64,000 nt of DNA, taken from Prochlorococcus sp. AG-402-I21 (lineage in GTDB: Bacteria; Cyanobacteriota; Cyanobacteriia; PCC-6307; Cyanobiaceae). The position numbers were made by a program, and so were the translations under genes. This document shows, one piece after another, positions 1 to 64,000 of this stretch (positions within the stretch are counted from its first letter, which is position 1; each line of letters opens with the position of its first letter). The stretch lies in contig QCHZ01000002.1 in the NCBI GenBank assembly GCA_003216955.1, positions 1 to 64,000 on the forward strand, read 5' to 3'. The notes beneath the pieces were generated by a model. It did no database searches and had not been told where the DNA came from. It saw only the letters and a list, made by a program, of their open reading frames with translations.

Positions 1-2
1 CT

Positions 3-1199
3 ACATGTGTTGTAGCTGATATAGAACAATCAACGTTGACATGTATTGACTTTTGGTGCAAAGGAGGAAGTCTTTATGAAATGAAAGATGAAGAAGGGAT
101 CGCACATTTCTTAGAGCATATGATATTTAAAGGTAGTAAGAACCTTAAAGAAGGTGAATTCGATTTAAAAATTGAATCTCTTGGTGGAAGTAGTAATGCA
201 GCAACAGGGTTAGACGATGTTCACTATCACGTTCTAGTACCACCGGAGAAAATAGAAGAAGGACTAAAATTGATATTAGAATTATTATTATTTCCAAAAA
301 TTGAACAAGATGCCTTTAAAATGGAGAAAGAAGTAGTTTTAGAAGAAATCGCACAAAATATTGAGCAACCAGATGAAATTATTTATATGAAGTTGCTAAA
401 GGAATGTTTATCACCTCATAGATATTCAAGACCAATACTCGGTGATGAAGAAACTGTTAAAAGTATAAATTCTAAACAAATGAAACTATTCCACAAAAAT
501 CATTATATAGGTAAAAACTGTACACTATGTATAGCAGGAGATTTGCCTAAAGAAATTTTTTCAATAATTAATAATAGTAAACTTAAGGAATTAAATACAA
601 TTTCAAAAGAGACACCTTTAAGAAACAAAACTACTTTTAATAAAGGTTATAAAAAAGAATTTATTCCAAGGCTAGAGGGAGCAAGAATATTGAAAGCATG
701 GAAACTTCCACCAGCTAAAGAACATATTTTAATTTTAGGAGCTGAAATCGTTGCCACAATTTTATGCGAAGGTAAAAATAGTTTTATCGTTAAGGAATTA
801 AGAGAAGAAAAACGTATTATTGAATCAATTGATATAGATTTACAAATCCTCGAAGAGGGTGGATTAATTCTTTTAGATGTCAGTTGTTCTGAGGAAAATG
901 TTAAAATTGCCGAAAGTGAAGTTAATAATATTCTTCAAGAATTATCTAGAGATTTAGTTACTAATAAAGATTTAGAACGTGCGAAAAAATTAGTTATAAA
1001 TAATATTTATTTTGGTCTAGAGTTGAGTACTCAAATCGCCTCAACATTAGGAAATCAAGCTTTATGGGGTCGACACCAAGCAATATTTAAATCAATAGAT
1101 GACATTTCATATTGGACAATTTCACGCTTAAATGAATTAGTTATTCCAATGTTTAATCCAGAAAATGCATTTACATTAATTGCTGAACCTGAGAAGTAA
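3..1199 (+). CDS. M16 family zinc peptidase, catalytic subunit (5' end outside window)
   Basis: Insulinase/processing-peptidase family M16 protease. The visible part carries the inverted zinc motif HxxEH as HFLEHM about 35 residues in, followed by a downstream acidic stretch (EKEVVLEEI) placed where the third zinc ligand of M16 enzymes lies. A TTG at 36 could be mistaken for the start, but the reading frame is open to the window edge and the upstream codons (TCVVADIEQSTL) read as family sequence, so the true start lies before base 1. The next gene begins 2 bases after the stop and encodes a second M16-like protein, which suggests a heterodimeric enzyme from one operon. Substrate is unknown. 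Confidence 0.88.
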   Translation, partial: TCVVADIEQSTLTCIDFWCKGGSLYEMKDEEGIAHFLEHMIFKGSKNLKEGEFDLKIESLGGSSNAATGLDDVHYHVLVPPEKIEEGLKLILELLLFPKIEQDAFKMEKEVVLEEIAQNIEQPDEIIYMKLLKECLSPHRYSRPILGDEETVKSINSKQMKLFHKNHYIGKNCTLCIAGDLPKEIFSIINNSKLKELNTISKETPLRNKTTFNKGYKKEFIPRLEGARILKAWKLPPAKEHILILGAEIVATILCEGKNSFIVKELREEKRIIESIDIDLQILEEGGLILLDVSCSEENVKIAESEVNNILQELSRDLVTNKDLERAKKLVINNIYFGLELSTQIASTLGNQALWGRHQAIFKSIDDISYWTISRLNELVIPMFNPENAFTLIAEPEK

Positions 1200-1201
1200 A
1201 T

Positions 1202-2449
1202 ATGAACATAGTTCTAGACAAACTAAATAGCAAAAATATAATGTCCGCAAAACTATGGATAGAAGAAGGAAGTAGATATGATCCAAAAGATAAAAAAGGG
1301 ATACATCAACTTTTAAGCTCAACAATGCTTAGAGGATGTGGGCCATACAATAATAGACAAATTTCTAAAATCGTAGAAAGTTCAGGAGCAAATTTAAACT
1401 GTGATACATACGAAGATGGTCTCCTAATAAGTCTTAAATGTGTCGAAAGTGATGCATATAATCTTCTTCCTTTAATTGGCTGGATGATAATAAAACCTAT
1501 ACTTCAAATTGATCAGATTGAATTAGAAAAAGATCTAACGATAAAAGCCATTAAAAGACAAAAAGAGAGTATATATCAACTGGCTTTTGATGGCTGGAGA
1601 AATATGATTTACGGTGATGGTCCATATGGACATGATCCACTGGGATCAATAGATGCTATAAATAGAATAAATAAAGAAGATATATTACCATTTGCAAGTT
1701 CATTAATTTATAGAAAAAAGAACTTAGTAATTTCAGGAAATTTTCCACTTAATATAGAAAGTTATATAGAAAATTCAATTGCATTTGAAGGGATTAGTGG
1801 AAAATTTAATGATCAAAATAGAAAATACAAAAACAATAATAAGATTAAAATGATAAATAAACAACAGGCTAGTATTTGCACTCGATCATTAAATACAAAA
1901 CAAGTTATTCTGCTTCTAGGTAAAGCAACAATTAGATATGACAATAAATCTGATATTTTGCTTAGGTTATTATCATGTTACTTAGGTTATGGAATGTCAA
2001 GTTTATTATTTAAGGTTCTCAGGGAAAAGTATGGAGTAGTTTATGAAGCAGGAGTTTATCATCCTATTAGAGAGAGTCAAACACCGTTTGTTTTGCACGC
2101 TTCAACAACTGAGGAGAAAGCAATCCTTACTCTTCAGTTATTAAAAGAGTGTTGGGAAAAAATTATTAATAACGAAATCTCACCTGAAGAATTAGATCTT
2201 GTCAAGATAAAATTTCGTGGTCAAATGGCACATTCTTTGCAGAGTATTAGTCAAAGAGCCGAGCATAAAGCCCATCTATTAGGAATTGGTTTAACAAAGG
2301 ATCATGATAAAGAAATTCTCCTAAGGCTCGAAAATATAACCAGTGAAGAAATCAAGGATGCTGCTAATAAATATTTAAAGAACCCATTTCTAAGTGTTTG
2401 TAGTAACAAAGAAGTTATTCAAAAAATCACTAAATACTGGAAACCCTAA
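1202..2449 (+). CDS. M16 family peptidase-like protein, non-catalytic partner
   Basis: A 415-residue M16-fold protein starting at ATG, 2 bases after the preceding M16 protease. Where the catalytic partner has HxxEH, this protein reads HQLLSSTMLRG, so the zinc site is absent. The later FKVLREKYGVVYEAG segment matches the substrate-binding second half of M16B proteins. In many bacteria such pairs form a heterodimer in which one chain supplies the zinc site and the other helps bind substrate; here that role is inferred from tandem placement and the lost motif. Confidence 0.85.
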   Translation: MNIVLDKLNSKNIMSAKLWIEEGSRYDPKDKKGIHQLLSSTMLRGCGPYNNRQISKIVESSGANLNCDTYEDGLLISLKCVESDAYNLLPLIGWMIIKPILQIDQIELEKDLTIKAIKRQKESIYQLAFDGWRNMIYGDGPYGHDPLGSIDAINRINKEDILPFASSLIYRKKNLVISGNFPLNIESYIENSIAFEGISGKFNDQNRKYKNNNKIKMINKQQASICTRSLNTKQVILLLGKATIRYDNKSDILLRLLSCYLGYGMSSLLFKVLREKYGVVYEAGVYHPIRESQTPFVLHASTTEEKAILTLQLLKECWEKIINNEISPEELDLVKIKFRGQMAHSLQSISQRAEHKAHLLGIGLTKDHDKEILLRLENITSEEIKDAANKYLKNPFLSVCSNKEVIQKITKYWKP

Positions 2450-2460
2450 TTATATCTCAT

Positions 2461-2691
2461 TTAATTATCAGTCGTATTTTTATTCAAAATCTTAAGTCTT
2501 TCAGAAGGAATCAAGAAATTGCCTCTTCTAAATTTTACTTCTAACAAATCATTTGGTCTTATTCCAATAATTGTGCCAACCTCGTCGAGAGAGACTAAAT
2601 CTGGCGGCCTAAGCATTGATATAGAGTCCGATGTCTTCAAATATGGCAAAGGAACTTGTAAGGATACTTTCTCTCCAACTAAAAATTTCAT
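2461..2691 (-). CDS. sipA: SipA-like regulatory protein (DUF3148)
   Basis: A 76-residue protein matching the small cyanobacterial DUF3148 family, whose founding member SipA binds the NblS histidine kinase that governs high-light and nutrient-stress responses. Visible family features are an N-terminal MKFLVGEKVSLQV, a central MLRPPDLVSLDEVGTIIGIRP and a C-terminal VKFRRGNFLIPSERLK, consistent with a compact beta-barrel. It is convergent with the M16 gene (11-base gap) and divergent from bioY. Assignment rests on recognised motifs only. Confidence 0.7.
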   Translation of the reverse strand: MKFLVGEKVSLQVPLPYLKTSDSISMLRPPDLVSLDEVGTIIGIRPNDLLEVKFRRGNFLIPSERLKILNKNTTDN

Positions 2692-2719
2692 TATGACTAA
2701 ATAGCTATAAATGATCTTA

Positions 2720-2757
2720 TTGACATATCAATCAATTTGTAAATAATAATATATAAT
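2720..2757 (+). promoter_or_regulatory. Probable promoter for bioY-lspA
   Basis: TTGACA at 2720-2725 is followed after 18 bases by TAATAA (2744-2749), and a perfect TATAAT sits at 2752-2757, about 18 bases before the TTG start of bioY. The TTGACA plus TAATAA pair has near-canonical spacing. TATAAT could act as an extended or alternative -10. No biotin-repressor operator was recognised. Confidence 0.5.
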
Positions 2758-2775
2758 ATATACTAAACAAATTCA

Positions 2776-3348
2776 TTGCACAAATTTATTATCGCAGCAA
2801 AAGCAATAACAGGCGTTATGTTAATCATAATATGCTCAATGATACCATCATCAATAATTTTCCCTCAAGAAGACCTATCTCTCTCAAATATCCCCCTTCA
2901 TAGCAATTGGCAATTCCAGGGGCTTCTCTTAACTTCATTGCTTTGTGGTCCCGAAATAGGAACAATTTCTGCAATTTCATATTTGATTATAGGTTTATTC
3001 TATTTACCTGTTTTTCATGGAGGAGGAAGCGTAGGTTACATCTTAACTTACGAATTTGGATACTTATTAGGATTTATACCTGCTGCTTGGATATGTGGTT
3101 TTTTAGCTAAAAACACTTCAAAAGTAAACTTAATAAATTATTCATTTTATACGACTATATCATTATGCATTGTGCATATTATAGGATTTATTTATCTATT
3201 TTTTGGTAAAATATTTGGAAATTGGTTAGATTCTTTATCGGATCTAATTTTGATAAATACTATCATACCATTTCCTAATCAATTATTACTGTGCATATCA
3301 ATAAGTCTATTATCAATATTATTAAAACGTATATTAATATTAAAATGA
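2776..3348 (+). CDS. bioY: BioY family biotin transporter S component
   Basis: A 190-residue hydrophobic protein with about six membrane segments. It carries the BioY signature: GPEIGTISAISYLIIG, then LPVFHGGGSVGYILTYEFGY, the substrate-binding loop of biotin-specific ECF components. It takes up biotin across the plasma membrane, alone or with a shared ECF energizing module. The only start codon near the beginning is TTG at 2776, preceded by an in-frame stop at 2764; the next ATG (2818) would cut into the first helix. Its stop overlaps the start of lspA in ATGA, so the two are translationally coupled. Confidence 0.88.
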   Translation: MHKFIIAAKAITGVMLIIICSMIPSSIIFPQEDLSLSNIPLHSNWQFQGLLLTSLLCGPEIGTISAISYLIIGLFYLPVFHGGGSVGYILTYEFGYLLGFIPAAWICGFLAKNTSKVNLINYSFYTTISLCIVHIIGFIYLFFGKIFGNWLDSLSDLILINTIIPFPNQLLLCISISLLSILLKRILILK

Positions 3349-3818
3349 TTTCATTCAATAGAAGAAACATGAAAATAATAGCATACTCTGTTTTTATTAT
3401 TTTATTAGATCAACTTAGTAAATTCTTAGTATTAAATACATTAGGCTTTGAAAGTTCAAGAAATATTATTCCTAATTTATTAAATTTTACACTAGTAAAA
3501 AACAAAGGAGCTGCATTTAGCCTTTTTAGCAACTCAACAAGCTTTCTTACTATTATAAGTGTTATAGCCTCATTATTATTAATTACTATTATTTTAAAAT
3601 CCCCACCAAAATCCTATTGGAATTTTATTGGACTTGTATATCTTTTAGGAGGGACTATAGGTAATGGAATTGACAGATTATTCAAAGGTTATGTTCTAGA
3701 TTTTCTAGAGCTTGTTCCAATTAATTTTCCTATATTCAATGTAGCGGATGTATCAATAAACATTGCTATAGTTTGTTTTATAATTGATATAATTAAAGAT
3801 AAATCAAGGATTAAATAA
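3345..3818 (+). CDS. lspA: Lipoprotein signal peptidase II
   Basis: Signal peptidase II, the membrane aspartic protease that cleaves signal peptides of prolipoproteins after lipid attachment. Both catalytic aspartates are visible in GNGIDRLFKG and FNVADVSIN, and the VKNKGAAFSLF motif and four membrane helices fit the family. I place the start at ATG 3345, overlapping the bioY stop as ATGA. An ATG at 3291 would overlap bioY by 58 bases and adds a non-conserved leader; ATG 3369 is a shorter alternative. The resulting 157 residues match normal LspA length. Confidence 0.93.
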   Translation: MISFNRRNMKIIAYSVFIILLDQLSKFLVLNTLGFESSRNIIPNLLNFTLVKNKGAAFSLFSNSTSFLTIISVIASLLLITIILKSPPKSYWNFIGLVYLLGGTIGNGIDRLFKGYVLDFLELVPINFPIFNVADVSINIAIVCFIIDIIKDKSRIK

Positions 3819-3832
3819 TTGCTCGTTTTCAT

Positions 3833-5386
3833 ATGAAAATTTATAATTCAAAAAAAATAATATTTTATATATTAATAATTTTCATTAGCTTGATATTTGT
3901 AGGCTTAATTGGAGGAATAATTAGATTAATAAATATACCTGCGGTATTAATCACAGTTTTATTAATAGGTGGTTTAATTTATTCAAAAAAAATAGATTGG
4001 TTACAAAAAAGTCTACGTTCAATATTTAAAATTAAGAGTGAGAAGAAATTAGTGGATTTATCATTAATAACCAAAAAGCAAGCCGCAAGTAAATCATTAA
4101 AAAGTATTGACCAATTAATCAAATTAATAAATGATAAAGTAAAAGCCAAGGCATTAAAGGATGAAAAGAATAGGGTTTCATTAGAGTTAGATAGAGGGGA
4201 TATTATTTTAGTAGTTTTTGGAATTGGTTCTAGTGGTAAAACTTCACTAATAAGAGCTCTTTTAAAAAGAATAGTAGGTAAAGTTAGTCCTGAAATGGGA
4301 TCAACAAAAGAAAAAGAAACCTTCCGGTTGAAACTTAGAGGACTGCCAAGAGGAATAAGAATCATTGATACACCTGGAATATTAGAAGCCGGGATAGGAG
4401 GCAGAGAAAGAGAAAAGAGCGCTTTAATAGAGGCACGTAAAGCTGATTTAATGTTAGTAGTAATAGAAGGAGATTTACGTTCCGAAGAAACAAGAACTAT
4501 CAGGACTTTATCTAAATTAGGCAAAAGACTTTTACTTGTTCTAAATAAAATAGACTTAAGAGGAGAAAATGAAGAAAAAAGATTAATCGAAATTCTAAAT
4601 TCTCGATGTAGCGATTTTATTGAGCCTAAAGATATTATTTGTACATCAGCAGCCCCTCAGTCAATTGCAATTCCTGGCGAAAAGCCCTATCAAGCAGCCC
4701 CTGAAATCGATAGTTTAATTAGAAGATTAGCAAATATTCTGCATGAAGAAGGTGAAGAACTAATCGCAGATAATATTTTGCTTCAATGCCGCAATCTTGG
4801 GAAAGAAGGTAAAAAACTATTAGTTAAGCAAAGAAGTCAATCAGCAAAAAAATGTGTTGATAAGTATGGCTGGCTAAGTAGCGGAGCATTAATACTAACA
4901 CCATTACCTGTTATCGATATGATCGCTGCTGCGGCTGTGAATGCTCAAATGGTAATTGAAATAGCAAAAATATATGGTGTTGAAATTACAAAAGAGAGAG
5001 CAAAGAATTTAGCAATTTCGGTAGGGAAAACACTTGCGACTATGGGTTTAGTAAAAGGTGGAGTCACACTAATAAGCTCAACATTAAGTATCTCACTTCC
5101 AACATTAGTTGTTAGCAAAGTAATTCAAGGTGTAAGCGTATCTTGGCTTACTAGAATTGCAGGAGCAAGTTTTATAACTTATTTTCAACAAGACCAAAGT
5201 TGGGGGGATGGCGGAATCCAAGAAGTTGTTGAATATCATTATAACTTAAATAAAAGAGATGAATATTTCCAAAGTTTTATTCGAAGGGCTTATGAGAGAG
5301 TTATTGATCCTTTAGTTGACAAAAAATTTAAAAAACTACCGCCGAGATCAAGGCCTCGGAAGGTGGAAGGCTCATCGGACCTCTAA
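3833..5386 (+). CDS. Membrane-anchored Era-like GTPase with DUF697 domain
   Basis: A 517-residue protein with two N-terminal membrane helices (about residues 8-50), a GTPase domain and a C-terminal DUF697-type region with further hydrophobic helices. G motifs are GIGSSGKTS (P loop), DTPGI (G3) and NKIDL (G4). The later segment GWLSSGALILTPLPVIDMIAAAAVNAQM is characteristic of DUF697. Such proteins are widespread in cyanobacteria; their cellular role is not established. It starts 14 bases after lspA. A small gene on the opposite strand overlaps its last 59 bases. Confidence 0.82.
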   Translation: MKIYNSKKIIFYILIIFISLIFVGLIGGIIRLINIPAVLITVLLIGGLIYSKKIDWLQKSLRSIFKIKSEKKLVDLSLITKKQAASKSLKSIDQLIKLINDKVKAKALKDEKNRVSLELDRGDIILVVFGIGSSGKTSLIRALLKRIVGKVSPEMGSTKEKETFRLKLRGLPRGIRIIDTPGILEAGIGGREREKSALIEARKADLMLVVIEGDLRSEETRTIRTLSKLGKRLLLVLNKIDLRGENEEKRLIEILNSRCSDFIEPKDIICTSAAPQSIAIPGEKPYQAAPEIDSLIRRLANILHEEGEELIADNILLQCRNLGKEGKKLLVKQRSQSAKKCVDKYGWLSSGALILTPLPVIDMIAAAAVNAQMVIEIAKIYGVEITKERAKNLAISVGKTLATMGLVKGGVTLISSTLSISLPTLVVSKVIQGVSVSWLTRIAGASFITYFQQDQSWGDGGIQEVVEYHYNLNKRDEYFQSFIRRAYERVIDPLVDKKFKKLPPRSRPRKVEGSSDL

Positions 5387-5492
5387 AGTCTAAAATAAAA
5401 ACGAATGCCAAATAAATTAAGCCAATCAAAATTGATATTGAAGCTGTTATAAAAGCCAATATATTTTTTTTATTAAAAAAATCCTTATTCAT
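5328..5492 (-). CDS. Small single-helix membrane protein
   Basis: A 54-residue ORF starting at ATG 5492, only 7 bases after the stop of the decarboxylase on the same strand, so probably co-transcribed with it. It has a basic N-terminus, one strong membrane helix (about residues 11-36) and a C-terminal DFRGPMSLPPSEAL tail that reads as a real protein. Its last 59 bases run antisense to the 3' end of the GTPase gene. Function unknown. Confidence 0.5.
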   Translation of the reverse strand: MNKDFFNKKNILAFITASISILIGLIYLAFVFILDFRGPMSLPPSEALISAVVF

Positions 5493-5499
5493 TTTTAAA

Positions 5500-6870
5500 T
5501 CAAATAATTGAATAATTAATAAGATTAGCTAAAAGTTTTAAATCCTCAAATTTAGTATTAGGGTTGCCCAAAACAACTTTTAAATAATATCTATCTTTAT
5601 ACATTGGTCTTGAGAGCATAAACTTATTGACTAATAAAGAGTTTCTCGTTTTTATAGACCAAGCAGAGGCTTGAGAAGAAGTATAATTGATCGGCGTAAA
5701 AGCTAAAAGATGAAGAGGTCCTGATATTATTTTAAATTTTGATGAATCAATTATTGATTCTAAATAACATCTTTTTTTAATAGAATCCAAAAGTATTTTT
5801 TCAATCCCTTCTTCGCCTAAGTGTCTTAATCCAATCCATAATTTTAATGACTCGGCAGATCTAGTACCTTGAATTCCAAGTTCTCCTCCATGAAAGTCAT
5901 TTCCTGTAATTGGTTCTGCATAAGGCAGTCCAGTTGAGAAGCTAGAAGAAAGATGGTTTTTATTGGCTACCAGCAATAAAGAAGACGTTTTTGCGATACC
6001 CAATAATTTCTGTGGGTTAACAGTTATGGAGTCCGCAGAACCAAAGCCTTGAAGAATTTCTGAAGTTATTGTTGATAGACCATAAATTCCACCAATTGCA
6101 CCATCAACATGAAGCCAGAGTTTCTCCTTTTTGCAAAATTGAGCGATTTCAGAGAGTGGGTCAATAGCTCCTCTCACAGTAGTTCCTGCTGTCGCCACGA
6201 CAGCAAAACATTTCTTCCCCTGAGATTTTATGTTTTTTAAATTTGAAGACAAGTAAGAAATATCTAATTTACCTTTTTCATCAGTAGGAACTTTTTGCAA
6301 AGATTCTTGTTTAAGTCCCATAATCCTTAAAGATTTTAAAAATGAGACATGACAATCATCACTTGCAAAAAATACTGCACTAGGATCATTTTCAAGTCCA
6401 GAAATATTTCTTGCCATTACTAATGCCATTAAATTACTTAAACTTCCTCCGCTAGCAGCTACGCCGCCAGACAAATCACCAAGACCTAATTTTTGACAAA
6501 ACCATTTACATAGTTTTTTTTCGAGGGATGTCAAACTAGGTGATAATTCTTCAGCCAAAAGATTGTTGTTTAGACCTGCACAAATAAGCTCTCCTACAAT
6601 TGATGCTGATAGAGGAGGAGGATCTAAATGAGCAAGAGCCCTTGGATGAGATGGTCGGTAAGCACCATTCATTAATAATTGAAGATCCTCCAATAAAACT
6701 TTGTTGGATACACCTTTTTTACTAGGAAAGGCATCAGGCAAATTAAATGAATCAGGCAGTGGACCTTGACTGCTTGATTCAGCAAACCAATCACAAAGAT
6801 TACTTGAGGCTTCAGCAAGGAAAGAATGAAGTTCTCTATCTAAATTGTGAGGTGATGCAAAAGGGTCCAA
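5500..6870 (-). CDS. PLP-dependent group II amino acid decarboxylase
   Basis: A 456-residue fold-type I PLP enzyme of the aspartate/glutamate/diaminobutyrate/aromatic decarboxylase group. Visible features are the cofactor-binding SGGSLSNLMAL, the aspartate-containing WLHVDGAIGG, and NPQKLLGIAKTSS with the Schiff-base lysine. In bacteria this group includes L-2,4-diaminobutyrate and L-aspartate decarboxylases, so the product could be diaminopropane, beta-alanine or a biogenic amine; the substrate cannot be told from the sequence. A small membrane protein gene follows within 8 bases. Confidence 0.83.
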   Translation of the reverse strand: MDPFASPHNLDRELHSFLAEASSNLCDWFAESSSQGPLPDSFNLPDAFPSKKGVSNKVLLEDLQLLMNGAYRPSHPRALAHLDPPPLSASIVGELICAGLNNNLLAEELSPSLTSLEKKLCKWFCQKLGLGDLSGGVAASGGSLSNLMALVMARNISGLENDPSAVFFASDDCHVSFLKSLRIMGLKQESLQKVPTDEKGKLDISYLSSNLKNIKSQGKKCFAVVATAGTTVRGAIDPLSEIAQFCKKEKLWLHVDGAIGGIYGLSTITSEILQGFGSADSITVNPQKLLGIAKTSSLLLVANKNHLSSSFSTGLPYAEPITGNDFHGGELGIQGTRSAESLKLWIGLRHLGEEGIEKILLDSIKKRCYLESIIDSSKFKIISGPLHLLAFTPINYTSSQASAWSIKTRNSLLVNKFMLSRPMYKDRYYLKVVLGNPNTKFEDLKLLANLINYSII

Positions 6871-6953
6871 AGAAAATAAGTCTCTATTTGTAGTATTTGA
6901 TGATCCAGTTCAAACCAAAAAAAAAATGATTAGTCTCTTGATAAACATTTTAT

Positions 6954-7493
6954 TTGATAATTCTCCAAACATCTAAAAAATTGTCAAAACCAATCTCACT
7001 TAGTCAGGAAGAAAAAATAAAGTGGATGACAAGATTGTTATCTAAAGCAAAGCTTGTAGGCCATAGAGGGGAAGTCCCTATTGCTGCAATTATTCTCGAT
7101 AAAAGGGGTAGATGTATTGGCTATGGGGGGAATAGAAGGGAAGAATTTAAAGATCCTTTAGGTCATGCTGAGTTAGTAGCGCTAAGACAAGCTTCTTGGA
7201 TAAATAATGATTGGAGATTTAATGATTGTACATTGATAGTAAATCTTGAGCCATGTCCAATGTGTGCAGGCGCTTTAATACAAGCAAGGATGGGGAAGGT
7301 TATCTATGGATCTGAAGACGCCAAAAGAGGCGCACTAGGTGGGACTATTAATCTCGCAGAGCATAAAAGTTCCCATCATAATATGCTTATTGAGGGAGGA
7401 ATAATGGAAAAAGAGTCTAGAAAGATCATCGTAGACTGGTTCAAAGACAAGAGAGATTTATCTAGAGAAAGTTTATTATCTAAACTTAGGTAA
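6954..7493 (+). CDS. tadA: tRNA-specific adenosine deaminase
   Basis: TadA converts adenosine 34 to inosine in tRNA-Arg(ACG), needed to read CGN codons. The zinc and catalytic motif HAELVAL and the two-cysteine EPCPMCAGAL motif are present, with the substrate-side MGKVIYGSED downstream. No ATG precedes the conserved domain: TTG 6954 gives 179 residues, TTG 6981 is equally possible, and ATG 7026 lies just before the first helix. The gene converges with the aminotransferase on the other strand, overlapping by 18 bases. Confidence 0.9.
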   Translation: MIILQTSKKLSKPISLSQEEKIKWMTRLLSKAKLVGHRGEVPIAAIILDKRGRCIGYGGNRREEFKDPLGHAELVALRQASWINNDWRFNDCTLIVNLEPCPMCAGALIQARMGKVIYGSEDAKRGALGGTINLAEHKSSHHNMLIEGGIMEKESRKIIVDWFKDKRDLSRESLLSKLR

Positions 7494-8636
7494 TTCAGTC
7501 TCAAAAATGTTTATTATCTTATCTACATTAGTAGAGGTTGAGTTATAACCCATTAAACCAATTCTCCATACTTTTCCAGCTAGATCACCAAGTCCACCTC
7601 CAATTTCGACACCAAAATTATCTAGTAAATGTTTAGTAAATGCCTTACCATCAAACCCCTCTGGGATCTTAACTGTTGTTAGCGTTGGCAAGCGCAATTC
7701 TTCTTTAACGTGTAATTCCAGACCACTATTTTCTAACGCATTCCAAAGTGATTTTGCATTTTTTCTATGTCTATCCCACGAAGCTTCCAATCCTTCTTCT
7801 GCTAACAATCTAAGCGCTTCTCTAATACCAAAATTCATGTTTACAGGAGCCGTATGATGATAAACCCGATCACTACCCCAGTATTTATTTAATAAAGAAA
7901 CATCTAGATACCAGTTAGGGACCTTATCTTTTCTATTAGACATTTTATTTTCAGCTCTTTCATTCATTGAGAAAGGACCTAATCCAGGCGGGCAACTTAA
8001 TCCTTTTTGACTACAGCTATATGCTAAATCAATTTTCCACTCATCCAAATAAAGAGGAACGCCTCCCAAAGAAGTCACTGTGTCGACAAGTAGTAAACAA
8101 TTATATTTTCTACATAAATCACCAATCCCCTCCATAGGTTGACAAACACCTGTTGAGGTTTCTGCATGAACAATTGCTAATACAGCTGGGTTATGTTCCT
8201 TCAGCGCATTTTCTATTTCATCAAGAGAGAATGCATTTCCCCAATCTTTCTGAATAGTTTGAACATTTGCTTTATATCTTCCTGCCATATCAGCAAGTCG
8301 ATGTCCAAAATATCCTTTGATAGCAACTAAAACTGTATCTTCGGGCTCAACAACATTTGCTAACGTCGCCTCCATTGCGGCACTTCCTGTACCACTCATT
8401 GGAAGTGTTAATCGATTGCTAGTTTGCCATGCATATCTCAGTAACTCTTGAACCTCGCTCATCAAGTCCACATAAAAGGGATCCAAGTGACCAATAGGAG
8501 GCTGTGAGAGTGCCTTCAAAACAGCAGGATCTGCGTTTGATGGGCCTGGCCCAAGCAATAATCTTTCAGGAGAAACAGTTGGACCAAAATCTTTACGATG
8601 TTGATTATCAACAGAAGGAAGAATTTGAGTGGCCAA
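7476..8636 (-). CDS. Class V serine/alanine-glyoxylate aminotransferase
   Basis: A fold-type I PLP enzyme of the alanine/serine-glyoxylate aminotransferase group, likely converting photorespiratory glyoxylate to glycine. Key segments are LLLGPGPSNADP, PMSGTGSAAMEA, HAETSTGV, LLVDTVTSLGG and SCSQKGLSCPPG, where the lysine binds PLP. Older annotations call this family 'soluble hydrogenase small subunit', which is misleading. A TTG start at 8636 gives 386 residues, the usual length. A longer reading from TTG 8714 adds 26 basic, non-conserved residues and is less likely. It is divergent from glnA. Confidence 0.88.
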   Translation of the reverse strand: MATQILPSVDNQHRKDFGPTVSPERLLLGPGPSNADPAVLKALSQPPIGHLDPFYVDLMSEVQELLRYAWQTSNRLTLPMSGTGSAAMEATLANVVEPEDTVLVAIKGYFGHRLADMAGRYKANVQTIQKDWGNAFSLDEIENALKEHNPAVLAIVHAETSTGVCQPMEGIGDLCRKYNCLLLVDTVTSLGGVPLYLDEWKIDLAYSCSQKGLSCPPGLGPFSMNERAENKMSNRKDKVPNWYLDVSLLNKYWGSDRVYHHTAPVNMNFGIREALRLLAEEGLEASWDRHRKNAKSLWNALENSGLELHVKEELRLPTLTTVKIPEGFDGKAFTKHLLDNFGVEIGGGLGDLAGKVWRIGLMGYNSTSTNVDKIINIFETELPKFR

Positions 8637-8783
8637 GAAAACAGATCTTTTTGTATATCTACAGAGCCTAAAAGGCAACAGGCAAAGTCGGGGTGTTTTT
8701 TTTAGGGATTGCAATAGGAATTAGCTAGATTTCCCAAATAAGACAGAAAATAAAGAAAGTTTTCTGTTAAAAGTCTAAAAAAA

Positions 8784-8825
8784 GTGCTTGTCGATACAAA
8801 AAGAGATGCAAACGCTTATTACGTT
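8784..8825 (+). promoter_or_regulatory. NtcA-activated class II promoter of glnA
   Basis: GTG-N8-TAC at 8784-8797 is one base from the NtcA consensus GTA-N8-TAC. Exactly 22 bases later lies TACGTT (8820-8825), matching the TAN3T -10 element found 22-23 bases downstream of NtcA sites. The start codon of glnA follows 36 bases later. This is the standard arrangement at nitrogen-controlled cyanobacterial promoters. An unrelated hairpin (ACAGAAAA...TTTTCTGT, 8743-8767) lies upstream. Confidence 0.75.
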
Positions 8826-8861
8826 CATAATTAAGTATCTCTGTTGCAAATCAAATTCATC

Positions 8862-10283
8862 ATGAGCAAGACCTCTCAAGATGTTCTTCGTCAAATTAAG
8901 GATGAGGGCATTGAGCTAATAGATCTAAAATTCGCTGACTTACACGGTAAGTGGCAACATCTAACAGTAGCTTCAGATCTCATTGAAGAAAGCTCTTTCA
9001 CAGAAGGACTTGCTTTTGATGGCTCTTCCATTCGCGGGTGGAAAGCCATAAACGAATCGGATATGGCGATGGTTCCAGATCCATCAACAAGTTGGATAGA
9101 TCCTTTTTACCATCACAAAACTCTTAGCTTAATTTGTTCAATTCAGGAGCCAAGAAGCGGAGAGCCATATGCAAGATGTCCAAGAGCTTTGGCACAAAAA
9201 GCATTGGATTATTTAGGAAGCACTAGTGTCGCAGATGCTGCATTCTTTGGCCCTGAACCAGAATTCTTTATTTTTGATGATGTACGATATAACTCAGGAG
9301 AAGGCGGTAGTTTTTACAACGTTGATACCATAGAAGCCCCCTGGAATACAGGGAGAGTAGAGGAAGGAGGAAACCTTGGATACAAAATTCAATTAAAAGA
9401 AGGTTATTTTCCAGTATCCCCTAACGACACAGCTCAAGACATGAGGTCTGAGATGCTACTACTTATGGGTGAATTGGGCATACCAATTGAGAAACATCAC
9501 CATGAAGTAGCAGGAGCTGGTCAACATGAATTAGGGATGAAATTTGCACCTCTAATCAACGCAGCTGACAATGTAATGATTTACAAATATATAGTCAGGA
9601 ATGTGGCCAAGAAATATGGAAAGACTGCAACTTTTATGCCTAAACCAGTCTTCAATGACAATGGAACAGGAATGCATGTTCACCAAAGTTTATGGAAAAG
9701 TGGACAGCCATTATTTTATGGAGAAGGCACCTATGCGAACTTATCTCAAACAGCTAAATGGTACATAGGTGGAATCCTAAAGCATGCCCCTTCTTTTTTA
9801 GCATTTACAAATCCAACGACAAACAGTTACAAAAGATTAGTTCCAGGCTTCGAAGCACCAGTAAATTTAGTTTATTCACAAGGTAATAGATCAGCTGCTG
9901 TAAGAATTCCTTTAACTGGACCAAGTCCTAAAGCAAAGAGACTTGAATTCCGCTCTGGAGATGCATTGGCTAACCCTTACATTGCTTTTTCAGCAATGAT
10001 GATGGCAGGTATCGATGGAATCAAGAATCAAATTGATCCTGGAGATGGTGTCGATGTTGACCTGTTTGAACTTCCCTCTGAGGAATTATCAAAAATAGAC
10101 ACTGTTCCCTCCTCATTGAACGATGCATTAGATGCATTAAAAAGTGACAACAAATATTTAACGGAAGGGGGCGTGTTTACCGAGGATTTCATTAATAACT
10201 GGGTAGAACTTAAATACGAAGAAGTTCAACAGCTAAGACAAAGACCTCATCCTCATGAATTCACTATGTACTATGACGCTTAA
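8862..10283 (+). CDS. glnA: Glutamine synthetase type I
   Basis: Glutamine synthetase makes glutamine from glutamate, ammonium and ATP, the entry point of nitrogen into metabolism. The 473-residue length and the family signatures are typical: FDGSSIRGW near residue 50, [11 protein letters not shown], the ATP-site [16 protein letters not shown], and the loop [13 protein letters not shown] use ATG 8862 (MSKTSQDVL) rather than an in-frame TTG-type start 18 bases earlier, because MSK is the family N-terminus. An NtcA-type promoter precedes it and a strong intrinsic terminator follows, so it is probably monocistronic and nitrogen-regulated. Confidence 0.97.
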
Positions 10284-10315
10284 TAAAAATCCTTTTCTCA
10301 ATAATTAGGATAAAA

Positions 10316-10361
10316 AATTAAGGTCTATGATCAAATGTGCATAGACCTTAATTTTTTTTTT
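10316..10361 (+). terminator. Rho-independent terminator after glnA
   Basis: A perfect 14-base-pair stem, AATTAAGGTCTATG (10316-10329) with CATAGACCTTAATT (10340-10353), closes a 10-base loop and runs into a tract of T residues ending at 10361. It lies 33 bases after the glnA stop codon. Confidence 0.9.
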
Positions 10362-10419
10362 GTTAACTCGTCACTGATCAATCAAATCTGTTAGATAATA
10401 AAAAATAAATGAGTGGTTC

Positions 10420-11481
10420 ATGCCAGAGACAAGCTTAAAAAAAATTGCATATCACACACTTCAACAAGGAAAAACTCTTGCTGGGTTAGCTCATAAAGAG
10501 TTGAGTACGAAGTTAATGGAAGTATTTGCACCTGAAGCAGCTCCTGGAAAATTTCCAATCAATAAAGATCTAATAAAAGAAGTTAGACGCTCAATGGAAA
10601 ATCTGGAAAATATTGATTGGAAAGAAGCAGAGGCAGGAATCTATCCAAAATCACAACTTTTCGAAGCTCCATGGATTGAGTGGGCAAAGAAATATCCTCT
10701 TGTCTGGCTCGACATGCCCCAAACATGGCAAAGGCGTAAAAAAAATAAAACTAGAGAAATCCCCAGAAATGTAAGGGAGGAAGAATATCCTGATTATTAT
10801 TTGCAAAATTTTCATCACCAAACAGATGGTTACTTAAGTAAGCACTCAGCTGAAATTTATGACCTACAAGTTGAGATTCTCTTTAATGGAACAGCTGATT
10901 CCATGAGAAGAAGAGTTTTATCTCCTTTAAAAACAGGTCTAAAAAAATTTTCAAATGAAGACTCAAAGAAAGTAAAAGTTTTAGACATCGCTACGGGAAC
11001 TGGAAGAACACTGCAGCAAATACAAAGTGCATTACCAAAAGTAGAACTTTATGGCTTAGATTTATCAGGCTCATACCTAAAGCAAGCAAGTAAATATCTA
11101 AGTTCCAGAAGCGGTGATCTTGTTCAACTGACAAAAGGCAATGCAGAAAAAATGCCTTATTCATCTGAGAGTTTTCAAGCATTAACTTGTGTTTTTCTAT
11201 TTCACGAACTTCCTAGAGAGGCACGACAGAATGTTTTAAAAGAATGCTTTAGATTGTTAGAACCTGGTGGGACACTAGTTCTTGCTGACTCCATTCAAAT
11301 AGAAGATTCTCCAAAATTCACTCCAATCATGGAAAACTTTCATAAAATATTCCATGAACCTTATTACAGAGATTACATCGTAGATAACATAAACTTAAGA
11401 TTAGAAGAAAGTGGTTTTTCATCAATATCTTCAGAATCTCATTTTATGACTAAAGTATGGAAAGCAAACAAGCCAGCATAA
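10420..11481 (+). CDS. Class I SAM-dependent methyltransferase
   Basis: A 353-residue protein with an N-terminal domain of about 185 residues, rich in aromatic and charged residues (SQLFEAPWIEW, YYLQNFHHQTDGYLS), and a C-terminal Rossmann methyltransferase domain. SAM-binding motif I is VLDIATGTGRTL, motif II includes ELYGLDLSGSYL, and the post-motif LLEPGGTLVLADS resembles UbiE/MenG-type enzymes. Substrate unknown; the long N-terminal region sets it apart from simple UbiE proteins. It has its own start after the glnA terminator. Confidence 0.85.
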   Translation: MPETSLKKIAYHTLQQGKTLAGLAHKELSTKLMEVFAPEAAPGKFPINKDLIKEVRRSMENLENIDWKEAEAGIYPKSQLFEAPWIEWAKKYPLVWLDMPQTWQRRKKNKTREIPRNVREEEYPDYYLQNFHHQTDGYLSKHSAEIYDLQVEILFNGTADSMRRRVLSPLKTGLKKFSNEDSKKVKVLDIATGTGRTLQQIQSALPKVELYGLDLSGSYLKQASKYLSSRSGDLVQLTKGNAEKMPYSSESFQALTCVFLFHELPREARQNVLKECFRLLEPGGTLVLADSIQIEDSPKFTPIMENFHKIFHEPYYRDYIVDNINLRLEESGFSSISSESHFMTKVWKANKPA

Positions 11482-11517
11482 TTTTAAAAAATATAAATCA
11501 AAAATAAATTAAATATT

Positions 11518-11775
11518 ATGGTAAAAAAAACTAAACTCATTTGGTCAGAGAAAGCACAGTTACTTGTAAAGGAACTCCATGATGAAATCAGTCTTAATAA
11601 TTACAATTGGCATAAATTCAGGGGAAATAAACAAAGAAGAAGCGCTGAACTAATTATTTCCGCAATTTCACAATTAATTAATGATGGAGATGAAAGGGAA
11701 ATTGAAGACTTACTCAATCAGGCAATATTATGGATAAAAGAAGAAATAATAGATACAGGATGTAAAAGCCACTAA
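11518..11775 (+). CDS. Conserved cyanobacterial hypothetical protein, 85 aa
   Basis: A mostly helical 85-residue protein with NWHKFRGNKQRRSAELIISA in the middle and an acidic second half. The pattern W-H-x-x-R/K-G-N followed by R-R-x-A-E resembles a small cyanobacterial family (possibly DUF6439), a tentative match from memory. It starts 36 bases after the methyltransferase and its stop is 4 bases from the convergent ATPase gene. Function unknown. Confidence 0.7.
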   Translation: MVKKTKLIWSEKAQLLVKELHDEISLNNYNWHKFRGNKQRRSAELIISAISQLINDGDEREIEDLLNQAILWIKEEIIDTGCKSH

Positions 11776-11779
11776 AGCC

Positions 11780-12172
11780 TTATTTTTTCAGTGATAGCTG
11801 AAGTCTATTCCCTTTCCTACTCCATCTAACATCATCAAAACATTTATGAATTAAATATATTCCTCTTCCACTATTAACATCAATTTCCAAAGGTAGAGAA
11901 CTTACCCTTTTATTTTTAACTATACCTGCTCCTTCATCTTGAATTTGCCATACAAACCATTGTGGAGTAAGAACTCTTCTAACACGAATAACTTTATTAG
12001 GATTCGACAAATTTCCATGCACCACAGCGTTAACTAGCGCCTCGTGCAATCCCAGTTCAATCCTTTTTGCAGTTTCTCTACATAAGACAGGCTCTAAAAG
12101 TGTTTCAACAAATGATGATAGTTTTAAGGTAGAGGGATGAATAAATACAGCCCAATTTTTAGAAGGCTTCAC
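11780..12172 (-). CDS. RsbW-like HATPase domain protein
   Basis: A 130-residue stand-alone GHKL ATPase domain. The N box is ELGLHEALVNAVVHGN, the G1 box QDEGAG and the G2 box SGRGI. Proteins of this size are serine kinases acting on anti-anti-sigma factors, or orphan ATPases in stress-signalling pathways. No partner anti-anti-sigma gene is visible nearby. It starts at GTG 12172; no ATG is in frame before the conserved region. Confidence 0.83.
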   Translation of the reverse strand: MKPSKNWAVFIHPSTLKLSSFVETLLEPVLCRETAKRIELGLHEALVNAVVHGNLSNPNKVIRVRRVLTPQWFVWQIQDEGAGIVKNKRVSSLPLEIDVNSGRGIYLIHKCFDDVRWSRKGNRLQLSLKK

Positions 12173-12303
12173 AATTAACTAAAACATTCTTTGTAAATTA
12201 ATCTTTTGATCAGAAAATTAGTCTAGAAAATAAAAAATCATTTTTTAAACTTAAATCATAAAAAGTATTTTTTAGTAAAGATTAAACATTAATAATTAAA
12301 TTG

Positions 12304-13020
12304 TTAACTTTTAACTATTAATCCTTGATGTTTTAGCAAGGCATCCATCAATCGAACACCTCTCAGTTGATTAACCAATGGCATATGACCATTAGGTGCT
12401 TCAATTGACCAATTAAATGCTTTCGGATATCTAGTCCATATACCATCTTTTTTCCAACCTATTCGGGGCCAAAGCTTGTCATATCTTCCTCCTAAAGAAT
12501 CTAATATTTTTGATTGAACGGTAAAGCCAAATTTTCCTCTGGAATAAACAACCCACAGCATATCTAAAGTTGATAAATCAATAGAAGGTATTGATTCAAC
12601 CTCAGAAAAATAAACATATCCTCTTTTGACTGCCTCTTCTCCTGCCAGCTCTCTAAGTTTTGAGCTTGTAAAGCGGTCAGCATCTTCAAAACTTTCATTC
12701 AATAAATATCTCTGAAGTGGTGAATAATCAAAACCAAGCTCTGAAGGGGCATTGAACCAAGAAAGATCGTCGCAGTTGAGATTGTTTTTTAGGAAATTTT
12801 CATCAGTCTTATGAATGAGTTGCAAAATGAAACCTGGTGTCCAGTCACGAAGACCAGGGTCAAAACCAGACATTAAGTTTGAACCAAGGCTAATAAGCTC
12901 ATCAACCCGTTCTTCTAAATCATTTAAAAACCCGAGTCGTTTTCTCTCCGAAGCCATCCTAAAAGCCTCTAAGAACTCCTTTATGTTCTCTTTATTTGGA
13001 TTTGTTTTTTCTTCAGTCAT
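12304..13020 (-). CDS. gun4: GUN4, magnesium chelatase activator
   Basis: GUN4 binds protoporphyrin IX and Mg-protoporphyrin and stimulates magnesium chelatase (ChlH), the first committed step of chlorophyll synthesis. The 238-residue protein has an N-terminal helical region (to about residue 95) and a C-terminal GUN4 core. Core hallmarks are LLNESFEDADRFTS, SIDLSTLDMLWVVYSRGKFG, and the C-terminal APNGHMPLVNQLRGVRLMDA. It diverges from mnmH with 39 bases between the start codons. Confidence 0.92.
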   Translation of the reverse strand: MTEEKTNPNKENIKEFLEAFRMASERKRLGFLNDLEERVDELISLGSNLMSGFDPGLRDWTPGFILQLIHKTDENFLKNNLNCDDLSWFNAPSELGFDYSPLQRYLLNESFEDADRFTSSKLRELAGEEAVKRGYVYFSEVESIPSIDLSTLDMLWVVYSRGKFGFTVQSKILDSLGGRYDKLWPRIGWKKDGIWTRYPKAFNWSIEAPNGHMPLVNQLRGVRLMDALLKHQGLIVKS

Positions 13021-13059
13021 GATCTATTGCCGGCCTACAATGACCTAAGCACTAATACT

Positions 13060-14112
13060 ATGTCAGAGAAACCTACCAATTCGAGCTATCACGTAACGGA
13101 TTTTCGGAATTTAACCTGTCCAATTGTTGATGTAAGAAGTCCTAGCGAATTTTGTAAAGGTCATTGGCCAGGTGCTATTAATATTCCCTTATTTTCTGAT
13201 GGAGATAGAGAAAAAATAGGTAAAAGTTATAAAAAAGAAAGTCGCTTAAAAGCAATATTTAATGGTTTAAAAGTAACTCTCCCCAATACTAAAAAACTAT
13301 TAGAAATAATCCTGCAAACTTCCACATCCAAAGAAAGGGTAAACAAAGCATTACGAATATATTGTTGGAGAGGTGGCATGAGATCCAATGCTTTTGCTTG
13401 GCTTGCACGAACAATTGGTATTAAGACTTATTTATTAAGAGGTGGATATAAAAACTATAGGAAATGGGTTATGAATCAATTTGAAGCTGATTTACCCATA
13501 AGGCTTATAGGAGGTAAAACAGGTACAAGAAAAACTGATCTTCTAAATTACATCAATGAAGAAAGTATACATATAATAGATTTAGAAGGAATTGCTAATC
13601 ATAGAGGAAGTAGTTTTGGTTCATTAGGTATGGAGAAACAACCCACAACTCAACAATTTGAAAATATTATCGCAGAATCATTGTATAAATTTTACAAAAA
13701 TAACTCTACTGAAATATGGATAGAAGCCGAGAGTTCTAATCTAGGGAAATGTCGTATACCAAATAGTTTATATATAAAAATGAAAAATTCACCGATCCTA
13801 GAAATAATTAAAACCAAGAATGAGCGAGTAAAAAATCTAGTCAACATTTATAGTAAAAATTCCCAAACTGAATTAAAAAATGCTGTAAATAGAATAAGTA
13901 AAAGATTAGGACCACAAAGAACCAAAGAGGCATTAACTTCCATTGAGAGAAAAGAATGGTCAAAAGCCTGTGAAGCAATGCTCGATTATTATGACAAGTG
14001 CTATGAATACGAACTTGAAAAAACAAAAAATATAAATTCAATTAATCTTAGTGGTCTTAGCCTAAAACTATCTATAAATAAAATTTTGAATGAGAAGCTC
14101 AATCCCTTATAG
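13060..14112 (+). CDS. mnmH: tRNA 2-selenouridine synthase (MnmH/SelU/YbbB)
   Basis: An N-terminal rhodanese domain (about residues 10-135) with the active cysteine in YCWRGGMRS is fused to a P-loop domain whose Walker A reads GGKTGTRKT. MnmH replaces sulfur by selenium in the wobble 2-thiouridine of some tRNAs, via a geranylated intermediate, using selenophosphate. The true start is ATG 13060 (MSEKPTNS); 13027 would add 11 residues that run into the gun4 promoter region. Whether the organism has selD, needed to make selenophosphate, cannot be seen here. Confidence 0.9.
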   Translation: MSEKPTNSSYHVTDFRNLTCPIVDVRSPSEFCKGHWPGAINIPLFSDGDREKIGKSYKKESRLKAIFNGLKVTLPNTKKLLEIILQTSTSKERVNKALRIYCWRGGMRSNAFAWLARTIGIKTYLLRGGYKNYRKWVMNQFEADLPIRLIGGKTGTRKTDLLNYINEESIHIIDLEGIANHRGSSFGSLGMEKQPTTQQFENIIAESLYKFYKNNSTEIWIEAESSNLGKCRIPNSLYIKMKNSPILEIIKTKNERVKNLVNIYSKNSQTELKNAVNRISKRLGPQRTKEALTSIERKEWSKACEAMLDYYDKCYEYELEKTKNINSINLSGLSLKLSINKILNEKLNPL

Positions 14113-14153
14113 TTTTATACAAGGATATATCTATTAATTAAACCAATAAAGAG

Positions 14154-14495
14154 ATGGCTAAAATTATTGAAAATGTAGCAATTCAATTCGTAAAAGGGGA
14201 AAACGAAAAAGAGAATCCTGAAATACGTTTATTTAGAAATCTTGATGGTAAAAAAGGTAGAGCAGTTTATAAATTTTACAAACCCAAAACAATAACTCTA
14301 AATAATTTCAACTCGATACAGAAAATGTATCTAATTGATTCAGAAGGTGAGCTTTCAACAGGAAAAATAGATTTATCTATTTCAAAGGATCATGTTAAGG
14401 AAGTAAAATCAACTTATAATTGGAACTCAGAAGAAGAATTCGCAAGATTCATGCGTTTTGCTTCTAGGTATGCAAATTCTCTAAAAAATAATTAA
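14154..14495 (+). CDS. psb28: Photosystem II assembly factor Psb28
   Basis: A soluble 113-residue protein that binds the cytoplasmic face of CP47-containing photosystem II assembly intermediates. Family hallmarks are AIQFVKGENE near the start, PEIRLFRNLDGKKGRAVYKF, and a C-terminal FARFMRFASRYANSL. Length matches Psb28. It lies between mnmH (41 bases) and a permease gene that starts 8 bases after its stop. Confidence 0.93.
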   Translation: MAKIIENVAIQFVKGENEKENPEIRLFRNLDGKKGRAVYKFYKPKTITLNNFNSIQKMYLIDSEGELSTGKIDLSISKDHVKEVKSTYNWNSEEEFARFMRFASRYANSLKNN

Positions 14496-14503
14496 CTATT
14501 AAA

Positions 14504-15580
14504 TTGAACCCAACTAGCTTGCTAACAATTATAACTTTAGTTATTTGTACATTGATTATATGGAGTTTAAAGGAAATTATCATACTATTTTTCGCCTCGA
14601 TAGTTATGGCTATGGCTCTTTGTACTATTACAGGAAAAATCCGAGATATTTTTAGAATTCCCAGGTGGATATCATTAGTAATCACAATAATATCTATACT
14701 ATTAATTTCAAGTATCTCAATTGTTATTATAATTCCTCAATTTACAAGTGAATTTCAAGAACTTATTAATCAAATACCATCAGCAGTGAGCAAACTTTGG
14801 GAACTCTCAATAAATACATACTTTAATTTTGCAGAAATTATATATAAAGATAATATTCCTAATTTAGCTGATAGAACAATATTGACAAATAAACTTAGTA
14901 TTATTCCTGATGGTGCAACTCTGGCTAGTGGTGTAACAGAGAGTATCTCAAAATTTATTAATTTGATAAGTAATGTTGGGATAGGAATTCTTCAATTATT
15001 ATTTATAATCTCAGTTGGTTTGATGATAACTTTACAGCCTAATGCCTATAGAGAAGTTGCTATATTATTAGTTCCATCATTTTATAGAAGACGCGCCAGA
15101 ACAATTTTATTGAGATGCGGTAATGCCCTAAGTAGTTGGATGACTGGAGTCATATTAAGCTCTATATTTGTAGCAATACTTGCTTCTATTGGACTATATT
15201 TGTTAGGAATAAAATTAGTTATAGCTAATGCCTTAATAGCTGGTGTTTTAAATGTCATTCCAAATGTAGGTCCAACAATAAGTACTATTTTCCCTCTTTC
15301 CGTTGCATTACTAGATACTCCTTGGAAATCATTAGCTGTTCTGGGGTTATATATAGTAATTCAAAATATAGAGAGCTATATAATAACTCCATCAATAATG
15401 CAAAAACAAGTCAAATTACTACCAGGATTAACAATTACAGCACAATTTATATTCACTATTCTTTTTGGTCCACTTGGTTTGTTGTTAGCGATACCGATGG
15501 CAGTGGTAATTCAAATATTTATTAAAGAGATAATTATTCATGACTTATTAGAAAAAAATTATTTTTCATCCAAAATGTAA
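14504..15580 (+). CDS. AI-2E family (PerM/UPF0118) membrane permease
   Basis: A 358-residue protein with about eight membrane helices and the family features: an N-terminal helix pair, a less hydrophobic middle region, LSSWMTGVILSSIF, and NALIAGVLNVIPNVGPTIS, the conserved I-P-x-x-G-P motif. Members export autoinducer-2 or act as sodium-proton or other transporters; the substrate is undetermined in cyanobacteria. The start is TTG 14504, directly after psb28, so the two are probably co-transcribed. Confidence 0.85.
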   Translation: MNPTSLLTIITLVICTLIIWSLKEIIILFFASIVMAMALCTITGKIRDIFRIPRWISLVITIISILLISSISIVIIIPQFTSEFQELINQIPSAVSKLWELSINTYFNFAEIIYKDNIPNLADRTILTNKLSIIPDGATLASGVTESISKFINLISNVGIGILQLLFIISVGLMITLQPNAYREVAILLVPSFYRRRARTILLRCGNALSSWMTGVILSSIFVAILASIGLYLLGIKLVIANALIAGVLNVIPNVGPTISTIFPLSVALLDTPWKSLAVLGLYIVIQNIESYIITPSIMQKQVKLLPGLTITAQFIFTILFGPLGLLLAIPMAVVIQIFIKEIIIHDLLEKNYFSSKM

Positions 15581-15598
15581 ATTAGAAAGAAGATAAAA

Positions 15599-15811
15599 CT
15601 ATTGGAGTTCCCAAGGATCAATAACAGAAGAAATGTCATTTGAAGAAAATTCTGAAACATTTAATCTTTTTAAATCCTTCCATTCGCACCACATTGAATT
15701 TAGGAGCCAAGCCTGAGATTGACTTTTAGGACCATCATCAATCAACTTAATTTGATAGGGTTTTAAATTTTTCCATTTCTTATACTGAATTTTCCAAGTT
15801 TCTTCTGTCAT
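15599..15811 (-). CDS. Hypothetical protein, 70 aa
   Basis: A small soluble protein rich in tryptophan and lysine (ETWKIQYKKWKNLKPYQI, SMWCEWKDLKRLN). It has a clear ATG start and no membrane segment. It converges with the AI-2E permease (18-base gap). I do not recognise a family; composition and position suggest a real gene. Confidence 0.6.
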   Translation of the reverse strand: MTEETWKIQYKKWKNLKPYQIKLIDDGPKSQSQAWLLNSMWCEWKDLKRLNVSEFSSNDISSVIDPWELQ

Positions 15812-15953
15812 TAGTTCATTTATTTACATTAAGTATATTTTGGTAGTAGTTTTACTATTTGCAAGTACCTCACATTAATGATCGATTCTAAAGCTTAAAA
15901 TAATAATTTCATCAAAGGCTATTAAATTTTTATTCAATAATTAATTAATATCA

Positions 15954-16157
15954 TCAATCATCAAACTCGGGCTTAGGTTTCTTTTTAACTTTGCCTGAAA
16001 GTAATTGATGAAGAGCATCTAAAGAATTATAGACCTCTTTTAACTCAGACAACTCTGGCAACAGGCCGTATTGACCAAGCATTTGATCCAAATCTCGAAG
16101 TTCTTGCCTGATATAACGCAAATGAGAACTAACTTCTTCTCTCTTACTTGTGGACAT
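15954..16157 (-). CDS. Small coiled-coil hypothetical protein, paralogue of 19166-19381
   Basis: A charged 67-residue helical protein. It shares the pattern K-R-x-E, Y-I/V-R-Q-E-L-R, GLLPELS-x-L, V-Y and a basic K-K-K-x-K-P tail with the 71-residue protein at 19166-19381, so the two are paralogues. A charged helix pair is likely; no catalytic residues are seen. Function unknown. Confidence 0.7.
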   Translation of the reverse strand: MSTSKREEVSSHLRYIRQELRDLDQMLGQYGLLPELSELKEVYNSLDALHQLLSGKVKKKPKPEFDD

Positions 16158-16415
16158 TATAAAATAGATTAATTGCTACTATAAATTAACTTTACCCTAA
16201 GATTAGTATATTAAGCATCCTCAAATTTACAAAATTTATAAACTAACAAGCTATTAGCAAACTTCTAAGCAAATTATCACATAAAATATATAAAGCTATT
16301 AATTACAAGAATAGTAGATATTTTGAATCTAAAAATTCAGAGGAAACAATTTAAAAGCTAATCTAGAAAAAGCTTACTGTTTTGTAAAAATATAAGAAAT
16401 ATACTTTGCCAAATC

Positions 16416-16724
16416 GTGGATATAGATAAAAATATATATATGGATCAACAAAAAAGAAAAGACCTCAATCTGAGGCTAGGCAATTTAATACTCGCAATTT
16501 TCCTCGCTACTGTTCCAACAGCCATAACATATGGAACGCTCAGCATTCATGGTCTAAATATTTGTCGAAACCTTAGTAGCGATATAAATTCTACAAAAGA
16601 AATTAAAGAAAAATGTGACGAAGCAGCTTGGGATACCACTAAAAGTTATATTATATTAATTGGATTTTTTATTACTTTGCCCACTTGGATGTGGTTTTAC
16701 TTGTCAATGAAAAAAAAGATGTAA
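16416..16724 (+). CDS. Two-helix membrane protein, hypothetical
   Basis: A 102-residue protein with membrane helices at about residues 25-45 and 78-96, a short extramembrane segment containing two cysteines (NICRN, EKCDE), and a basic tail. The cysteines could form a disulfide if that loop faces the periplasm or lumen. GTG 16416 is one start; ATG 16440 is a plausible shorter one. No family recognised. Confidence 0.6.
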   Translation: MDIDKNIYMDQQKRKDLNLRLGNLILAIFLATVPTAITYGTLSIHGLNICRNLSSDINSTKEIKEKCDEAAWDTTKSYIILIGFFITLPTWMWFYLSMKKKM

Positions 16725-16744
16725 AGAAAATAGTTAATAATTGA

Positions 16745-17302
16745 TTACGATGATAGAAAGCTTGAAAAAGGAAAATTAAGTGATTTTTTATGGTTAATAG
16801 ATTTAGTGGATTCTATCTTTGACTGATTTGATAATTCATTTTTAGCTTGTTTGCTAAAAATTGAAACAATAAAGTTTGATTTATTTTGAAGAATAACTTT
16901 AAGAAGATAGTCGGCGGAGAAGATACCAGGACCTAACAAAATTATTGAGAATGCAGATGCAAAATAAAGAGCCAAAAGTTCTAATAGATATATGTTAAAG
17001 CCAGATGTAACTATTGCATGATAAATAGCTACGCTCATAGTCCCAAGTATTGCTAATGCCCCCAATCTGGTACCAAGACCAACTATCAATAACCAACTAC
17101 CACCAATCTCTGAACCAGCAGCTACATATGAGAGGGTAACGGGAAAGGGTAAGTGAAGGGGGCGAACGAAAGCATCCGCAAAGTTATCAATGTCATTTAA
17201 TTTTTCAAAGCCGTGGTGTATAAGAAGAGCACCCGTAAAAACCCTTAAGACAAGAAAAGCAAAGTCTTTGAATAATGATTTATAGAAGATTGAGTTAAGC
17301 AA
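16745..17302 (-). CDS. DoxX family membrane protein
   Basis: A 185-residue protein with four predicted membrane helices. The DoxX signature is visible in VLRVFTGALLIHHGFEKLND and in SEIGGSWLLIVGLGTRLGAL. DoxX proteins are quinone-linked or redox-associated membrane subunits of unclear role in cyanobacteria. The C-terminal 40 residues are polar, lysine- and serine-rich, and look unconserved. The start appears to be TTG 17302. Confidence 0.82.
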   Translation of the reverse strand: MLNSIFYKSLFKDFAFLVLRVFTGALLIHHGFEKLNDIDNFADAFVRPLHLPFPVTLSYVAAGSEIGGSWLLIVGLGTRLGALAILGTMSVAIYHAIVTSGFNIYLLELLALYFASAFSIILLGPGIFSADYLLKVILQNKSNFIVSIFSKQAKNELSNQSKIESTKSINHKKSLNFPFSSFLSS

Positions 17303-17373
17303 TTTAACCTAGAACAATTAGAAAAGACTTTAGATATGTCACCTTATAAAGTGTGGAAAGAGGGACCCTTCTA

Positions 17374-17405
17374 TCCAGTGATGAGTATTAATACTCATCA
17401 CTGGA
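17374..17405. repeat. Perfect 32-base palindrome
   Basis: Positions 17374-17389 and 17390-17405 are exact reverse complements with no spacer (arm TCCAGTGATGAGTATT). The site lies in the 272-base gap between the start of doxX and a small membrane-protein ORF. There is no adjoining T tract, so it is not a typical intrinsic terminator. A dimeric-protein operator or a structured RNA element are alternatives. Confidence 0.85.
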
Positions 17406-17547
17406 ACAGCTAAGGTTATGGGTGAGTTTTCACGATGCTTAGTTTTTGAATAATTCAATAGTCGATTATTTTTAAAAACTCAAAAATCAAGCCTATAAAT
17501 TACAACAAAGAGTATTAAAGCTCACAAAAAGATTCAACTCAAATTTG

Positions 17548-17553
17548 TATAAT
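17548..17553 (+). promoter_or_regulatory. Perfect -10 box before a 27-aa ORF
   Basis: TATAAT preceded by TTTG lies 21 bases upstream of the GTG at 17575. It would place the transcript start near 17560 and leave a very short leader. No clear -35 box was found, which is common in Prochlorococcus promoters. Confidence 0.5.
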
Positions 17554-17574
17554 AAAATCAACTGATAATAGAGT

Positions 17575-17658
17575 GTGAGCACATCATTACTTACTGCGAC
17601 AGCTGCTATAGGTCTAATAGCAGTTGCCATACCAGCTCTAATCGCATCGCTTACCTAG
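17575..17658 (+). CDS. Candidate 27-aa single-helix membrane protein
   Basis: GTG-initiated short ORF encoding a small, almost wholly hydrophobic peptide (MSTSLLTATAAIGLIAV, then AIPALIASLT), with an in-frame stop just upstream and a perfect TATAAT 21 bases before the start. Its size and single helix are like those of low-molecular-weight photosystem or cytochrome b6f subunits, but I cannot match it to a named one. Coding status is inferred from the promoter and composition only. Confidence 0.45.
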   Translation: MSTSLLTATAAIGLIAVAIPALIASLT

Positions 17659-17721
17659 AGATTTAATTTATTTATTCTGATTTCATAAGACATTAAAATT
17701 ATAGAGATTTTAGTCAAGATT

Positions 17722-18942
17722 TTATTGGTTTAAAGCTATAGATTTTCCGGCAACCCATCCAGTTGTCCAGCAATGTTGAAAATTAAACCCCCCCGTTATA
17801 CCATCAATATCTAATAATTCTCCTGCAAAATACAAACCCTTACATATTTTACTTTCCATAGTTTTAAAATTAATTTCCTTAAGTGATATCCCTCCAGCTG
17901 TTACAAACTCCTCACCATAAGGGCCTCGATTATTAATTAAATAACTTTTCATTATTAAACATTTTATTAAGGCCTCAATTTGTAATTTTGTTATATCAGC
18001 CCATTTTAGTTTACTCTCTAATTTTAAGCTAAAAAGAAGAGATTTCCATAAACTTCTGGGCAAATTATTAAAAGGTTTACTATTAAATACTAACTTCTTA
18101 CCATTTTTAGTTTTATATAAATTAAGTTTTGACCTTGCTTCACTCTCATTCATACAAAGCCAATTAATTTTTAATTCACCATTGTATTTATTGTCATGTA
18201 AATATCTAGCACTAAATGCAGATAGTCTTAAAATAACTGGACCACTAAAGCCTTTATGTGTTATCAGAATAGAACCTGCTCCAGAATATTTCTTTTTGTT
18301 GACTATAAGTTTAGTTTGTACATCTAAGGTTATACCAGAACAAGATTTTAATGAGTCTTCAGAAGTAGAAAAAGAGAAAAGAGAGGGAACTGGAGGAATA
18401 ATAGAGTGGCCAAGACTCTTGGCTAACCTGCGTCCACTGGGATGACCACCTGTACAAATCAAAAGATTTTTTGCTACAAAGAAATTGCTTCCTTTAGCTA
18501 ATAAGTTAAACCCCTCTTTTGTTATACTTATTTGCTTTACATGAGAATTAGTAAATACCTTAACACCATATTTCTTTGCTAAATCAGTTAAGCATTTTAT
18601 AACATCTTCAGAAGAATCAGACGAAGGGAAGACTCGTCCATCTTTCTCTACTTTAAGATTAAGTCCTTTCCTCTGAAACCAATCAAAAGCTTCCGTTGTA
18701 GAAAATCTATTAAACAAACCGATTAATTGCTTTTCTCCTCGGGGATAATTATTTACTAAATTAGATATTTCCCAACATGAGTTAGTAATATTACATCTTC
18801 CACCACCACTAATTCTAACTTTTTCTAATACTTTTGAGGTCCCTTCAAGTATCACAACAGATCTAAGTCCATTACTCATAGCTGTGATTGCACCCATAAA
18901 CCCAGCAGCACCACCGCCAATAATCACAAGATCAGATATCAT
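17722..18942 (-). CDS. HI0933/YhiN family FAD-dependent oxidoreductase
   Basis: A flavoprotein of about 406 residues. The FAD-binding dinucleotide motif is LVIIGGGAAGFMGAI at the N-terminus. Family features follow: VRISGGGRCNITN, ICTGGHPSGRRLAKSLGH, PPVPSLFSF, and a C-terminal FNFQHCWTTGWVAGKSIA. The family (BaiN-like) includes few characterised enzymes, so substrate is unknown. ATG 18942 is preferred over the TTG one codon before it. Confidence 0.88.
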   Translation of the reverse strand: MISDLVIIGGGAAGFMGAITAMSNGLRSVVILEGTSKVLEKVRISGGGRCNITNSCWEISNLVNNYPRGEKQLIGLFNRFSTTEAFDWFQRKGLNLKVEKDGRVFPSSDSSEDVIKCLTDLAKKYGVKVFTNSHVKQISITKEGFNLLAKGSNFFVAKNLLICTGGHPSGRRLAKSLGHSIIPPVPSLFSFSTSEDSLKSCSGITLDVQTKLIVNKKKYSGAGSILITHKGFSGPVILRLSAFSARYLHDNKYNGELKINWLCMNESEARSKLNLYKTKNGKKLVFNSKPFNNLPRSLWKSLLFSLKLESKLKWADITKLQIEALIKCLIMKSYLINNRGPYGEEFVTAGGISLKEINFKTMESKICKGLYFAGELLDIDGITGGFNFQHCWTTGWVAGKSIALNQ

Positions 18943-19165
18943 CAAATAATAAATTTTGCATAATTTATATTTTAGTAAAATAATATATAAATTATCTATT
19001 TATTACTTTTATTTATTAAGTAAAGCAGATTTTAAGAAATCAATGAAGATTATAGTTAATAATAAATTTTTAAAAAGACTTTATATAGAAACATATTGTC
19101 TTGAAACGCAGTTGAAAAATTAATTTAGTTCTTTTTTGTTGTATCTTTTCAGAAAATATAAAAAT

Positions 19166-19381
19166 ATGGCTGGTCCAAAAAGAGATGAAGCTAAGTCTAT
19201 TCTCTCCTACGTGAGACAGGAGCTTAGATATATGGATGAAGATCTCAGGAATGATGGTTTACTTCCAGAATTATCATCACTAAGATCAGTGTATGAGCAA
19301 CTATCAACTTTACTAGAGCTTTCAGACGGAAGAAGAAAAAAGAAAGATAAACCAGATTTTCCTGAAGACAAAAAACACTAA
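19166..19381 (+). CDS. Small coiled-coil hypothetical protein, paralogue of 15954-16157
   Basis: A 71-residue charged helical protein starting at ATG 19166 (MAGPKRDEAKS). An in-frame TTG at 19136 would add ten residues not shared with its relative. It aligns end to end with the 67-residue minus-strand protein at 15954-16157: VRQELRYMDEDL versus IRQELRDLDQML, and a shared GLLPELS motif and lysine-rich tail. Function unknown. Confidence 0.7.
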   Translation: MAGPKRDEAKSILSYVRQELRYMDEDLRNDGLLPELSSLRSVYEQLSTLLELSDGRRKKKDKPDFPEDKKH

Positions 19382-19556
19382 ATTCCCCTTGGTCAAGGAA
19401 ATATATCTAAGAATTAACTGTTATTAATACTTAATCCTCAGACAATTCATTTCACTTTATTTAAAATTTTCAATAGAAGAGCAGGACGATAGTCTATTCT
19501 GTATTTGATTTAACATTTTAATTCAAATTAAGAAATACCTCTTTGTAAATAAACTA

Positions 19557-19733
19557 ATGTCTAAAAAACATTCAAACTCTAGTAGTGAATCTAATCTTCT
19601 TAGCCCTATAAATCACATTCGTTTTTGGGACAAAGGAGAAATGGCATATTCAGCTCTAAAAAAGATAAATGAGCATAAAGCTAATAATGAATTGGAGAAA
19701 GCTAAAATAATGTTAGATGATTGGATTTTGTAG
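19557..19733 (+). CDS. Small hypothetical protein, 58 aa
   Basis: An ATG-initiated 58-residue ORF with a serine- and asparagine-rich N-terminus and a helical, charged second half (FWDKGEMAYSALKKINEHK, LEKAKIMLDDW). It has no membrane segment. Composition looks like a genuine protein. No family recognised. Confidence 0.5.
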   Translation: MSKKHSNSSSESNLLSPINHIRFWDKGEMAYSALKKINEHKANNELEKAKIMLDDWIL

Positions 19734-19815
19734 GAATTTTTAGTCAAGAAATAAATAAAAAATTTGATATTCACCCAAAAGATAAAGTAAATTATATCTA
19801 GATACTTAGTTATAT

Positions 19816-20217
19816 ATGCCCTCACTAAGAAAAAGGATTGGCTATCTTCCCTCAATAAATGCTCAAGAGATGATAACCAAAATTGCAAATAAAGAGAAGC
19901 TAAGCCAATCAAAAGTGGTAGGGATATTAGTTGAGGAGGCATTGATAGCTAGGGGTAGATTAGATCTTGAAGATTATAATGATTTAACTAGAAAGGTCCT
20001 TTATGGAAAGAAGAATAATAATACCAAAAATTTAAGCATCAAGTACAATGAACTTGATGCATTGATCTCAGACAAAGGTATAATATTCAACACAAAAAAA
20101 TCCAACCATCATTCAGAAGAAAATTGTTTATTCAAAGAAAGAAAAAAATATAATGATGAATTATTTGAACAATTTAAACAATTTATTTTATTTCAAAAAA
20201 CGATACAAGATAAATAA
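19816..20217 (+). CDS. Ribbon-helix-helix-like hypothetical protein, possibly truncated
   Basis: A 133-residue protein whose first 50 residues (RKRIGYLPSINAQEMITKI, KEKLSQSKVVGILVEEAL) resemble a ribbon-helix-helix DNA-binding or antitoxin-like fold. The remainder is polar and lysine-rich. The frame continues open for 58 further sense codons after its TAA stop (20218-20394), so the gene may have been longer and been cut by a nonsense change. Family not recognised; DNA binding is inference. Confidence 0.55.
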   Translation: MPSLRKRIGYLPSINAQEMITKIANKEKLSQSKVVGILVEEALIARGRLDLEDYNDLTRKVLYGKKNNNTKNLSIKYNELDALISDKGIIFNTKKSNHHSEENCLFKERKKYNDELFEQFKQFILFQKTIQDK

Positions 20218-20394
20218 ATATCAACTGATTTTATAAAATTCATCCCCCCTGAAAAAGAAATAACTTTAATTAGAAATCGTAAAGAATGTAGAGATCAACA
20301 AAAAGTACGCATAAAACATTCCAATGGACTAGAAAGTGAATGTATAAGTTCTTTTAAGGATCACTCATCAAGTTTCTTAATAAAAAATTTTTAA
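20218..20394 (+). pseudogene. In-frame continuation beyond the TAA at 20215
   Basis: Immediately after the stop codon of the preceding ORF the same frame stays open for 58 codons, ending at TAA 20392-20394. The translated text (FIKFIPPEKEITLIRNRK, then VRIKHSNGLESECIS) has protein-like composition. There is no ATG, GTG or TTG to start it independently. It is either the detached C-terminus of a decayed gene or chance. Confidence 0.35.
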
Positions 20395-20402
20395 ATATAA
20401 AC

Positions 20403-20669
20403 ATGACATCAACAACAACTCGTCCAAAATCAAACTCATCTAATCTCCTTGAAGAAGCTTTAAATCAGCCTCCTATTGGCGAAACGGCTAATTTTGCATG
20501 GAATGCAACCCCACTAGGTATTGCAGCAATATATAAAGGAATTTCTCCTTCAAAGCCACCCTATGAGCAAGCAATTAAAGAAGGTGAAGAATTAGCAATG
20601 GATCTAAGTAGAGAGGAGAAAGAATTTTATCTAACTCAAAAAGGCCTTGCACTTATTTTCTACTCTTAA
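20403..20669 (+). CDS. Hypothetical protein, 88 aa
   Basis: A soluble 88-residue protein. The N-terminus is serine- and threonine-rich, the middle reads NFAWNATPLGIAAIYKGIS, and the C-terminal half is an acidic helix (EQAIKEGEELAMDLSREEKEF). It starts at ATG after an AT-rich leader. No family recognised; likely specific to marine picocyanobacteria. Confidence 0.6.
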   Translation: MTSTTTRPKSNSSNLLEEALNQPPIGETANFAWNATPLGIAAIYKGISPSKPPYEQAIKEGEELAMDLSREEKEFYLTQKGLALIFYS

Positions 20670-20720
20670 TTTAAAAAACTAATTTTAAAATTTTAATCGA
20701 CATACAGTGGAGAAAATTTA

Positions 20721-21056
20721 TTATTTATCTTCAACAGATGAATCTATGACCCACTCGTCGCATAATCCAAGCAGAACAAGAGCCTTATCCTCCCAATCTG
20801 TATCAATAGACCAATCGTAAGGGACCTCAAAAGATAAAAAGAGCTCATTTCTATTTTTGGTATAGGTTTTACTCGCTGGAAGACTTTTATTAGAAATATT
20901 CGTATCTAGCAAAAACATATCATCAGAATTAACGTATTCAACATACCCAAGCTTCTTAATTTCCTCCTCAAATTTAAGTTCAAGTCTTACATTGAAACAA
21001 TGAGCTTCATCCCAATCTGCATAATGAGAAAAATATTTGTCCCAAGAATTTGACAT
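20721..21056 (-). CDS. Hypothetical protein, 111 aa
   Basis: An acidic, tryptophan-rich soluble protein (SWDKYFSHYADWDEAHCFN, VPYDWSIDTDWEDKAL, LCDEWVIDSS). It has a clear ATG start and converges with the 88-residue gene. No signal peptide, membrane helix or recognised motif. Function unknown. Confidence 0.6.
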   Translation of the reverse strand: MSNSWDKYFSHYADWDEAHCFNVRLELKFEEEIKKLGYVEYVNSDDMFLLDTNISNKSLPASKTYTKNRNELFLSFEVPYDWSIDTDWEDKALVLLGLCDEWVIDSSVEDK

Positions 21057-21194
21057 TTAAAGGTCGTTATTATTTCCTAACTTTACGGTATAAGGCAACA
21101 TTTTTTTAATTGAGTTCTAAAAATAAATATTAATATAGTATTTAGCTATGTTTTTCAAAATCAGATATTTTTTATGAAGTATTGAAGTATTTTT

Positions 21195-21395
21195 TTAATT
21201 GGTAAAAGTAAGGAAATTAAAATCATTAAGAACCCAAGTACCCAAAGTAAGCAAGCCAAATCCAAAAACAAACATCATTAAAGCAGCAACCTTGTATCTG
21301 GTTGATTCAGATCCTCTTCTAAGTAAAAAGGTTTCTGCGGCAAAGGAATTAGTCTGTGTAAAGGGCTTTTGGGGTTTTGTCCTTGATGAAAACAT
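21195..21395 (-). CDS. Single-helix membrane protein, hypothetical
   Basis: A 66-residue protein with a polar N-terminal half and one C-terminal membrane helix (VAALMMFVFGFGLLTLGTWV). The helix resembles that of the 64-residue protein at 55174-55368 (VA-x-LM-x-F, then G, F/L-G-x-W-x-L), suggesting a small family. It lacks the E-x-x-N-G-R chlorophyll-binding motif of high-light-inducible proteins. Two overlapping ORFs in other frames look less protein-like. Confidence 0.5.
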   Translation of the reverse strand: MFSSRTKPQKPFTQTNSFAAETFLLRRGSESTRYKVAALMMFVFGFGLLTLGTWVLNDFNFLTFTN

Positions 21396-21502
21396 TTTTG
21401 AATTGATATATTTACTAAATTAATAGAATTTCTTATCGACCGTGGAGAATTAATTGACTTAAATCGAATATGTACCATAAAAAAATCAAAGATGTAACGC
21501 AA

Positions 21503-21948
21503 AAGGGAAAAAGACTTGGTGACAGTCTTTTAAGAATGCAATAGCAAAAACACTCATATGAATAAATAAAAAAAAATTTCAGAGGTTAAATGCAATTAGT
21601 AGAAAAAATAAACCATGTTAGGAACAGTAGTAGATAAAAATATTCTGAAGGAAAGGTAAATTAAGCAAAGACTAATAATAATATGTACAATAACTTATCA
21701 AGTCTTTGTAATAGTTAATAGTTTAATTATAGATATCGTGGCGCTCAGTAGATCGATTGTTTAGCCATGAGAATCTCGAATAACATAACAATTAGCAACT
21801 AAGTCTTAACGGCTGTAATTAAAAATATATAAATGTATACTTAAGTCTTAGATAAGTTTCTACAGTATTTATAAAAAAGAGATATATATTAAAAATCAGT
21901 CTATTTCAAGAAGTATTATTGATATTTATATTGATAGATAATAGATAT
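21503..21948. other. Intergenic stretch without recognisable genes
   Basis: 446 bases of AT-rich sequence. Only very short ORFs occur (for example 15 and 14 codons near 21590-21660). No terminator, tRNA or long inverted repeat was seen. Confidence 0.6.
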
Positions 21949-22794
21949 TTATAAATTGAAAATCATTTTTAATTTCCTTAAATGATCATCGGTAGAGACA
22001 TCAGTTTCAACTATTGGGGAAATTCTATACTCCTTGTAAGTTATTAATATATTTTTCAACAGATTATCTGCAAAGTCTACTGACTCTAAAAATTCACTAG
22101 AACAATAAACACCTTTCCAGGGTCTATATTTAAATCGAGCTAAAAACTGTCTAGAGGGAATTAGAATACTTCCAAACAGCCTGATATTGGCTATTTTGGG
22201 ATTATTCTTTATAGTTAATTTAATTATATTTAAAAGTATTTCAATCCTACTTTTGAGAAGCTTATAATCAGTTCCAAATTGAATCCATATATGAGCTACA
22301 AGACCTGATTGAAGTTTCTTTTTTAATCTTATAATCTCTTCTTCAAACAATAAGCTAGGTAGATAAGGATTAAATGCCACACCCATAGATATCTTTTGAT
22401 TAAAAGGATGAGGAAAATCTTTAAGAAAAGATAAAGCTGAAACGGAGTCTAGGGTTAATCTTTTTTGAGAACCAGAAACAAGCAATACGTTATTACAACC
22501 TAAAGAGTTTATCGTCTTAAGAAAATTAATAAAAGAATCCTGAGTATTCAGTCTATTTCTATTGAATTCATGAAGAATACTAAAATGAGGAATAATATCA
22601 ATATTTGGGTACTCTTCTCTTATAATTTCAATTGACTGTAAAAGAAATTCTTTTTTTAAGCTATTTTTACAAGGTATATTAATTTTGTAGAGATTATTGC
22701 TTTTATAAAAAGCAAGCCTTTTTCGAAGTTCATCAAATGATTTAAAAGATATTTCTATCCTAATATTATTCAAATTAAATAAACTATCGTTCAT
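21949..22794 (-). CDS. Methylenetetrahydrofolate reductase-like TIM-barrel protein
   Basis: A 281-residue protein resembling the flavin-binding barrel of methylenetetrahydrofolate reductase. Supporting segments are IIPHFSILHEFNRNRL, the strand plus loop GCNNVLLVSGSQK, the ISMGVAFNPYLPS segment, and a lysine-rich helix followed by VAHIWIQFGTDY, where MTHFR has its I-x-T-Q-x-x-x-D motif. The match is partial: the N-terminal E-F-F-P-P motif of true MTHFR is not present. It may act in C1 metabolism or be a divergent paralogue. Confidence 0.5.
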   Translation of the reverse strand: MNDSLFNLNNIRIEISFKSFDELRKRLAFYKSNNLYKINIPCKNSLKKEFLLQSIEIIREEYPNIDIIPHFSILHEFNRNRLNTQDSFINFLKTINSLGCNNVLLVSGSQKRLTLDSVSALSFLKDFPHPFNQKISMGVAFNPYLPSLLFEEEIIRLKKKLQSGLVAHIWIQFGTDYKLLKSRIEILLNIIKLTIKNNPKIANIRLFGSILIPSRQFLARFKYRPWKGVYCSSEFLESVDFADNLLKNILITYKEYRISPIVETDVSTDDHLRKLKMIFNL

Positions 22795-22927
22795 TGTCTA
22801 TATAATTAAAATAATTTAAAAAATGTATTCTATCATAAAAAAAATATCCAAAAGTTAATTAATTCAATACAAAGTTATATAAAAAATTTTTAATTATCTT
22901 TTAGAATTAGAACTATACACATTATAT

Positions 22928-23407
22928 TTAATCTGCTAACCACTTATAAATGGCTTTGTTTTTACAATCAATCTCATCAAAAGAAGAATAATAATAATCA
23001 TTCCATGAATCAGAAGGAGTACCCAAAAAAATCATTAAGTTAAGAGGGTAGTCATCAGAATCAGTACATTTACGGAAATCGTCTCTAAATAAAAATGTAG
23101 GTTTTCCCAATGCAATAGCTACTCCAAGCTCAACCATTACTCCTTCGTCAGGAGGAGTACCATTAACTATTGCAAATATGCCATCAGATGTTCTCAAATC
23201 ATTAAGGTTTGAACTAGCGACTTTATTAGCCCAGCCAGGGCTAGAAAGATCAATATTTGTATTACGAGCAAAAGGTTCCAAGACACTTGCTCCCATAGAC
23301 TCAAGTTTACTAATAAAATCCGGTAGAAGTTTTAGTTTCCAATGCTCAGAAAAGCCATAAGGAGAGGCTAGATAGAGTGTTTTATTTGACAATTGTTTTA
23401 ATCCCAA
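22928..23407 (-). CDS. Nucleoside 2-deoxyribosyltransferase-like protein
   Basis: A 159-residue protein with LYLASPYGFSEHW at the N-terminus and NGTPPDEGVMVELGVAIALG, the family motif carrying the catalytic glutamate and the aspartate that positions the deoxyribose. Such enzymes swap bases between deoxynucleosides or hydrolyse them, serving nucleotide salvage. TTG 23407 is the start, with TTG 23392 as an alternative; there is no in-frame ATG. Confidence 0.8.
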   Translation of the reverse strand: MGLKQLSNKTLYLASPYGFSEHWKLKLLPDFISKLESMGASVLEPFARNTNIDLSSPGWANKVASSNLNDLRTSDGIFAIVNGTPPDEGVMVELGVAIALGKPTFLFRDDFRKCTDSDDYPLNLMIFLGTPSDSWNDYYYSSFDEIDCKNKAIYKWLAD

Positions 23408-23460
23408 AAAACATATCCAAAATAATGTTAATAAAATTTACCCAATAATCATGAATAGAG

Positions 23461-23739
23461 TTAGTAATCGACTTTATTTAGCAGCTTAGTTGCATTATTT
23501 AATCGAATTTTGCCCTGATTGTTTTCAGAAAAACGCTCATTAGCATCTTTTACTAATAAAACAGAGAGAGCCTTGACATTAAAAATAAAACTCTTTTGAT
23601 TAGAATACATTTGAGCTATTAATTCCTTAATCTCAAAATTAAAAGATGAGTTTGAAAACAAAATAATTGAAGTCCATCCAGTAATTACCGCTGAGAATAT
23701 AACTATTAACTTAATAAGTTTTTGAAAAGTATTTAGCAA
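23461..23739 (-). CDS. Hypothetical membrane-anchored protein, 92 aa
   Basis: One N-terminal hydrophobic segment (about residues 8-30) is followed by a polar region with SNQKSFIFNVKALSVLLVKD and an asparagine-rich end. It could be a signal anchor with a periplasmic or lumenal domain. Start is TTG 23739. No family recognised. Confidence 0.45.
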   Translation of the reverse strand: MLNTFQKLIKLIVIFSAVITGWTSIILFSNSSFNFEIKELIAQMYSNQKSFIFNVKALSVLLVKDANERFSENNQGKIRLNNATKLLNKVDY

Positions 23740-23812
23740 TTTAAGAAATCATAAATACATAAATTCATGATAACTATTAAAAAGAAGAATGCACATCTAA
23801 TAAAAATAATTC

Positions 23813-24082
23813 TCAAGCTGTCTTGTTCTTTTTAAAATCAAATTCAACCCAATTTGATGAAATCAACTGTCTCCATGTCTTAAGTGAGTCTTTTTTTGTG
23901 GCCTTTCTCCTGCTTTTAAATTCCATAGGTTTACCATTTGGAACAACTCCCCACATATCTATGGTGAAATCTGTAGTGATCTTTTCATCAGATGATTTTT
24001 TAGAATCAAAATGAATAGCCCATTTATTGTGAGGATCAATGAGCCAACCATTAGGTCCATCTAAGTTTTCTACCTTTTCCAT
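23813..24082 (-). CDS. DUF1651 family protein
   Basis: An 89-residue protein matching the picocyanobacterial DUF1651 pattern: GWLIDPHNKWAIHF at the start, a central basic turn FKSRRKATKKDSLKTW, and the ending RQLISSNWVEFDF, where family members read x-x-W-x-x-L-x-x-x-G-W. This family is small, cyanobacterial and uncharacterised. ATG 24082 is taken as the start, next to a TTG at 24085. Confidence 0.65.
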   Translation of the reverse strand: MEKVENLDGPNGWLIDPHNKWAIHFDSKKSSDEKITTDFTIDMWGVVPNGKPMEFKSRRKATKKDSLKTWRQLISSNWVEFDFKKNKTA

Positions 24083-24237
24083 CAAAAAACGAAGTCTTAG
24101 TTTTGTTTTTAATTAAAAAAGCAGTCTTAGTCAAGCCTAAAAGCCTAAAGTGAAGTTAAAGAAATAATTAAAAAAATAATTTATAAAGTTGAAAGAAAAT
24201 AATCATTTAAAAGAAAAGATATAATGAGATTATACGA

Positions 24238-24447
24238 ATGACACAAATTAAGATGTCCTTAGAAGCTGGTAGTCCACAATGTCGAGGTTTGATAGAAGCG
24301 AAAGAAAGCCTCATAAAAACTATGAATTCGCTTGGTTCAATAGAAAATTTGGATCATATACAAAAAATATTACGTGACGTCTATAACGAATTAGAAGAAC
24401 TCCATGAATCAAGAAGGATAAAAGAATCGAAAAATCTTAACCAATAA
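24238..24447 (+). CDS. Hypothetical helical protein, 69 aa
   Basis: A small charged protein. Its second half (IQKILRDVYNELEELHESRR) is a strongly amphipathic helix, faintly like the helical family at 15954 and 19166 but without the GLLPELS motif. Start ATG 24238. Function unknown. Confidence 0.5.
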   Translation: MTQIKMSLEAGSPQCRGLIEAKESLIKTMNSLGSIENLDHIQKILRDVYNELEELHESRRIKESKNLNQ

Positions 24448-24579
24448 TGAACAAATGCAATTTAATAATAGAATAGAAACTTATAAAAAATATCTATATT
24501 AAATATTAATTTTTTATATTATAAAAAGATATAATTAAAATGTTTTATGATGATGATACATAATAAAAACACTTATAAA

Positions 24580-24981
24580 ATGTCTACAAAAGATATTGAT
24601 ATCTGCAGATTAGCAGATCTTGATAAATTAAGATCTGCTCCTAAACTAAATAAGGAGCAGTCAAAAAAACTTTTAAATGAACTAAAAGAAATTATCCATA
24701 AATCAGACTGGATAACAATAGGAGTTATGTCACCAACATTAAGAAAGGGCCTCAATGCAGTTAGAAGAATAGAAGAAAAGTTTGAATACAACGAAATGAA
24801 ATGCATCACATTACCTAGCTCCGATGGGCCTATATTTTTAAAGGCGAATCAAAAGACAGGTGAAATTCACGCAAGGATTGAATTTGGCTTGGGAGAAGGT
24901 ATATTAATTAGTTGTCAAAATTATGATAATTCATTAATCTCAAAAACCACTGGTCCTTTCCCATTAGACTTCTTTGATTAA
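24580..24981 (+). CDS. DUF1824 family protein
   Basis: A soluble protein of about 133 residues. Family features recognised are the N-terminal helix pair, WITIGVMSPTLRKGLNAVRR, the segment GPIFLKANQKTGEIHAR, then GILISCQNYD and the C-terminal TTGPFPLDFFD. DUF1824 is confined to cyanobacteria and plastids and has no assigned function. ATG 24580 (MSTKDIDI) is chosen; a longer form from ATG 24547 adds eleven poorly conserved residues. Confidence 0.7.
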   Translation: MSTKDIDICRLADLDKLRSAPKLNKEQSKKLLNELKEIIHKSDWITIGVMSPTLRKGLNAVRRIEEKFEYNEMKCITLPSSDGPIFLKANQKTGEIHARIEFGLGEGILISCQNYDNSLISKTTGPFPLDFFD

Positions 24982-25210
24982 CAATTAATAATTAACAACT
25001 CAAAATATAAGTTTGATCATACAAATAAATACTAAATCTAAAAATAAAAAAAATCCACAGAAAAATGTCAAAAGAAATGCTATTCTAAAATGTATATAAA
25101 AACTTTAATAAAGTACTAAACATTCAAGTTCATTGATAAACAAATTAAATCAAATGTTTTACCAATTTAAACCTAACAAAGAAGATTTACTACTTACACC
25201 ATAAATCTAG

Positions 25211-25666
25211 ATGGATAATGAAAGAGGCAAGTTTTATCAATCTGGAGATGGCTCCTATTTTTATACAGCCGATGACGCCTCAAAATGGGATTTTCTAGAT
25301 AGGCTTGGTCAACTAAATCTACTTCATGTATTAAAAAAAGAATGGCAACCGGAAGTATCAAGTCAGAGTAAATTAAGGAAAGTTCTTCAAGAAATAAATA
25401 TTGATGAATTTGAGGATTTCATGGCAGATATCCTTGGAATATGCGAGTCGTTCGAGGAAATGGTTTATGAATTTGAGGGAAATATAAATTTGAGTCCTGA
25501 TTACTTAGAGAGATTTTATCCAGATGAAAAGGAAAGCTTGGAAAAGTTAAAAAAACAGATAAGAGAACACAAAGAATGGAAAGAAAAACACCAAGCTTCA
25601 TATTCATTTCTGACAAAAAAACTACTGGAAAAAAATGAGACAGACAATAATGAAAATAACTTATAA
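25211..25666 (+). CDS. Hypothetical acidic protein, 151 aa
   Basis: A highly charged soluble protein, aromatic-rich at the start (KFYQSGDGSYFYTADDASKW), with acidic helices in the middle (INIDEFEDFMADILGICESF) and a lysine- and glutamate-rich coiled-coil-like C-terminus. No family recognised. It is the last sizeable gene before a gene-sparse region. Confidence 0.6.
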   Translation: MDNERGKFYQSGDGSYFYTADDASKWDFLDRLGQLNLLHVLKKEWQPEVSSQSKLRKVLQEINIDEFEDFMADILGICESFEEMVYEFEGNINLSPDYLERFYPDEKESLEKLKKQIREHKEWKEKHQASYSFLTKKLLEKNETDNNENNL

Positions 25667-26362
25667 CTTAATTTTCTTATAAGTAGCAGATATTCGCTAT
25701 AAATAAAATCAAAAAATAGAGAATTACTGACCATACAAAAGTGATTTAATTATCTGACGATTGAAACCAATCTAATTTTTTCAATTAATCATTAACCTCT
25801 TCCGATCTGAACGTAGTACCATTACAGTGAGAAATCAAAAAAAAAGAAGCTTTTCTAAATGATAATCTACTGTAAGTTTTGATTAGTTGATCATAATTTT
25901 ATATTTCATTATTACAATTATTGAAACCAAAAGCGGAAGTAGAATAAATTGAAAACTACAACATATTTAATTAAGTGTTTAATTAAATAGGTAAATGGTA
26001 AATAGTGAAACGATAACTATTGGTAAAATTGCTTTAACTAAAAAATTGGGACCTAATCAAAGAATTTAAAGTTTGACTCTCGAATAAATCCAAATTTGCT
26101 TAACAAACAAAATTGTAGCTAAAGGTTCAATAACTCTTATGGAAATCAAATTAAAGTGATTTTACCTACACAACGTCAAAAAAAATCCACTATAGTCTTA
26201 ACAAATGTTTACATATGAATCTATTTATCTGCTTTTTTTATTAGTAACGATCAAAAATCGCTAATAGGATTAGCAGTCACTGCTTTTTCAATTCAATTCC
26301 AAATCGAATTGGTAAGTCAGAGATTTTAAAAAAATCTCAAAGCATCAAACTACATAAAACAA
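25667..26362. other. Gene-poor intergenic region with hairpins
   Basis: About 700 bases of AT-rich sequence in which I see no convincing ORF. The best candidate is a 24-codon ATG frame at 25995. The last part, 26240-26289, holds three consecutive overlapping hairpins. Confidence 0.55.
26240..26289 (+). promoter_or_regulatory. Overlapping hairpins upstream of a small ORF (attenuator-like)
   Basis: ATTAG...CGAT (26240-26251) can pair with ATCGCTAAT (26257-26265). GCTAAT (26260-26265) can instead pair with ATTAGC (26269-26274). AGCAG (26272-26276) can pair with CTGCT (26280-26284), which is followed by TTTT. The alternatives exclude each other, as in attenuators. The last hairpin is short, so this is a weak call. 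Confidence 0.3.
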
Positions 26363-26539
26363 ATGACTTCTACGAATCAAAAACCTTCAAATCTAATAAA
26401 TAGAGAGGACGTAAATGAAATGATTGAGAATGCAATTAGAAGGCACAACAGAAGATCAACAATAATCTCAGCAATCCTCGGATGGATACTTATCGGTGGT
26501 TACTCATTTGGTTTGTTTCATGTTGTTCAAAATATATGA
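26363..26539 (+). CDS. Small C-terminal-helix membrane protein, 58 aa
   Basis: An ATG-started 58-residue ORF. A polar, charged N-terminal half (LINREDVNEMIENAIRRH) is followed by one membrane helix (STIISAILGWILIGGYSFGL). The amphipathic helix plus membrane anchor is a convincing protein layout. Function unknown. Confidence 0.55.
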   Translation: MTSTNQKPSNLINREDVNEMIENAIRRHNRRSTIISAILGWILIGGYSFGLFHVVQNI

Positions 26540-26742
26540 GATTTGATTTAATAAATCAACTTCTAATAGATATAACTAATCGCTGAATATTTATTATTTT
26601 AGATCCAATAATTCAAACGTTTATCTAATATGTTACTAATTCTATAGCTTGTCTGGTTAATCTAAAAGATTTATACATGTGATAAATATAGATTAGTAAA
26701 ATTTAATTAGAGAAAAGTAAGATAAGTAATTGAATTAACTTT

Positions 26743-26901
26743 CTAACTTGTACGGCTCCATTTATCTTGATATGGAAGTTGATAATCTGCCTTGTTCATT
26801 GGTATCCAACTCCAATCACAGCATATTGATACTTGGTATCCAATCACATAAAGAGCAAGCATTGCATTCAATATATTGATATGACTGATTGGTGTACCCA
26901 T
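26743..26901 (-). CDS. Small hypothetical protein, 52 aa
   Basis: ATG-started 52-residue ORF. It has a hydrophobic first half (ISHINILNAMLALYVIGYQV), a pair of adjacent cysteines (SICCDWSW) and a polar, tyrosine-rich end. Resembles many short picocyanobacterial hypothetical proteins; no family recognised. Confidence 0.4.
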   Translation of the reverse strand: MGTPISHINILNAMLALYVIGYQVSICCDWSWIPMNKADYQLPYQDKWSRTS

Positions 26902-27091
26902 AATTATCAAATAATTTAAATTATATTAGCTAATATAATTTGTAAATAGAGCTTCCAATCTACAAAGTGACCATTAAAATATCAAAATAAAATTAAAGTA
27001 AAAGAATTTTGTATTTTAAATCTAATATTCTATTTAGATATAACTGTTTAGAAATAGATAATTGAATTTGAAATTTAGTTACTGTAATTGT

Positions 27092-27238
27092 TCACTTATT
27101 ATTAATTATAGGAACTGTAGGATGATCAAAAGGATCATCATTTAAAATAGGCGCACAAACCTGGCGACAAGATTTTCCCTGCTCATCTTCAAAACAGACC
27201 TCTAAACATTCAAAATATCTATCTTGTGCACTTTTCAT
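27092..27238 (-). CDS. 48-aa protein with twin CX3C motif
   Basis: An ATG-started 48-residue ORF. Its four cysteines lie at residues 11, 15, 24 and 28 as CLEVC and CRQVC, that is CX3C-X8-CX3C. Two short helices crosslinked by disulfides, or a metal site, would fit. The C-terminal third is acidic and proline-containing. No export signal is visible. No named family recognised. Confidence 0.45.
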   Translation of the reverse strand: MKSAQDRYFECLEVCFEDEQGKSCRQVCAPILNDDPFDHPTVPIINNK

Positions 27239-27768
27239 ATGTGTAAAAAAACAACTAGTAACTAAACATACTATTAAATGCTTATCTTTATTGAGATATT
27301 AACAAAACTTTTTTAGGTAAATTCACTTATAGTTGATCTTTTATACTAAATAGTATATCTGAAGATCATTTATTTCCATCATGTGCAAATACACATTGTG
27401 TTAATTCTTTATTAGCAAGAAGTTGAAGGATCCTAGCCATATCAATTGAAGATAGTTCTTCATCGAGACTCCATTTTAGAGTATTTTCTTCGAAAGGTTT
27501 TGTTGATATCCCTCAATTAAATCGAACATAGGACTAGAGTGGTTTTAGAAGTTTCTTTTTTTAGGTTTATTTTTAGAATCTTATTTTTTACAAAAGCCAA
27601 TGAGTATAAACTACTTAAATTTGAAAAATTTAAACGAGTATAAATTTATTAATTCAAATCAAAAAAAATGCTTTTGGATCAATGAACACATCTTTATAAA
27701 TTAGATATTGATTCAGAGTAATTTGAATTATCTATTCATCCATTTTTTAATGATCAGATGAAACCAGT
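27239..27768. other. Gene-poor intergenic region with a start-less frame
   Basis: 530 bases of AT-rich DNA. On the minus strand a 48-codon open frame (27366-27512) reads protein-like (KWSLDEELSSIDMARILQLL) but has no start codon until an internal ATG, so it may be a gene remnant. A small perfect hairpin, ATACT-AAAT-AGTAT, occurs near 27343-27356. Confidence 0.45.
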
Positions 27769-27867
27769 TCATTTTATTTCTGATTTATCATTGTGGTATT
27801 TTGGTGTTTTAATTTTTAGGTCTTTGATGAAAAATTTCGCAAATTGTTGGGTTTTTTGTTTTGCCAT
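27769..27867 (-). CDS. Possible 32-aa basic peptide
   Basis: A short ATG ORF encoding a lysine-rich peptide (MAKQKTQQFAKFFIKDLKIK). The low-complexity composition makes it uncertain; reported because the surroundings hold several similar short genes. Confidence 0.25.
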   Translation of the reverse strand: MAKQKTQQFAKFFIKDLKIKTPKYHNDKSEIK

Positions 27868-28166
27868 AATAAAAAATAGATATTGAGTGAAACTTTTAAA
27901 AAGATACGATGCTGCAATTCAGACTTATATAACATAGCCAATCAAAAAGGATACTGTGTGTGAAAACCGAACAAACTTAGATTGAAGCTTTAAGTTTGCT
28001 TTTAACTTTGAGGAGTTTAAATTTACTTTTAAATAAATAAAAAAACAGAATTAAATAAAAAGTAAATACCTTCTAGTCTAATTAAATTATTTTTAAAATA
28101 TTAAATTTATATTCTTTAAATAAAATGAGTAAATTTAAATAAATATTTTAATCTATTTTTTTAATT
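27868..28166. other. Intergenic stretch without recognisable genes
   Basis: About 300 bases with no convincing ORF or hairpin. It contains imperfect direct repetitions of a TTTAAATTTACTTTTAAATAAAT-like AT-rich word. Confidence 0.5.
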
Positions 28167-28301
28167 TTAGTTAGTCGATCTAGTCCAGCTTTTTGTGCCC
28201 CTTGATTTTTTGTTTCCTTTCAATATAAAAAGCATTAACAGTGGAGCGATTCCCATTAATGGGACAATAAGATTCATGGCATAGTTATGGGTTTCTTCCA
28301 T
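28167..28301 (-). CDS. Small single-helix membrane protein, 44 aa
   Basis: ATG-started 44-residue ORF. A short acidic N-terminus (MEETHNYAMN) leads into one membrane helix (LIVPLMGIAPLLMLFIL), then a strongly basic tail (KGNKKSRGTKSWTRS), consistent with the positive-inside rule. A plausible real small protein; function unknown. Confidence 0.5.
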   Translation of the reverse strand: MEETHNYAMNLIVPLMGIAPLLMLFILKGNKKSRGTKSWTRSTN

Positions 28302-28403
28302 TTCAGAGAAATATAATAAAAATAATTATAGTTAAATTTTACTACGTGTTAATGCGTAAAAATTCTCATTCATTTTATTACATGCCTATGAGTTAAAAGT
28401 TAA

Positions 28404-28443
28404 AAAATGAGGTTTTTGAAAAACCAACCTATCCTCTCATTTT
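28404..28443. repeat. Compound inverted repeat (cruciform-like)
   Basis: Outer arms AAAATGAG (28404-28411) and CTCATTTT (28436-28443) are exact complements. The DNA between contains an inner inverted repeat GGTTTTTGAAAAACC. It could work as a bidirectional terminator before the gene at 28492. Confidence 0.5.
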
Positions 28444-28491
28444 CTATTTATTCTCAATAATATAAAGGGATAAAACTTATATATAATAAAA

Positions 28492-28713
28492 ATGAGAAAT
28501 AATTCTTTTAACATTGACTACTTTTCTCCAACAGGATTAATTGGTTTTTGGGTGCTGTTCATAGGGTTAATCTTTACAGGCCTTATGTTCTATTTTGTCT
28601 TTTTTAGGCTTAATGAGAATGAGGATTCATACAAGGATCGGGAAAGAAAAAAAATAGAGAAAGAAAATCAAAAACAGCGAATTGCAAGACTTTATCCAAA
28701 AGGTAAATATTAA
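28492..28713 (+). CDS. Single-helix membrane protein, 73 aa
   Basis: A membrane helix (GLIGFWVLFIGLIFTGLMFY) is followed by a highly charged cytoplasmic tail (EDSYKDRERKKIEKENQKQR). ATG 28492 is the only sensible start. Layout is typical of small inner-membrane or thylakoid anchor proteins. No family recognised. Confidence 0.6.
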   Translation: MRNNSFNIDYFSPTGLIGFWVLFIGLIFTGLMFYFVFFRLNENEDSYKDRERKKIEKENQKQRIARLYPKGKY

Positions 28714-28944
28714 AAATTCTGATTTTAAAAATGTCGTATTAATTTATCTAAAGCCTAGATTTAATCAAAGTTCGAAAAAACAAGCTTCCATCAAGTGGAC
28801 TGAGTTTCTCAACGAAAAGAATCGTCTCTGTATTACATCTCGTTTTTCTTCAAATTATTTTGATTTTTTGGGGTAATAAAAGGAGATAATAGAAATATAA
28901 AGAAGATGGCTTCTAATTAATGCAAGCCTATTTTAATTAAACCT

Positions 28945-29295
28945 ATGGCTTCGAATCGAGCAAACACTAGTATTAGTCTTAATGAGCAGTCCTCTTTTTC
29001 AGCTTCTGGAAAACAAGTTCCTGCAGCCTTGTCAATGATGGTCGACTCAATGACGAGCATGGTAGAAAGAGCAAAAATCGATTTAGAGAGTGTTGATCAA
29101 CGAGCTAGAGCGGACCTTGAGAACATCGATCAAAGGGCAAGAAAAGATATTGCACTACTTGACCAGAGAGCAAGAGAAGATATTCAAAAAGTTGATAAAA
29201 AAGCGAGAAAAGATATAGCAATTCTTGATAAAAGAGCAAGAGAAGATCATGAACTACTACGAAAGGTCCGCAAATCTAGAGGATCAACATCTTGA
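28945..29295 (+). CDS. 11-residue (hendecad) repeat protein
   Basis: A 116-residue protein. After a serine-rich N-terminus and an uncharged helix (residues 28-40), residues 46-100 consist of five tandem 11-residue repeats with the pattern D-[LI]-x-x-[VIL]-D-[QK]-[RK]-A-R-x (DLENIDQRARK, DIALLDQRARE and so on), then a partial sixth and a basic tail. An 11-residue period gives a right-handed coiled coil or an extended amphipathic helix able to lie on a membrane or lipid surface. Codons differ between repeats, so the duplication is old and under selection. No family recognised. Confidence 0.7.
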   Translation: MASNRANTSISLNEQSSFSASGKQVPAALSMMVDSMTSMVERAKIDLESVDQRARADLENIDQRARKDIALLDQRAREDIQKVDKKARKDIAILDKRAREDHELLRKVRKSRGSTS

Positions 29296-29368
29296 GTTAT
29301 ATAGTTTGCAATATTCATAGGATAAATTCCTCGAAAAGATAAAAATCAAAATTAGATAATTTAAATTC

Positions 29369-29395
29369 TTAACACTTATGTATTATTTTTATACA
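29369..29395 (+). promoter_or_regulatory. Probable promoter of 6S RNA
   Basis: TATACA (29390-29395) lies 7-8 bases before the predicted RNA 5' end near 29402, and TTAACA (29369-29374) is a -35-like element, though the spacing of 15 is short. Confidence 0.45.
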
Positions 29396-29401
29396 CTCAT
29401 T

Positions 29402-29598
29402 TAGAGATTGTACCGCTTTGCCGTAAGGCCCAAGAAGCATCGACCTGGAAGAACCAGAGGGGGATTCAAAGTGAAGCTTCGTTTCCAGAGCAAGCTGGTA
29501 TACGTTACTTTCACGACAGCTTCCCCATATCGAAAGAGAGTCAGATCAGAGCACTTGAGAAGGCCAATACCAACAAAGCAGTACAAGAACAATCTAAA
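29402..29598 (+). ncRNA. ssaA: 6S RNA (ssaA, Yfr7-type)
   Basis: A GC-rich island (roughly 47% by hand count, against about a third around it) next to purK, the known neighbour of the 6S RNA gene in several cyanobacteria. The ends pair as required: 5' TTTAGAGATTGTACCGCTTTG with 3' AAAGCAGTACAAGAACAATCTAAA, a long imperfect terminal helix. 6S RNA mimics an open promoter and binds RNA polymerase. Several ORFs in different frames and strands cross this segment and are artefacts of the RNA. The + strand is preferred because of the promoter; exact ends are approximate. Confidence 0.75.
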
Positions 29599-29608
29599 CA
29601 AAATATCA

Positions 29609-30754
29609 TCATGAAGCAGGCCAAATTGACCTTATGGTTTTTAAAATATCTAATGCCTCTTTTTTTCTAATCAAAGCTTCTTTACTTTTCAAGAGATAAG
29701 TAACGTGACCAAGCTTCCTACCTTTTTTTTCTTCTTCTTTTTCATACCAATGAACTTTCAAGCCAGGAATACCCCTTAAATCATCTAACCTCTGGCTTAG
29801 TGTTATTGGATAGTTACTTTGCAAACCAAGCAAGTTTGCCATTAAAGCGCCATTAACTAGCATTTCAGGCATAGGAACATTAATCCCAGATGTGATACAT
29901 ATTTGTTGATCAAACTGACTACTACTACAAGCATCTATAGAGAAATGTCCTGAGTTATGAGTCCTTGGAGCTATCTCGTTAACAAGTAATCCCTCAGATC
30001 CGTAGAAAAATTCAATTGCAATAACCCCAACATAATCCAACTCTGCAAGCAAAGAAGATACGATATTTTTCATCATAAGATCAACATCATGATTAATATC
30101 GGCTGGAGCAAGGACCCAGTCGCATACTTGTTTAGATTGATATGTCTCTACGATTGGCAAACTGCGGACAATTCCTTTTGAATCCCTACTAGAAACAATG
30201 GATAATTCCTTATCAAAAGATATCCATTTTTCTAACAACCATTGCTCTTCTTGTTCAACTAAAAGAAATTCTTGAAGTTGTTTTAGATTTTTAATAATTT
30301 TAGTTCCTTTACCGTCATAACCACCTTTCGAAGCTTTTGCCATCAAGGGGAAACCCCAATCGGCAGGAAGATCTATTTCTGAGGATTTCTTTAACGGTAT
30401 AGGTAACCAATCAGGGCAGGGGATATCAAGACTATTCAATAGCTCTCTTTGAGTTATTTTATTAATTAAAGGTCTTATTGATTGAAGACTAGGAACAAAA
30501 GAAACTCCTTTATTTTCAAGAGCAAGTAAGCTTGAGATATCAACCCATTCATTCTCAAAAGTAATCAAGCGAGACTTTTCAGCAAGAAGTTTTGTACCCA
30601 CTACATTCGTAGGATCATGCAAAATTACTTTATTGGCCTTTTTAGCAGCAGGATCAGTTTTGGCTGCCGTTTGAACTACGACATCAACATCTCTTTTCTT
30701 TCCAGCCTCAACCAGAAGCATCGCTAGCTGTCCTCCACCCACGACCCCAATCAT
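29609..30754 (-). CDS. purK: N5-carboxyaminoimidazole ribonucleotide synthase
   Basis: PurK, an ATP-grasp enzyme of purine synthesis, carboxylates AIR with bicarbonate and ATP. N-terminal MIGVVGGGQLAMLL, central LMAKASKGGYDGKGT (ATP-grasp glycine loop) and VIAIEFFYGSEGLLVNEIAPRTHNSGH (metal-binding glutamate and substrate site) are all present at normal length (381 residues). It converges with the 6S RNA gene. Confidence 0.95.
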   Translation of the reverse strand: MIGVVGGGQLAMLLVEAGKKRDVDVVVQTAAKTDPAAKKANKVILHDPTNVVGTKLLAEKSRLITFENEWVDISSLLALENKGVSFVPSLQSIRPLINKITQRELLNSLDIPCPDWLPIPLKKSSEIDLPADWGFPLMAKASKGGYDGKGTKIIKNLKQLQEFLLVEQEEQWLLEKWISFDKELSIVSSRDSKGIVRSLPIVETYQSKQVCDWVLAPADINHDVDLMMKNIVSSLLAELDYVGVIAIEFFYGSEGLLVNEIAPRTHNSGHFSIDACSSSQFDQQICITSGINVPMPEMLVNGALMANLLGLQSNYPITLSQRLDDLRGIPGLKVHWYEKEEEKKGRKLGHVTYLLKSKEALIRKKEALDILKTIRSIWPAS

Positions 30755-31040
30755 CTAGTTAAAGACCTCATTTTTAGAGATTTGTTCACTTTTAGGCAAA
30801 CAACAAAATCGCTATCAAACAACGAAAAATTGTGTATGAAGTGTGATTTTAATAAAAACATCCTTAATTCACAACCCAAATAATATTCCACTATGTCATT
30901 ATTTTGATCCCGAATAAATACTGAACGTATACGAACACATACTATTTGCTTATGAAAGGTTTTCGTCAACCATATAATTACTTCTGTATTTTGATGATTT
31001 AACGTAATAAACCATCAAAAATTTTATATCCTCCATAACT

Positions 31041-32147
31041 GTGAATAAAGACAACCACCATATTAAAGTCTCTCTAACTACCAACCCATACGAAATAGTT
31101 ATTGGGGAAAGTAGTCTTGAAAGCATAGGAGATGAGCTATCTAAAATTGGTTTTCGAGAAGGACTAAAAGTATTAGTCGTGTCCAACAAGGAAGTCTCTG
31201 ATCACTATGGTGATTGCATAATTAAAAGTCTGATAAAAAGTAAATACAATCCAAAACTTTTAATAATAAAATCCGGAGAAGACAAAAAAAATCAATCTTC
31301 AATAGATTTAATTCATGACGCGGCATATGAATCAAGATTAGAGAGAGGATCATTAATGATTGCTCTTGGAGGTGGCGTGATTGGAGACATGACTGGTTTT
31401 GCAGCTGCTACTTGGTTGCGTGGAATTCATGTAGTCCAAATACCGACCACATTACTTGCCATGGTCGATGCTTCTATTGGTGGTAAAACGGGAATAAATC
31501 ATTCGAAAGGTAAAAATCTTATAGGTGCTTTTCATCAACCTAAATTGGTCTTAATAGACCCTAAAACGTTATTTACTCTTCCATCACGAGAGTTCAAAGC
31601 AGGTATGGCTGAAATAATAAAGTATGGGGTCATCTCAGATATAGAACTATTCGAACTTCTAGAGAAGCAAAATAATATCTCTGATCTTTCAAACATAAAA
31701 GAGAAACTACTAATAGAAATAATTAAGCGATCTGCTAAATCTAAAGCAGAAATTGTTGTAAAAGATGAGAAGGAAAGTGGAGTTAGAGCCTTTTTAAATT
31801 ATGGACACACATTTGGTCATGTAATAGAAAATCTTTGTGGTTATGGGAAATGGCTTCATGGTGAGGCAGTAGCAATGGGTATGGTTGCAGTCGGTCAGCT
31901 AGCTATTCAGAGGGGACTATGGAAGGAGATTGATGCAAAAAGGCAGAAACAATTAATTGAGAAAGCAGGTTTACCCTCTAAGTGGCCAAAGCTTGAAATA
32001 GAAAGTGTTCTAAGCTCACTACAAGGAGACAAGAAAGTTAAAAATGGCAAAGTGAGTTTCGTTATGCCTCTAAAAATTGGTGATGTGAAATTATTTAATA
32101 ATATTACTAATAAAGAAATATATGATTGTTTACAAAAACTTAGCTAA
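31041..32147 (+). CDS. aroB: 3-dehydroquinate synthase
   Basis: AroB closes the ring of DAHP to 3-dehydroquinate, the second step of the shikimate pathway, using NAD and zinc. Signatures include SGEDKKNQSS, ALGGGVIGDMTGFAAATWLRG, DASIGGKTGINHSKGKN and the zinc-binding GHTFGHVIE and HGEAVAMGM. The GTG start at 31041 gives 368 residues, the family norm. It is divergent from purK across a 286-base gap and its end overlaps the convergent methyltransferase by 8 bases. Confidence 0.95.
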   Translation: MNKDNHHIKVSLTTNPYEIVIGESSLESIGDELSKIGFREGLKVLVVSNKEVSDHYGDCIIKSLIKSKYNPKLLIIKSGEDKKNQSSIDLIHDAAYESRLERGSLMIALGGGVIGDMTGFAAATWLRGIHVVQIPTTLLAMVDASIGGKTGINHSKGKNLIGAFHQPKLVLIDPKTLFTLPSREFKAGMAEIIKYGVISDIELFELLEKQNNISDLSNIKEKLLIEIIKRSAKSKAEIVVKDEKESGVRAFLNYGHTFGHVIENLCGYGKWLHGEAVAMGMVAVGQLAIQRGLWKEIDAKRQKQLIEKAGLPSKWPKLEIESVLSSLQGDKKVKNGKVSFVMPLKIGDVKLFNNITNKEIYDCLQKLS

Positions 32148-33342
32148 TTGGCTCTTCTAGAAAACGTTTTCCTAGAATCAGATCATCACTGTTATTCTTC
32201 TGAAAAGCTAACCACCTAAAGTCTCCCAGTCCCATTGGATCAACCAGTCTCAATAATGATTCTCTGCGATTCAATGCGGCTGATAGATTATTGCTACTTG
32301 TATTTTGAAGAGAGTAAAGAAAATTTGAAAGTCCTAATGCCAAGAGAGCTTGTCCCTGTCTAGTTTCACCTATAAACTTCCACCCGTTAGTCAGTGCATA
32401 ATTAATGGTTGATTCGATACATATATGTGCTGTCAAATCACACAAGCCAGAGTCTTTTAAAACATAAGGATTGGCTTCTTGATTCCTATAGGAAACAAGA
32501 GTACCATCACTTCTCATTGCGTTGTAATAACGCTTCGATTCCATCGCATAGTCGACAACCAGTAATGAGCCATTGACTAAAATCTTAGACAATTTCGCAA
32601 ACCAACTAGGGACATCACAATGCCATTCGGTTACCCATCTATTGCCAATATCCTTTGGTGGAAACTGCATTTTTAAAAGAGTATTGGATTCTTTCAAAAA
32701 TTTAATAATCTCAGCCGTAGGCTTGAGATCAATAAACTCTAAAAAGTATTCATCATTTATTCTTATTAAGGAAACTCCTTGTCTAAAAACCTTATTTTCT
32801 CTAAAAACCAATCTTTCTACGGGGAATGCATCCAAAACTTCATTAGCAATCACTACACCTGTTACTGGTCTTGAGATAAGATCTTCGACATTGCTCCAGC
32901 GATAATTAATCCCCTTCAAATTTTTAACTACTTTTTCTTGTCGTTTTCTCATCCCTACATTTAATTCAACTAAAATAAGCTCAATTTTACTTATTAAAGC
33001 AGGTGCAATTTCAACAATAGCAAGTATCAAATCTCTTGATAAAGTTCCTTCTCCCGGACCAATCTCAACAATAGAAAAAAACTCAGATTTAATTCCTGAT
33101 TTTTCTAGATCAAGAAGCCAATCGACAACTTGAACAGCTAATAAACGCGCAAAATCATTTCCCAAAGATGGTGAGGTACAAAAGTCTCCATCCTTCCCAA
33201 TATTTAATCTTCCAGTAGCATAAAATCCATTTTCAGGGTCATTTAAAACTAAATCCATATATCGATAGAAGCTTATTGAGCCTCCACAACCAATCAAGTG
33301 ATCAATCAACCATTTTGGACATCTCGCAGTCGGGTCAATCAT
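32140..33342 (-). CDS. MidA/NDUFAF7-like SAM-dependent methyltransferase
   Basis: A protein of about 400 residues with the DUF185/NDUFAF7 arrangement: an N-terminal ISFYRYMDLVLNDPENGFYA, an insert DFCTSPSLGNDFARLLA, SAM motif VEIGPGEGTLSRDL and VIANEVLDAFPVERL. Mitochondrial relatives methylate a subunit of complex I; a similar role on the NDH-1 complex is possible but unproven. ATG 33342 is preferred to a TTG at 33360. Confidence 0.85.
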   Translation of the reverse strand: MIDPTARCPKWLIDHLIGCGGSISFYRYMDLVLNDPENGFYATGRLNIGKDGDFCTSPSLGNDFARLLAVQVVDWLLDLEKSGIKSEFFSIVEIGPGEGTLSRDLILAIVEIAPALISKIELILVELNVGMRKRQEKVVKNLKGINYRWSNVEDLISRPVTGVVIANEVLDAFPVERLVFRENKVFRQGVSLIRINDEYFLEFIDLKPTAEIIKFLKESNTLLKMQFPPKDIGNRWVTEWHCDVPSWFAKLSKILVNGSLLVVDYAMESKRYYNAMRSDGTLVSYRNQEANPYVLKDSGLCDLTAHICIESTINYALTNGWKFIGETRQGQALLALGLSNFLYSLQNTSSNNLSAALNRRESLLRLVDPMGLGDFRWLAFQKNNSDDLILGKRFLEEPIS

Positions 33343-33374
33343 GATGGAGAATACGTTCAAAGAAAATCAAGCAC

Positions 33375-34178
33375 ATGCTGAAAAAATCATTTAAGAACGT
33401 CATAATTTTCTGCATTGGACTAGTGATAATGTTTTCGATGGGAGAGCGCACATTTGCTTACGATAATCCTGATCTATTACCAAAAGAACAAACGCCAATA
33501 ATCGATCTTGCAAAAGCTCTAAGCGAGAAACAAAGATTAGATTTAGAAACCTCACTTAATTCTTATGAACAAGAAACTGGATGGAAAATAAGGGTATTGT
33601 CTCAATACGAGAAAACCCCTGGGTTAGCTGTCAAAGACTATTGGAATCTTGATGAGACAAGTTTACTTATAATCGCTGACCCCAGAGGAGGGAATTTACT
33701 TAGTTTTAACGTTGGAGATGCATATTTTGCCCTAATGCCCAGAATCTTTTGGGTGGAATTGCAAACAAGATTTGGGAATCAATTTTATGTAAGGGATAAC
33801 GGGGAAGATGGTGCGATCTTAGCTTCAATTAATGCTGTAGAGACCTGTTTAGATCGAGGTGGATGTGAAGTTGTCCCTGGCTTACCTCAAGAGCAATGGC
33901 AATGGACATTATTAACTTCTTTGTTAGGAGGAATTATTGCAGGTTTTGCAGCTTCCCCAAGGAAAGGTAATGAATCATTCTCAATAGGATGGCTTTTGCT
34001 CCTCTCTCCTCTTTGGATAATGTTATTTGGAATTTTTGGCATTGCTCCTGTGGTAACAAGAACTAATGATATTTTGCCTTTAATGAGAAATATTTTGGGA
34101 TTTATAGGTTCTGCGATTGGTGCATATTTGATTGCAGAAAGAAAATTCAAAGATCCTGATTTAAATAAACAAAATTAA
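33375..34178 (+). CDS. TPM-domain thylakoid protein (Psb32/TLP18.3-like)
   Basis: A 267-residue protein with an N-terminal signal or anchor helix ending near TFAYDNP, a TPM domain (about residues 35-175, LLPKEQTPIIDLAKALSEKQ, LNSYEQETGWKIRVL) and one or two C-terminal membrane helices. Related proteins (Psb32, TLP18.3) protect photosystem II and speed its repair after photodamage. It probably sits in the thylakoid membrane with the TPM domain in the lumen. Its start is 32 bases from that of the divergent methyltransferase. Confidence 0.8.
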   Translation: MLKKSFKNVIIFCIGLVIMFSMGERTFAYDNPDLLPKEQTPIIDLAKALSEKQRLDLETSLNSYEQETGWKIRVLSQYEKTPGLAVKDYWNLDETSLLIIADPRGGNLLSFNVGDAYFALMPRIFWVELQTRFGNQFYVRDNGEDGAILASINAVETCLDRGGCEVVPGLPQEQWQWTLLTSLLGGIIAGFAASPRKGNESFSIGWLLLLSPLWIMLFGIFGIAPVVTRTNDILPLMRNILGFIGSAIGAYLIAERKFKDPDLNKQN

Positions 34179-34217
34179 AAGCAAATGATTTTGAAGACAA
34201 TAAAAATTTCTTTAATA

Positions 34218-35036
34218 CTAATCCTCTTGGTTTAATAAGATCTCTTTATATGCGATGGACGCATCATTCCTGAACCATCTGTGAGATGCATGACTAAGCT
34301 TGCCTTTCGAAAACTCAACCCAAGAGAAATGACACAAATTCTCTCCTTCAGAATCAATACCTCTTCTAGGAACGCAAGCTGCATTTAAATATGAGGTGCC
34401 CCATAGATCTTGAGCAAAAGTTTTTCTAGTTCGATTCCCCCCAATTCTTAATTGATGATGAGTGTGACCGAAAACAACTAATTCTGGAATCCTAAATTTT
34501 CGAATCCGATCAATTGCTATACCAAGATCTTTATCGCCCCAATCCATAGATGGCAATTTCCAATCTCTTCCGCAAAGACTAGAAGACTCTGAGCCAAGAC
34601 CAACAGGTCCTGAATGAGCAAGTATTAATAAAGGAACATCAATCGGCGCAGAATTAGCCGCAGAAACAATTCTAAGGACAGATTCATCAAGGCTGACATC
34701 CCCGAATACCGACTTAACCTCTGGTGTCAGAAAAAATCCTCCCCCACCACTGCAAGGTCTAGCTCCAACGACAGAAAGTTCTTCTAGTTTCCATTTTGAT
34801 AAATCCCAGGAACAATTTTTTTCGCCTAACAAATCCAATTGGGCTTTTAAAATGTCACCACACCCGTCTTTCCCTCTATCGTGATTTCCAAGTATTACAG
34901 ATGTGGGAATGGAGATTTTACTTATTGCCCGAACAATACGTAAATCACCATCTGATAAGTCACCAACAAATAAAACCCCATCTGGATTTAGTTCCAAAAG
35001 CAAATCCAGATCATCCTGACTCCAGGACCCATGCAA
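34218..35036 (-). CDS. Calcineurin-like metallophosphoesterase (TIGR04168-type)
   Basis: A metallophosphoesterase with the dinuclear-metal motifs LFVGDLSDGD, ILGNHDRG, LILAHSGP and VVFGHTHH. The first motif (D-x-H, as GDLHG) straddles the TTG at 35036, so the real protein must begin further upstream: the frame is open back through DIRIAIAG to about 35112, but contains no ATG, GTG or TTG. CTG 35069 is a candidate. Substrate is unknown; relatives occur throughout cyanobacteria and plants. Divergent from nadA. Confidence 0.82.
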   Translation of the reverse strand: MHGSWSQDDLDLLLELNPDGVLFVGDLSDGDLRIVRAISKISIPTSVILGNHDRGKDGCGDILKAQLDLLGEKNCSWDLSKWKLEELSVVGARPCSGGGGFFLTPEVKSVFGDVSLDESVLRIVSAANSAPIDVPLLILAHSGPVGLGSESSSLCGRDWKLPSMDWGDKDLGIAIDRIRKFRIPELVVFGHTHHQLRIGGNRTRKTFAQDLWGTSYLNAACVPRRGIDSEGENLCHFSWVEFSKGKLSHASHRWFRNDASIAYKEILLNQED

Positions 35037-35144
35037 ATCCCCAGCGATAGCAATTCGGATATCTGACAGATTATTTAGGAAATTAACCTCTATACTGCCC
35101 CAACACGTTCATTTGGAAACTAATTACCACTGTTTCCTATTACA

Positions 35145-35162
35145 AGACTGATATATCAGTCT
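35145..35162. promoter_or_regulatory. 18-base perfect palindrome upstream of nadA
   Basis: AGACTGATATATCAGTCT is its own reverse complement and sits between the divergent phosphoesterase and nadA, 38 bases before the TTG used as nadA start. Size and placement suit an operator for a dimeric repressor. If nadA begins further upstream, the palindrome would instead be within coding sequence. Confidence 0.4.
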
Positions 35163-35200
35163 CAAATAAAAGAAATAATCTCACTGATGAGATCAATTTT

Positions 35201-36094
35201 TTGCGTAAAAAAAGAAATGCAATAATTCTTGCTCATTACTATCAAGAGCCTGCAATACAAGATATTGCAGATTTTATTGGAGATTCACTTGAGTTATCAA
35301 GAAAAGCCTCAGAGACAAATGCTGACGTAATTGTTTTTTGCGGCGTTCATTTCATGGCTGAGACAGCAAAGATCCTATGTCCAGATAAAATTGTTCTACT
35401 TCCTGATTTTGATGCAGGATGTACACTTGCAGACGACTGCCACCCTGATGACTTTCAAAAATTCTTAGATGAACATCCCGATCATTTTGCTATCAGCTAC
35501 ATAAACTGCAGCGCAGCAGTAAAAGCAAAAAGTGATCTTATTTGTACAAGTAGTAACGCGGTTGACCTCGTAAACAAATTACCCAAAGATTTGCCAATTT
35601 TATTTTCTCCAGACAGAAATCTAGGTAGATGGGTTGAACGACAGAGTGGTCGGAAATTAACTTTATGGCCTGGAAGATGTCTTGTACATGAGACTTTTAA
35701 CGAAGAATCTCTTTTAAAATTAAAAATCAAGAACCCAACAGCTGAAGTACTTGCACACCCAGAGTGTCAACAAAATCTATTAGATTTGGCAGATTTCATT
35801 GGCTCAACAAGCAAGTTGCTGAATTACTCTCAAGAAAGTAAAAAAGATAAATTCATAGTGCTTACTGAACCAGGAATAATCCACCAAATGAGATTAAAAG
35901 ACCCTCTTAAGTCATATATTGAAGTCCCTGGAATAGATGGTTGTAGTTGCAATGAATGTCCATATATGAGAATGAATACCTTAGAAAAAGTACATAAGTG
36001 TTTAAAAGAAATGACCCCAGAATTAAAAATGGACGAATATATTAGGGAAATGGCCTATAAACCAATGAAAAAGATGTTGGATATGAGTAATTAA
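35201..36094 (+). CDS. nadA: Quinolinate synthase A
   Basis: NadA condenses iminoaspartate with dihydroxyacetone phosphate to quinolinate, the NAD precursor, using a 4Fe-4S cluster. Present are NAIILAHYYQEPAIQDIAD, FCGVHFMAETAKIL, the cysteine segment AGCTLADDCHP, HPECQQN and the C-terminal SCNECPYMRMN. TTG 35201 is the only standard start, yet homologues usually carry 15-25 more residues and the frame is open upstream (TDISVSNKRNNLTDEINF precedes it), so the N-terminus is uncertain. Confidence 0.93.
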   Translation: MRKKRNAIILAHYYQEPAIQDIADFIGDSLELSRKASETNADVIVFCGVHFMAETAKILCPDKIVLLPDFDAGCTLADDCHPDDFQKFLDEHPDHFAISYINCSAAVKAKSDLICTSSNAVDLVNKLPKDLPILFSPDRNLGRWVERQSGRKLTLWPGRCLVHETFNEESLLKLKIKNPTAEVLAHPECQQNLLDLADFIGSTSKLLNYSQESKKDKFIVLTEPGIIHQMRLKDPLKSYIEVPGIDGCSCNECPYMRMNTLEKVHKCLKEMTPELKMDEYIREMAYKPMKKMLDMSN

Positions 36095-36103
36095 GTCAAT
36101 CTA

Positions 36104-36658
36104 ATGTATTTATCCCTTTTTATTGTTGTATTAGGGGGAAGAAGTTTAAAGAGTAATATAGAAATACACGATGTAAGATGGGTATTAGGCAAATCAATAG
36201 AGGATACATTTCCTGATCTTAGAAAACAATGGCTAGGAAAGATAAGTGGGCTTCATATTGATAGTTATAAGTGTATTAAATACGTTGATGGCTATGAAAT
36301 AGTCATATCTAAATCCAATAAAGATAGTTTAATTAGCCCCAAAAAAGGAGATTTAAAACTTTGGTTTGTTAATTTAGGTGCTTACAATCCAAAAAAGATG
36401 TATGAAGAACATGAATTCGATCTAATTATCGCAAAAACTTCTATTGAGGCAAAGCAAAAAGCAAAAAGGAATTGGGAAACAAATTTAAAAAACAAGCATA
36501 ATGATGACTACTCAGCTATAAAATTTTTGGAACAAGTTGACGATATACATCCTATTAGCATAAATAATTGGGAAATACATCTAATGCCTGATCCTGAAGA
36601 AAGAAATGAAAAACTTATTCCTGACTGGTATGGATATAGGAGAATTGACAAGTTTTAA
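36104..36658 (+). CDS. DUF1543 family protein
   Basis: A 184-residue soluble protein starting LFIVVLGGRSLKSNIEIHDV, the DUF1543 signature (small beta strand, glycine pair, then I-E-x-H-D-V). The domain appears twice: KLWFVNLGAYNPKKMYEEHE near residue 85 repeats the same pattern. Function unknown. It follows nadA by 9 bases and converges with ctpA with no gap. Confidence 0.7.
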   Translation: MYLSLFIVVLGGRSLKSNIEIHDVRWVLGKSIEDTFPDLRKQWLGKISGLHIDSYKCIKYVDGYEIVISKSNKDSLISPKKGDLKLWFVNLGAYNPKKMYEEHEFDLIIAKTSIEAKQKAKRNWETNLKNKHNDDYSAIKFLEQVDDIHPISINNWEIHLMPDPEERNEKLIPDWYGYRRIDKF

Positions 36659-37963
36659 CTATTTTTTCAGGGCTTTTTCAAAATTAGATTTCAAGGGATC
36701 ATAAGAATTTTTATTACTTTCAACTTTAAACTTTTTAAGTAATATATTTTCAGCCATTACATATTGACTATCTTTTAAAGTTCCTAGATCTGAATTTGTT
36801 AATTTATTTTTATCATCTAACAACAGATCTACCCCTATATCAGGTTCTATTCCATTTTTATTAATATCTTTACCACTTGGAGTTAAATATTTAGCAACAG
36901 TAACTGTTAGACCTGAGCCATCAGGAAGCGATCTGACAGATTGAACTAGCCCTTTACCAAAAGTCTTTTTACCAACCAATAATCCTCTTTTATTATCTTT
37001 AATTGCTCCAGAGAGAATCTCGCTAGCACTCGCAGATCCTTCGTCAATTAAAACTACAACGGGTCTTTTAGTTAAGGCTATACTTTTAGCTTTCCTAATA
37101 TCAGTAATACCATCTTTTGTTTTAGTACTAACGATAATTCCTTTATTTATCCATTGTCTTGCTATTTCAATGCTTGCCTCAAGTAAACCACCTGGATTAC
37201 TTCTAAGGTCTAATACATAACCAAAAGGTTGTTGTTTTTCTAATTTATTAATCGATAGACTCATTTCTTTTGGAGCCTTTGCATTAAATTGTTTTAACCT
37301 TAAATAACCAATTTTCGCTCCTATAACTGTATTATTTATTCGACTATCAACTACATTAATTTCAATTCTATCTCGTATTAATAAGACATTTAATAACTCA
37401 TCATTCCTAATTATACCTAGTTGAACTTTGGTTCCTTTTTTACCTCGAATAAGTTTAACGGTACTATCTATACTTAGACCCTCTATAGGCTCACCATCTA
37501 TAGATACGATTATATCCTTCGGTTTAATTCCTGCGAAAAAGGCTGGTGTCCCTTCTATTGGTGATACAACAACAATTTGATTTGTAGCTTCATCAAGAGA
37601 AATTTGAATACCTACTCCCATCAATTCACCCGTTGTATCTATTCTCATTTCATTGAATTCCTTAGGCTCTAGAAATCTTGTATAAGGATCATCTAATTCT
37701 GTCAACATATCTTTTATCGCAATATATGCTTCATCATTATCAAAATACTTGTTTGAGAGTATTTCCTTTCTTACTTTGATCCAATCCTCTGCCTTATATT
37801 TACCTGAATAGTCCAAAAAGTCACGATAAATAATTTGCCATACCTGATCGATTATCTCCTTTGGATTGTTAGTTATCAAAGTAGAAGAATTAGCCTGAAA
37901 GGAAAAAGATGGCGAAGGGAAAACGGCTATTAATAAACATATTTTTAAAAATCTCTTCAACAT
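36659..37963 (-). CDS. ctpA: Carboxyl-terminal processing protease (S41)
   Basis: A serine protease with an N-terminal signal peptide (LKRFLKICLLIAVF, cleavage near SFSFQA), a PDZ domain (about residues 110-195, ISLDEATNQIVVVSPIEGTP), and an S41 domain with the catalytic serine in EGSASASEIL and the lysine in GKKTFGKGLVQS. In cyanobacteria CtpA matures the photosystem II D1 precursor in the lumen; paralogues CtpB and CtpC exist, so the letter is tentative. ATG 37963 is preferred over a TTG at 37972. Confidence 0.88.
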   Translation of the reverse strand: MLKRFLKICLLIAVFPSPSFSFQANSSTLITNNPKEIIDQVWQIIYRDFLDYSGKYKAEDWIKVRKEILSNKYFDNDEAYIAIKDMLTELDDPYTRFLEPKEFNEMRIDTTGELMGVGIQISLDEATNQIVVVSPIEGTPAFFAGIKPKDIIVSIDGEPIEGLSIDSTVKLIRGKKGTKVQLGIIRNDELLNVLLIRDRIEINVVDSRINNTVIGAKIGYLRLKQFNAKAPKEMSLSINKLEKQQPFGYVLDLRSNPGGLLEASIEIARQWINKGIIVSTKTKDGITDIRKAKSIALTKRPVVVLIDEGSASASEILSGAIKDNKRGLLVGKKTFGKGLVQSVRSLPDGSGLTVTVAKYLTPSGKDINKNGIEPDIGVDLLLDDKNKLTNSDLGTLKDSQYVMAENILLKKFKVESNKNSYDPLKSNFEKALKK

Positions 37964-38016
37964 AATTATCAAATAATTTTCCTAATAATAAACCAATTAA
38001 AATATATATTCTGTTT

Positions 38017-39240
38017 TTAAGGGTCTACCCATTTACCGTCTTCTTTAATTAAATCAACCAATGCCTGAACACCTTCATCCTCAGGCACCCTCTTAATTTC
38101 ATCTCTATTTCTATAAAGAGCAATAGTTCCAACTCCTTTACCTACATAACCATAATCAGCATCTGCCATCTCTCCAGGTCCATTAACGATACAACCCATT
38201 ACAGCTATATCTAGTCCTGTCAAATGAACAGTAGCTGCTCTAACTTTTGCGACAACTTCTTCTAAGTTAAATAATGTTCTACCGCAACTAGGACAACTAA
38301 TATATTCGACCATGGTTTTTCTCAGCCCAACTGCTTGCAAAATTGAATAAGCAACGGGTATTTCCTTCTCAGGTGCCTCAGTAAGGGAAACTCTTATTGT
38401 ATCGCCAATTCCCTCTGATAATAACGTTCCTATTCCAGCTGTACTTTTTATTCTTCCATAATCTCCATCACCTGCTTCAGTCACACCCAAATGCAAAGGA
38501 TAATTAAATCCCTCTTTATCCATAGTATCTGCCATCATTCTATAAGCAGCGAGCATGACTGGAGGTCGCGAAGCCTTCATTGAAACTACAATATTGTGAA
38601 AGTCTAGTGAATCACAAATTCGTATAAATTCCATAGCTGATTCAACCATCCCAAAAGGTGTATCTCCATATGCAAATAACATTCTCTCTGCTAATGATCC
38701 ATGGTTAACTCCTATTCTAAGTGCCTTATTTTGCTCCTTTAAAGTATTAACGATTGGTTCAAATTTCTGAATAATCTTTTCTTTAATTGCTTTTATTTCA
38801 TCATCAGTAAATTCAGTTCTATTAGGATCAGGTCTTTCAAAAACAAATAATCCAGGGTTTATACGAACTTTATCTACATGCTTTGCAACCTCTAAAGCTA
38901 TTTTCATTCCATTGTGATGAACATCCGCAACCAATGGAACTGGTTGATAAGTATCAGCTAGAAGTTTCTTGATTTCACCAACAGCTTTTGCACTTGCAAG
39001 AGTGGGAACCGTTAATCTGACAATCTCACATCCTATTTCATGCAATCTTCTTATCGCAGCTGTAGAGCCCTCAATATCCATCGTATCTTCATTAATCATT
39101 GACTGAACACGAACCGGATTATCTCCTCCAATACCAATATCTCCAACCATTACAGGTCTAGTATCTCTACGAATAATTCTGGTGCTATATCGCTGAGAGA
39201 GATTATTTCCTTCCATATTCTTTTCCAGGGTCGCAATCAT
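38017..39240 (-). CDS. ispG: HMB-PP synthase (IspG/GcpE)
   Basis: IspG reduces MEcPP to HMBPP in the MEP isoprenoid pathway; in cyanobacteria ferredoxin is the donor. The 4Fe-4S ligands are seen in [11 protein letters not shown] and [13 protein letters not shown]-terminal barrel motifs include [20 protein letters not shown] and VRINPG. Length (about 407 residues) is normal for the cyanobacterial type without the extra plant domain. Confidence 0.96.
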
Positions 39241-39292
39241 GGGTTAACAATTGAGCCTCTTTAATCAATAAGAATGACATATTTAAGGACTA

Positions 39293-39856
39293 TTATAAAA
39301 AATCAATTTTTTCCTTAATTTTTAAAAAGTCTGATTTAGTCAGACTCATAGGTTTCCCTTCCTCTTTAGATGGATTCCTAAGTAAATAAGATGGATGGAA
39401 AACAGGCATTACAAGTTTGCCCTCCCAATCAATCCATTTCCCCCTTAAAAGACTAATACGAGACTTAATTTTTAAAATCGCTTCTAATGCTGTTGCTCCA
39501 ACTAGAACTATTACTTGGGGGTTTACAAGTTTTATTTGTTGAAACAACCAGGGAAGATTTTCTTGAATTTCAATCTTTGTTGGGCGTCTATTTTGAGGCG
39601 GTCTACATTTGACCACGTTGCAAAAATAAACATCCTGTTTGATATCAATCCCAGCATTTTGAAGCAACTTATCAAGTAATTTTCCAGACCTTCCTACAAA
39701 AGGCTCTCCTATCTCCTCCTCCTTTGCTCCTGGAGCCTCTCCAATAATCATTAAATTTGCGAGAGGGTTACCCCTTGATACAACAATTTTATTTATGGAA
39801 TTGCTTAAATCAGAAGCTTTAGAATAATTTTTATTAGTTGGAATGTTTCTTGTCAC
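39293..39856 (-). CDS. Family 4-like uracil-DNA glycosylase lacking most Fe-S ligands
   Basis: A 187-residue protein with the family 4 UDG motifs GEAPGAKEEEIGEPFVGRSG, NVVKCRPPQNRRP and FHPSYLLRNPS, which excises uracil from DNA. Canonical members bind a 4Fe-4S cluster with four cysteines: a CxxC pair near the N-terminus, the cysteine of VVKCRPP and one about 16 residues later. Here only VVKC remains; the N-terminal pair reads SNSINK and the last site reads IEIQEN. The start ATG overlaps the stop of the upstream VOC gene (ATGA). Confidence 0.82.
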   Translation of the reverse strand: MTRNIPTNKNYSKASDLSNSINKIVVSRGNPLANLMIIGEAPGAKEEEIGEPFVGRSGKLLDKLLQNAGIDIKQDVYFCNVVKCRPPQNRRPTKIEIQENLPWLFQQIKLVNPQVIVLVGATALEAILKIKSRISLLRGKWIDWEGKLVMPVFHPSYLLRNPSKEEGKPMSLTKSDFLKIKEKIDFL

Positions 39857-40266
39857 ATGAAAGCTTCCTTATCTGATCCTTTTAAAAGATAGGGCACCAA
39901 AATTAAAAATTGATTGCCTTCTGGGTCAAGCATCCATTGCTCAGAGCCAAAGTTTTCCAATTTTGGAATTCCCATTGCACTACCTCCTATTTTCAATATC
40001 TCAGAGGTCCAGCTTTCTAAGATTTTTAATGGATCCGCACAAGGTTCATGTTGAAAACACAAAGAGGTTGAGTTTCCTTCCCTTTGCCATTCGTGATTTT
40101 TATTAGGTCTATAAAAATGTATTTTGGATCGATTACTTAATGAAATAAAATAATGAGTTGCATTAAAACCTTTATTCACCTTGTCAGAGTTGATCTTGGC
40201 ATAAAATCCTGACAATTCTTTAGGGTTTTTAGAAGCAATTACAAAGTTTATGTTCATCAATGGCAT
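39853..40266 (-). CDS. Glyoxalase/VOC superfamily protein
   Basis: A 137-residue protein of the vicinal-oxygen-chelate fold: MNINFVIASKNPKELSGFYA at the start and GSEQWMLDPEGNQFLILVPY at the end, the usual beta-alpha-beta-beta-beta pattern ending in D-P-x-G-N. The normal first metal-binding histidine is not obvious, so it may be a binding protein rather than an enzyme. Overlaps the UDG gene by four bases. Confidence 0.65.
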   Translation of the reverse strand: MPLMNINFVIASKNPKELSGFYAKINSDKVNKGFNATHYFISLSNRSKIHFYRPNKNHEWQREGNSTSLCFQHEPCADPLKILESWTSEILKIGGSAMGIPKLENFGSEQWMLDPEGNQFLILVPYLLKGSDKEAFM

Positions 40267-40357
40267 GCAAGTATCTGATTAAGTAGTAAGTTTGTAATTA
40301 GATGAATTCACTTTAAAAGTGAATCTAATAAAAACATTTTGAAGTTATGCTTCGAAG

Positions 40358-41536
40358 ATGACTGACAAATCACAGATATCTATAAGAGCTCTCTCCATAA
40401 AACCTTCTCTAACTCTTGAGATCAGCGCAAAAGCTAAAGCTTTGAAAGCCGAGGGTAAAAATATTTGTAGTTTAAGCGCAGGGGAACCTGATTTCGATAC
40501 CCCTGAATTCATTATTGATGCAACTCTAAAAGCATTAAAAGATGGCAAAACTCGTTACGGACCTGCCGCTGGAGATCCTGAATTAAGAGAAGCCATTGCG
40601 CAAAAACAATCAGATATAAATAAAGTCCCAACAAAAACTGACAATGTTTTAGTAACTAATGGAGGGAAACAAGCAATATATAATTTATTTCAAGTAGTTT
40701 TGAATCCTGGAGATGAAGTCCTGATACCGGCACCTTATTGGCTTAGTTATCCAGAGATAACCCTTCTAGCTGGTGCCAAGCCAATTAAAATTAAATCTTC
40801 AACTAAAGATAATTTTAAAATAGATATCAATTCTCTAGAAGAAAACGTAACTGACAAAACAAGGTTATTAATTATTAACTCTCCAAGTAATCCAACTGGC
40901 TGTGTTTTAACTGAGCAAGAGATGAAAACTATTTCCGATTTTTTAAGAAGGCATCCAAGAATTTTATTAATGAGTGATGAAATTTATGAATTTCTTATTT
41001 CTCCAAATCAAGTTCATCATAGTTTCGCGAAAATCTCACCAGACTTAAAAAATAGAATTTTCACTGTCAACGGTTTTGCCAAGGCTTGGGCAATGACTGG
41101 TTGGAGGATTGGATACTTAACAGGAAACGCAGAGGTAATAAAGAAAGCAATTGCTTTACAAAGTCAAAGTACAAGCAATGTATGTAGTTTTGCTCAAAAA
41201 GGAGCTATTGCAGCACTTCAAGGCTCAAAAGATTGCGTTCATGAAATGGCAGAAATTTATAACAAAAGGAGGTTATTAATCACAGAAAGACTAAAAAAAA
41301 TAAAACATATTTCTTTTGTCCCTCCCACTGGAGCTTTCTATGTTTTCCCAGAAATTAATGTAGAGGAGATCGATTCAATAAGTTTCTGCAAATTGGCACT
41401 AGAAAAGGTTGGTCTAGCAATAGTTCCAGGGATTGCTTTCGGAGATGACAAATGCATAAGAATCTCATACGCAGCTTCAAATAAAATGATCGAAGATGGG
41501 GTTGATAGATTAGAAACACTATTAAATAATTTGTAA
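40358..41536 (+). CDS. aspC: Aspartate aminotransferase (class I)
   Basis: A 392-residue PLP enzyme of subgroup I-gamma. Visible are SLSAGEPDFDTPEFI, the cofactor site TNGGKQAIYN, INSPSNPTGCVL, the aspartate in SDEIYEFL, the Schiff-base lysine in NGFAKAWAMTGWRIGY and the substrate-carboxylate arginine in CIRISYAAS. It interconverts aspartate and oxaloacetate; related cyanobacterial enzymes also act on prephenate. phnD follows after 9 bases. Confidence 0.93.
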   Translation: MTDKSQISIRALSIKPSLTLEISAKAKALKAEGKNICSLSAGEPDFDTPEFIIDATLKALKDGKTRYGPAAGDPELREAIAQKQSDINKVPTKTDNVLVTNGGKQAIYNLFQVVLNPGDEVLIPAPYWLSYPEITLLAGAKPIKIKSSTKDNFKIDINSLEENVTDKTRLLIINSPSNPTGCVLTEQEMKTISDFLRRHPRILLMSDEIYEFLISPNQVHHSFAKISPDLKNRIFTVNGFAKAWAMTGWRIGYLTGNAEVIKKAIALQSQSTSNVCSFAQKGAIAALQGSKDCVHEMAEIYNKRRLLITERLKKIKHISFVPPTGAFYVFPEINVEEIDSISFCKLALEKVGLAIVPGIAFGDDKCIRISYAASNKMIEDGVDRLETLLNNL

Positions 41537-41545
41537 ATACAAAAA

Positions 41546-42457
41546 ATGCATCAAGCTCGAAGATTAATAAAGTTCACGAAAATAACTATTGCTGTTTTAT
41601 CAGTATCTAATTTATCTACTATTGGTTCATTAAAAGCAAAGGAAATACTTCGCATTGGGGCGATACCAGATCAAAAACCAGAGCACCTGAATCGTCTATA
41701 TAAAGTATTAGCCTCTGAATTAAGCGAGCAGCTCAATGTTCAAGTCCGTTATAAACCAGTAACTAATTATGCTGCAGCTGTAACAGCTTTTAGGACCGGG
41801 AATTTAGATTTAGTATGGTTCGGTGCTTTAACGGGTGTACAAGCAAGACTTCAAAGCAAAGGGTCCACGGTAATAGCACAAAGAGATATTGATGAAAAAT
41901 TCCATAGTATTTTTATTGCAAACAAGAAAAGTTCAATCCAAAAAATAAATAACATAAATGACTTAAAAACACTAAAAGGCAAGCGTTTTACTTTTGGCTC
42001 TGAAAGTTCAACATCAGGAAGATTGATGCCACAATATTTTTTAAACAAAGCAGGTGTTCAACTTAAAGATTTCAAAGGTGAAAGCCCAGGCTTTAGTGGC
42101 AGCCACGATTCAACATTAATGCTCGTGCAAAGTGGTTCATATGAGGCAGGTGCTCTTAGCGAAGAAGTATGGAAGAGAAATCTTGAGAGAGGACGCGTGG
42201 ACACCTCAAAAGTCTTTGTGATTTGGAAGACTCCTTCTTATCATAATTATCATTGGCTTGCTCAAGGGAAATTAGATAAAAAGTTCAAAAAAGGTTTTAC
42301 GAAAGAGCTTACAAATGTATTTTTACGTTTCAATGAAAAGTCAAAAAAGCAAAAACAAATTCTCGAGTTATTTAGCGCAAAGAAATTTATAATATCAAAA
42401 AACGAGAATTATAATAAAATAGAAAAGGTAGGTAGAAAAATTGGAAAGATTAAGTGA
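41546..42457 (+). CDS. phnD: Phosphonate/phosphite ABC transporter substrate-binding protein
   Basis: A 303-residue periplasmic binding protein with a signal peptide (ITIAVLSVSNLSTIGSLKA) and the PhnD fold: LRIGAIPDQKPEHLN, TGNLDLVWFGALTGVQARL and GSESSTSGRLMPQYF, then a second lobe with PGFSGSHDSTLMLVQSG. The serine-threonine-serine turn binds the phosphorus oxyanion. Prochlorococcus PhnD proteins have been reported to bind phosphite or methylphosphonate, so the ligand could be either. First gene of phnDCE, directly behind aspC. Confidence 0.88.
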   Translation: MHQARRLIKFTKITIAVLSVSNLSTIGSLKAKEILRIGAIPDQKPEHLNRLYKVLASELSEQLNVQVRYKPVTNYAAAVTAFRTGNLDLVWFGALTGVQARLQSKGSTVIAQRDIDEKFHSIFIANKKSSIQKINNINDLKTLKGKRFTFGSESSTSGRLMPQYFLNKAGVQLKDFKGESPGFSGSHDSTLMLVQSGSYEAGALSEEVWKRNLERGRVDTSKVFVIWKTPSYHNYHWLAQGKLDKKFKKGFTKELTNVFLRFNEKSKKQKQILELFSAKKFIISKNENYNKIEKVGRKIGKIK

Positions 42458-43188
42458 CTAAGTTACTAGAGTTAAAGAATATAAGCCATAGCAGTAAAGA
42501 AAGTATTAGAGTAAAAGATATTAATTTAACAATAAATCAAGGTGAGAAGATAGCACTTATTGGCAGAAGTGGGTCTGGCAAAAGTACATTAATCTCGATC
42601 GCGAATGGATCAATAATCCCAAACGAAGGAGATGTAATATGGAAAGGTTCTCACATTAACAATATTTCAAATATTGAGTCGTCAAAGATAGGGACTATAT
42701 GGCAGGATTTATCTTTGATAGAAGAGCTAAATGTCGCTCAGAATATAAACTGCGGTGCACTAGGTAAACATAATTTCATGTGGGCTTTAAAAAATCTCCT
42801 TGGAGTCTTAGATAAAGGTTTATGCCAAGAATGCTTAGCAGCAGTCTCTCTGCCTAAAAAAACTATTTATTCCTATATAAATCAACTTTCTGGTGGGCAA
42901 AAAAAAAGAATAGCAATTGCACGTCTTTTAAGACAAGAACCAGAGATTCTTCTTGGAGACGAACCTTTCTCAAATTTAGACCCTCTATTATCAAAAAACA
43001 TCTTAAATTTATTTATTAATCAAAAAAATTATCTTAGAATTAAAATCCCTGAGACCATACTTATAAGTCTTCACCAAATTAATTTAATAAATAATTTCAA
43101 TAGAGTTATTGGGTTAAAAGATGGAGAGATTGTAATAGATAGAGAAATTCATAATATTAATAAATCAGAGTTTGATTGGCTATTTTAA
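42454..43188 (+). CDS. phnC: Phosphonate/phosphite ABC transporter ATPase
   Basis: A 244-residue ABC ATPase. Walker A is GRSGSGKST, the signature LSGGQKKRIAIARLL, Walker B EILLGDEPFSNLDP and the H loop LISLHQI. Start GTG 42454 overlaps the phnD stop (GTGA), so translation is coupled. It powers the PhnD-PhnE importer. Confidence 0.9.
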   Translation: MTKLLELKNISHSSKESIRVKDINLTINQGEKIALIGRSGSGKSTLISIANGSIIPNEGDVIWKGSHINNISNIESSKIGTIWQDLSLIEELNVAQNINCGALGKHNFMWALKNLLGVLDKGLCQECLAAVSLPKKTIYSYINQLSGGQKKRIAIARLLRQEPEILLGDEPFSNLDPLLSKNILNLFINQKNYLRIKIPETILISLHQINLINNFNRVIGLKDGEIVIDREIHNINKSEFDWLF

Positions 43189-43194
43189 TTCATA

Positions 43195-44745
43195 ATGAAA
43201 TTAATAAAACCAGTATCAACTTTATTAACATTAATCCCATCAATAGCCTACATTCCTATTTTAATAGAAATCATCAAAGGATTTCATATTGGGGGGCTAA
43301 ATATCATATTTATATTCATAAGCTCAGCAATAAAACCATCGTTCAATCAAGAAGTAGTTAAAAGCGCATGGGAAGGACTTCAAATAACAATTGCTACTGC
43401 TTTAACTAGCTGGGTTATAAGTATGCTTATTGGAATTCTTTTAGGTGTACTATCTACAGATTTATTTTGGAAAAGTATTCCTAATTTTTCTTATTTAGGT
43501 AAATTCATAAAATACTCATTAGCAATTCCACGGTCAATACATGAAGTTGTCTGGGGCCTGCTATTTATACAAATTTTAGGTTTGAATATTTGGGTGGCAA
43601 TTATATCTATAGTCATTCCCTATTCAGCCTTAACAGCAAGAGTAATTTCAGAGCAACTAGATAGTTTTGACATACAACCTCTAATAGCAATTAAGAAAAC
43701 CGGATCTAATGTTATGAGCTCATTTATAACTATTCTACTACCAAAGTTAATACCTATCGTATCTACATATGGAAGTTATAGATTTGAATGTGCAATTAGA
43801 GGTGTAACATTACTTGGAATATTTGGATTAGGAGGTATAGGAACAGAACTATATTTAACTTTAAAATCCTTTGAGTTCAATGAAATGTGGACTTGTTTGT
43901 GGATGCTTTGGTTAGTTATGATTTTATTAGAGAAATTCATAAGATATTTAAGAAGTTATTTATCTGAAAATATAAGTTTGAAAAATTCTTTCTTAATTTC
44001 AATTTCAATATTTTCACTCTCTCTATCAATAGGTATTAGTTGGCTTTATAATCTAAATTTTGAGATATTTACTCCATTAAGATTTTCGTATTTAAATTTA
44101 CCTTCTTTCGTAGAGATAAGAAATGGATTTAATACCTTACCTCTTTTTGAACTAATCATTACAACAATTTTAATAACTTTTTTCGCGTCTGGGATTGCAA
44201 TAGGGACACCTCCACTTTTACTAGTATTATTCCCAGGTAAATTCCCTCTAAAAGTTCAAAATCTTATTTGGATCTTCTTTAGATTGATACCTCCTCCATT
44301 GACCACTATACTTATTCTTCTTTTTACTAATCCTAATATATCTGTAGCCGCATTATCACTAGGAATTACACATATGGGTGTCATGGGAAGATTACTTACA
44401 GATAACATACTAAATCAAGAAAAAAGTATTTATCGAGCAATTAAAAGCAATGGTTCAAGCAAGAAATCAGCAACACTTTATGGAATATTAGCCCCCCAAA
44501 GTAATAGTTACTTAGCTTATGGAGCATATAGAAGTGACGTAATCCTAAAGGAAACAGCAATTATAGGTGCAGTTGGAGGAGTAGGCTTAGGGTGGCAATT
44601 ACAGGAATCACTAAGCTCATTCGATTGGGCACAAGTAATGATAATAACTGCTACTTTCTCTTTATTAACAATATCAGGAGAATTTTTATTTAACACTTCT
44701 CAAAATTATTGGTTAAAGAATTCAACCAACAATTTCATTAGTTAG
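43195..44745 (+). CDS. phnE: Phosphonate/phosphite ABC permease, double-length
   Basis: A 516-residue membrane protein, twice the usual length of PhnE. It contains two permease domains in tandem, each with about six helices and a cytoplasmic coupling loop: EQLDSFDIQPLIAIKKTGSN in the first half and ILNQEKSIYRAIKSNGSSKK in the second. The fusion would form the whole transmembrane channel in one chain. It starts 6 bases after phnC. No C-P lyase genes are nearby. Confidence 0.88.
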   Translation: MKLIKPVSTLLTLIPSIAYIPILIEIIKGFHIGGLNIIFIFISSAIKPSFNQEVVKSAWEGLQITIATALTSWVISMLIGILLGVLSTDLFWKSIPNFSYLGKFIKYSLAIPRSIHEVVWGLLFIQILGLNIWVAIISIVIPYSALTARVISEQLDSFDIQPLIAIKKTGSNVMSSFITILLPKLIPIVSTYGSYRFECAIRGVTLLGIFGLGGIGTELYLTLKSFEFNEMWTCLWMLWLVMILLEKFIRYLRSYLSENISLKNSFLISISIFSLSLSIGISWLYNLNFEIFTPLRFSYLNLPSFVEIRNGFNTLPLFELIITTILITFFASGIAIGTPPLLLVLFPGKFPLKVQNLIWIFFRLIPPPLTTILILLFTNPNISVAALSLGITHMGVMGRLLTDNILNQEKSIYRAIKSNGSSKKSATLYGILAPQSNSYLAYGAYRSDVILKETAIIGAVGGVGLGWQLQESLSSFDWAQVMIITATFSLLTISGEFLFNTSQNYWLKNSTNNFIS

Positions 44746-44769
44746 TTATTTTATTCAACATATCTACTC

Positions 44770-45417
44770 ATGAATAAATATCAGAAAAAATTAATCATAA
44801 TTGGAGATAGTGGGGTTTACGGATGGGGAGATCTAGAGGGAGGGGGATGGTCTGAGAGATTAAGACAAAACTGGTTAAATTTAGATGGTGCACCTATAAT
44901 TTATTCTCTTGGAGTAAGAGGAGATGGATTAGAGAAAGTTGCTATAAGATATAAGAATGAGTGGGCAACAAGGGGAGAGTTAAGGAGAAAAGTTCCTGAA
45001 GGTATTTTGCTATCAATTGGATTAAATGATACAGCTAGAATTGGAAGAAAAGATGGCAGGCCCCAACTTTCCGAGGATGCTTTTAAATTTGGCTTAAAAC
45101 AATTAGTAAACGAAATTAAGAATGAAGTACATATAATGGTTCTTGGATTAACACCTGTTAATGAAGACTCAATGCCTTTTGCAGAATGTCTTTGGTATTC
45201 AAATCAAGCTTGTTCTAAATATGAAAATAAAATTGAAGAAACTTGCTTAGAATTAAATGTCCCGTTTTTATCTATCCATGAAAAAATGATCAACCTATTA
45301 TCATTTAAAGAATTACTCTCATCGGATGGAATACATCTAAATACGAAGGGTCATAAATGGATTTATGACCAAATTAGCGAATGGCCAGCTCTTAAGAATT
45401 GGGCTGATTTAAAATAA
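44770..45417 (+). CDS. SGNH/GDSL hydrolase
   Basis: A 215-residue lipase/esterase-like protein with the SGNH blocks: nucleophile serine in IIIGDSGVYGWGD, glycine in SLGVRGDG, asparagine in SIGLNDTAR, and the C-terminal aspartate and histidine in SSDGIHLNTKGH. No signal peptide. Substrate unknown (ester or acyl thioester). Follows phnE by 24 bases. Confidence 0.85.
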   Translation: MNKYQKKLIIIGDSGVYGWGDLEGGGWSERLRQNWLNLDGAPIIYSLGVRGDGLEKVAIRYKNEWATRGELRRKVPEGILLSIGLNDTARIGRKDGRPQLSEDAFKFGLKQLVNEIKNEVHIMVLGLTPVNEDSMPFAECLWYSNQACSKYENKIEETCLELNVPFLSIHEKMINLLSFKELLSSDGIHLNTKGHKWIYDQISEWPALKNWADLK

Positions 45418-45422
45418 ATATT

Positions 45423-46166
45423 TTAAATAAAAGTCAAATATAAAAAGATAGAAATAATAGCTGCTATAGATGTCTGAATAGAATTAACTAATTCATTAGT
45501 CATCCAATCAATCTTATTTTGAACTACTGCTCCAATATAACTTTCCAAAAAAGTTGCTAAATAACCAGAGAAGAAGACTATAAAAGCAACAGATAGTCCA
45601 GAAATGATCGAAAGATTAAGCATAAACACAGTCATGATTAAACTTCCTATCAAACCAGCCATTGAACCTTCTATACTTATTGCCCCCTCTGTTCCTGGTG
45701 ATACTGACTTTAAAGTCGTAATTAGAAAAGTTCTTTTACCAAATCTTTTGCCAATTTCACTTGAAAAAGTATCGGAAAGTTTTGCACTGAAACTAGAAGC
45801 AAAACCTACCATGAATAAATTTAAAAAATTTGGCCAAAGACAACTTAATAAGGCGAGTGAGCAACCTGTTGCTGCAGACCCCCATACATTTTCAGGCCCA
45901 CGTTGACCACCTCTTGCTTCAGCAATACCTCGGGAAGCCTTATTTTTGTATCCAATTTTTGTAACTAAAGTTCCCAACAAGAGATATACACAAACTGATA
46001 TCCAACCATTCCAACCAATAGATCCTAATAAAAGTGTTCCAAGTATTCCAGCATGAATCCAACCTTTCTTAGTTAAAAAGGGAAGCCTATGTCCGACAAA
46101 TATCAACAAGAAATTAATCCAAAAAGCATTAAACCAAATACCGCTTATAGAAGAGAAGTTAGCCAT
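45423..46166 (-). CDS. DUF92/TIGR00297 membrane protein, phytyl-phosphate kinase-like
   Basis: A 247-residue protein with six or seven helices. Family features are FLTKKGWIHAGILGTLLL, TKIGYKNKASRGIAEARGGQRGPENV and SFSAKLSDTFSSEIGKRFG, the polar cluster of the DUF92 family. The plant member VTE6 phosphorylates phytyl phosphate to phytyl diphosphate, recycling chlorophyll-derived phytol into tocopherol and phylloquinone; the same role here is inference. Confidence 0.82.
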   Translation of the reverse strand: MANFSSISGIWFNAFWINFLLIFVGHRLPFLTKKGWIHAGILGTLLLGSIGWNGWISVCVYLLLGTLVTKIGYKNKASRGIAEARGGQRGPENVWGSAATGCSLALLSCLWPNFLNLFMVGFASSFSAKLSDTFSSEIGKRFGKRTFLITTLKSVSPGTEGAISIEGSMAGLIGSLIMTVFMLNLSIISGLSVAFIVFFSGYLATFLESYIGAVVQNKIDWMTNELVNSIQTSIAAIISIFLYLTFI

Positions 46167-46229
46167 CGTTCCTAATCCGCATGCCTATTTCTAAACAATA
46201 GACGGTTTTATGATCAAAAATATTCAATC

Positions 46230-46994
46230 TTAAAGGGATGATTTAAGTCTTCTCCATGAAGTCATTAACTGACAGGCACTAACGGCAGCTGTTGATGTCC
46301 TCAAAATAGTTTCTCCCATAGACACCCCAGATAAGCCAGAGTCAAAAGCTAATGCCTCTTCATCTTTATTCCAGCCTCCCTCAGGGCCAACTACCAACCA
46401 AACTTGATTGACTTTATGTGGTGTTTGTTTTAACCAATTCACACAATCTTGCAAGTTTTGAATGCGTGTTGTGGCAAATCCTATTTGAGCTTCGGAAGGC
46501 AAATTATTTATCCAATTAGGGAATGTCAATACCTGCATTAGTTCTGGACTCCAAAGTCTTTCAGATTGCTCAACGGCTTCATGAATAATTTTTTGAAATC
46601 TAATAATTTTTTCGTTACTACACTCTTTAACTACTGACCGTTTTGAAATTAATGGTTGAATAATGTCAACGCCTATCTCACAACTCATTTGCAAAAAGTT
46701 TTCAAACCCCTTTTTAGGAAGAACTACTGCAATGCCAATTAATGGTCTCTCTCTTGAAACGACTTGAAAAGGATTATCGAGACCATTGATAAGTTTTATA
46801 GTTGTTTTTTCAACAATTTTTGCATTCCAAAGATGACCTTTTCCATCAATAACCTCTAAAAGATCTTTCGATCTCATCCTCATAACTCTAGATAAATAAT
46901 GTGATTCATGAGAAGTCAATATTAACTCTCCATTTGAATCGATTTCATCACTTAATCGATTTGGATTTATAAATAATCTTCTTTTCTCAGCCAT
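46230..46994 (-). CDS. rsmE: 16S rRNA (uracil-1498-N3)-methyltransferase
   Basis: RsmE belongs to the SPOUT (trefoil-knot) methyltransferases. Features are the N-terminal PUA-like part (RRLFINPNRLSD, HYLSRVMRM), the central IAVVLPKKGFENFLQMSCEIG and the knot region VWLVVGPEGGWNKDEEALAF, with GETILRTSTAAVSACQ. Length is normal (254 residues). The next upstream gene begins 6 bases away. Confidence 0.93.
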   Translation of the reverse strand: MAEKRRLFINPNRLSDEIDSNGELILTSHESHYLSRVMRMRSKDLLEVIDGKGHLWNAKIVEKTTIKLINGLDNPFQVVSRERPLIGIAVVLPKKGFENFLQMSCEIGVDIIQPLISKRSVVKECSNEKIIRFQKIIHEAVEQSERLWSPELMQVLTFPNWINNLPSEAQIGFATTRIQNLQDCVNWLKQTPHKVNQVWLVVGPEGGWNKDEEALAFDSGLSGVSMGETILRTSTAAVSACQLMTSWRRLKSSL

Positions 46995-47000
46995 AGAAAA

Positions 47001-47450
47001 TTAATCTGTTGATGAAAAAATTGCATCAGGATGTTCTTCTACTGGCCAATCTTGATTTACTCCTCCGATAATGAGTTCCTCTATTTTTACAACATCAACA
47101 TCCATTTGTTTTAGTACATTAATCAAAACATCAATTGCAATGAGGTCAGAAGTACCTAAATCGACCCAGCATCTAGACCAACACTCATTAAATTCAAATT
47201 CTCCAAGATTGTGCATTAATGATGGAAGACTAGAGGAGGCATCGTCATTTTCATAGTTCATCCAACTGACATCAGATCCCATTTCATGTGTTTGCAAATT
47301 TTCAGAATTAAAGCCACCAAGTCGACCTAGCACATACCAAGAATCAAAGATACCATCGACATATTCTTTTTCTCCCTTACTTGGGACATCTGAATATCTA
47401 ATCCATATCCAACAATTGAAAGGATCAACTTCACGAAATCGAACTTCCAT
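47001..47450 (-). CDS. DUF3531 family protein
   Basis: About 149 residues. The start MEVRFREVDPFNCWIWIRY and the C-terminal WSRCWVDLGTSDLIAIDVLI match this cyanobacterial and plastid family of unknown function. Strongly acidic and tryptophan-rich. ATG 47450 is taken instead of a TTG at 47456. Probably in an operon with rsmE (6-base gap). Confidence 0.75.
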   Translation of the reverse strand: MEVRFREVDPFNCWIWIRYSDVPSKGEKEYVDGIFDSWYVLGRLGGFNSENLQTHEMGSDVSWMNYENDDASSSLPSLMHNLGEFEFNECWSRCWVDLGTSDLIAIDVLINVLKQMDVDVVKIEELIIGGVNQDWPVEEHPDAIFSSTD

Positions 47451-47565
47451 AAACAATAGATCTTGAAAAAGAAAAACTAAAAGATATCAAACATAATCTA
47501 ATGTAAATTGATTAAAGAAAATAGAAAAATCTTTATTTAGTTGATCAAAGCCTCAATGAAAAATA

Positions 47566-48192
47566 ATGCTTAATTTAAAGAATATTTATTATCATCCATC
47601 AACGGCAGATAAACCGATCCTAAAAAATTTGTGTCTAAAATCTAATGCAGGTAAAATCACAATAGTTAGAGGCCCCAGTGGAAGTGGAAAAACTTCTTTG
47701 GTAGAAATTATTAGCGGTCTATCTGGCTATCAGCAAGGAGAGATAACATGGTTCAACAAAACTTTAAATCCTCGACAGCGCAGAAGGTTATGTGGATTAG
47801 TTTTTCAATTTCCAGAAAGATATTTTCTTGGATTATCTGTAGCTCAAGAATTACGTCTTGGGTACAAAAAGTTAACGACTGAAGAACAAACCTTAGCTCT
47901 CACAAAAGTGGGGCTAATCAACTTGGATTTAAAGAAGCCACCCGAATCTCTTAGTGGAGGTCAACAACGACGACTAGCTATTGCTGTTCAACTCTTAAGG
48001 AGTCCAAAAGTACTTTTATTGGATGAGCCAACAGCAGGCTTAGATTGGTCAGTGAGGAATGGAATAATAAAATTACTAGCAAAACTTAAAGACAAGCAGA
48101 CTATCCTAATAGTTACTCATGAACCCGAACTTTTTAAAAATTTGAATACCGACAGTTATGAGTTAAAAGATGGTCAACTCATTCCTAACTAA
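47566..48192 (+). CDS. ABC transporter ATP-binding protein (ABCI11/NAP14-like)
   Basis: A compact 208-residue ATPase. Walker A is GPSGSGKTSL, Q loop VFQFPERYFLG, signature LSGGQQRRLAIAVQLL, Walker B VLLLDEPTAGLDW and H loop VTHEP. The Q-F-P-E-R-Y loop is like that of ECF and cobalt-type ATPases; a plastid relative (NAP14) affects metal homeostasis. No permease gene is adjacent, so the substrate is unknown. Confidence 0.82.
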   Translation: MLNLKNIYYHPSTADKPILKNLCLKSNAGKITIVRGPSGSGKTSLVEIISGLSGYQQGEITWFNKTLNPRQRRRLCGLVFQFPERYFLGLSVAQELRLGYKKLTTEEQTLALTKVGLINLDLKKPPESLSGGQQRRLAIAVQLLRSPKVLLLDEPTAGLDWSVRNGIIKLLAKLKDKQTILIVTHEPELFKNLNTDSYELKDGQLIPN

Positions 48193-48211
48193 ACAATTCA
48201 ATTAATCATCA

Positions 48212-49111
48212 ATGACAGATTCATTAGTTAGAGCCACTGCTGCCAAAGGAGGGATTAGGCTAGTCGCAGTATCAACAACTGATTCAACCAAAGAAGCAAA
48301 AAAAAGACATTCGCTTTCATATTTAACTTCTGCAATTGTAGGTAGGGCCATGAGTGCTAGCCTTTTGCTTGCAAGTTCAATGAAGGTAAATCATGGAAGA
48401 GTGACTTTGAGGGTAAGCTCAAATGGTCCACTAAAAGGATTAACTATTGATGCGGGTCGAGATGGAAGTGTGAGAGGATACGTTGGTGATCCTAGTCTTG
48501 AATTAGACCTAGTTAAAAATAAAAATAATCACTATACATTTGATTTTAAAAAAGCTACAGGTATTGGGTACCTTCATGTTATTAGAGATGACGGAAAAGG
48601 TGAACCACACAACAGCACTGTTGAATTAATTAATGGAGGGATCGGTGAAGACATAGCTTCCTATTTATTACATTCAGAGCAAACGCCCTCTGCTGTGTTC
48701 GTTGGAGAAAAAATTAATCAGGATGGAATAGTTTGTAGCGGAGGTCTATTAGCACAAGTACTACCTAAAGCAGAACGAGACTATTCTTTGATAGCCTTAC
48801 TTGAAGATCGATGTAAAGAGATTAACTCTTTTAGTGAGTTATTAAACAAAAAAGGAAATAACCTCATTTCTCTAATTGAAGAAGTTTTTCCTGATCTTGA
48901 TCAATCACCCTCAGATATTATTAGCACATCTCAAAAAGTTAGTTTTAGATGTAGATGCTCAAGAGAAAGAAGCCTATCAGCATTAAAGATATTGGGAAAA
49001 AATGAACTTCAAGAAATGATAAAGCTTGATGGCAAAGCAGAGCTCACATGTCAATTCTGCAAAAATGTTTATCTTGTTGACGAGGACGAATTGAAATCTT
49101 TAATCGATTAA
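48212..49111 (+). CDS. hslO: Redox-regulated chaperone Hsp33
   Basis: Hsp33 becomes an active holdase when oxidised. The C-terminal zinc switch is visible as RCRCSRERS and [11 protein letters not shown], that is CxC and CxxC. The N-terminal domain shows [17 protein letters not shown] and SLLLASSMK, and [16 protein letters not shown]. It follows the ABC ATPase by 19 bases and converges with the CPP1-like gene at a 4-base gap. Confidence 0.95.
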
Positions 49112-49115
49112 AGGA

Positions 49116-49805
49116 TTAATCAAGAAAAATCACTCCTAACCAAAGCAAAAATACTGCGGGTATCGCCTCAAATTTATCTGAAGACAATAATCCAGCGTTA
49201 TCAATAAAAGATTGCGCACCACCTAAAAGTAATGCACCAGATAAAAGTCCAATACTAAGAAGAAGCATGCACCAGAGGATAGAGGAGAAGAAAGGCCTAC
49301 CTCTACGAGACTGACTAATGAATAAGCCTATTGTTGAGAATGAAAGTATTAATTCAACACTTTCAGAGGGCACAACTAAAACAAGTAAAAAAGCCAAAAT
49401 CCCAAGAGAAATCCGTATATTTAATTCTTGTCCAGAAGGCAACTCTAAGCTTGGTAAAAAATCAGATGTTGATGCCTCCTTTTTAGGAAGATTAAAATTT
49501 TTCAACCTAGTTAGAAGAGATCCAGGACCAATGTCACCTACCTTCTTTGATGCATTTTCTTTCTTTGATGCATTTATCGCCTCATTACTTGCATTACCAA
49601 GTTGTCTTGACTTAAGACTTACCATTAGCAACAAATCATAAGCCGCTTCTATTTTTGCCTTAGTAATTTGGTCATCTGCTGCCTCTATTAACTTTTTGTC
49701 CCTTGCATCTTGAATAGCATCAAAACTTGCACCTTCATTTATTCCAAGTATCAAATATGGATCTTGTGAATTTGAATTTGATTGTGAATTAGTACCAGGA
49801 TCCAT
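49116..49805 (-). CDS. CPP1-like J-type protein (DUF3353)
   Basis: A 229-residue protein. The N-terminus (QDPYLILGINEGASFDAIQDA, KIEAAYDLLLMVSLKSRQLG) resembles a J domain but lacks the H-P-D triad. Three or four C-terminal membrane helices follow (about residues 125-228). Plastid relatives (CPP1/CDF1) stabilise protochlorophyllide oxidoreductase as holdase chaperones in the membrane. Function here is inferred from that family. Confidence 0.8.
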   Translation of the reverse strand: MDPGTNSQSNSNSQDPYLILGINEGASFDAIQDARDKKLIEAADDQITKAKIEAAYDLLLMVSLKSRQLGNASNEAINASKKENASKKVGDIGPGSLLTRLKNFNLPKKEASTSDFLPSLELPSGQELNIRISLGILAFLLVLVVPSESVELILSFSTIGLFISQSRRGRPFFSSILWCMLLLSIGLLSGALLLGGAQSFIDNAGLLSSDKFEAIPAVFLLWLGVIFLD

Positions 49806-49860
49806 AGAATTTTAAAAAAAAGATTTATAAGCTCTATTAATAATTAGATTTTAATCTACT

Positions 49861-51528
49861 TTAGAGGGAAACAGGATCAACACCACTGACAACAGGAGCA
49901 ACTGAGTTTAATTCCATTTCAGGATGATCTTCCTTTAACTGATTTAGATTCCACTCATTTTTAAAAAGAAGTACTGGTCTAAGCCAAGCGTCCTGAACCG
50001 TTTTGCAATTAAAGATTCTCCCAACCTCCTCTAAAGCCGGCCATCCCCCTTTTACCCATCTAGCTACTTGATAACCCATTGGTTCCAGCCTTGTTTCTAC
50101 TCCATATTCACTAGCAAGTCGATGTTGTACGACCTCAAGCTGAAGCTGACCAACTGCGGCCAAAATTGGATCTCTTTTACTTTGATCTTTATCGTAAAGA
50201 ATTTGGACTGCTCCCTCCTCTCTTAATTCATTGACCCCTTTTCTAAAATTCTTAAAAGCTGAGGGATTTGGATTTCTTAACCAACTAAATATCTCGGGGC
50301 TAAAACATGGGATTCCCTCGAATTCAACTCTCGGACCAATAAATAATGTATCTCCAATAGAAAACATGCCTGGATTATTCAAACCAATAACATCCCCAGG
50401 GTAAGCATCATCAACAACAGCCCTATCTTGACCAAAAATCTTTTGGGGCCTTGAGAGTCTTATTTGTTTACCAGTCCTAGCGTGTTGAACTGTCATATCT
50501 TTTTTAAACCTCCCACTACATACCCGCACGAAGGCAACTCTATCCCTGTGTTTTGGATCCATATTTGCTTGTAATTTAAATACAAATCCACTAAATGATT
50601 CTCTTGTAGGAACGATTGGTCCATCAAAGCTATTTCGAGCAACAGGTCCCTGAGATAGCTCAAGAAAATTATCTAAAAATGGCCTAACCCCAAAGTTGGT
50701 CATTGCAGAGCCAAAAAACACAGGAGTTAATTCGCCAGATAAGATTAATTCTTGATTTAAATCACAACCAGCCTCATCCAAAATCTCAATTTCTTCAAGT
50801 GCTTTTGTCAAAAGTTCTTCTTCTACTAAGTTTTTAAGTTCCGGATCATTAATTTTTAACCGCATTTCACTAGATTGCTTCCCTCTCTCCGCTCTGGAAA
50901 ATAAAACAACTTCTTTGGTTGCACGCTCAACAACACCTCTAAAAAGCTCACCACTTCCTATTGGCCAATTGACTGCAAAGGTTGACAATCCCAATTCAGA
51001 CTCAATCTCATCTAATAATTCCAGCGGTTCTTGACCTGGCCTATCCATCTTGTTGATGAATGTAAAGATTGGTATTTGACGCATTCTGCAAACCTCAAAA
51101 AGCTTCCTTGTTTGAGGCTCAAGACCTTTCGCTGCGTCCTCGAGCATTACAGCATTATCAGCAGCGGCAAGCGTCCTATAAGTATCTTCAGAGAAATCCT
51201 GGTGACCAGGAGTATCTAGTAAATTAATCGTTTTATCTTTATAAGCAAATTGTAAAACAGTTGATGTGATTGATATGCCTCTTTGTTTTTCAAGCTCCAT
51301 CCAATCAGAAGTAACTTTTCTCTGTTCACCTCTTGCTTTTACCGCTCCTGCTTGTTGAATAGCTCCGCCATAAAGTAAAAGTTTTTCCGTCAAAGTGGTT
51401 TTCCCTGCATCAGGGTGGGAAATAATCGCAAAGTTTCTTCTTCTATCAACTTCCGTACTTAAAGGTACAGTTAGTTCATCTTCTAAGTTTGGATCTAAAT
51501 TAGTCTTGTCTTGAGGAATTGATTTCAT
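49861..51528 (-). CDS. prfC: Peptide chain release factor 3
   Basis: RF3, the GTPase that recycles RF1/RF2 after termination. G1 is [11 protein letters not shown]3 [16 protein letters not shown], and G4 FINKMDR; the effector region [19 protein letters not shown] follows the standard RF3 pattern. 555 residues, slightly longer than E. coli RF3 owing to a short N-terminal leader. Ends 36 bases after the methyltransferase gene on the same strand. Confidence 0.95.
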
Positions 51529-51564
51529 TATTGTTTTTGGTTGTTCAATTGTTCAGGGGAAAGA

Positions 51565-52248
51565 TTAAATACACCCAATAATCTCAAAATAAAGCTCATC
51601 AACTTGAAAAACCTCCAATTCAGATAACCCTGCATTAAATAGCTGTTGAGTTACTTCATCAACTGTAAATGATGCCTTGAGAGAAGCAAAAAAATCCTTT
51701 TGTAGAATTTCTGGAGAATTTGAAAGATGTTTTTCTTTTAGCTCAAATGCTTTTTCTAAAGAAGTAGGCCGTATTAAATCACGATGAATATGGATACAAT
51801 TGGTTTTACCTAGTTTTTTTAAGGCACCCCAAAACCTACAAGGATCATGAAAATGGTGCAAGGCACTATTACTAACTAATACATCAGCTTTAAAAGGAAA
51901 ATGTATTTCACCAGTGGCTATTGAATTAATTTCAATCAATTCATAAGAGAGATTTTTCGTATGATTTTTGGAAAGTTTGTCTTCTGCTTCATTCAACATC
52001 TCCATTGAGCCATCAATCCCCGTAACATTTACTAAAGGCCAATTCTTGGCAATTCTTTCTGCAATATTTCCTGGTCCGCATGCCATATCAAGAATTAAAT
52101 CACCTTGATTAAGGGTTCTTCCTACTTTTTTTAAATATTTTTCAAGGGATTTAACAACCATAGAATCACTCTTAGAGAAATCTGCATCTGCATAAGCCCT
52201 TACCTGCGAAGGGATTTGCATAAGTTCTGGTTCTGGTGTTCTCTTCAT
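51565..52248 (-). CDS. Class I SAM-dependent methyltransferase
   Basis: A 227-residue protein with SAM motif I LILDMACGPGNIAERIA, motif II VTGIDGSMEMLNEAE and the post-motif VLVSNSALHHFHDPCRFW. Closest in pattern to methyltransferase_25/UbiE-like proteins. Substrate unknown. It diverges from nrdJ and its start borders the structured leader of that gene. Confidence 0.82.
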   Translation of the reverse strand: MKRTPEPELMQIPSQVRAYADADFSKSDSMVVKSLEKYLKKVGRTLNQGDLILDMACGPGNIAERIAKNWPLVNVTGIDGSMEMLNEAEDKLSKNHTKNLSYELIEINSIATGEIHFPFKADVLVSNSALHHFHDPCRFWGALKKLGKTNCIHIHRDLIRPTSLEKAFELKEKHLSNSPEILQKDFFASLKASFTVDEVTQQLFNAGLSELEVFQVDELYFEIIGCI

Positions 52249-52273
52249 TAATAAAAGAAAAAATTTGATTTTT

Positions 52274-52350
52274 CTTTGGTACCCTGTAGATGGTGTTAAA
52301 AAAACTTGCTAACGCTATGTATGGCGTTACCGTAGTACTTACCAAAGGGA
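52274..52350 (+). promoter_or_regulatory. Structured leader of nrdJ
   Basis: CTTTGGTA (52274-52281) and TACCAAAG (52340-52347) form a perfect 8-base-pair helix enclosing a hairpin TAACGC (52310-52315) with GCGTTA (52324-52329). The outer 3' arm runs into the purine-rich AAAGGGA, a plausible ribosome-binding site for the TTG start at 52361, so folding could hide it. It does not show the B12 box of cobalamin riboswitches. Confidence 0.4.
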
Positions 52351-52360
52351 TACAAAGATT

Positions 52361-54697
52361 TTGACAATCGCAACAAGCCAGCCCGAAACCAATAAGTCAG
52401 CATCGGGTAAAAAAAATGTTACAACTGATTTTCCAATAACTGCACCAGCAGCTAATCCTGTCTTTTACAGAACTTATAGCAGGAAACTTCCAGCAGGTCG
52501 TGAAAGTTGGGAACAAGTAAATACAAGAAACCTTGATGGTCTAAAGAGACTTGGGGGATTAAACGAGACAGAAATAAATTTAATGCAAAGAATGCAACAG
52601 GAAAAAAAAGCTCTTCCCTCAGGAAGATGGCTTTGGATAGGCGGAACAGAATGGATCGAGAAGGAAAATAATTTTTCTGGAGCATATAACTGCACGTCAA
52701 CAAATCTTGTTGATTGGCAAGCCTTCGGACTTATGATGGACTTAGCAATGATGGGTTGCGGAACGGGTGCAATAATTGAACCTCACTTAATTGATCAACT
52801 GCCAGAGGTTACAAATACAATTAATATTGATAATGTCTCAGATATTGGATTAACACCCTCTGAAAAAAGAAATGAAAAGACTACATTCTCTATACAAGAT
52901 AATAATGTAGTGATAAAAGTTGGTGATAGTAGGCGTGGATGGGTTGATAGCTATCAAAAAATTCTTGAATTAAGCAGTGACAAAAGTTTTAATTCTAGAA
53001 ATATTAATATCTCTATAGATTTAAAAGATGTAAGGCCCGCAGGTGAATCACTCAAAGGTTTCGGAGGCATGGCGAACCCTGTTAAGCTCAAAGATTTATA
53101 TCCTCGCGTAGCAAATCTTTTAAACAAATCAGTAGGAAGAAAACTAACTTCAATTGAATGTTGTCTACTCATCGACGAAGCAGCCGTGACAATCGTTGCC
53201 GGCAATATCAGAAGAAGTGCAGGCATGCGCCAATTTTCTGCGCAAGATTTAGAAGCAGCTGGTGCTAAAGAAAATTTATGGAAGCAAGACTCTCAAGGTA
53301 ATTGGAGTATTGACCCAGAGAAAGATGCATTGAGAATGGCCAACCATACTCGTGTTTACCACACCAAACCTGAATTAGAAGTTCTTGTTGATGCCGTTAC
53401 CAAGCAATTTCATTCAGGTGAGGGTGCAATCCAGTTTGCACCAGAAGCTATTGCTCGCTCAAATGCTGACATACTCTCAACAGTAGAACTTAGGAATGAA
53501 TTTATAGATATCTATTGTGACCAAGGGAAAGAAGAAGCCTCCAGATGGATTCAATCAAATTACGGTCCATTTGATGATAAAGAACTTTTTCACAGACTCA
53601 GTAGATATGGTCTTAATCCTTGCGGAGAGATTCTAGGTTCAGATTTTCACTGTAATCTTGCAGAAATCCATCTTAATCAAATTGATCCATTAGACATAAA
53701 TCAACAAGAAGATGCTTTCAAAGCAGCTGCTTTGTCAGTCGCTTGTCTACTTAATCATCGATTCGAAGTAGAGCGATACAGAAAAAGTCGTGAATGGGAT
53801 CCTATCGTTGGGGTCAGTTTCACAGGACTGTTTGACTTTTTTGTTCATGCCTTCGGGACTCCATGGTTAAAATGGTGGGAAGACGGACGACCTGAGACGA
53901 AAGAAGGAAAAGATTTTAAACTCAAAGAAGCTACTTTTTTGAGTCGATGGAGGAAGATAGTCAACGATACAGTATTTGATTATTGTGATAGACATAATAT
54001 CCGCCGTCCAAGTCGTTGTACAACAGTTCAACCTGCTGGTACTAAAAGTCTTCTTACAGGTGCTTCACCAGGTTGGCATCCTCCAAAAGCTCAGCGTTTT
54101 ATTAGAAGAATTACCTTCAGGAAGAACGATCCAGTCGCATTGGCTTGCATGGATTATGGATACACAATAGTTCCTTCTCAGTCAGATAAAGATGAAAATG
54201 GAAAACTACTAGATAATCCATTTGATCCAAAATGTACTGAGTGGCTGGTTGAAATCCCGACTGAGGTGAGTTGGGCAAACATACCTGGTGCGGATGAAAT
54301 AGATATCAATAACTTCTCAGCTCTTGCACAATTTGATTTTTATATGCAAGTTCAAACAAACTACACAGACCATAACACCTCTGCGACAATTGAATTCAGA
54401 GAAAATGAGATAGAGGGTTTAGCTAAAGCTCTGTACAGCTCAATTAATGAAAACAAAGGGTATATTTCGGCTGCCTTGCTAGCAAGATTTGATGCAAATG
54501 CAACATTCCCCAGACTCCCTTTTGAACCTATTGACGAAGAATGCTACACAAAATTGCAATCAGAGGTCATAAAAAGAAGAGACAATTGTGATTTCTTTGA
54601 TGCTCTTAGTAGATATGATCAAGGTGAGCTTACTGAGGCAGGTCCAGCAGGTTGCGATTCTGATAAATGCTTACTCCCTCTTGCTAAACCATCTTAG
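52361..54697 (+). CDS. nrdJ: Adenosylcobalamin-dependent ribonucleoside-triphosphate reductase
   Basis: A monomeric class II ribonucleotide reductase of 778 residues. Recognisable parts are LPSGRWLWIGGTEW, the cysteine-bearing AYNCTSTNL, MGCGTGAIIEP, GNIRRSAGMR, NPCGEIL with the radical-bearing cysteine region, QPAGTKSLLTG and the C-terminal cysteines AGCDSDKC that reduce the active site. It makes deoxynucleoside triphosphates using B12 instead of iron and oxygen, the usual choice in Prochlorococcus. The start is TTG (TTGACAATC); no in-frame ATG precedes the conserved region. Confidence 0.95.
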   Translation: MTIATSQPETNKSASGKKNVTTDFPITAPAANPVFYRTYSRKLPAGRESWEQVNTRNLDGLKRLGGLNETEINLMQRMQQEKKALPSGRWLWIGGTEWIEKENNFSGAYNCTSTNLVDWQAFGLMMDLAMMGCGTGAIIEPHLIDQLPEVTNTINIDNVSDIGLTPSEKRNEKTTFSIQDNNVVIKVGDSRRGWVDSYQKILELSSDKSFNSRNINISIDLKDVRPAGESLKGFGGMANPVKLKDLYPRVANLLNKSVGRKLTSIECCLLIDEAAVTIVAGNIRRSAGMRQFSAQDLEAAGAKENLWKQDSQGNWSIDPEKDALRMANHTRVYHTKPELEVLVDAVTKQFHSGEGAIQFAPEAIARSNADILSTVELRNEFIDIYCDQGKEEASRWIQSNYGPFDDKELFHRLSRYGLNPCGEILGSDFHCNLAEIHLNQIDPLDINQQEDAFKAAALSVACLLNHRFEVERYRKSREWDPIVGVSFTGLFDFFVHAFGTPWLKWWEDGRPETKEGKDFKLKEATFLSRWRKIVNDTVFDYCDRHNIRRPSRCTTVQPAGTKSLLTGASPGWHPPKAQRFIRRITFRKNDPVALACMDYGYTIVPSQSDKDENGKLLDNPFDPKCTEWLVEIPTEVSWANIPGADEIDINNFSALAQFDFYMQVQTNYTDHNTSATIEFRENEIEGLAKALYSSINENKGYISAALLARFDANATFPRLPFEPIDEECYTKLQSEVIKRRDNCDFFDALSRYDQGELTEAGPAGCDSDKCLLPLAKPS

Positions 54698-54859
54698 GAT
54701 CGGTAATTATATACTCAGTAAGGGTATTTTCTCCCCAACCGTAAGAAGTTACTGAACTAATTAGATAAGTTTACTTTTTCAAAGAAGTTTTAAAGATAAT
54801 TGTCCAATTTAGAAAATTTGGCTAAGTATTAAATAAGTCTTGTGTCCTAAAAATTCTAA

Positions 54860-55123
54860 ATGACTACAACAAATAAACCATTAAAGATAGGTGGCGCAAG
54901 TACTAATGATGCACTTATCGATCAACTTAGAGCTTGTAAAAACCAAGAAGAAATTTTGAAATTCGAGAAATGGTTCAATTCCAATATTGAATCTGACAAA
55001 CTTTATATAAGAATATGTGAACTACTAAAAAACAGAAGTATTTCAAGAGCATTAGGATCAAAGTGGCTCCTAACACTTATTGAAGATAGAGAAAATACTA
55101 TAAATAAGCTATCGGTTCAATAA
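54860..55123 (+). CDS. Hypothetical helical protein, 87 aa
   Basis: A soluble all-helical protein with the central segment EILKFEKWFNSNIESDKLYI and a C-terminal SKWLLTLIEDRENTINKL. Start ATG 54860. No catalytic motif or membrane helix seen. No family recognised. Confidence 0.6.
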   Translation: MTTTNKPLKIGGASTNDALIDQLRACKNQEEILKFEKWFNSNIESDKLYIRICELLKNRSISRALGSKWLLTLIEDRENTINKLSVQ

Positions 55124-55173
55124 TTTTTTATTTAAGTCTAATAAACCAAAATCAAATGTATAGTCCTTTAATT

Positions 55174-55368
55174 TTAGAAAGGGAATGGTCCTGATGCTCC
55201 GCTTGATGAAGTAAAGCCGGAGAGAGCCCAAATTCCAAAGGAGAACAGTGCGCATCCAATAAAAAACATCAAATGAGCTACATAACGATATTTCTCTTTT
55301 TGACTAATACCACCCTCCATAGGAAGGTCTCCAAGGAAACGAGATTGTGGGCTCTTGTTGCTTGCCAT
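55174..55368 (-). CDS. Single-helix membrane protein, 64 aa
   Basis: A 64-residue protein with a polar N-terminus (SRFLGDLPMEGGISQKEKYR), one membrane helix (YVAHLMFFIGCALFSFGIW) and a serine-glycine-proline tail. The helix resembles that of the protein at 21195-21395. No chlorophyll-binding motif. The clear start and even composition suggest a conserved small thylakoid or plasma membrane protein. Confidence 0.6.
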   Translation of the reverse strand: MASNKSPQSRFLGDLPMEGGISQKEKYRYVAHLMFFIGCALFSFGIWALSGFTSSSGASGPFPF

Positions 55369-55843
55369 GAATGTTATTTACCAATGTTTGAAATTATGGC
55401 ATAAAGAATCTCACTGACATTTAATAACATAGAGAATCTATAGGTTCTGAAATTTTTTAAGGTCTAGAAGGCTCCTCTTTGAAACTGAATTAATAGCAAA
55501 AGGGAGGAAATTGTTATTTGAGGAATTTTTTTAAGATTTCAGAAGATAATAAGATAGAAATTCAAGTAGAGAGTTAGTCGAATGCTTTGTGGCTCTAGTC
55601 TTAAAAACTAGCTGTTATTACCATAAAACTAACAATATATCCGCTATAAATACTTGATAGAATAAGCTTTTAATTAATTTTTGATTGCACAATATCCCTT
55701 AATTATTAATACTACAAAGTTGACTATCTCTGTTTTTTATAACAAAGTCGTTAACTTTCGTTCTTTTTCAAACAAGTGGTCAATCGCGGTCATGAAGACT
55801 AGCGTCGCAACAAGGGCTGTCAACCATCTCTAATTTAACTGTT
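55369..55843. other. Intergenic region holding a tRNA-Ser remnant
   Basis: 475 bases without a convincing ORF. Its only recognisable content is the 5' half of a decayed tRNA-Ser at 55568-55612. Confidence 0.6.
55568..55612 (+). pseudogene. Decayed 5' half of tRNA-Ser
   Basis: Aligns without gaps to the first 45 bases of the intact tRNA-Ser at 57199, with 39 identical by hand alignment. It covers the acceptor 5' strand, D arm and anticodon arm, ending at CTAGC exactly where the anticodon stem closes; what follows is unrelated. The anticodon-loop base G is changed to A. Short upstream flanks are also similar (AAATT-rich). Confidence 0.8.
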
Positions 55844-56191
55844 TTAAGAGAAAACTCTTGGGTATGGAGTTTTTCCATTCATTAATGATGTGTCTATTAG
55901 TTTGCAGATATTCATTAATGCATTCAGACCAAATCCAGGACCTGTCGGACCATCAATGAATTCCTGAAATTCTTCTACCGTAATATTCTCCTTTGTTTCC
56001 CAAATACAGTAAACAGGTCCATCAGAAGTCACAGCATTAGCAGAGTGGTTGTAAAAACCTTTTTCTTTATTTGCTGCTACAGCCTCATCCCATCCACCGC
56101 CAGGTGCCATTGCTGTATAAGCGGTTTCCCACCACTTAGATGAGGTACCAGCTCTAAATTCGTGATGAACGATATAAAAATTAGAGGCCAT
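55844..56191 (-). CDS. Hypothetical protein, 115 aa
   Basis: A soluble protein resembling small dimeric alpha-beta barrel proteins in layout: strand FYIVHHEFRAG, helix KWWETAYTAMAPGGGWDEA, strand PVYCIWETKENITVEEFQEF. A glycine-rich turn (DGPTGPGFG) precedes the last helix. No family recognised with confidence. It lies between the tRNA-Ser remnants. Confidence 0.6.
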   Translation of the reverse strand: MASNFYIVHHEFRAGTSSKWWETAYTAMAPGGGWDEAVAANKEKGFYNHSANAVTSDGPVYCIWETKENITVEEFQEFIDGPTGPGFGLNALMNICKLIDTSLMNGKTPYPRVFS

Positions 56192-56194
56192 CAA

Positions 56195-56474
56195 AGATAT
56201 ACAAGAACCAAAAGGATTACATATAATTGGAAACTTTTATGTATTAAAGACATTAGATCAATTATTTAAAACTCTATATAGGGATAGATTTAATTTCATT
56301 TTCGACTGAGTGGCTTTAATTCATTTCTTTATTCATTAGACAAGGAAGACATTGTCTACTTCCCCTCCAAGCTGATTTAAGAGTTGCTTAATCTATTAGC
56401 GGACCTGTGCTTTTAAAGTACATTTTAACAATTAAAGCCTTCCTTCAAATTTACTGGTCCCACTCTTTGATCAA
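56195..56474. other. Intergenic stretch without recognisable genes
   Basis: 280 bases between two minus-strand genes; short frames only. No terminator or repeat recognised. Confidence 0.5.
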
Positions 56475-56855
56475 TTAACCAGCGACAGAAGCTCCAGAAA
56501 TTAATCCCATCACAGCACCAATCAATCCTGTTCCATACACACAATAAAAAGTGTGCTTTTGTTTTGGCCTCCACCGCTTAATTTTTGCTAGATCCCATTT
56601 ATTAATCTGATCCAACGTTTTTTCAATAGTTAAATTAGAACCCGTGCGATAATTATTAATTTTCACTCCTCCATAGATTCCTACACATAACCCAACCAAA
56701 CCGAATAATAAAGCACCAAAGAAGGGGCCAAGTGATTCAACAAAATTAATTGCTATTCCAAGAAGAATAAATATACCTATAATTGTTCCACAGCCGGAAA
56801 GACAACCTTGGTTGTTTTGGACATTTTGAACTACTATTGATTGCTTTCCAAACAT
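56475..56855 (-). CDS. Multi-helix membrane protein, hypothetical
   Basis: A 126-residue protein with two adjoining N-terminal helices (IIGIFILLGIAINFVESLG, then FFGALLFGLVGLCVGIYGG) and a third near the C-terminus (GLIGAVMGLISGASVAG). Between them is a basic loop, KWDLAKIKRWRPKQKHTF. Lies within the interval between the two tRNA remnants. No family recognised. Confidence 0.6.
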   Translation of the reverse strand: MFGKQSIVVQNVQNNQGCLSGCGTIIGIFILLGIAINFVESLGPFFGALLFGLVGLCVGIYGGVKINNYRTGSNLTIEKTLDQINKWDLAKIKRWRPKQKHTFYCVYGTGLIGAVMGLISGASVAG

Positions 56856-57198
56856 TTTAAAATCTCTATAAAATACTTATGGAATAATAATCTTTCTTAC
56901 TTACCTTTTCTAGCTAATCTAGTAATACTCATCAAAGAATCAAAAAACTTTTAACTTTATCATCTGAAATCGATTGTTATCACTTAAGAAACGGAAGATT
57001 TAAAAGAATCAGATAAAACGACTATCCAATCGGTTATTAATCATCACAACCTCAACTATCAAATATCCATACTCGCCAACCTCCATGGACTGTAATTTTT
57101 CCAAAACAATTGCATTGACTAGATTTTCTACTTATAGATTTTTACTTTTTCAAAATTAATTTGGAAAAATCCTAAGTTAATGATGTAAAATTTGAGGT
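56856..57198. other. Intergenic region upstream of tRNA-Ser
   Basis: 343 bases. On the minus strand a start-less frame ends at 57052 and reads CNCFGKITVHGGWRVWIF, which may be the end of a lost small gene. Nothing else recognised. Confidence 0.4.
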
Positions 57199-57285
57199 GG
57201 AGAGTTGGTCGAGTGGTTTATGGCTCTAGTCTTGAAAACTAGCATGGGGGCAACTCCATCGGGGGTTCGAATCCCCCACTCTCCG
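57199..57285 (+). tRNA. trnS-UGA: tRNA-Ser (anticodon UGA)
   Basis: An 87-base class II tRNA with the acceptor stem GGAGAGT/ACTCTCC, D arm TGGTCGAGTGGTTTA, anticodon arm CTAGT-CTTGAAA-ACTAG (anticodon TGA), a long variable arm (ATGGGGGCAACTCCAT) and T arm GGGGGTTCGAATCCCCC, with discriminator G at 57285. CCA is not encoded. Downstream CGGAGAG can pair with the tRNA 3' end CTCTCCG, which may aid termination or processing. Confidence 0.97.
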
Positions 57286-57499
57286 TTCTATTACGGAGAG
57301 GCTAGTGATATTTAATTATATTTTTAACCTCGTTATTTATTATCTATAATCCAAGATTTGACCGAAAGGAGACCGAAAAAGAAACTAATTAAAAAAATTA
57401 AAAAATTCGAAAGAATTTAATTTAAAACTTATAGTACATCCCTCGGCCTTTGTACTTCAAAAGAACTCAGAAAAGTATTACTTGCACTCAAGTGTCACC

Positions 57500-57564
57500 A
57501 CTCTTGAAAACTACATGGCGGTAACTTGATCGCTGGTTCGTATCCCACAGTCTCAATTCTATTA
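57500..57564 (+). pseudogene. Decayed 3' half of tRNA-Ser with its 3' flank
   Basis: Aligns to bases 31-87 of the intact tRNA plus the following TTCTATTA flank, with about 52 of 65 positions identical and one gap. It begins in the anticodon arm (CTCTTGAAAACTA) and retains the variable and T arms (GGTTCGTATCCCA). The preceding bases do not match a 5' half. Too degraded to fold as a working tRNA. Confidence 0.75.
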
Positions 57565-57609
57565 AATAGCAGAGACAAGTATTTAATTAAATACTTGTCT
57601 CTGCTATTT
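57564..57609. repeat. Perfect 46-base palindrome
   Basis: Two 23-base arms, 57564-57586 and 57587-57609, are exact reverse complements with no spacer (arm begins AAATAGCAGAGACAAGT). It directly adjoins the tRNA-Ser 3' remnant; part of its left arm (AGAGAC) also pairs with the remnant's GTCTC. No T tract follows, so a plain intrinsic terminator is less likely. Confidence 0.9.
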
Positions 57610-57888
57610 GATAAATAAGCAAAATACTAGGAAAATTAATCAAAGAGTCTTAAAAATGATTTATTTTTACGTCTACTAAGATAAGTAAATCAAATATTTA
57701 ATACCTGGAAGAATGCCATAATTCTCATGATTCTTTTGTTTTTTCGTTAAGGTAATTTTAAAATAGCTTTTTTTAGATTTTAAGATACCGATCTGATATC
57801 AATCGAAGCAACCTAGTAAATCTTTAATCTTATTAGGTTTCTTTTCTTAAAAAATTCAAAAAGCCATACCTTACATAATTAAATCAAA

Positions 57889-58059
57889 ATGAAAGAAGAG
57901 CGTTACTTAAAAGACAGAGAAGCAATTGTAAGAGCTGACATTTGGAAAGAGATTACCTCTTCTTGCAAAGGGCTTAGAACTGAGCTCGGATATACAAATA
58001 TCCAAATAGTTGAATTTCTAAAAGAAATAACAAAAACATTTGAAAGAGACCAACTTTGA
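57889..58059 (+). CDS. Small hypothetical helical protein, 56 aa
   Basis: An ATG-started 56-residue ORF of charged, helical character (MKEERYLKDREAIVRADIWK, then VEFLKEITKTFERDQL). One cysteine pair-free segment SSCKGLRTELGY in the middle. No membrane helix. Looks like a real small protein; no family recognised. Confidence 0.5.
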   Translation: MKEERYLKDREAIVRADIWKEITSSCKGLRTELGYTNIQIVEFLKEITKTFERDQL

Positions 58060-58096
58060 ATCCTGCAGATCAAGATTGGATTTTTGTCTTAATGTT

Positions 58097-60193
58097 CTAT
58101 TTTTCTTTAGTTTTTAAGGCTTCATCAATACTTTTTATTGCATTCGGAACACTATTTGAAGCAGACTTCAATCGCCAAAAGGCTCCCCGCGAAAGTGCAG
58201 TAGTATCACCCAAACTTTTAAGCAAGTAATTTGGATTTTTCCTATAAGCTCTATCTGCTATTAAAGATGCCTTCCAAGGGTTCCAAGAGGCAATGTTTAC
58301 GATAGTTCTGTAAGCACTTGGCCAGGGATTATTAGGCAACAAAATTTCTAAATTTCTTAAATAGATATCTGCCTCAGAAGGTCTATTCGATAATATCTTT
58401 AGCAGTGATAGGGACCATAAAGATTCAACATTTTTGGGATCTAAACTTATTTGGGATAACGCCTTATTTTTAACTATATTTTGATATTTAAAATGGCCAT
58501 CAAGCATATGTTCTATTTCTATTTCATCAAAAATTAATTTAATGCCTAATGGACCTTGCTCCATTCCATTTGCTAGTTCAACAAATCTATTATGAAAGTC
58601 ATTTTGCTTAATTGAACTTGAACTTCGCTTCCATAAAGAATAGCTTCCGTCTTTTTCTCTAGGGAATTCTCGCACTTTTATAAAAAGAGAACTATCTCTA
58701 ATCGCTTTATCTAAAGCTATTGAATTACTTGAAACTGAACCTTGGTCCCCTTCAGCCAAAATAATCCAATTAGAGTATTTAAGAACAGGTTCTATATGTA
58801 AAAGGGATTGCCCAAGTTGTCTCCCTAAAATATCTCCACCTTGCATTCTCCCAAAATAACTTACATTATGTTGATTAATATCGGGAGTGCTAGGAACAAC
58901 AATAACTGTTTCTTTTTCATCAAAAGTCTGATCCGATTTAACTATCGATATAATATCTTTAACAGGATAATATTTACTTGGAATTTTTTCTAACGTATTA
59001 AACCTATTAATAGAATTTGAAAATAAAAAGCTTATAGGAGGAATAAATAATAAAAAATAATATTTAAATTTAAAATAAGTATCTAGCCAATCACTCCACT
59101 TAGTGAAGCCAAGAGCTAAAAGTAAAATAATCAACGGGATCGTACATGCAATATATCTTTCATCCTTGTTAGGAATCAAAGTTGTAAAAGTCCAACATGT
59201 TATTAAATTAAAATAAACCCATACCCATTTATAATTATTTTTATTAAAAATATCGACTAATCTCTTTCCAGCGTTAAAAGATCTTACATAGGTTAAGAAG
59301 GCAAGTATTATGCCTGACAAGCCAAAAAAGAAGATAATACTTCCAAACTGATTATCTAAATAGGGAAAATACCAGAAAATACTTTTGAAGGCCAAGACAG
59401 ATGGGTCGCCTTCTATCTTTGCAGATTCAAAAACAGCTCTATAAGTTCCACTTAATATCATTATCCAATTGTGATAAAACCACGGTAAAATTGCTAAAAA
59501 ACAGATAAAAAATAAGCATAAAAATTGTAATCTAAATTTTGTATCTCTTTTAAAAGAAAGAATAAAAATAAAAAATAAAGAAGGTATTACAACTAATAAA
59601 GAGCTCTGCTTAATCAGTAAAGAAGAAGTGCATGCAAAAGTAGCTATTATTAATTGAATCCATTTACCTCCAATTGTTTTATCGCTCCATCTCCCTAGAT
59701 GAAATAAATAAAACGTAATAGCGGAGATCAAAGGTAGCTCCAATACATAATCGGTTCTTAGATGAAATAAGAAAGGAGAAAATGCGCTAATAAGAACAGA
59801 AAAAAGCGCAAATTTTTTTCCTCTCAAATAAAGTCCCCATGAAGCAATATTAAAGATCAAAAATCCATTCCAAAAACTTAAGGACCAGGCAGCTTCATGA
59901 GGGGCATCGCCAGCAAAGGCAATAAAGGCTCCGTTGATTATTGAGGCCAAAGGAGGAATCTTTGGAGATTTATCCAGCAAAGAACTAAAGTCTGAAACCC
60001 CATTTCCACCTAATAAAGAAAGTGCACGAGCATGGTCAAGAGCACTATTAAGATAATCAGCCTGATCCCATGAGGGAGTATTGCTATAAAAATTCCACCA
60101 AATCCGATCAGCAAAGGTGGATATAATCCATATTAATAAAATTGAAATCCAAAAAATATATTTAGAGTGATTAATATTTTTCTGAAAAGGCAT
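58097..60193 (-). CDS. GT39-like membrane glycosyltransferase with TPR-like tail
   Basis: About 698 residues with roughly ten membrane helices in the first 420 residues, then a soluble C-terminal region. The early periplasmic loop carries PSWDQADYLNSALD, with the paired acidic residues that GT39/ArnT-type enzymes use, and FLFHLRTDYVLELPLISAIT follows the same pattern. The tail (SLSLLKILSNRPSEADIYLR) resembles tetratricopeptide helices. It probably transfers sugar from a polyprenyl-phosphate donor at the outer face of the membrane. ATG 60193 is preferred; the TTG at 60208 would overlap the upstream gene. Confidence 0.7.
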   Translation of the reverse strand: MPFQKNINHSKYIFWISILLIWIISTFADRIWWNFYSNTPSWDQADYLNSALDHARALSLLGGNGVSDFSSLLDKSPKIPPLASIINGAFIAFAGDAPHEAAWSLSFWNGFLIFNIASWGLYLRGKKFALFSVLISAFSPFLFHLRTDYVLELPLISAITFYLFHLGRWSDKTIGGKWIQLIIATFACTSSLLIKQSSLLVVIPSLFFIFILSFKRDTKFRLQFLCLFFICFLAILPWFYHNWIMILSGTYRAVFESAKIEGDPSVLAFKSIFWYFPYLDNQFGSIIFFFGLSGIILAFLTYVRSFNAGKRLVDIFNKNNYKWVWVYFNLITCWTFTTLIPNKDERYIACTIPLIILLLALGFTKWSDWLDTYFKFKYYFLLFIPPISFLFSNSINRFNTLEKIPSKYYPVKDIISIVKSDQTFDEKETVIVVPSTPDINQHNVSYFGRMQGGDILGRQLGQSLLHIEPVLKYSNWIILAEGDQGSVSSNSIALDKAIRDSSLFIKVREFPREKDGSYSLWKRSSSSIKQNDFHNRFVELANGMEQGPLGIKLIFDEIEIEHMLDGHFKYQNIVKNKALSQISLDPKNVESLWSLSLLKILSNRPSEADIYLRNLEILLPNNPWPSAYRTIVNIASWNPWKASLIADRAYRKNPNYLLKSLGDTTALSRGAFWRLKSASNSVPNAIKSIDEALKTKEK

Positions 60194-60201
60194 ACTATTT
60201 A

Positions 60202-60672
60202 CTAACAATCTAATGTTTCACTTGTTTTTTTATTAGTTACAGTGTTTATTCCATCTGCAATAATGCATAATTTGTTTTTAACATCATTTGCAATTAATAC
60301 ATCAGTAAAATCGGCGCCTACAATAATAACGTTTTCAAATTTAGCATTATAAGCAAAAGCACCTTCTAATATGCTATTTGAAAGGTTAGCACCGTTAAGT
60401 ATGGCCGCATCCATTGTTACATCTCTCATATTTGTATTACTTAGATTTGCATTTTCAAGCTTTGCATCAAAAAAACTAGCTCCTTGAAGATCACTACCTG
60501 AAAAATCAGCATCTTGGAGATCACTTAAATAGAAAGTCGCTCCTTTTAAATCAGTATTAGAAAAATCAGCACCTATCAAGGTTTGTTTCCCATAGTCCAA
60601 GGCTGCATAAGCTGGAAAAGAATAAAAAGCAAATAGAACCGAAGTTACAAAAAAAAGAAGACGTTTAAACAT
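60202..60672 (-). CDS. Secreted/lumenal pentapeptide repeat protein
   Basis: A 156-residue protein with a signal peptide (FFVTSVLFAFYSFPAYA, cleavage after AYA) and about 16 pentapeptide repeats of A(D/N)Lxx type (GADFSNTDLKGATF, ANLSNTNMRDV, GANLSNSILEGA), forming a four-sided beta helix. Two cysteines near the C-terminus (LCIIA, LDC) could form a disulfide. Likely thylakoid-lumenal or periplasmic. Function unknown. Confidence 0.85.
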   Translation of the reverse strand: MFKRLLFFVTSVLFAFYSFPAYAALDYGKQTLIGADFSNTDLKGATFYLSDLQDADFSGSDLQGASFFDAKLENANLSNTNMRDVTMDAAILNGANLSNSILEGAFAYNAKFENVIIVGADFTDVLIANDVKNKLCIIADGINTVTNKKTSETLDC

Positions 60673-61012
60673 AACTTTCTAATAACTAGCAATAATTATA
60701 TTTTAATTCAGAAAGGGGCTAAAAGTTAAATATTCAATTTAATATGTATTAGAACAAAAAAATACTAATATAAACTATCCTAAATCTTAAAAATAAATCA
60801 ACATATTGATGTCAATAGTTATATAAAATGATTAACAAATTATCCTATACAAAACATCCAACGCTAAAGCGTTAATGAAAAAATAAAAGCGATATAAATT
60901 AATCAAATTTTCTAACTAAAATAAAGTTATGCCTATGATTTAATATATATTTTAAATTTCAAGAAAATAATTCTTTAAATCTACCAAATTTAAAATATCC
61001 AAGTTCCTAAAA
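60673..61012. other. Intergenic region with one short hairpin
   Basis: 340 bases of AT-rich DNA between divergent genes. A small perfect hairpin, AACGC-TAAA-GCGTT, lies at 60860-60873. No ORF or clear promoter boxes recognised. Confidence 0.5.
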
Positions 61013-62656
61013 ATGATTAACAAACCATATGAAGTCATAATTATCGGGTCTGGTGCAACAGGAGGAATGGCTGCTCTCACAATGGCAAAAGCAGGCGTCA
61101 GAGTATTAGTAATTGAAAGAGGTCCTGAGCTAGAAATTAAGCAGGCAAACGGAACAGAGCCTTGCAATATGATTCGGAGAGTGATAGGAGTATCAACTGG
61201 AAATTACCAAAATCAACCTCAGCATCCAGGTTTCTGGAAATCAAATCCTTTACTGTACGCAAACAAAAAAGCAAATCCTTATACTCACCCACCAGAAGCT
61301 CCATTCATGTGGACGCAAGGCAATCAAGTTGGAGGAAGGAGCCTAACTTGGGGAGGAATAACCTTAAGATTAGCCCACGAAGATTTTGAAGCGTCAAGAA
61401 ATAAAGAGTACAGCCTCGAATGGCCTATAAAATATAAAGATCTTGAGTCACATTATTCAGAAATAGAGAATTTTTTAAAAGTATACGGCAACAAAGACGA
61501 TCTCGATCAACTCCCCAATGGTAACTATATTGGCAAAATTCCTTTCACAGAGAGTGAATCTAGATTCGCCTCCAAAATAAAAGAAAAATTAAATGTTCCT
61601 TTTATCAATTCCAGAGGCTTTGGAACTAATAAAGATAAAACTAAATGGCCCAAATATAGCAGCTTAGGCAGCACATTAAAAGAAGCGGCTAGATTAGGAA
61701 AAGTCGAAATACTTTCAAATCATATTGTTGAAAAATTAGTATTGAATAACGATAGAAAGTCTGCAAAAAGTGTTATTGTAGTAAACCAAAAAGATGGAAA
61801 TAGAAGTGAATTAGAAAGTAAATTAATCATATTATGCTCCTCGACAATTCAAACAATTAGAATTCTATTAAGTTCCGAAGAAAGTAATAATTCAAATGGT
61901 CTAATTGATCCTTCTAATTCATTAGGAAAGAACTTAATGGATCATATATCAACTTGTAGATTTTTCAATGTCCCAATCGATAAGAATTTGCCTTGTAATT
62001 CAAAAAATAATAATAAACAAATTTTAACAGGAGCTGGCAGCTTCTTTATCCCAATAGGTAGAGACGAATCAAGTAAAAATAATTTTGTCGGAGGATACGG
62101 AATTTGGGGAGGCATCGATAGATTTGAACCACCAGGTTTTTTAAAAAAATATAAAGATACAAAAACTGGATTCCTTATAGGTCATGGCGAAGTACTACCT
62201 AATAATGAAAACACTGTTTCTCTCTCAAAGAGGACAGATCAATATGATATTTCTATTCCACACATATCAATAGTTTGGCGTGAGAATGAAAAACGAATGG
62301 TTACAGAAATGAACAGAATGATTGAACTTATTATCAATTCTGGAGAAGGTAATATTATTCCAGTGAGTGAAATCCTAAATATTCCATTTGCTAAACAAAT
62401 TCTAAATAGATCTGTTGCCACTAAAAACGATGCTCCACCCCCTGGATATTACATACATGAGGTAGGAGGAGCACCGATGGGAAACGATAAAGGGAAAAGC
62501 GTGGTAGACAATTGGAATCGTCTATGGGAATGCAGCAATGTATTGGTAGTTGATGGAGCCTGCTGGCCAACTTCATCTTGGCAAAGCCCAACTCTAACAA
62601 TGATGGCAATAACTAAAAGAGCTTGTGAAAAAGCAATTTTTGACTTTAAAAGTTAA
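61013..62656 (+). CDS. GMC family FAD-dependent oxidoreductase
   Basis: A 547-residue glucose-methanol-choline oxidoreductase. The FAD site is VIIIGSGATGGMAALTMAKA; further on come QGNQVGGRSLTWGG, a C-terminal HEVGGAPMGNDKGKSVVDNW with the catalytic-region histidine, and WPTSSWQSPTLTMMAI. Such enzymes oxidise alcohols or sugars; the substrate cannot be told. No signal peptide is seen. Its 3' end overlaps the convergent DUF2811 gene by 11 bases. Confidence 0.87.
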   Translation: MINKPYEVIIIGSGATGGMAALTMAKAGVRVLVIERGPELEIKQANGTEPCNMIRRVIGVSTGNYQNQPQHPGFWKSNPLLYANKKANPYTHPPEAPFMWTQGNQVGGRSLTWGGITLRLAHEDFEASRNKEYSLEWPIKYKDLESHYSEIENFLKVYGNKDDLDQLPNGNYIGKIPFTESESRFASKIKEKLNVPFINSRGFGTNKDKTKWPKYSSLGSTLKEAARLGKVEILSNHIVEKLVLNNDRKSAKSVIVVNQKDGNRSELESKLIILCSSTIQTIRILLSSEESNNSNGLIDPSNSLGKNLMDHISTCRFFNVPIDKNLPCNSKNNNKQILTGAGSFFIPIGRDESSKNNFVGGYGIWGGIDRFEPPGFLKKYKDTKTGFLIGHGEVLPNNENTVSLSKRTDQYDISIPHISIVWRENEKRMVTEMNRMIELIINSGEGNIIPVSEILNIPFAKQILNRSVATKNDAPPPGYYIHEVGGAPMGNDKGKSVVDNWNRLWECSNVLVVDGACWPTSSWQSPTLTMMAITKRACEKAIFDFKS

Positions 62657-62915
62657 AAATATCATTTAAGTATTTATCAATAACTGCCCTATCATCAGAG
62701 CCATTTTGAAAAAGAAAATTTGCGATAGCTGAGCTAATAAGTTTGGATTGATCCCAATTCTCGTTTCCACTAATAAAATCCTTCATGCCGACGTAAAGAG
62801 CTTCGGGCACCTCTGCTTCAAGACTTATGGTCATGAGGTCAAAGTCATTTGCATAACATCTACCCTCATCACTTTTTATTTCATCAATACGAGTTTCAAT
62901 TTGATTAAACTCCAT
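62646..62915 (-). CDS. DUF2811 family protein
   Basis: An 89-residue protein whose core (MTISLEAEVPEALYVGMKDF, then WDQSKLISSAIANFLFQNG and DRAVIDKYLNDIF) matches this small cyanobacterial family. Relatives often begin at the M-T-I-S-L-E methionine, here ATG 62834; the longer form from 62915 adds 27 residues and has a purine-rich AAGGA too close to the ATG. Function unknown. Confidence 0.72.
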   Translation of the reverse strand: MEFNQIETRIDEIKSDEGRCYANDFDLMTISLEAEVPEALYVGMKDFISGNENWDQSKLISSAIANFLFQNGSDDRAVIDKYLNDIFNF

Positions 62916-63302
62916 TTCCTTTTTTAAAAGTTCGAAACCTATGAGATAAGGATCTTAAATTTTCAATAAAACGTCAAAGATAAAGAAAAGCTATACCTAA
63001 AATATGAGACAGAGATAGACTCGTTTCATATCAATACTTCTCAAGGAAATGCCTCCAATAAAATAGTTTTATCCGCCTTAGATGTATAAGTGTAAATTAC
63101 TATTAAAAAATCTATTGAATCCCACAAGCCCTTCACTAAAACTAGAGTTTTAGTTTTTCATGGTGGAAAACTCTTCACTAGTTGTGGAAATCACTTGGGG
63201 AAAAGAGCTGAAACTAAACATTAAAAAAATGTATAAATAACGAGTCCCTTGCGTCGCAAGCAAGAAAGAGACAAATGATTCTTTAATTTAAACCTATTTT
63301 TT
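62916..63302. other. Intergenic region with terminator-like hairpin
   Basis: 387 bases with no convincing ORF. It contains a terminator-like hairpin (63135-63159), three DnaA-box-like words (63161-63204) and a short palindrome CTTGCGTCGCAAG near 63247. Confidence 0.5.
63135..63159 (+). terminator. Terminator-like hairpin on the + strand
   Basis: ACTAAAAC (63135-63142) and GTTTTAGT (63147-63154) form a perfect stem with a four-base loop, followed by TTTT. No + strand gene ends nearby, so it may terminate an unannotated small RNA or be fortuitous. Confidence 0.35.
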
Positions 63303-64000
63303 TTAGATTTGGCTTTTATTTAAAGAGCGAAGCGTGACAGGTCCTAAGGGATGCTCAGCATTTGGATAAGGAAAATGTTCATGAGAATGTTCATGCATAT
63401 TATTTTCAGGGCAAATATCTAAACATCCTTCAACATGATCATGGTGACTGACCTGCTCATAGCCAACCTCACTTTCAAAACCTAATAAATTTGAGCGATA
63501 TTTACATAGAGAACAATTCATAAAATTCTCTCCATCAAAAACTTCTTGAATTCTCTCCATAAAAGTATCAATAACTAACTCTTGATCTGATAAGTAACTT
63601 GCGCTTAAAAATTGCACATCAGGATTATCATTGGCAACTCTAATTGAATGGTCTCTAACACGACTTACCAAAACTCCACTGAAAAGAAAATAAGGAAAAA
63701 GAATAACTCTTTTAAAACCTAATTTAAGAGCATTTCTAAGACCTGGTTCAACAAGGGGAAAGGTTACTCCTGAAAAAACGGTTTCTCCCCATCCAAAACC
63801 AAATCCCTCAACAAGCATCCTTGTGATCTTGCAAACATTCGAATTAGCATCTGGGTCTGATGATCCCCTACCTGCTACAACAAGTAAAGTTTCAGAAACC
63901 GGAAATATTGGATTACTATCAATTATTTCCTTGATTCTTGCTCCTGCTGCTCCAATCATCAAAGAATTTAGGCCAAGCTCTCTACCATATTGAATGGTAA
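63303..64000 (-). CDS. Sirohydrochlorin chelatase CbiX/SirB (5' end outside window)
   Basis: The C-terminal part of a CbiX-type chelatase, inserting iron or cobalt into sirohydrochlorin for siroheme or B12. Seen are LLVVAGRGSSDPDANSN, the domain repeat start, then VILFPYFLFSGVLVSRV and a cysteine- and histidine-rich tail (CSLCKYRSN, HHDHVEG, MHEHSHEHFPY) typical of cyanobacterial members. The frame stays open to base 64000 (QYGRELGLNSLMIGAAGARI), so the MMIGAAG methionine is internal and the start lies beyond the window. Confidence 0.85.
   Translation of the reverse strand, partial: TIQYGRELGLNSLMIGAAGARIKEIIDSNPIFPVSETLLVVAGRGSSDPDANSNVCKITRMLVEGFGFGWGETVFSGVTFPLVEPGLRNALKLGFKRVILFPYFLFSGVLVSRVRDHSIRVANDNPDVQFLSASYLSDQELVIDTFMERIQEVFDGENFMNCSLCKYRSNLLGFESEVGYEQVSHHDHVEGCLDICPENNMHEHSHEHFPYPNAEHPLGPVTLRSLNKSQI

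Follow-up and report, generated by a model that had tools for sequence, protein, structure and literature searches.

How does an intact tRNA gene come to lie between the decayed halves of another tRNA gene of the same kind? This question is raised by the first 64,000 nucleotides of a contig from Prochlorococcus sp. AG-402-I21, the whole stretch that we analysed and that we call the window. The only tRNA gene detected in these 64 kb by ARAGORN is a tRNA-Ser(UGA) on the + strand (Table 1). An earlier note on this DNA had proposed that an old tRNA-Ser was split by DNA bringing an intact copy, the 1.9 kb or so between the halves being the insert or its remnant. Empty sites, rejoined halves and recombinase-bearing relatives now support this proposal. 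With a probability of about 90%, we consider that an integrative element, which carried a whole tRNA-Ser(UGA) gene and integrated at the anticodon loop of the native gene, has left its decayed remnant in the window. This accounts for the presence of an intact tRNA between the decayed halves of another.

Local alignment to the intact gene places a 5' half at about 55569-55612 (tRNA positions 3-46, 39/44 identical) and a 3' half at about 57493-57554 (tRNA positions 24-86, 49/63 identical), both on the + strand as the intact copy. These values bear out the 45-base 5' half (39/45) of the earlier note and come close to its 3' half (about 52/65, 215 bases downstream), since the distance from the intact copy to the 3' half is about 207-216 bases, depending on the chosen start of the half. 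The alignment scores of the two halves (34.0 and 33.5) are about twice the maximum of 17.0 obtained with 300 Markov shuffles of the surrounding 3.3 kb, and the next best match in the 64 kb scores 16.3. As had been described, both halves end at the anticodon arm and share the orientation of the intact gene; the anticodon-loop core reads CTTAAAA in the 5' half (55600-55606) and CTTGAAA in the 3' half (57503-57509). The old -10 box of the native tRNA, TAAAAT in relatives, has decayed to TAGAAA in the window. A perfect 46-bp palindrome (57564-57609, AAATAGCAGAGACAAGTATTTAA and its complement) lies 3' of the 3' half, within the trailer that belonged to the displaced tRNA, and is probably an old terminator hairpin. 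Rfam microRNA matches at 57549-57622 were rejected as matches to a palindrome with scores below the gathering threshold.

Table 1. Features of the tRNA-Ser(UGA) locus, with positions in the window.
Feature	Position	Strand	Basis
Native upstream flank of the original tRNA-Ser	55369-55567	+	80-84% identity to the region immediately preceding the intact tRNA in empty-site genomes
5' half of the displaced native tRNA-Ser (attL)	55568-55613	+	Local alignment to the intact gene (see text)
Left arm-type repeats (GTTAACTTTCGTTC; GTGGTCAATCGCGGTCA), putative integrase arm sites	55747-55792	+	Aligned with relatives
Probable vestige of the recombinase start, GTG GTC AAT CGC GGT CAT GAA GAC TAG	55776-55802	+	Place and reading as in relatives
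Cargo ORF, 116 aa, no known family	55844-56194	-	94-96% DNA identity in G005, G011 and G029
Conserved block of 84 bp	56253-56336		Present in islands of other relatives too
Cargo ORF, 126 aa, unknown	56475-56855	-	
-10-like TAAAAT, promoter of the element-borne tRNA	57186-57191	+	Identical hexamer at the identical place upstream of native tRNAs
Intact element-borne tRNA-Ser(UGA)	57198-57286	+	ARAGORN; RF00005, 54.2 bits
Right arm-type repeats (TTTGACCGAAAGGAGACCGAAAA), inverted relative to the left arm	57357-57379	-	TTGACCGAAAGTTGACCGAA in G023, similar in G029
3' half of the displaced native tRNA-Ser and start of the trailer (attR)	57494-57564	+	Local alignment to the intact gene (see text)
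Native downstream flank of the original tRNA	57565-58090	+	83-86% identity; contiguous with the intact tRNA in empty-site genomes

The genome to which the window belongs (1.73 Mb, 33% GC, 96% complete) has Prochlorococcus single-cell genomes as its close relatives. Its serine tRNAs are GGA, GCT, CGA and the one UGA copy of the window, and a search for a second UGA tRNA in this 96% complete genome found none. Because the genome has a single UGA gene, splitting it is expected to be lethal without a replacement. Judging from this gene content, tRNA-Ser(UGA) is probably essential and the host probably depends on the copy of the element.

The locus was compared in 60 relatives. Uninterrupted tRNA-Ser genes without the 1.9 kb, for which the earlier note had suggested looking, were found in 12 congeneric genomes (G002, G007, G009, G016, G020, G021, G022, G025, G026, G031, G033 and G034). 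In these empty-site genomes, the sequence matching window positions 55000-55612 joins directly that matching 57502-58300, and the two matches overlap by 14 bp at the anticodon loop. Eight genomes, including that of the window, have the 5' half, the intact copy and the 3' half; the others are G005, G011, G023, G029, AG-412-P08, AG-436-M02 and AG-436-C13. Seven of the eight show a clear 3' half, separated from the intact copy by about 190-215 bp, and that of G029 is barely recognisable; the 5' half lies 2.0 to 4.3 kb from the intact copy in G005, G011, G023 and G029. On a tree of the flanking genes, built from the 1.4 kb upstream flank adjoining the site, at least 10 changes between occupied and empty are required, and occupied genomes have well-supported empty sisters (G023 with G031, 100/99; G036 with G012, 100/100), which means that this site was occupied or vacated many times.

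The least decayed halves are those of G023 (46/48; 97% over 67 nt), in which the insertion is recent. On its contig (AG-311-D23, L087 2523-7251), we observed halves that are 96-97% intact around a cargo of a TPR protein and a 168-aa ORF, without recombinase, which makes it a candidate non-autonomous element; mobilisation in trans or later loss of the recombinase may explain this state.

A complete element is present in AG-436-C13 (L230), where about 9 kb extend from attL at 1952 to attR at 11061 in the order 5' half, recombinase, cargo, intact tRNA and 3' half. Its tyrosine recombinase of 402 aa directly follows attL (PF00589, E 8.5e-6; PHROG integrase, E 3.6e-13), and the other products of the element include a Prim-Pol/AAA primase, a second short integrase-like protein and an HTH/Cox-like (excisionase-like) protein. 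AG-363-G03 (G036) has the 5' half, an intact recombinase, cargo and the intact tRNA, without the right arm and the 3' half. The recombinase of intact relatives is just under the Pfam cut-off, and remnants of the gene directly follow attL in AG-412-P08 and AG-436-M02. A recombinase between the halves, which the earlier note had also suggested looking for, is therefore found from 5' half to 3' half in AG-436-C13, and with the 5' half and the intact tRNA in AG-363-G03. In both the window and AG-436-C13, neither attL, with its 5' half only, nor attR, with its 3' half only, rebuilds a functional tRNA.

When the two halves of AG-436-C13 are joined at the 7-bp loop CTTGAAA, they give exactly the 90-nt tRNA-Ser gene that is intact in AG-363-M21 (G072), and the tRNA enclosed in the element differs from the joined halves at 5 of 90 positions. 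In AG-436-M02 (L127), the joined halves match the native type at 79/85 positions versus 68/84 for the window type; they are of the GGAGGGG...CCCCUCC type, which is intact in related genomes. The tRNA that they enclose has the acceptor-stem type of the window and is identical over 89 nt to the copy carried in AG-436-C13. The halves thus come from one tRNA in each of these genomes, as the earlier note had supposed for the window. Since an identical enclosed tRNA is found with different displaced natives, one tRNA has moved into two native genes, and the element carries a whole tRNA gene. In the carried tRNA (L230 10698-10787; L127 17026-17114, reversed), we also observed that the anticodon stem is compensated, with CUGGU/ACCAG in place of CUAGU/ACUAG. 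This stem alters the flanks of the core and might shield the carried copy from its own recombinase.

In the window, the insert is reduced to 1.9 kb and no recombinase remains in it. A search of the whole genome for the recombinase gave only a 24% match, of a kind present in nearly every congener. The short reading frame at 55776-55802 (Table 1) probably is a vestige of the start of the recombinase, the remaining gene having been lost, since recombinases of relatives start at the matching place (MVKSGH in G036, MVNSGQ in G070). Neither Pfam nor PHROG gives a match for the small ORFs of the window. The 116-aa ORF and the 84-bp block co-occur in other islands of relatives, as in L212 (630-977, 4344-4427 and 7710-8056), and look like cargo that islands share. 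By eye, a 164-aa ORF in L212 looks similar to the ORFs of 150 aa in the L134 and L230 elements.

Putative arm sites flank the core. The left repeats (GGTCAACTTTCGGTC ... GTGGTCAA.AGCGGTCA) are found about 150-190 bp after the 5' half, and inverted copies (TTGACCGAAAGTTGACCGAA) are located after the intact tRNA, in the spacer that precedes the 3' half. In G023, the left and right arms share an exact inverted match of 15 nt, the shuffle maximum being 13. The left arm of the window aligns with GGTCAACTTTCGGTC / GTGGTCAAAAGCGGTCA in G023, G036, L126 and L127, and also in G070; the arm sites of the window are readable by alignment and are not significant alone, their longest inverted match being 9. 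Inverted repeats on both sides of the core are the layout of one attP, which places the complete tRNA inside the element. From their arrangement, these repeats would function as arm sites in the action of the integrase. In viral contigs, queries with the right-arm 15-mer, two recombinases and the primase found no free or packaged form and no relative; 18 matches to the arm pattern were obtained there, at 41-62% GC and without tRNA-Ser. The built-in intact copy, the putative arm sites around the core and the layout of tRNA-dependent lysogeny are what we add to the earlier note.

Based on these observations, we propose that a tyrosine recombinase, whose catalysis is deduced from sequence, would integrate the element into the only tRNA-Ser(UGA) gene, at its anticodon loop. 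The attP would share with its target the anticodon-loop core only, and because identity is limited to this core, the native gene would be split without being rebuilt, leaving its 5' half at attL and its 3' half at attR. The complete tRNA-Ser(UGA) gene of the element, with its own promoter, lies about 210 bp inside the right end, and the host would have survived because the element supplies it. The circular form would have the order tRNA, arm sites, core, arm sites, recombinase, with an expected attP junction of tRNA - GACCGAAAGTTGACC - CTATAGTCTTGAAAACTACCG - recombinase. In the window, the recombinase and most of the cargo have disappeared and the halves have drifted, and the host probably relies on the tRNA of the element. 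In the lineage of the window, the recombinase presumably acted in trans or was lost later.

Could the layout have arisen instead from two insertions, of an element bearing a 5' half on the left and one bearing a 3' half on the right, with the middle copy a chimera of both? Genomes changed on the left only (G036, G028 and G032) or scarred on the right only (G001, G003 and G010) would fit such a history, and related recombinases do use half-restoring geometries at tRNA-Ser(UGA). However, the right spacer measures no more than about 210 bp and has one arm cluster, the left element lacks matching arms upstream of the intact tRNA, and the arm sites occur once on each side of the split core, as in one attP. 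In addition, two elements with different displaced natives have the identical complete tRNA, and AG-436-C13 nearly presents the tRNA, both arms and the recombinase as a single unit. We therefore consider two insertions improbable. In the right-scarred genomes, the native upstream flank leads into the intact tRNA, which is followed after about 200 bp by a decayed 3' half; one-sided scars of either kind probably result from later recombination between the repeated tRNA segments. AG-402-N21 (L137), examined as a case of fully replaced tRNA, was dropped because its placement in the tree is unsettled. In G036 (L097 6145-6270, reversed) and G028 (L090 3403-3540), an inverted repeat of the tRNA 3' strand lies directly downstream (CCCCCACTCTCC ... 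GGAGAGTGGGG); this hairpin would rival tRNA folding or serve as terminator.

Two other explanations have hardly any chance of being correct. If homologous recombination had duplicated the tRNA in tandem and pseudogene decay had followed, with no mobile element involved, the copies would be related and all in the same orientation, as we observed. But the break falls at the 7-bp anticodon loop in every genome, relatives have a recombinase between the halves, and the middle copy of AG-436-M02 is foreign; the recombinase-bearing relatives and the empty sites, with their matching flanks, refute such a duplication. The same extremely low credence goes to an ordinary integration in which attP restores the tRNA and the other half is a chance resemblance or an unrelated relic. 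Elements that target tRNAs usually have this geometry, which is also found for relatives of the recombinase at tRNA-Arg and tRNA-Ser; both halves are nevertheless far above chance, and the rejoined halves of AG-436-C13 and AG-436-M02 refute it. Integration of one element carrying the whole tRNA is thus the reading that we retain.

The recombinase was found in 25 genomes of 13 genera in a search of 400 genomes of the family. Where a tRNA adjoins it, this is mostly tRNA-Ser(UGA) and sometimes tRNA-Arg(CCU). At some loci the 3' end of the tRNA faces the recombinase, which is the usual type, and at others the 5' end does. This reverse type is exemplified by L134, in which the arm repeats precede the intact tRNA; because its recombinase is on the 5' side of the rebuilt tRNA, the L134 attP carries the 5' half. 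In G336, the recombinase has a 5' half beside it, and an intact tRNA is preceded by arm-like repeats. Carrying the whole tRNA, as the element in the window does, is a third solution beside these two. The island in L134 (6716-15637, reversed; AG-409-N21) is satellite-like, measures 8.8 kb and occupies this same tRNA; its genes include Prim-Pol, VapE-like and two integrase-type ones.

It is fairly likely that a family of satellite-like elements, present in Prochlorococcus and in related picocyanobacteria, transfers whole, essential tRNA-Ser(UGA) genes from lineage to lineage, each integration swapping the host gene so that the host cannot lose that end of the element, and that the recombinase family has at least three solutions at one tRNA (3' half, 5' half or whole gene). 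This would be a concrete route for horizontal replacement of essential tRNA genes. Integration dependent on a carried tRNA was described only in 2024, in actinobacteriophages, and here it is seen in elements of a phototroph that abounds in the sea. With empty sites, complete copies and old remnants next to each other, its long-term result becomes visible, a core, non-redundant tRNA gene turned foreign and a host presumably dependent on it.

The defining paper on the tycheposons of Prochlorococcus is that of Hackl et al. 2023 (Cell). Our elements share with tycheposons, which are outlined in part in PMC10872708 and PMC11389934, the host genus, a tRNA target, cargo or satellite genes, a tyrosine recombinase weakly matched by the Pfam phage-integrase model and, in intact relatives, a primase-type replication gene. 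With its about 9 kb and its primase and excisionase-like genes, AG-436-C13 fits the size of 4-200 kb quoted for tycheposons, whereas the window copy, at 1.9 kb and without recombinase, does not. A deep-branching tyrosine recombinase is characteristic of tycheposons; that of the intact relatives is just under the Pfam cut-off. The intact relatives are likely tycheposons. Another known kind of element reverses the usual orientation of the tRNA (Zhao and Williams 2002, as cited in PMC6563490) and displaces its 5' half, as in L134, L136/L143 and G336; such elements rebuild the tRNA from their own 5' half, whereas the window type rebuilds neither half.

The closest comparison is with tRNA-dependent lysogeny of actinobacteriophages such as Fionnbharth, Gaia and Mollymur, with a short att core, a tRNA that is not rebuilt and a second tRNA, of matching isotype, carried by the element (Guerrero-Bustamante and Hatfull 2024, PMC10865867). 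Here as well, attB is in a host tRNA gene, the common core is the 7-bp loop CTTGAAA with a few flanking bp, an intact tRNA-Ser(UGA) lies between attL and attR and is foreign to the host in AG-436-M02, and the 96% complete genome has no second host gene for this tRNA. The integrase is part of the element in those phages; it is absent from the window and present after attL in G036 and AG-436-C13. In contrast to the actinobacteriophages, the hosts are cyanobacteria, the element is small and satellite-like instead of a full phage genome, the tRNA is tRNA-Ser(UGA) and it is placed at the other end of the element from the recombinase, about 210 bp away from the core; moreover, old remnants without recombinase persist, in which the host retains the tRNA of the element.
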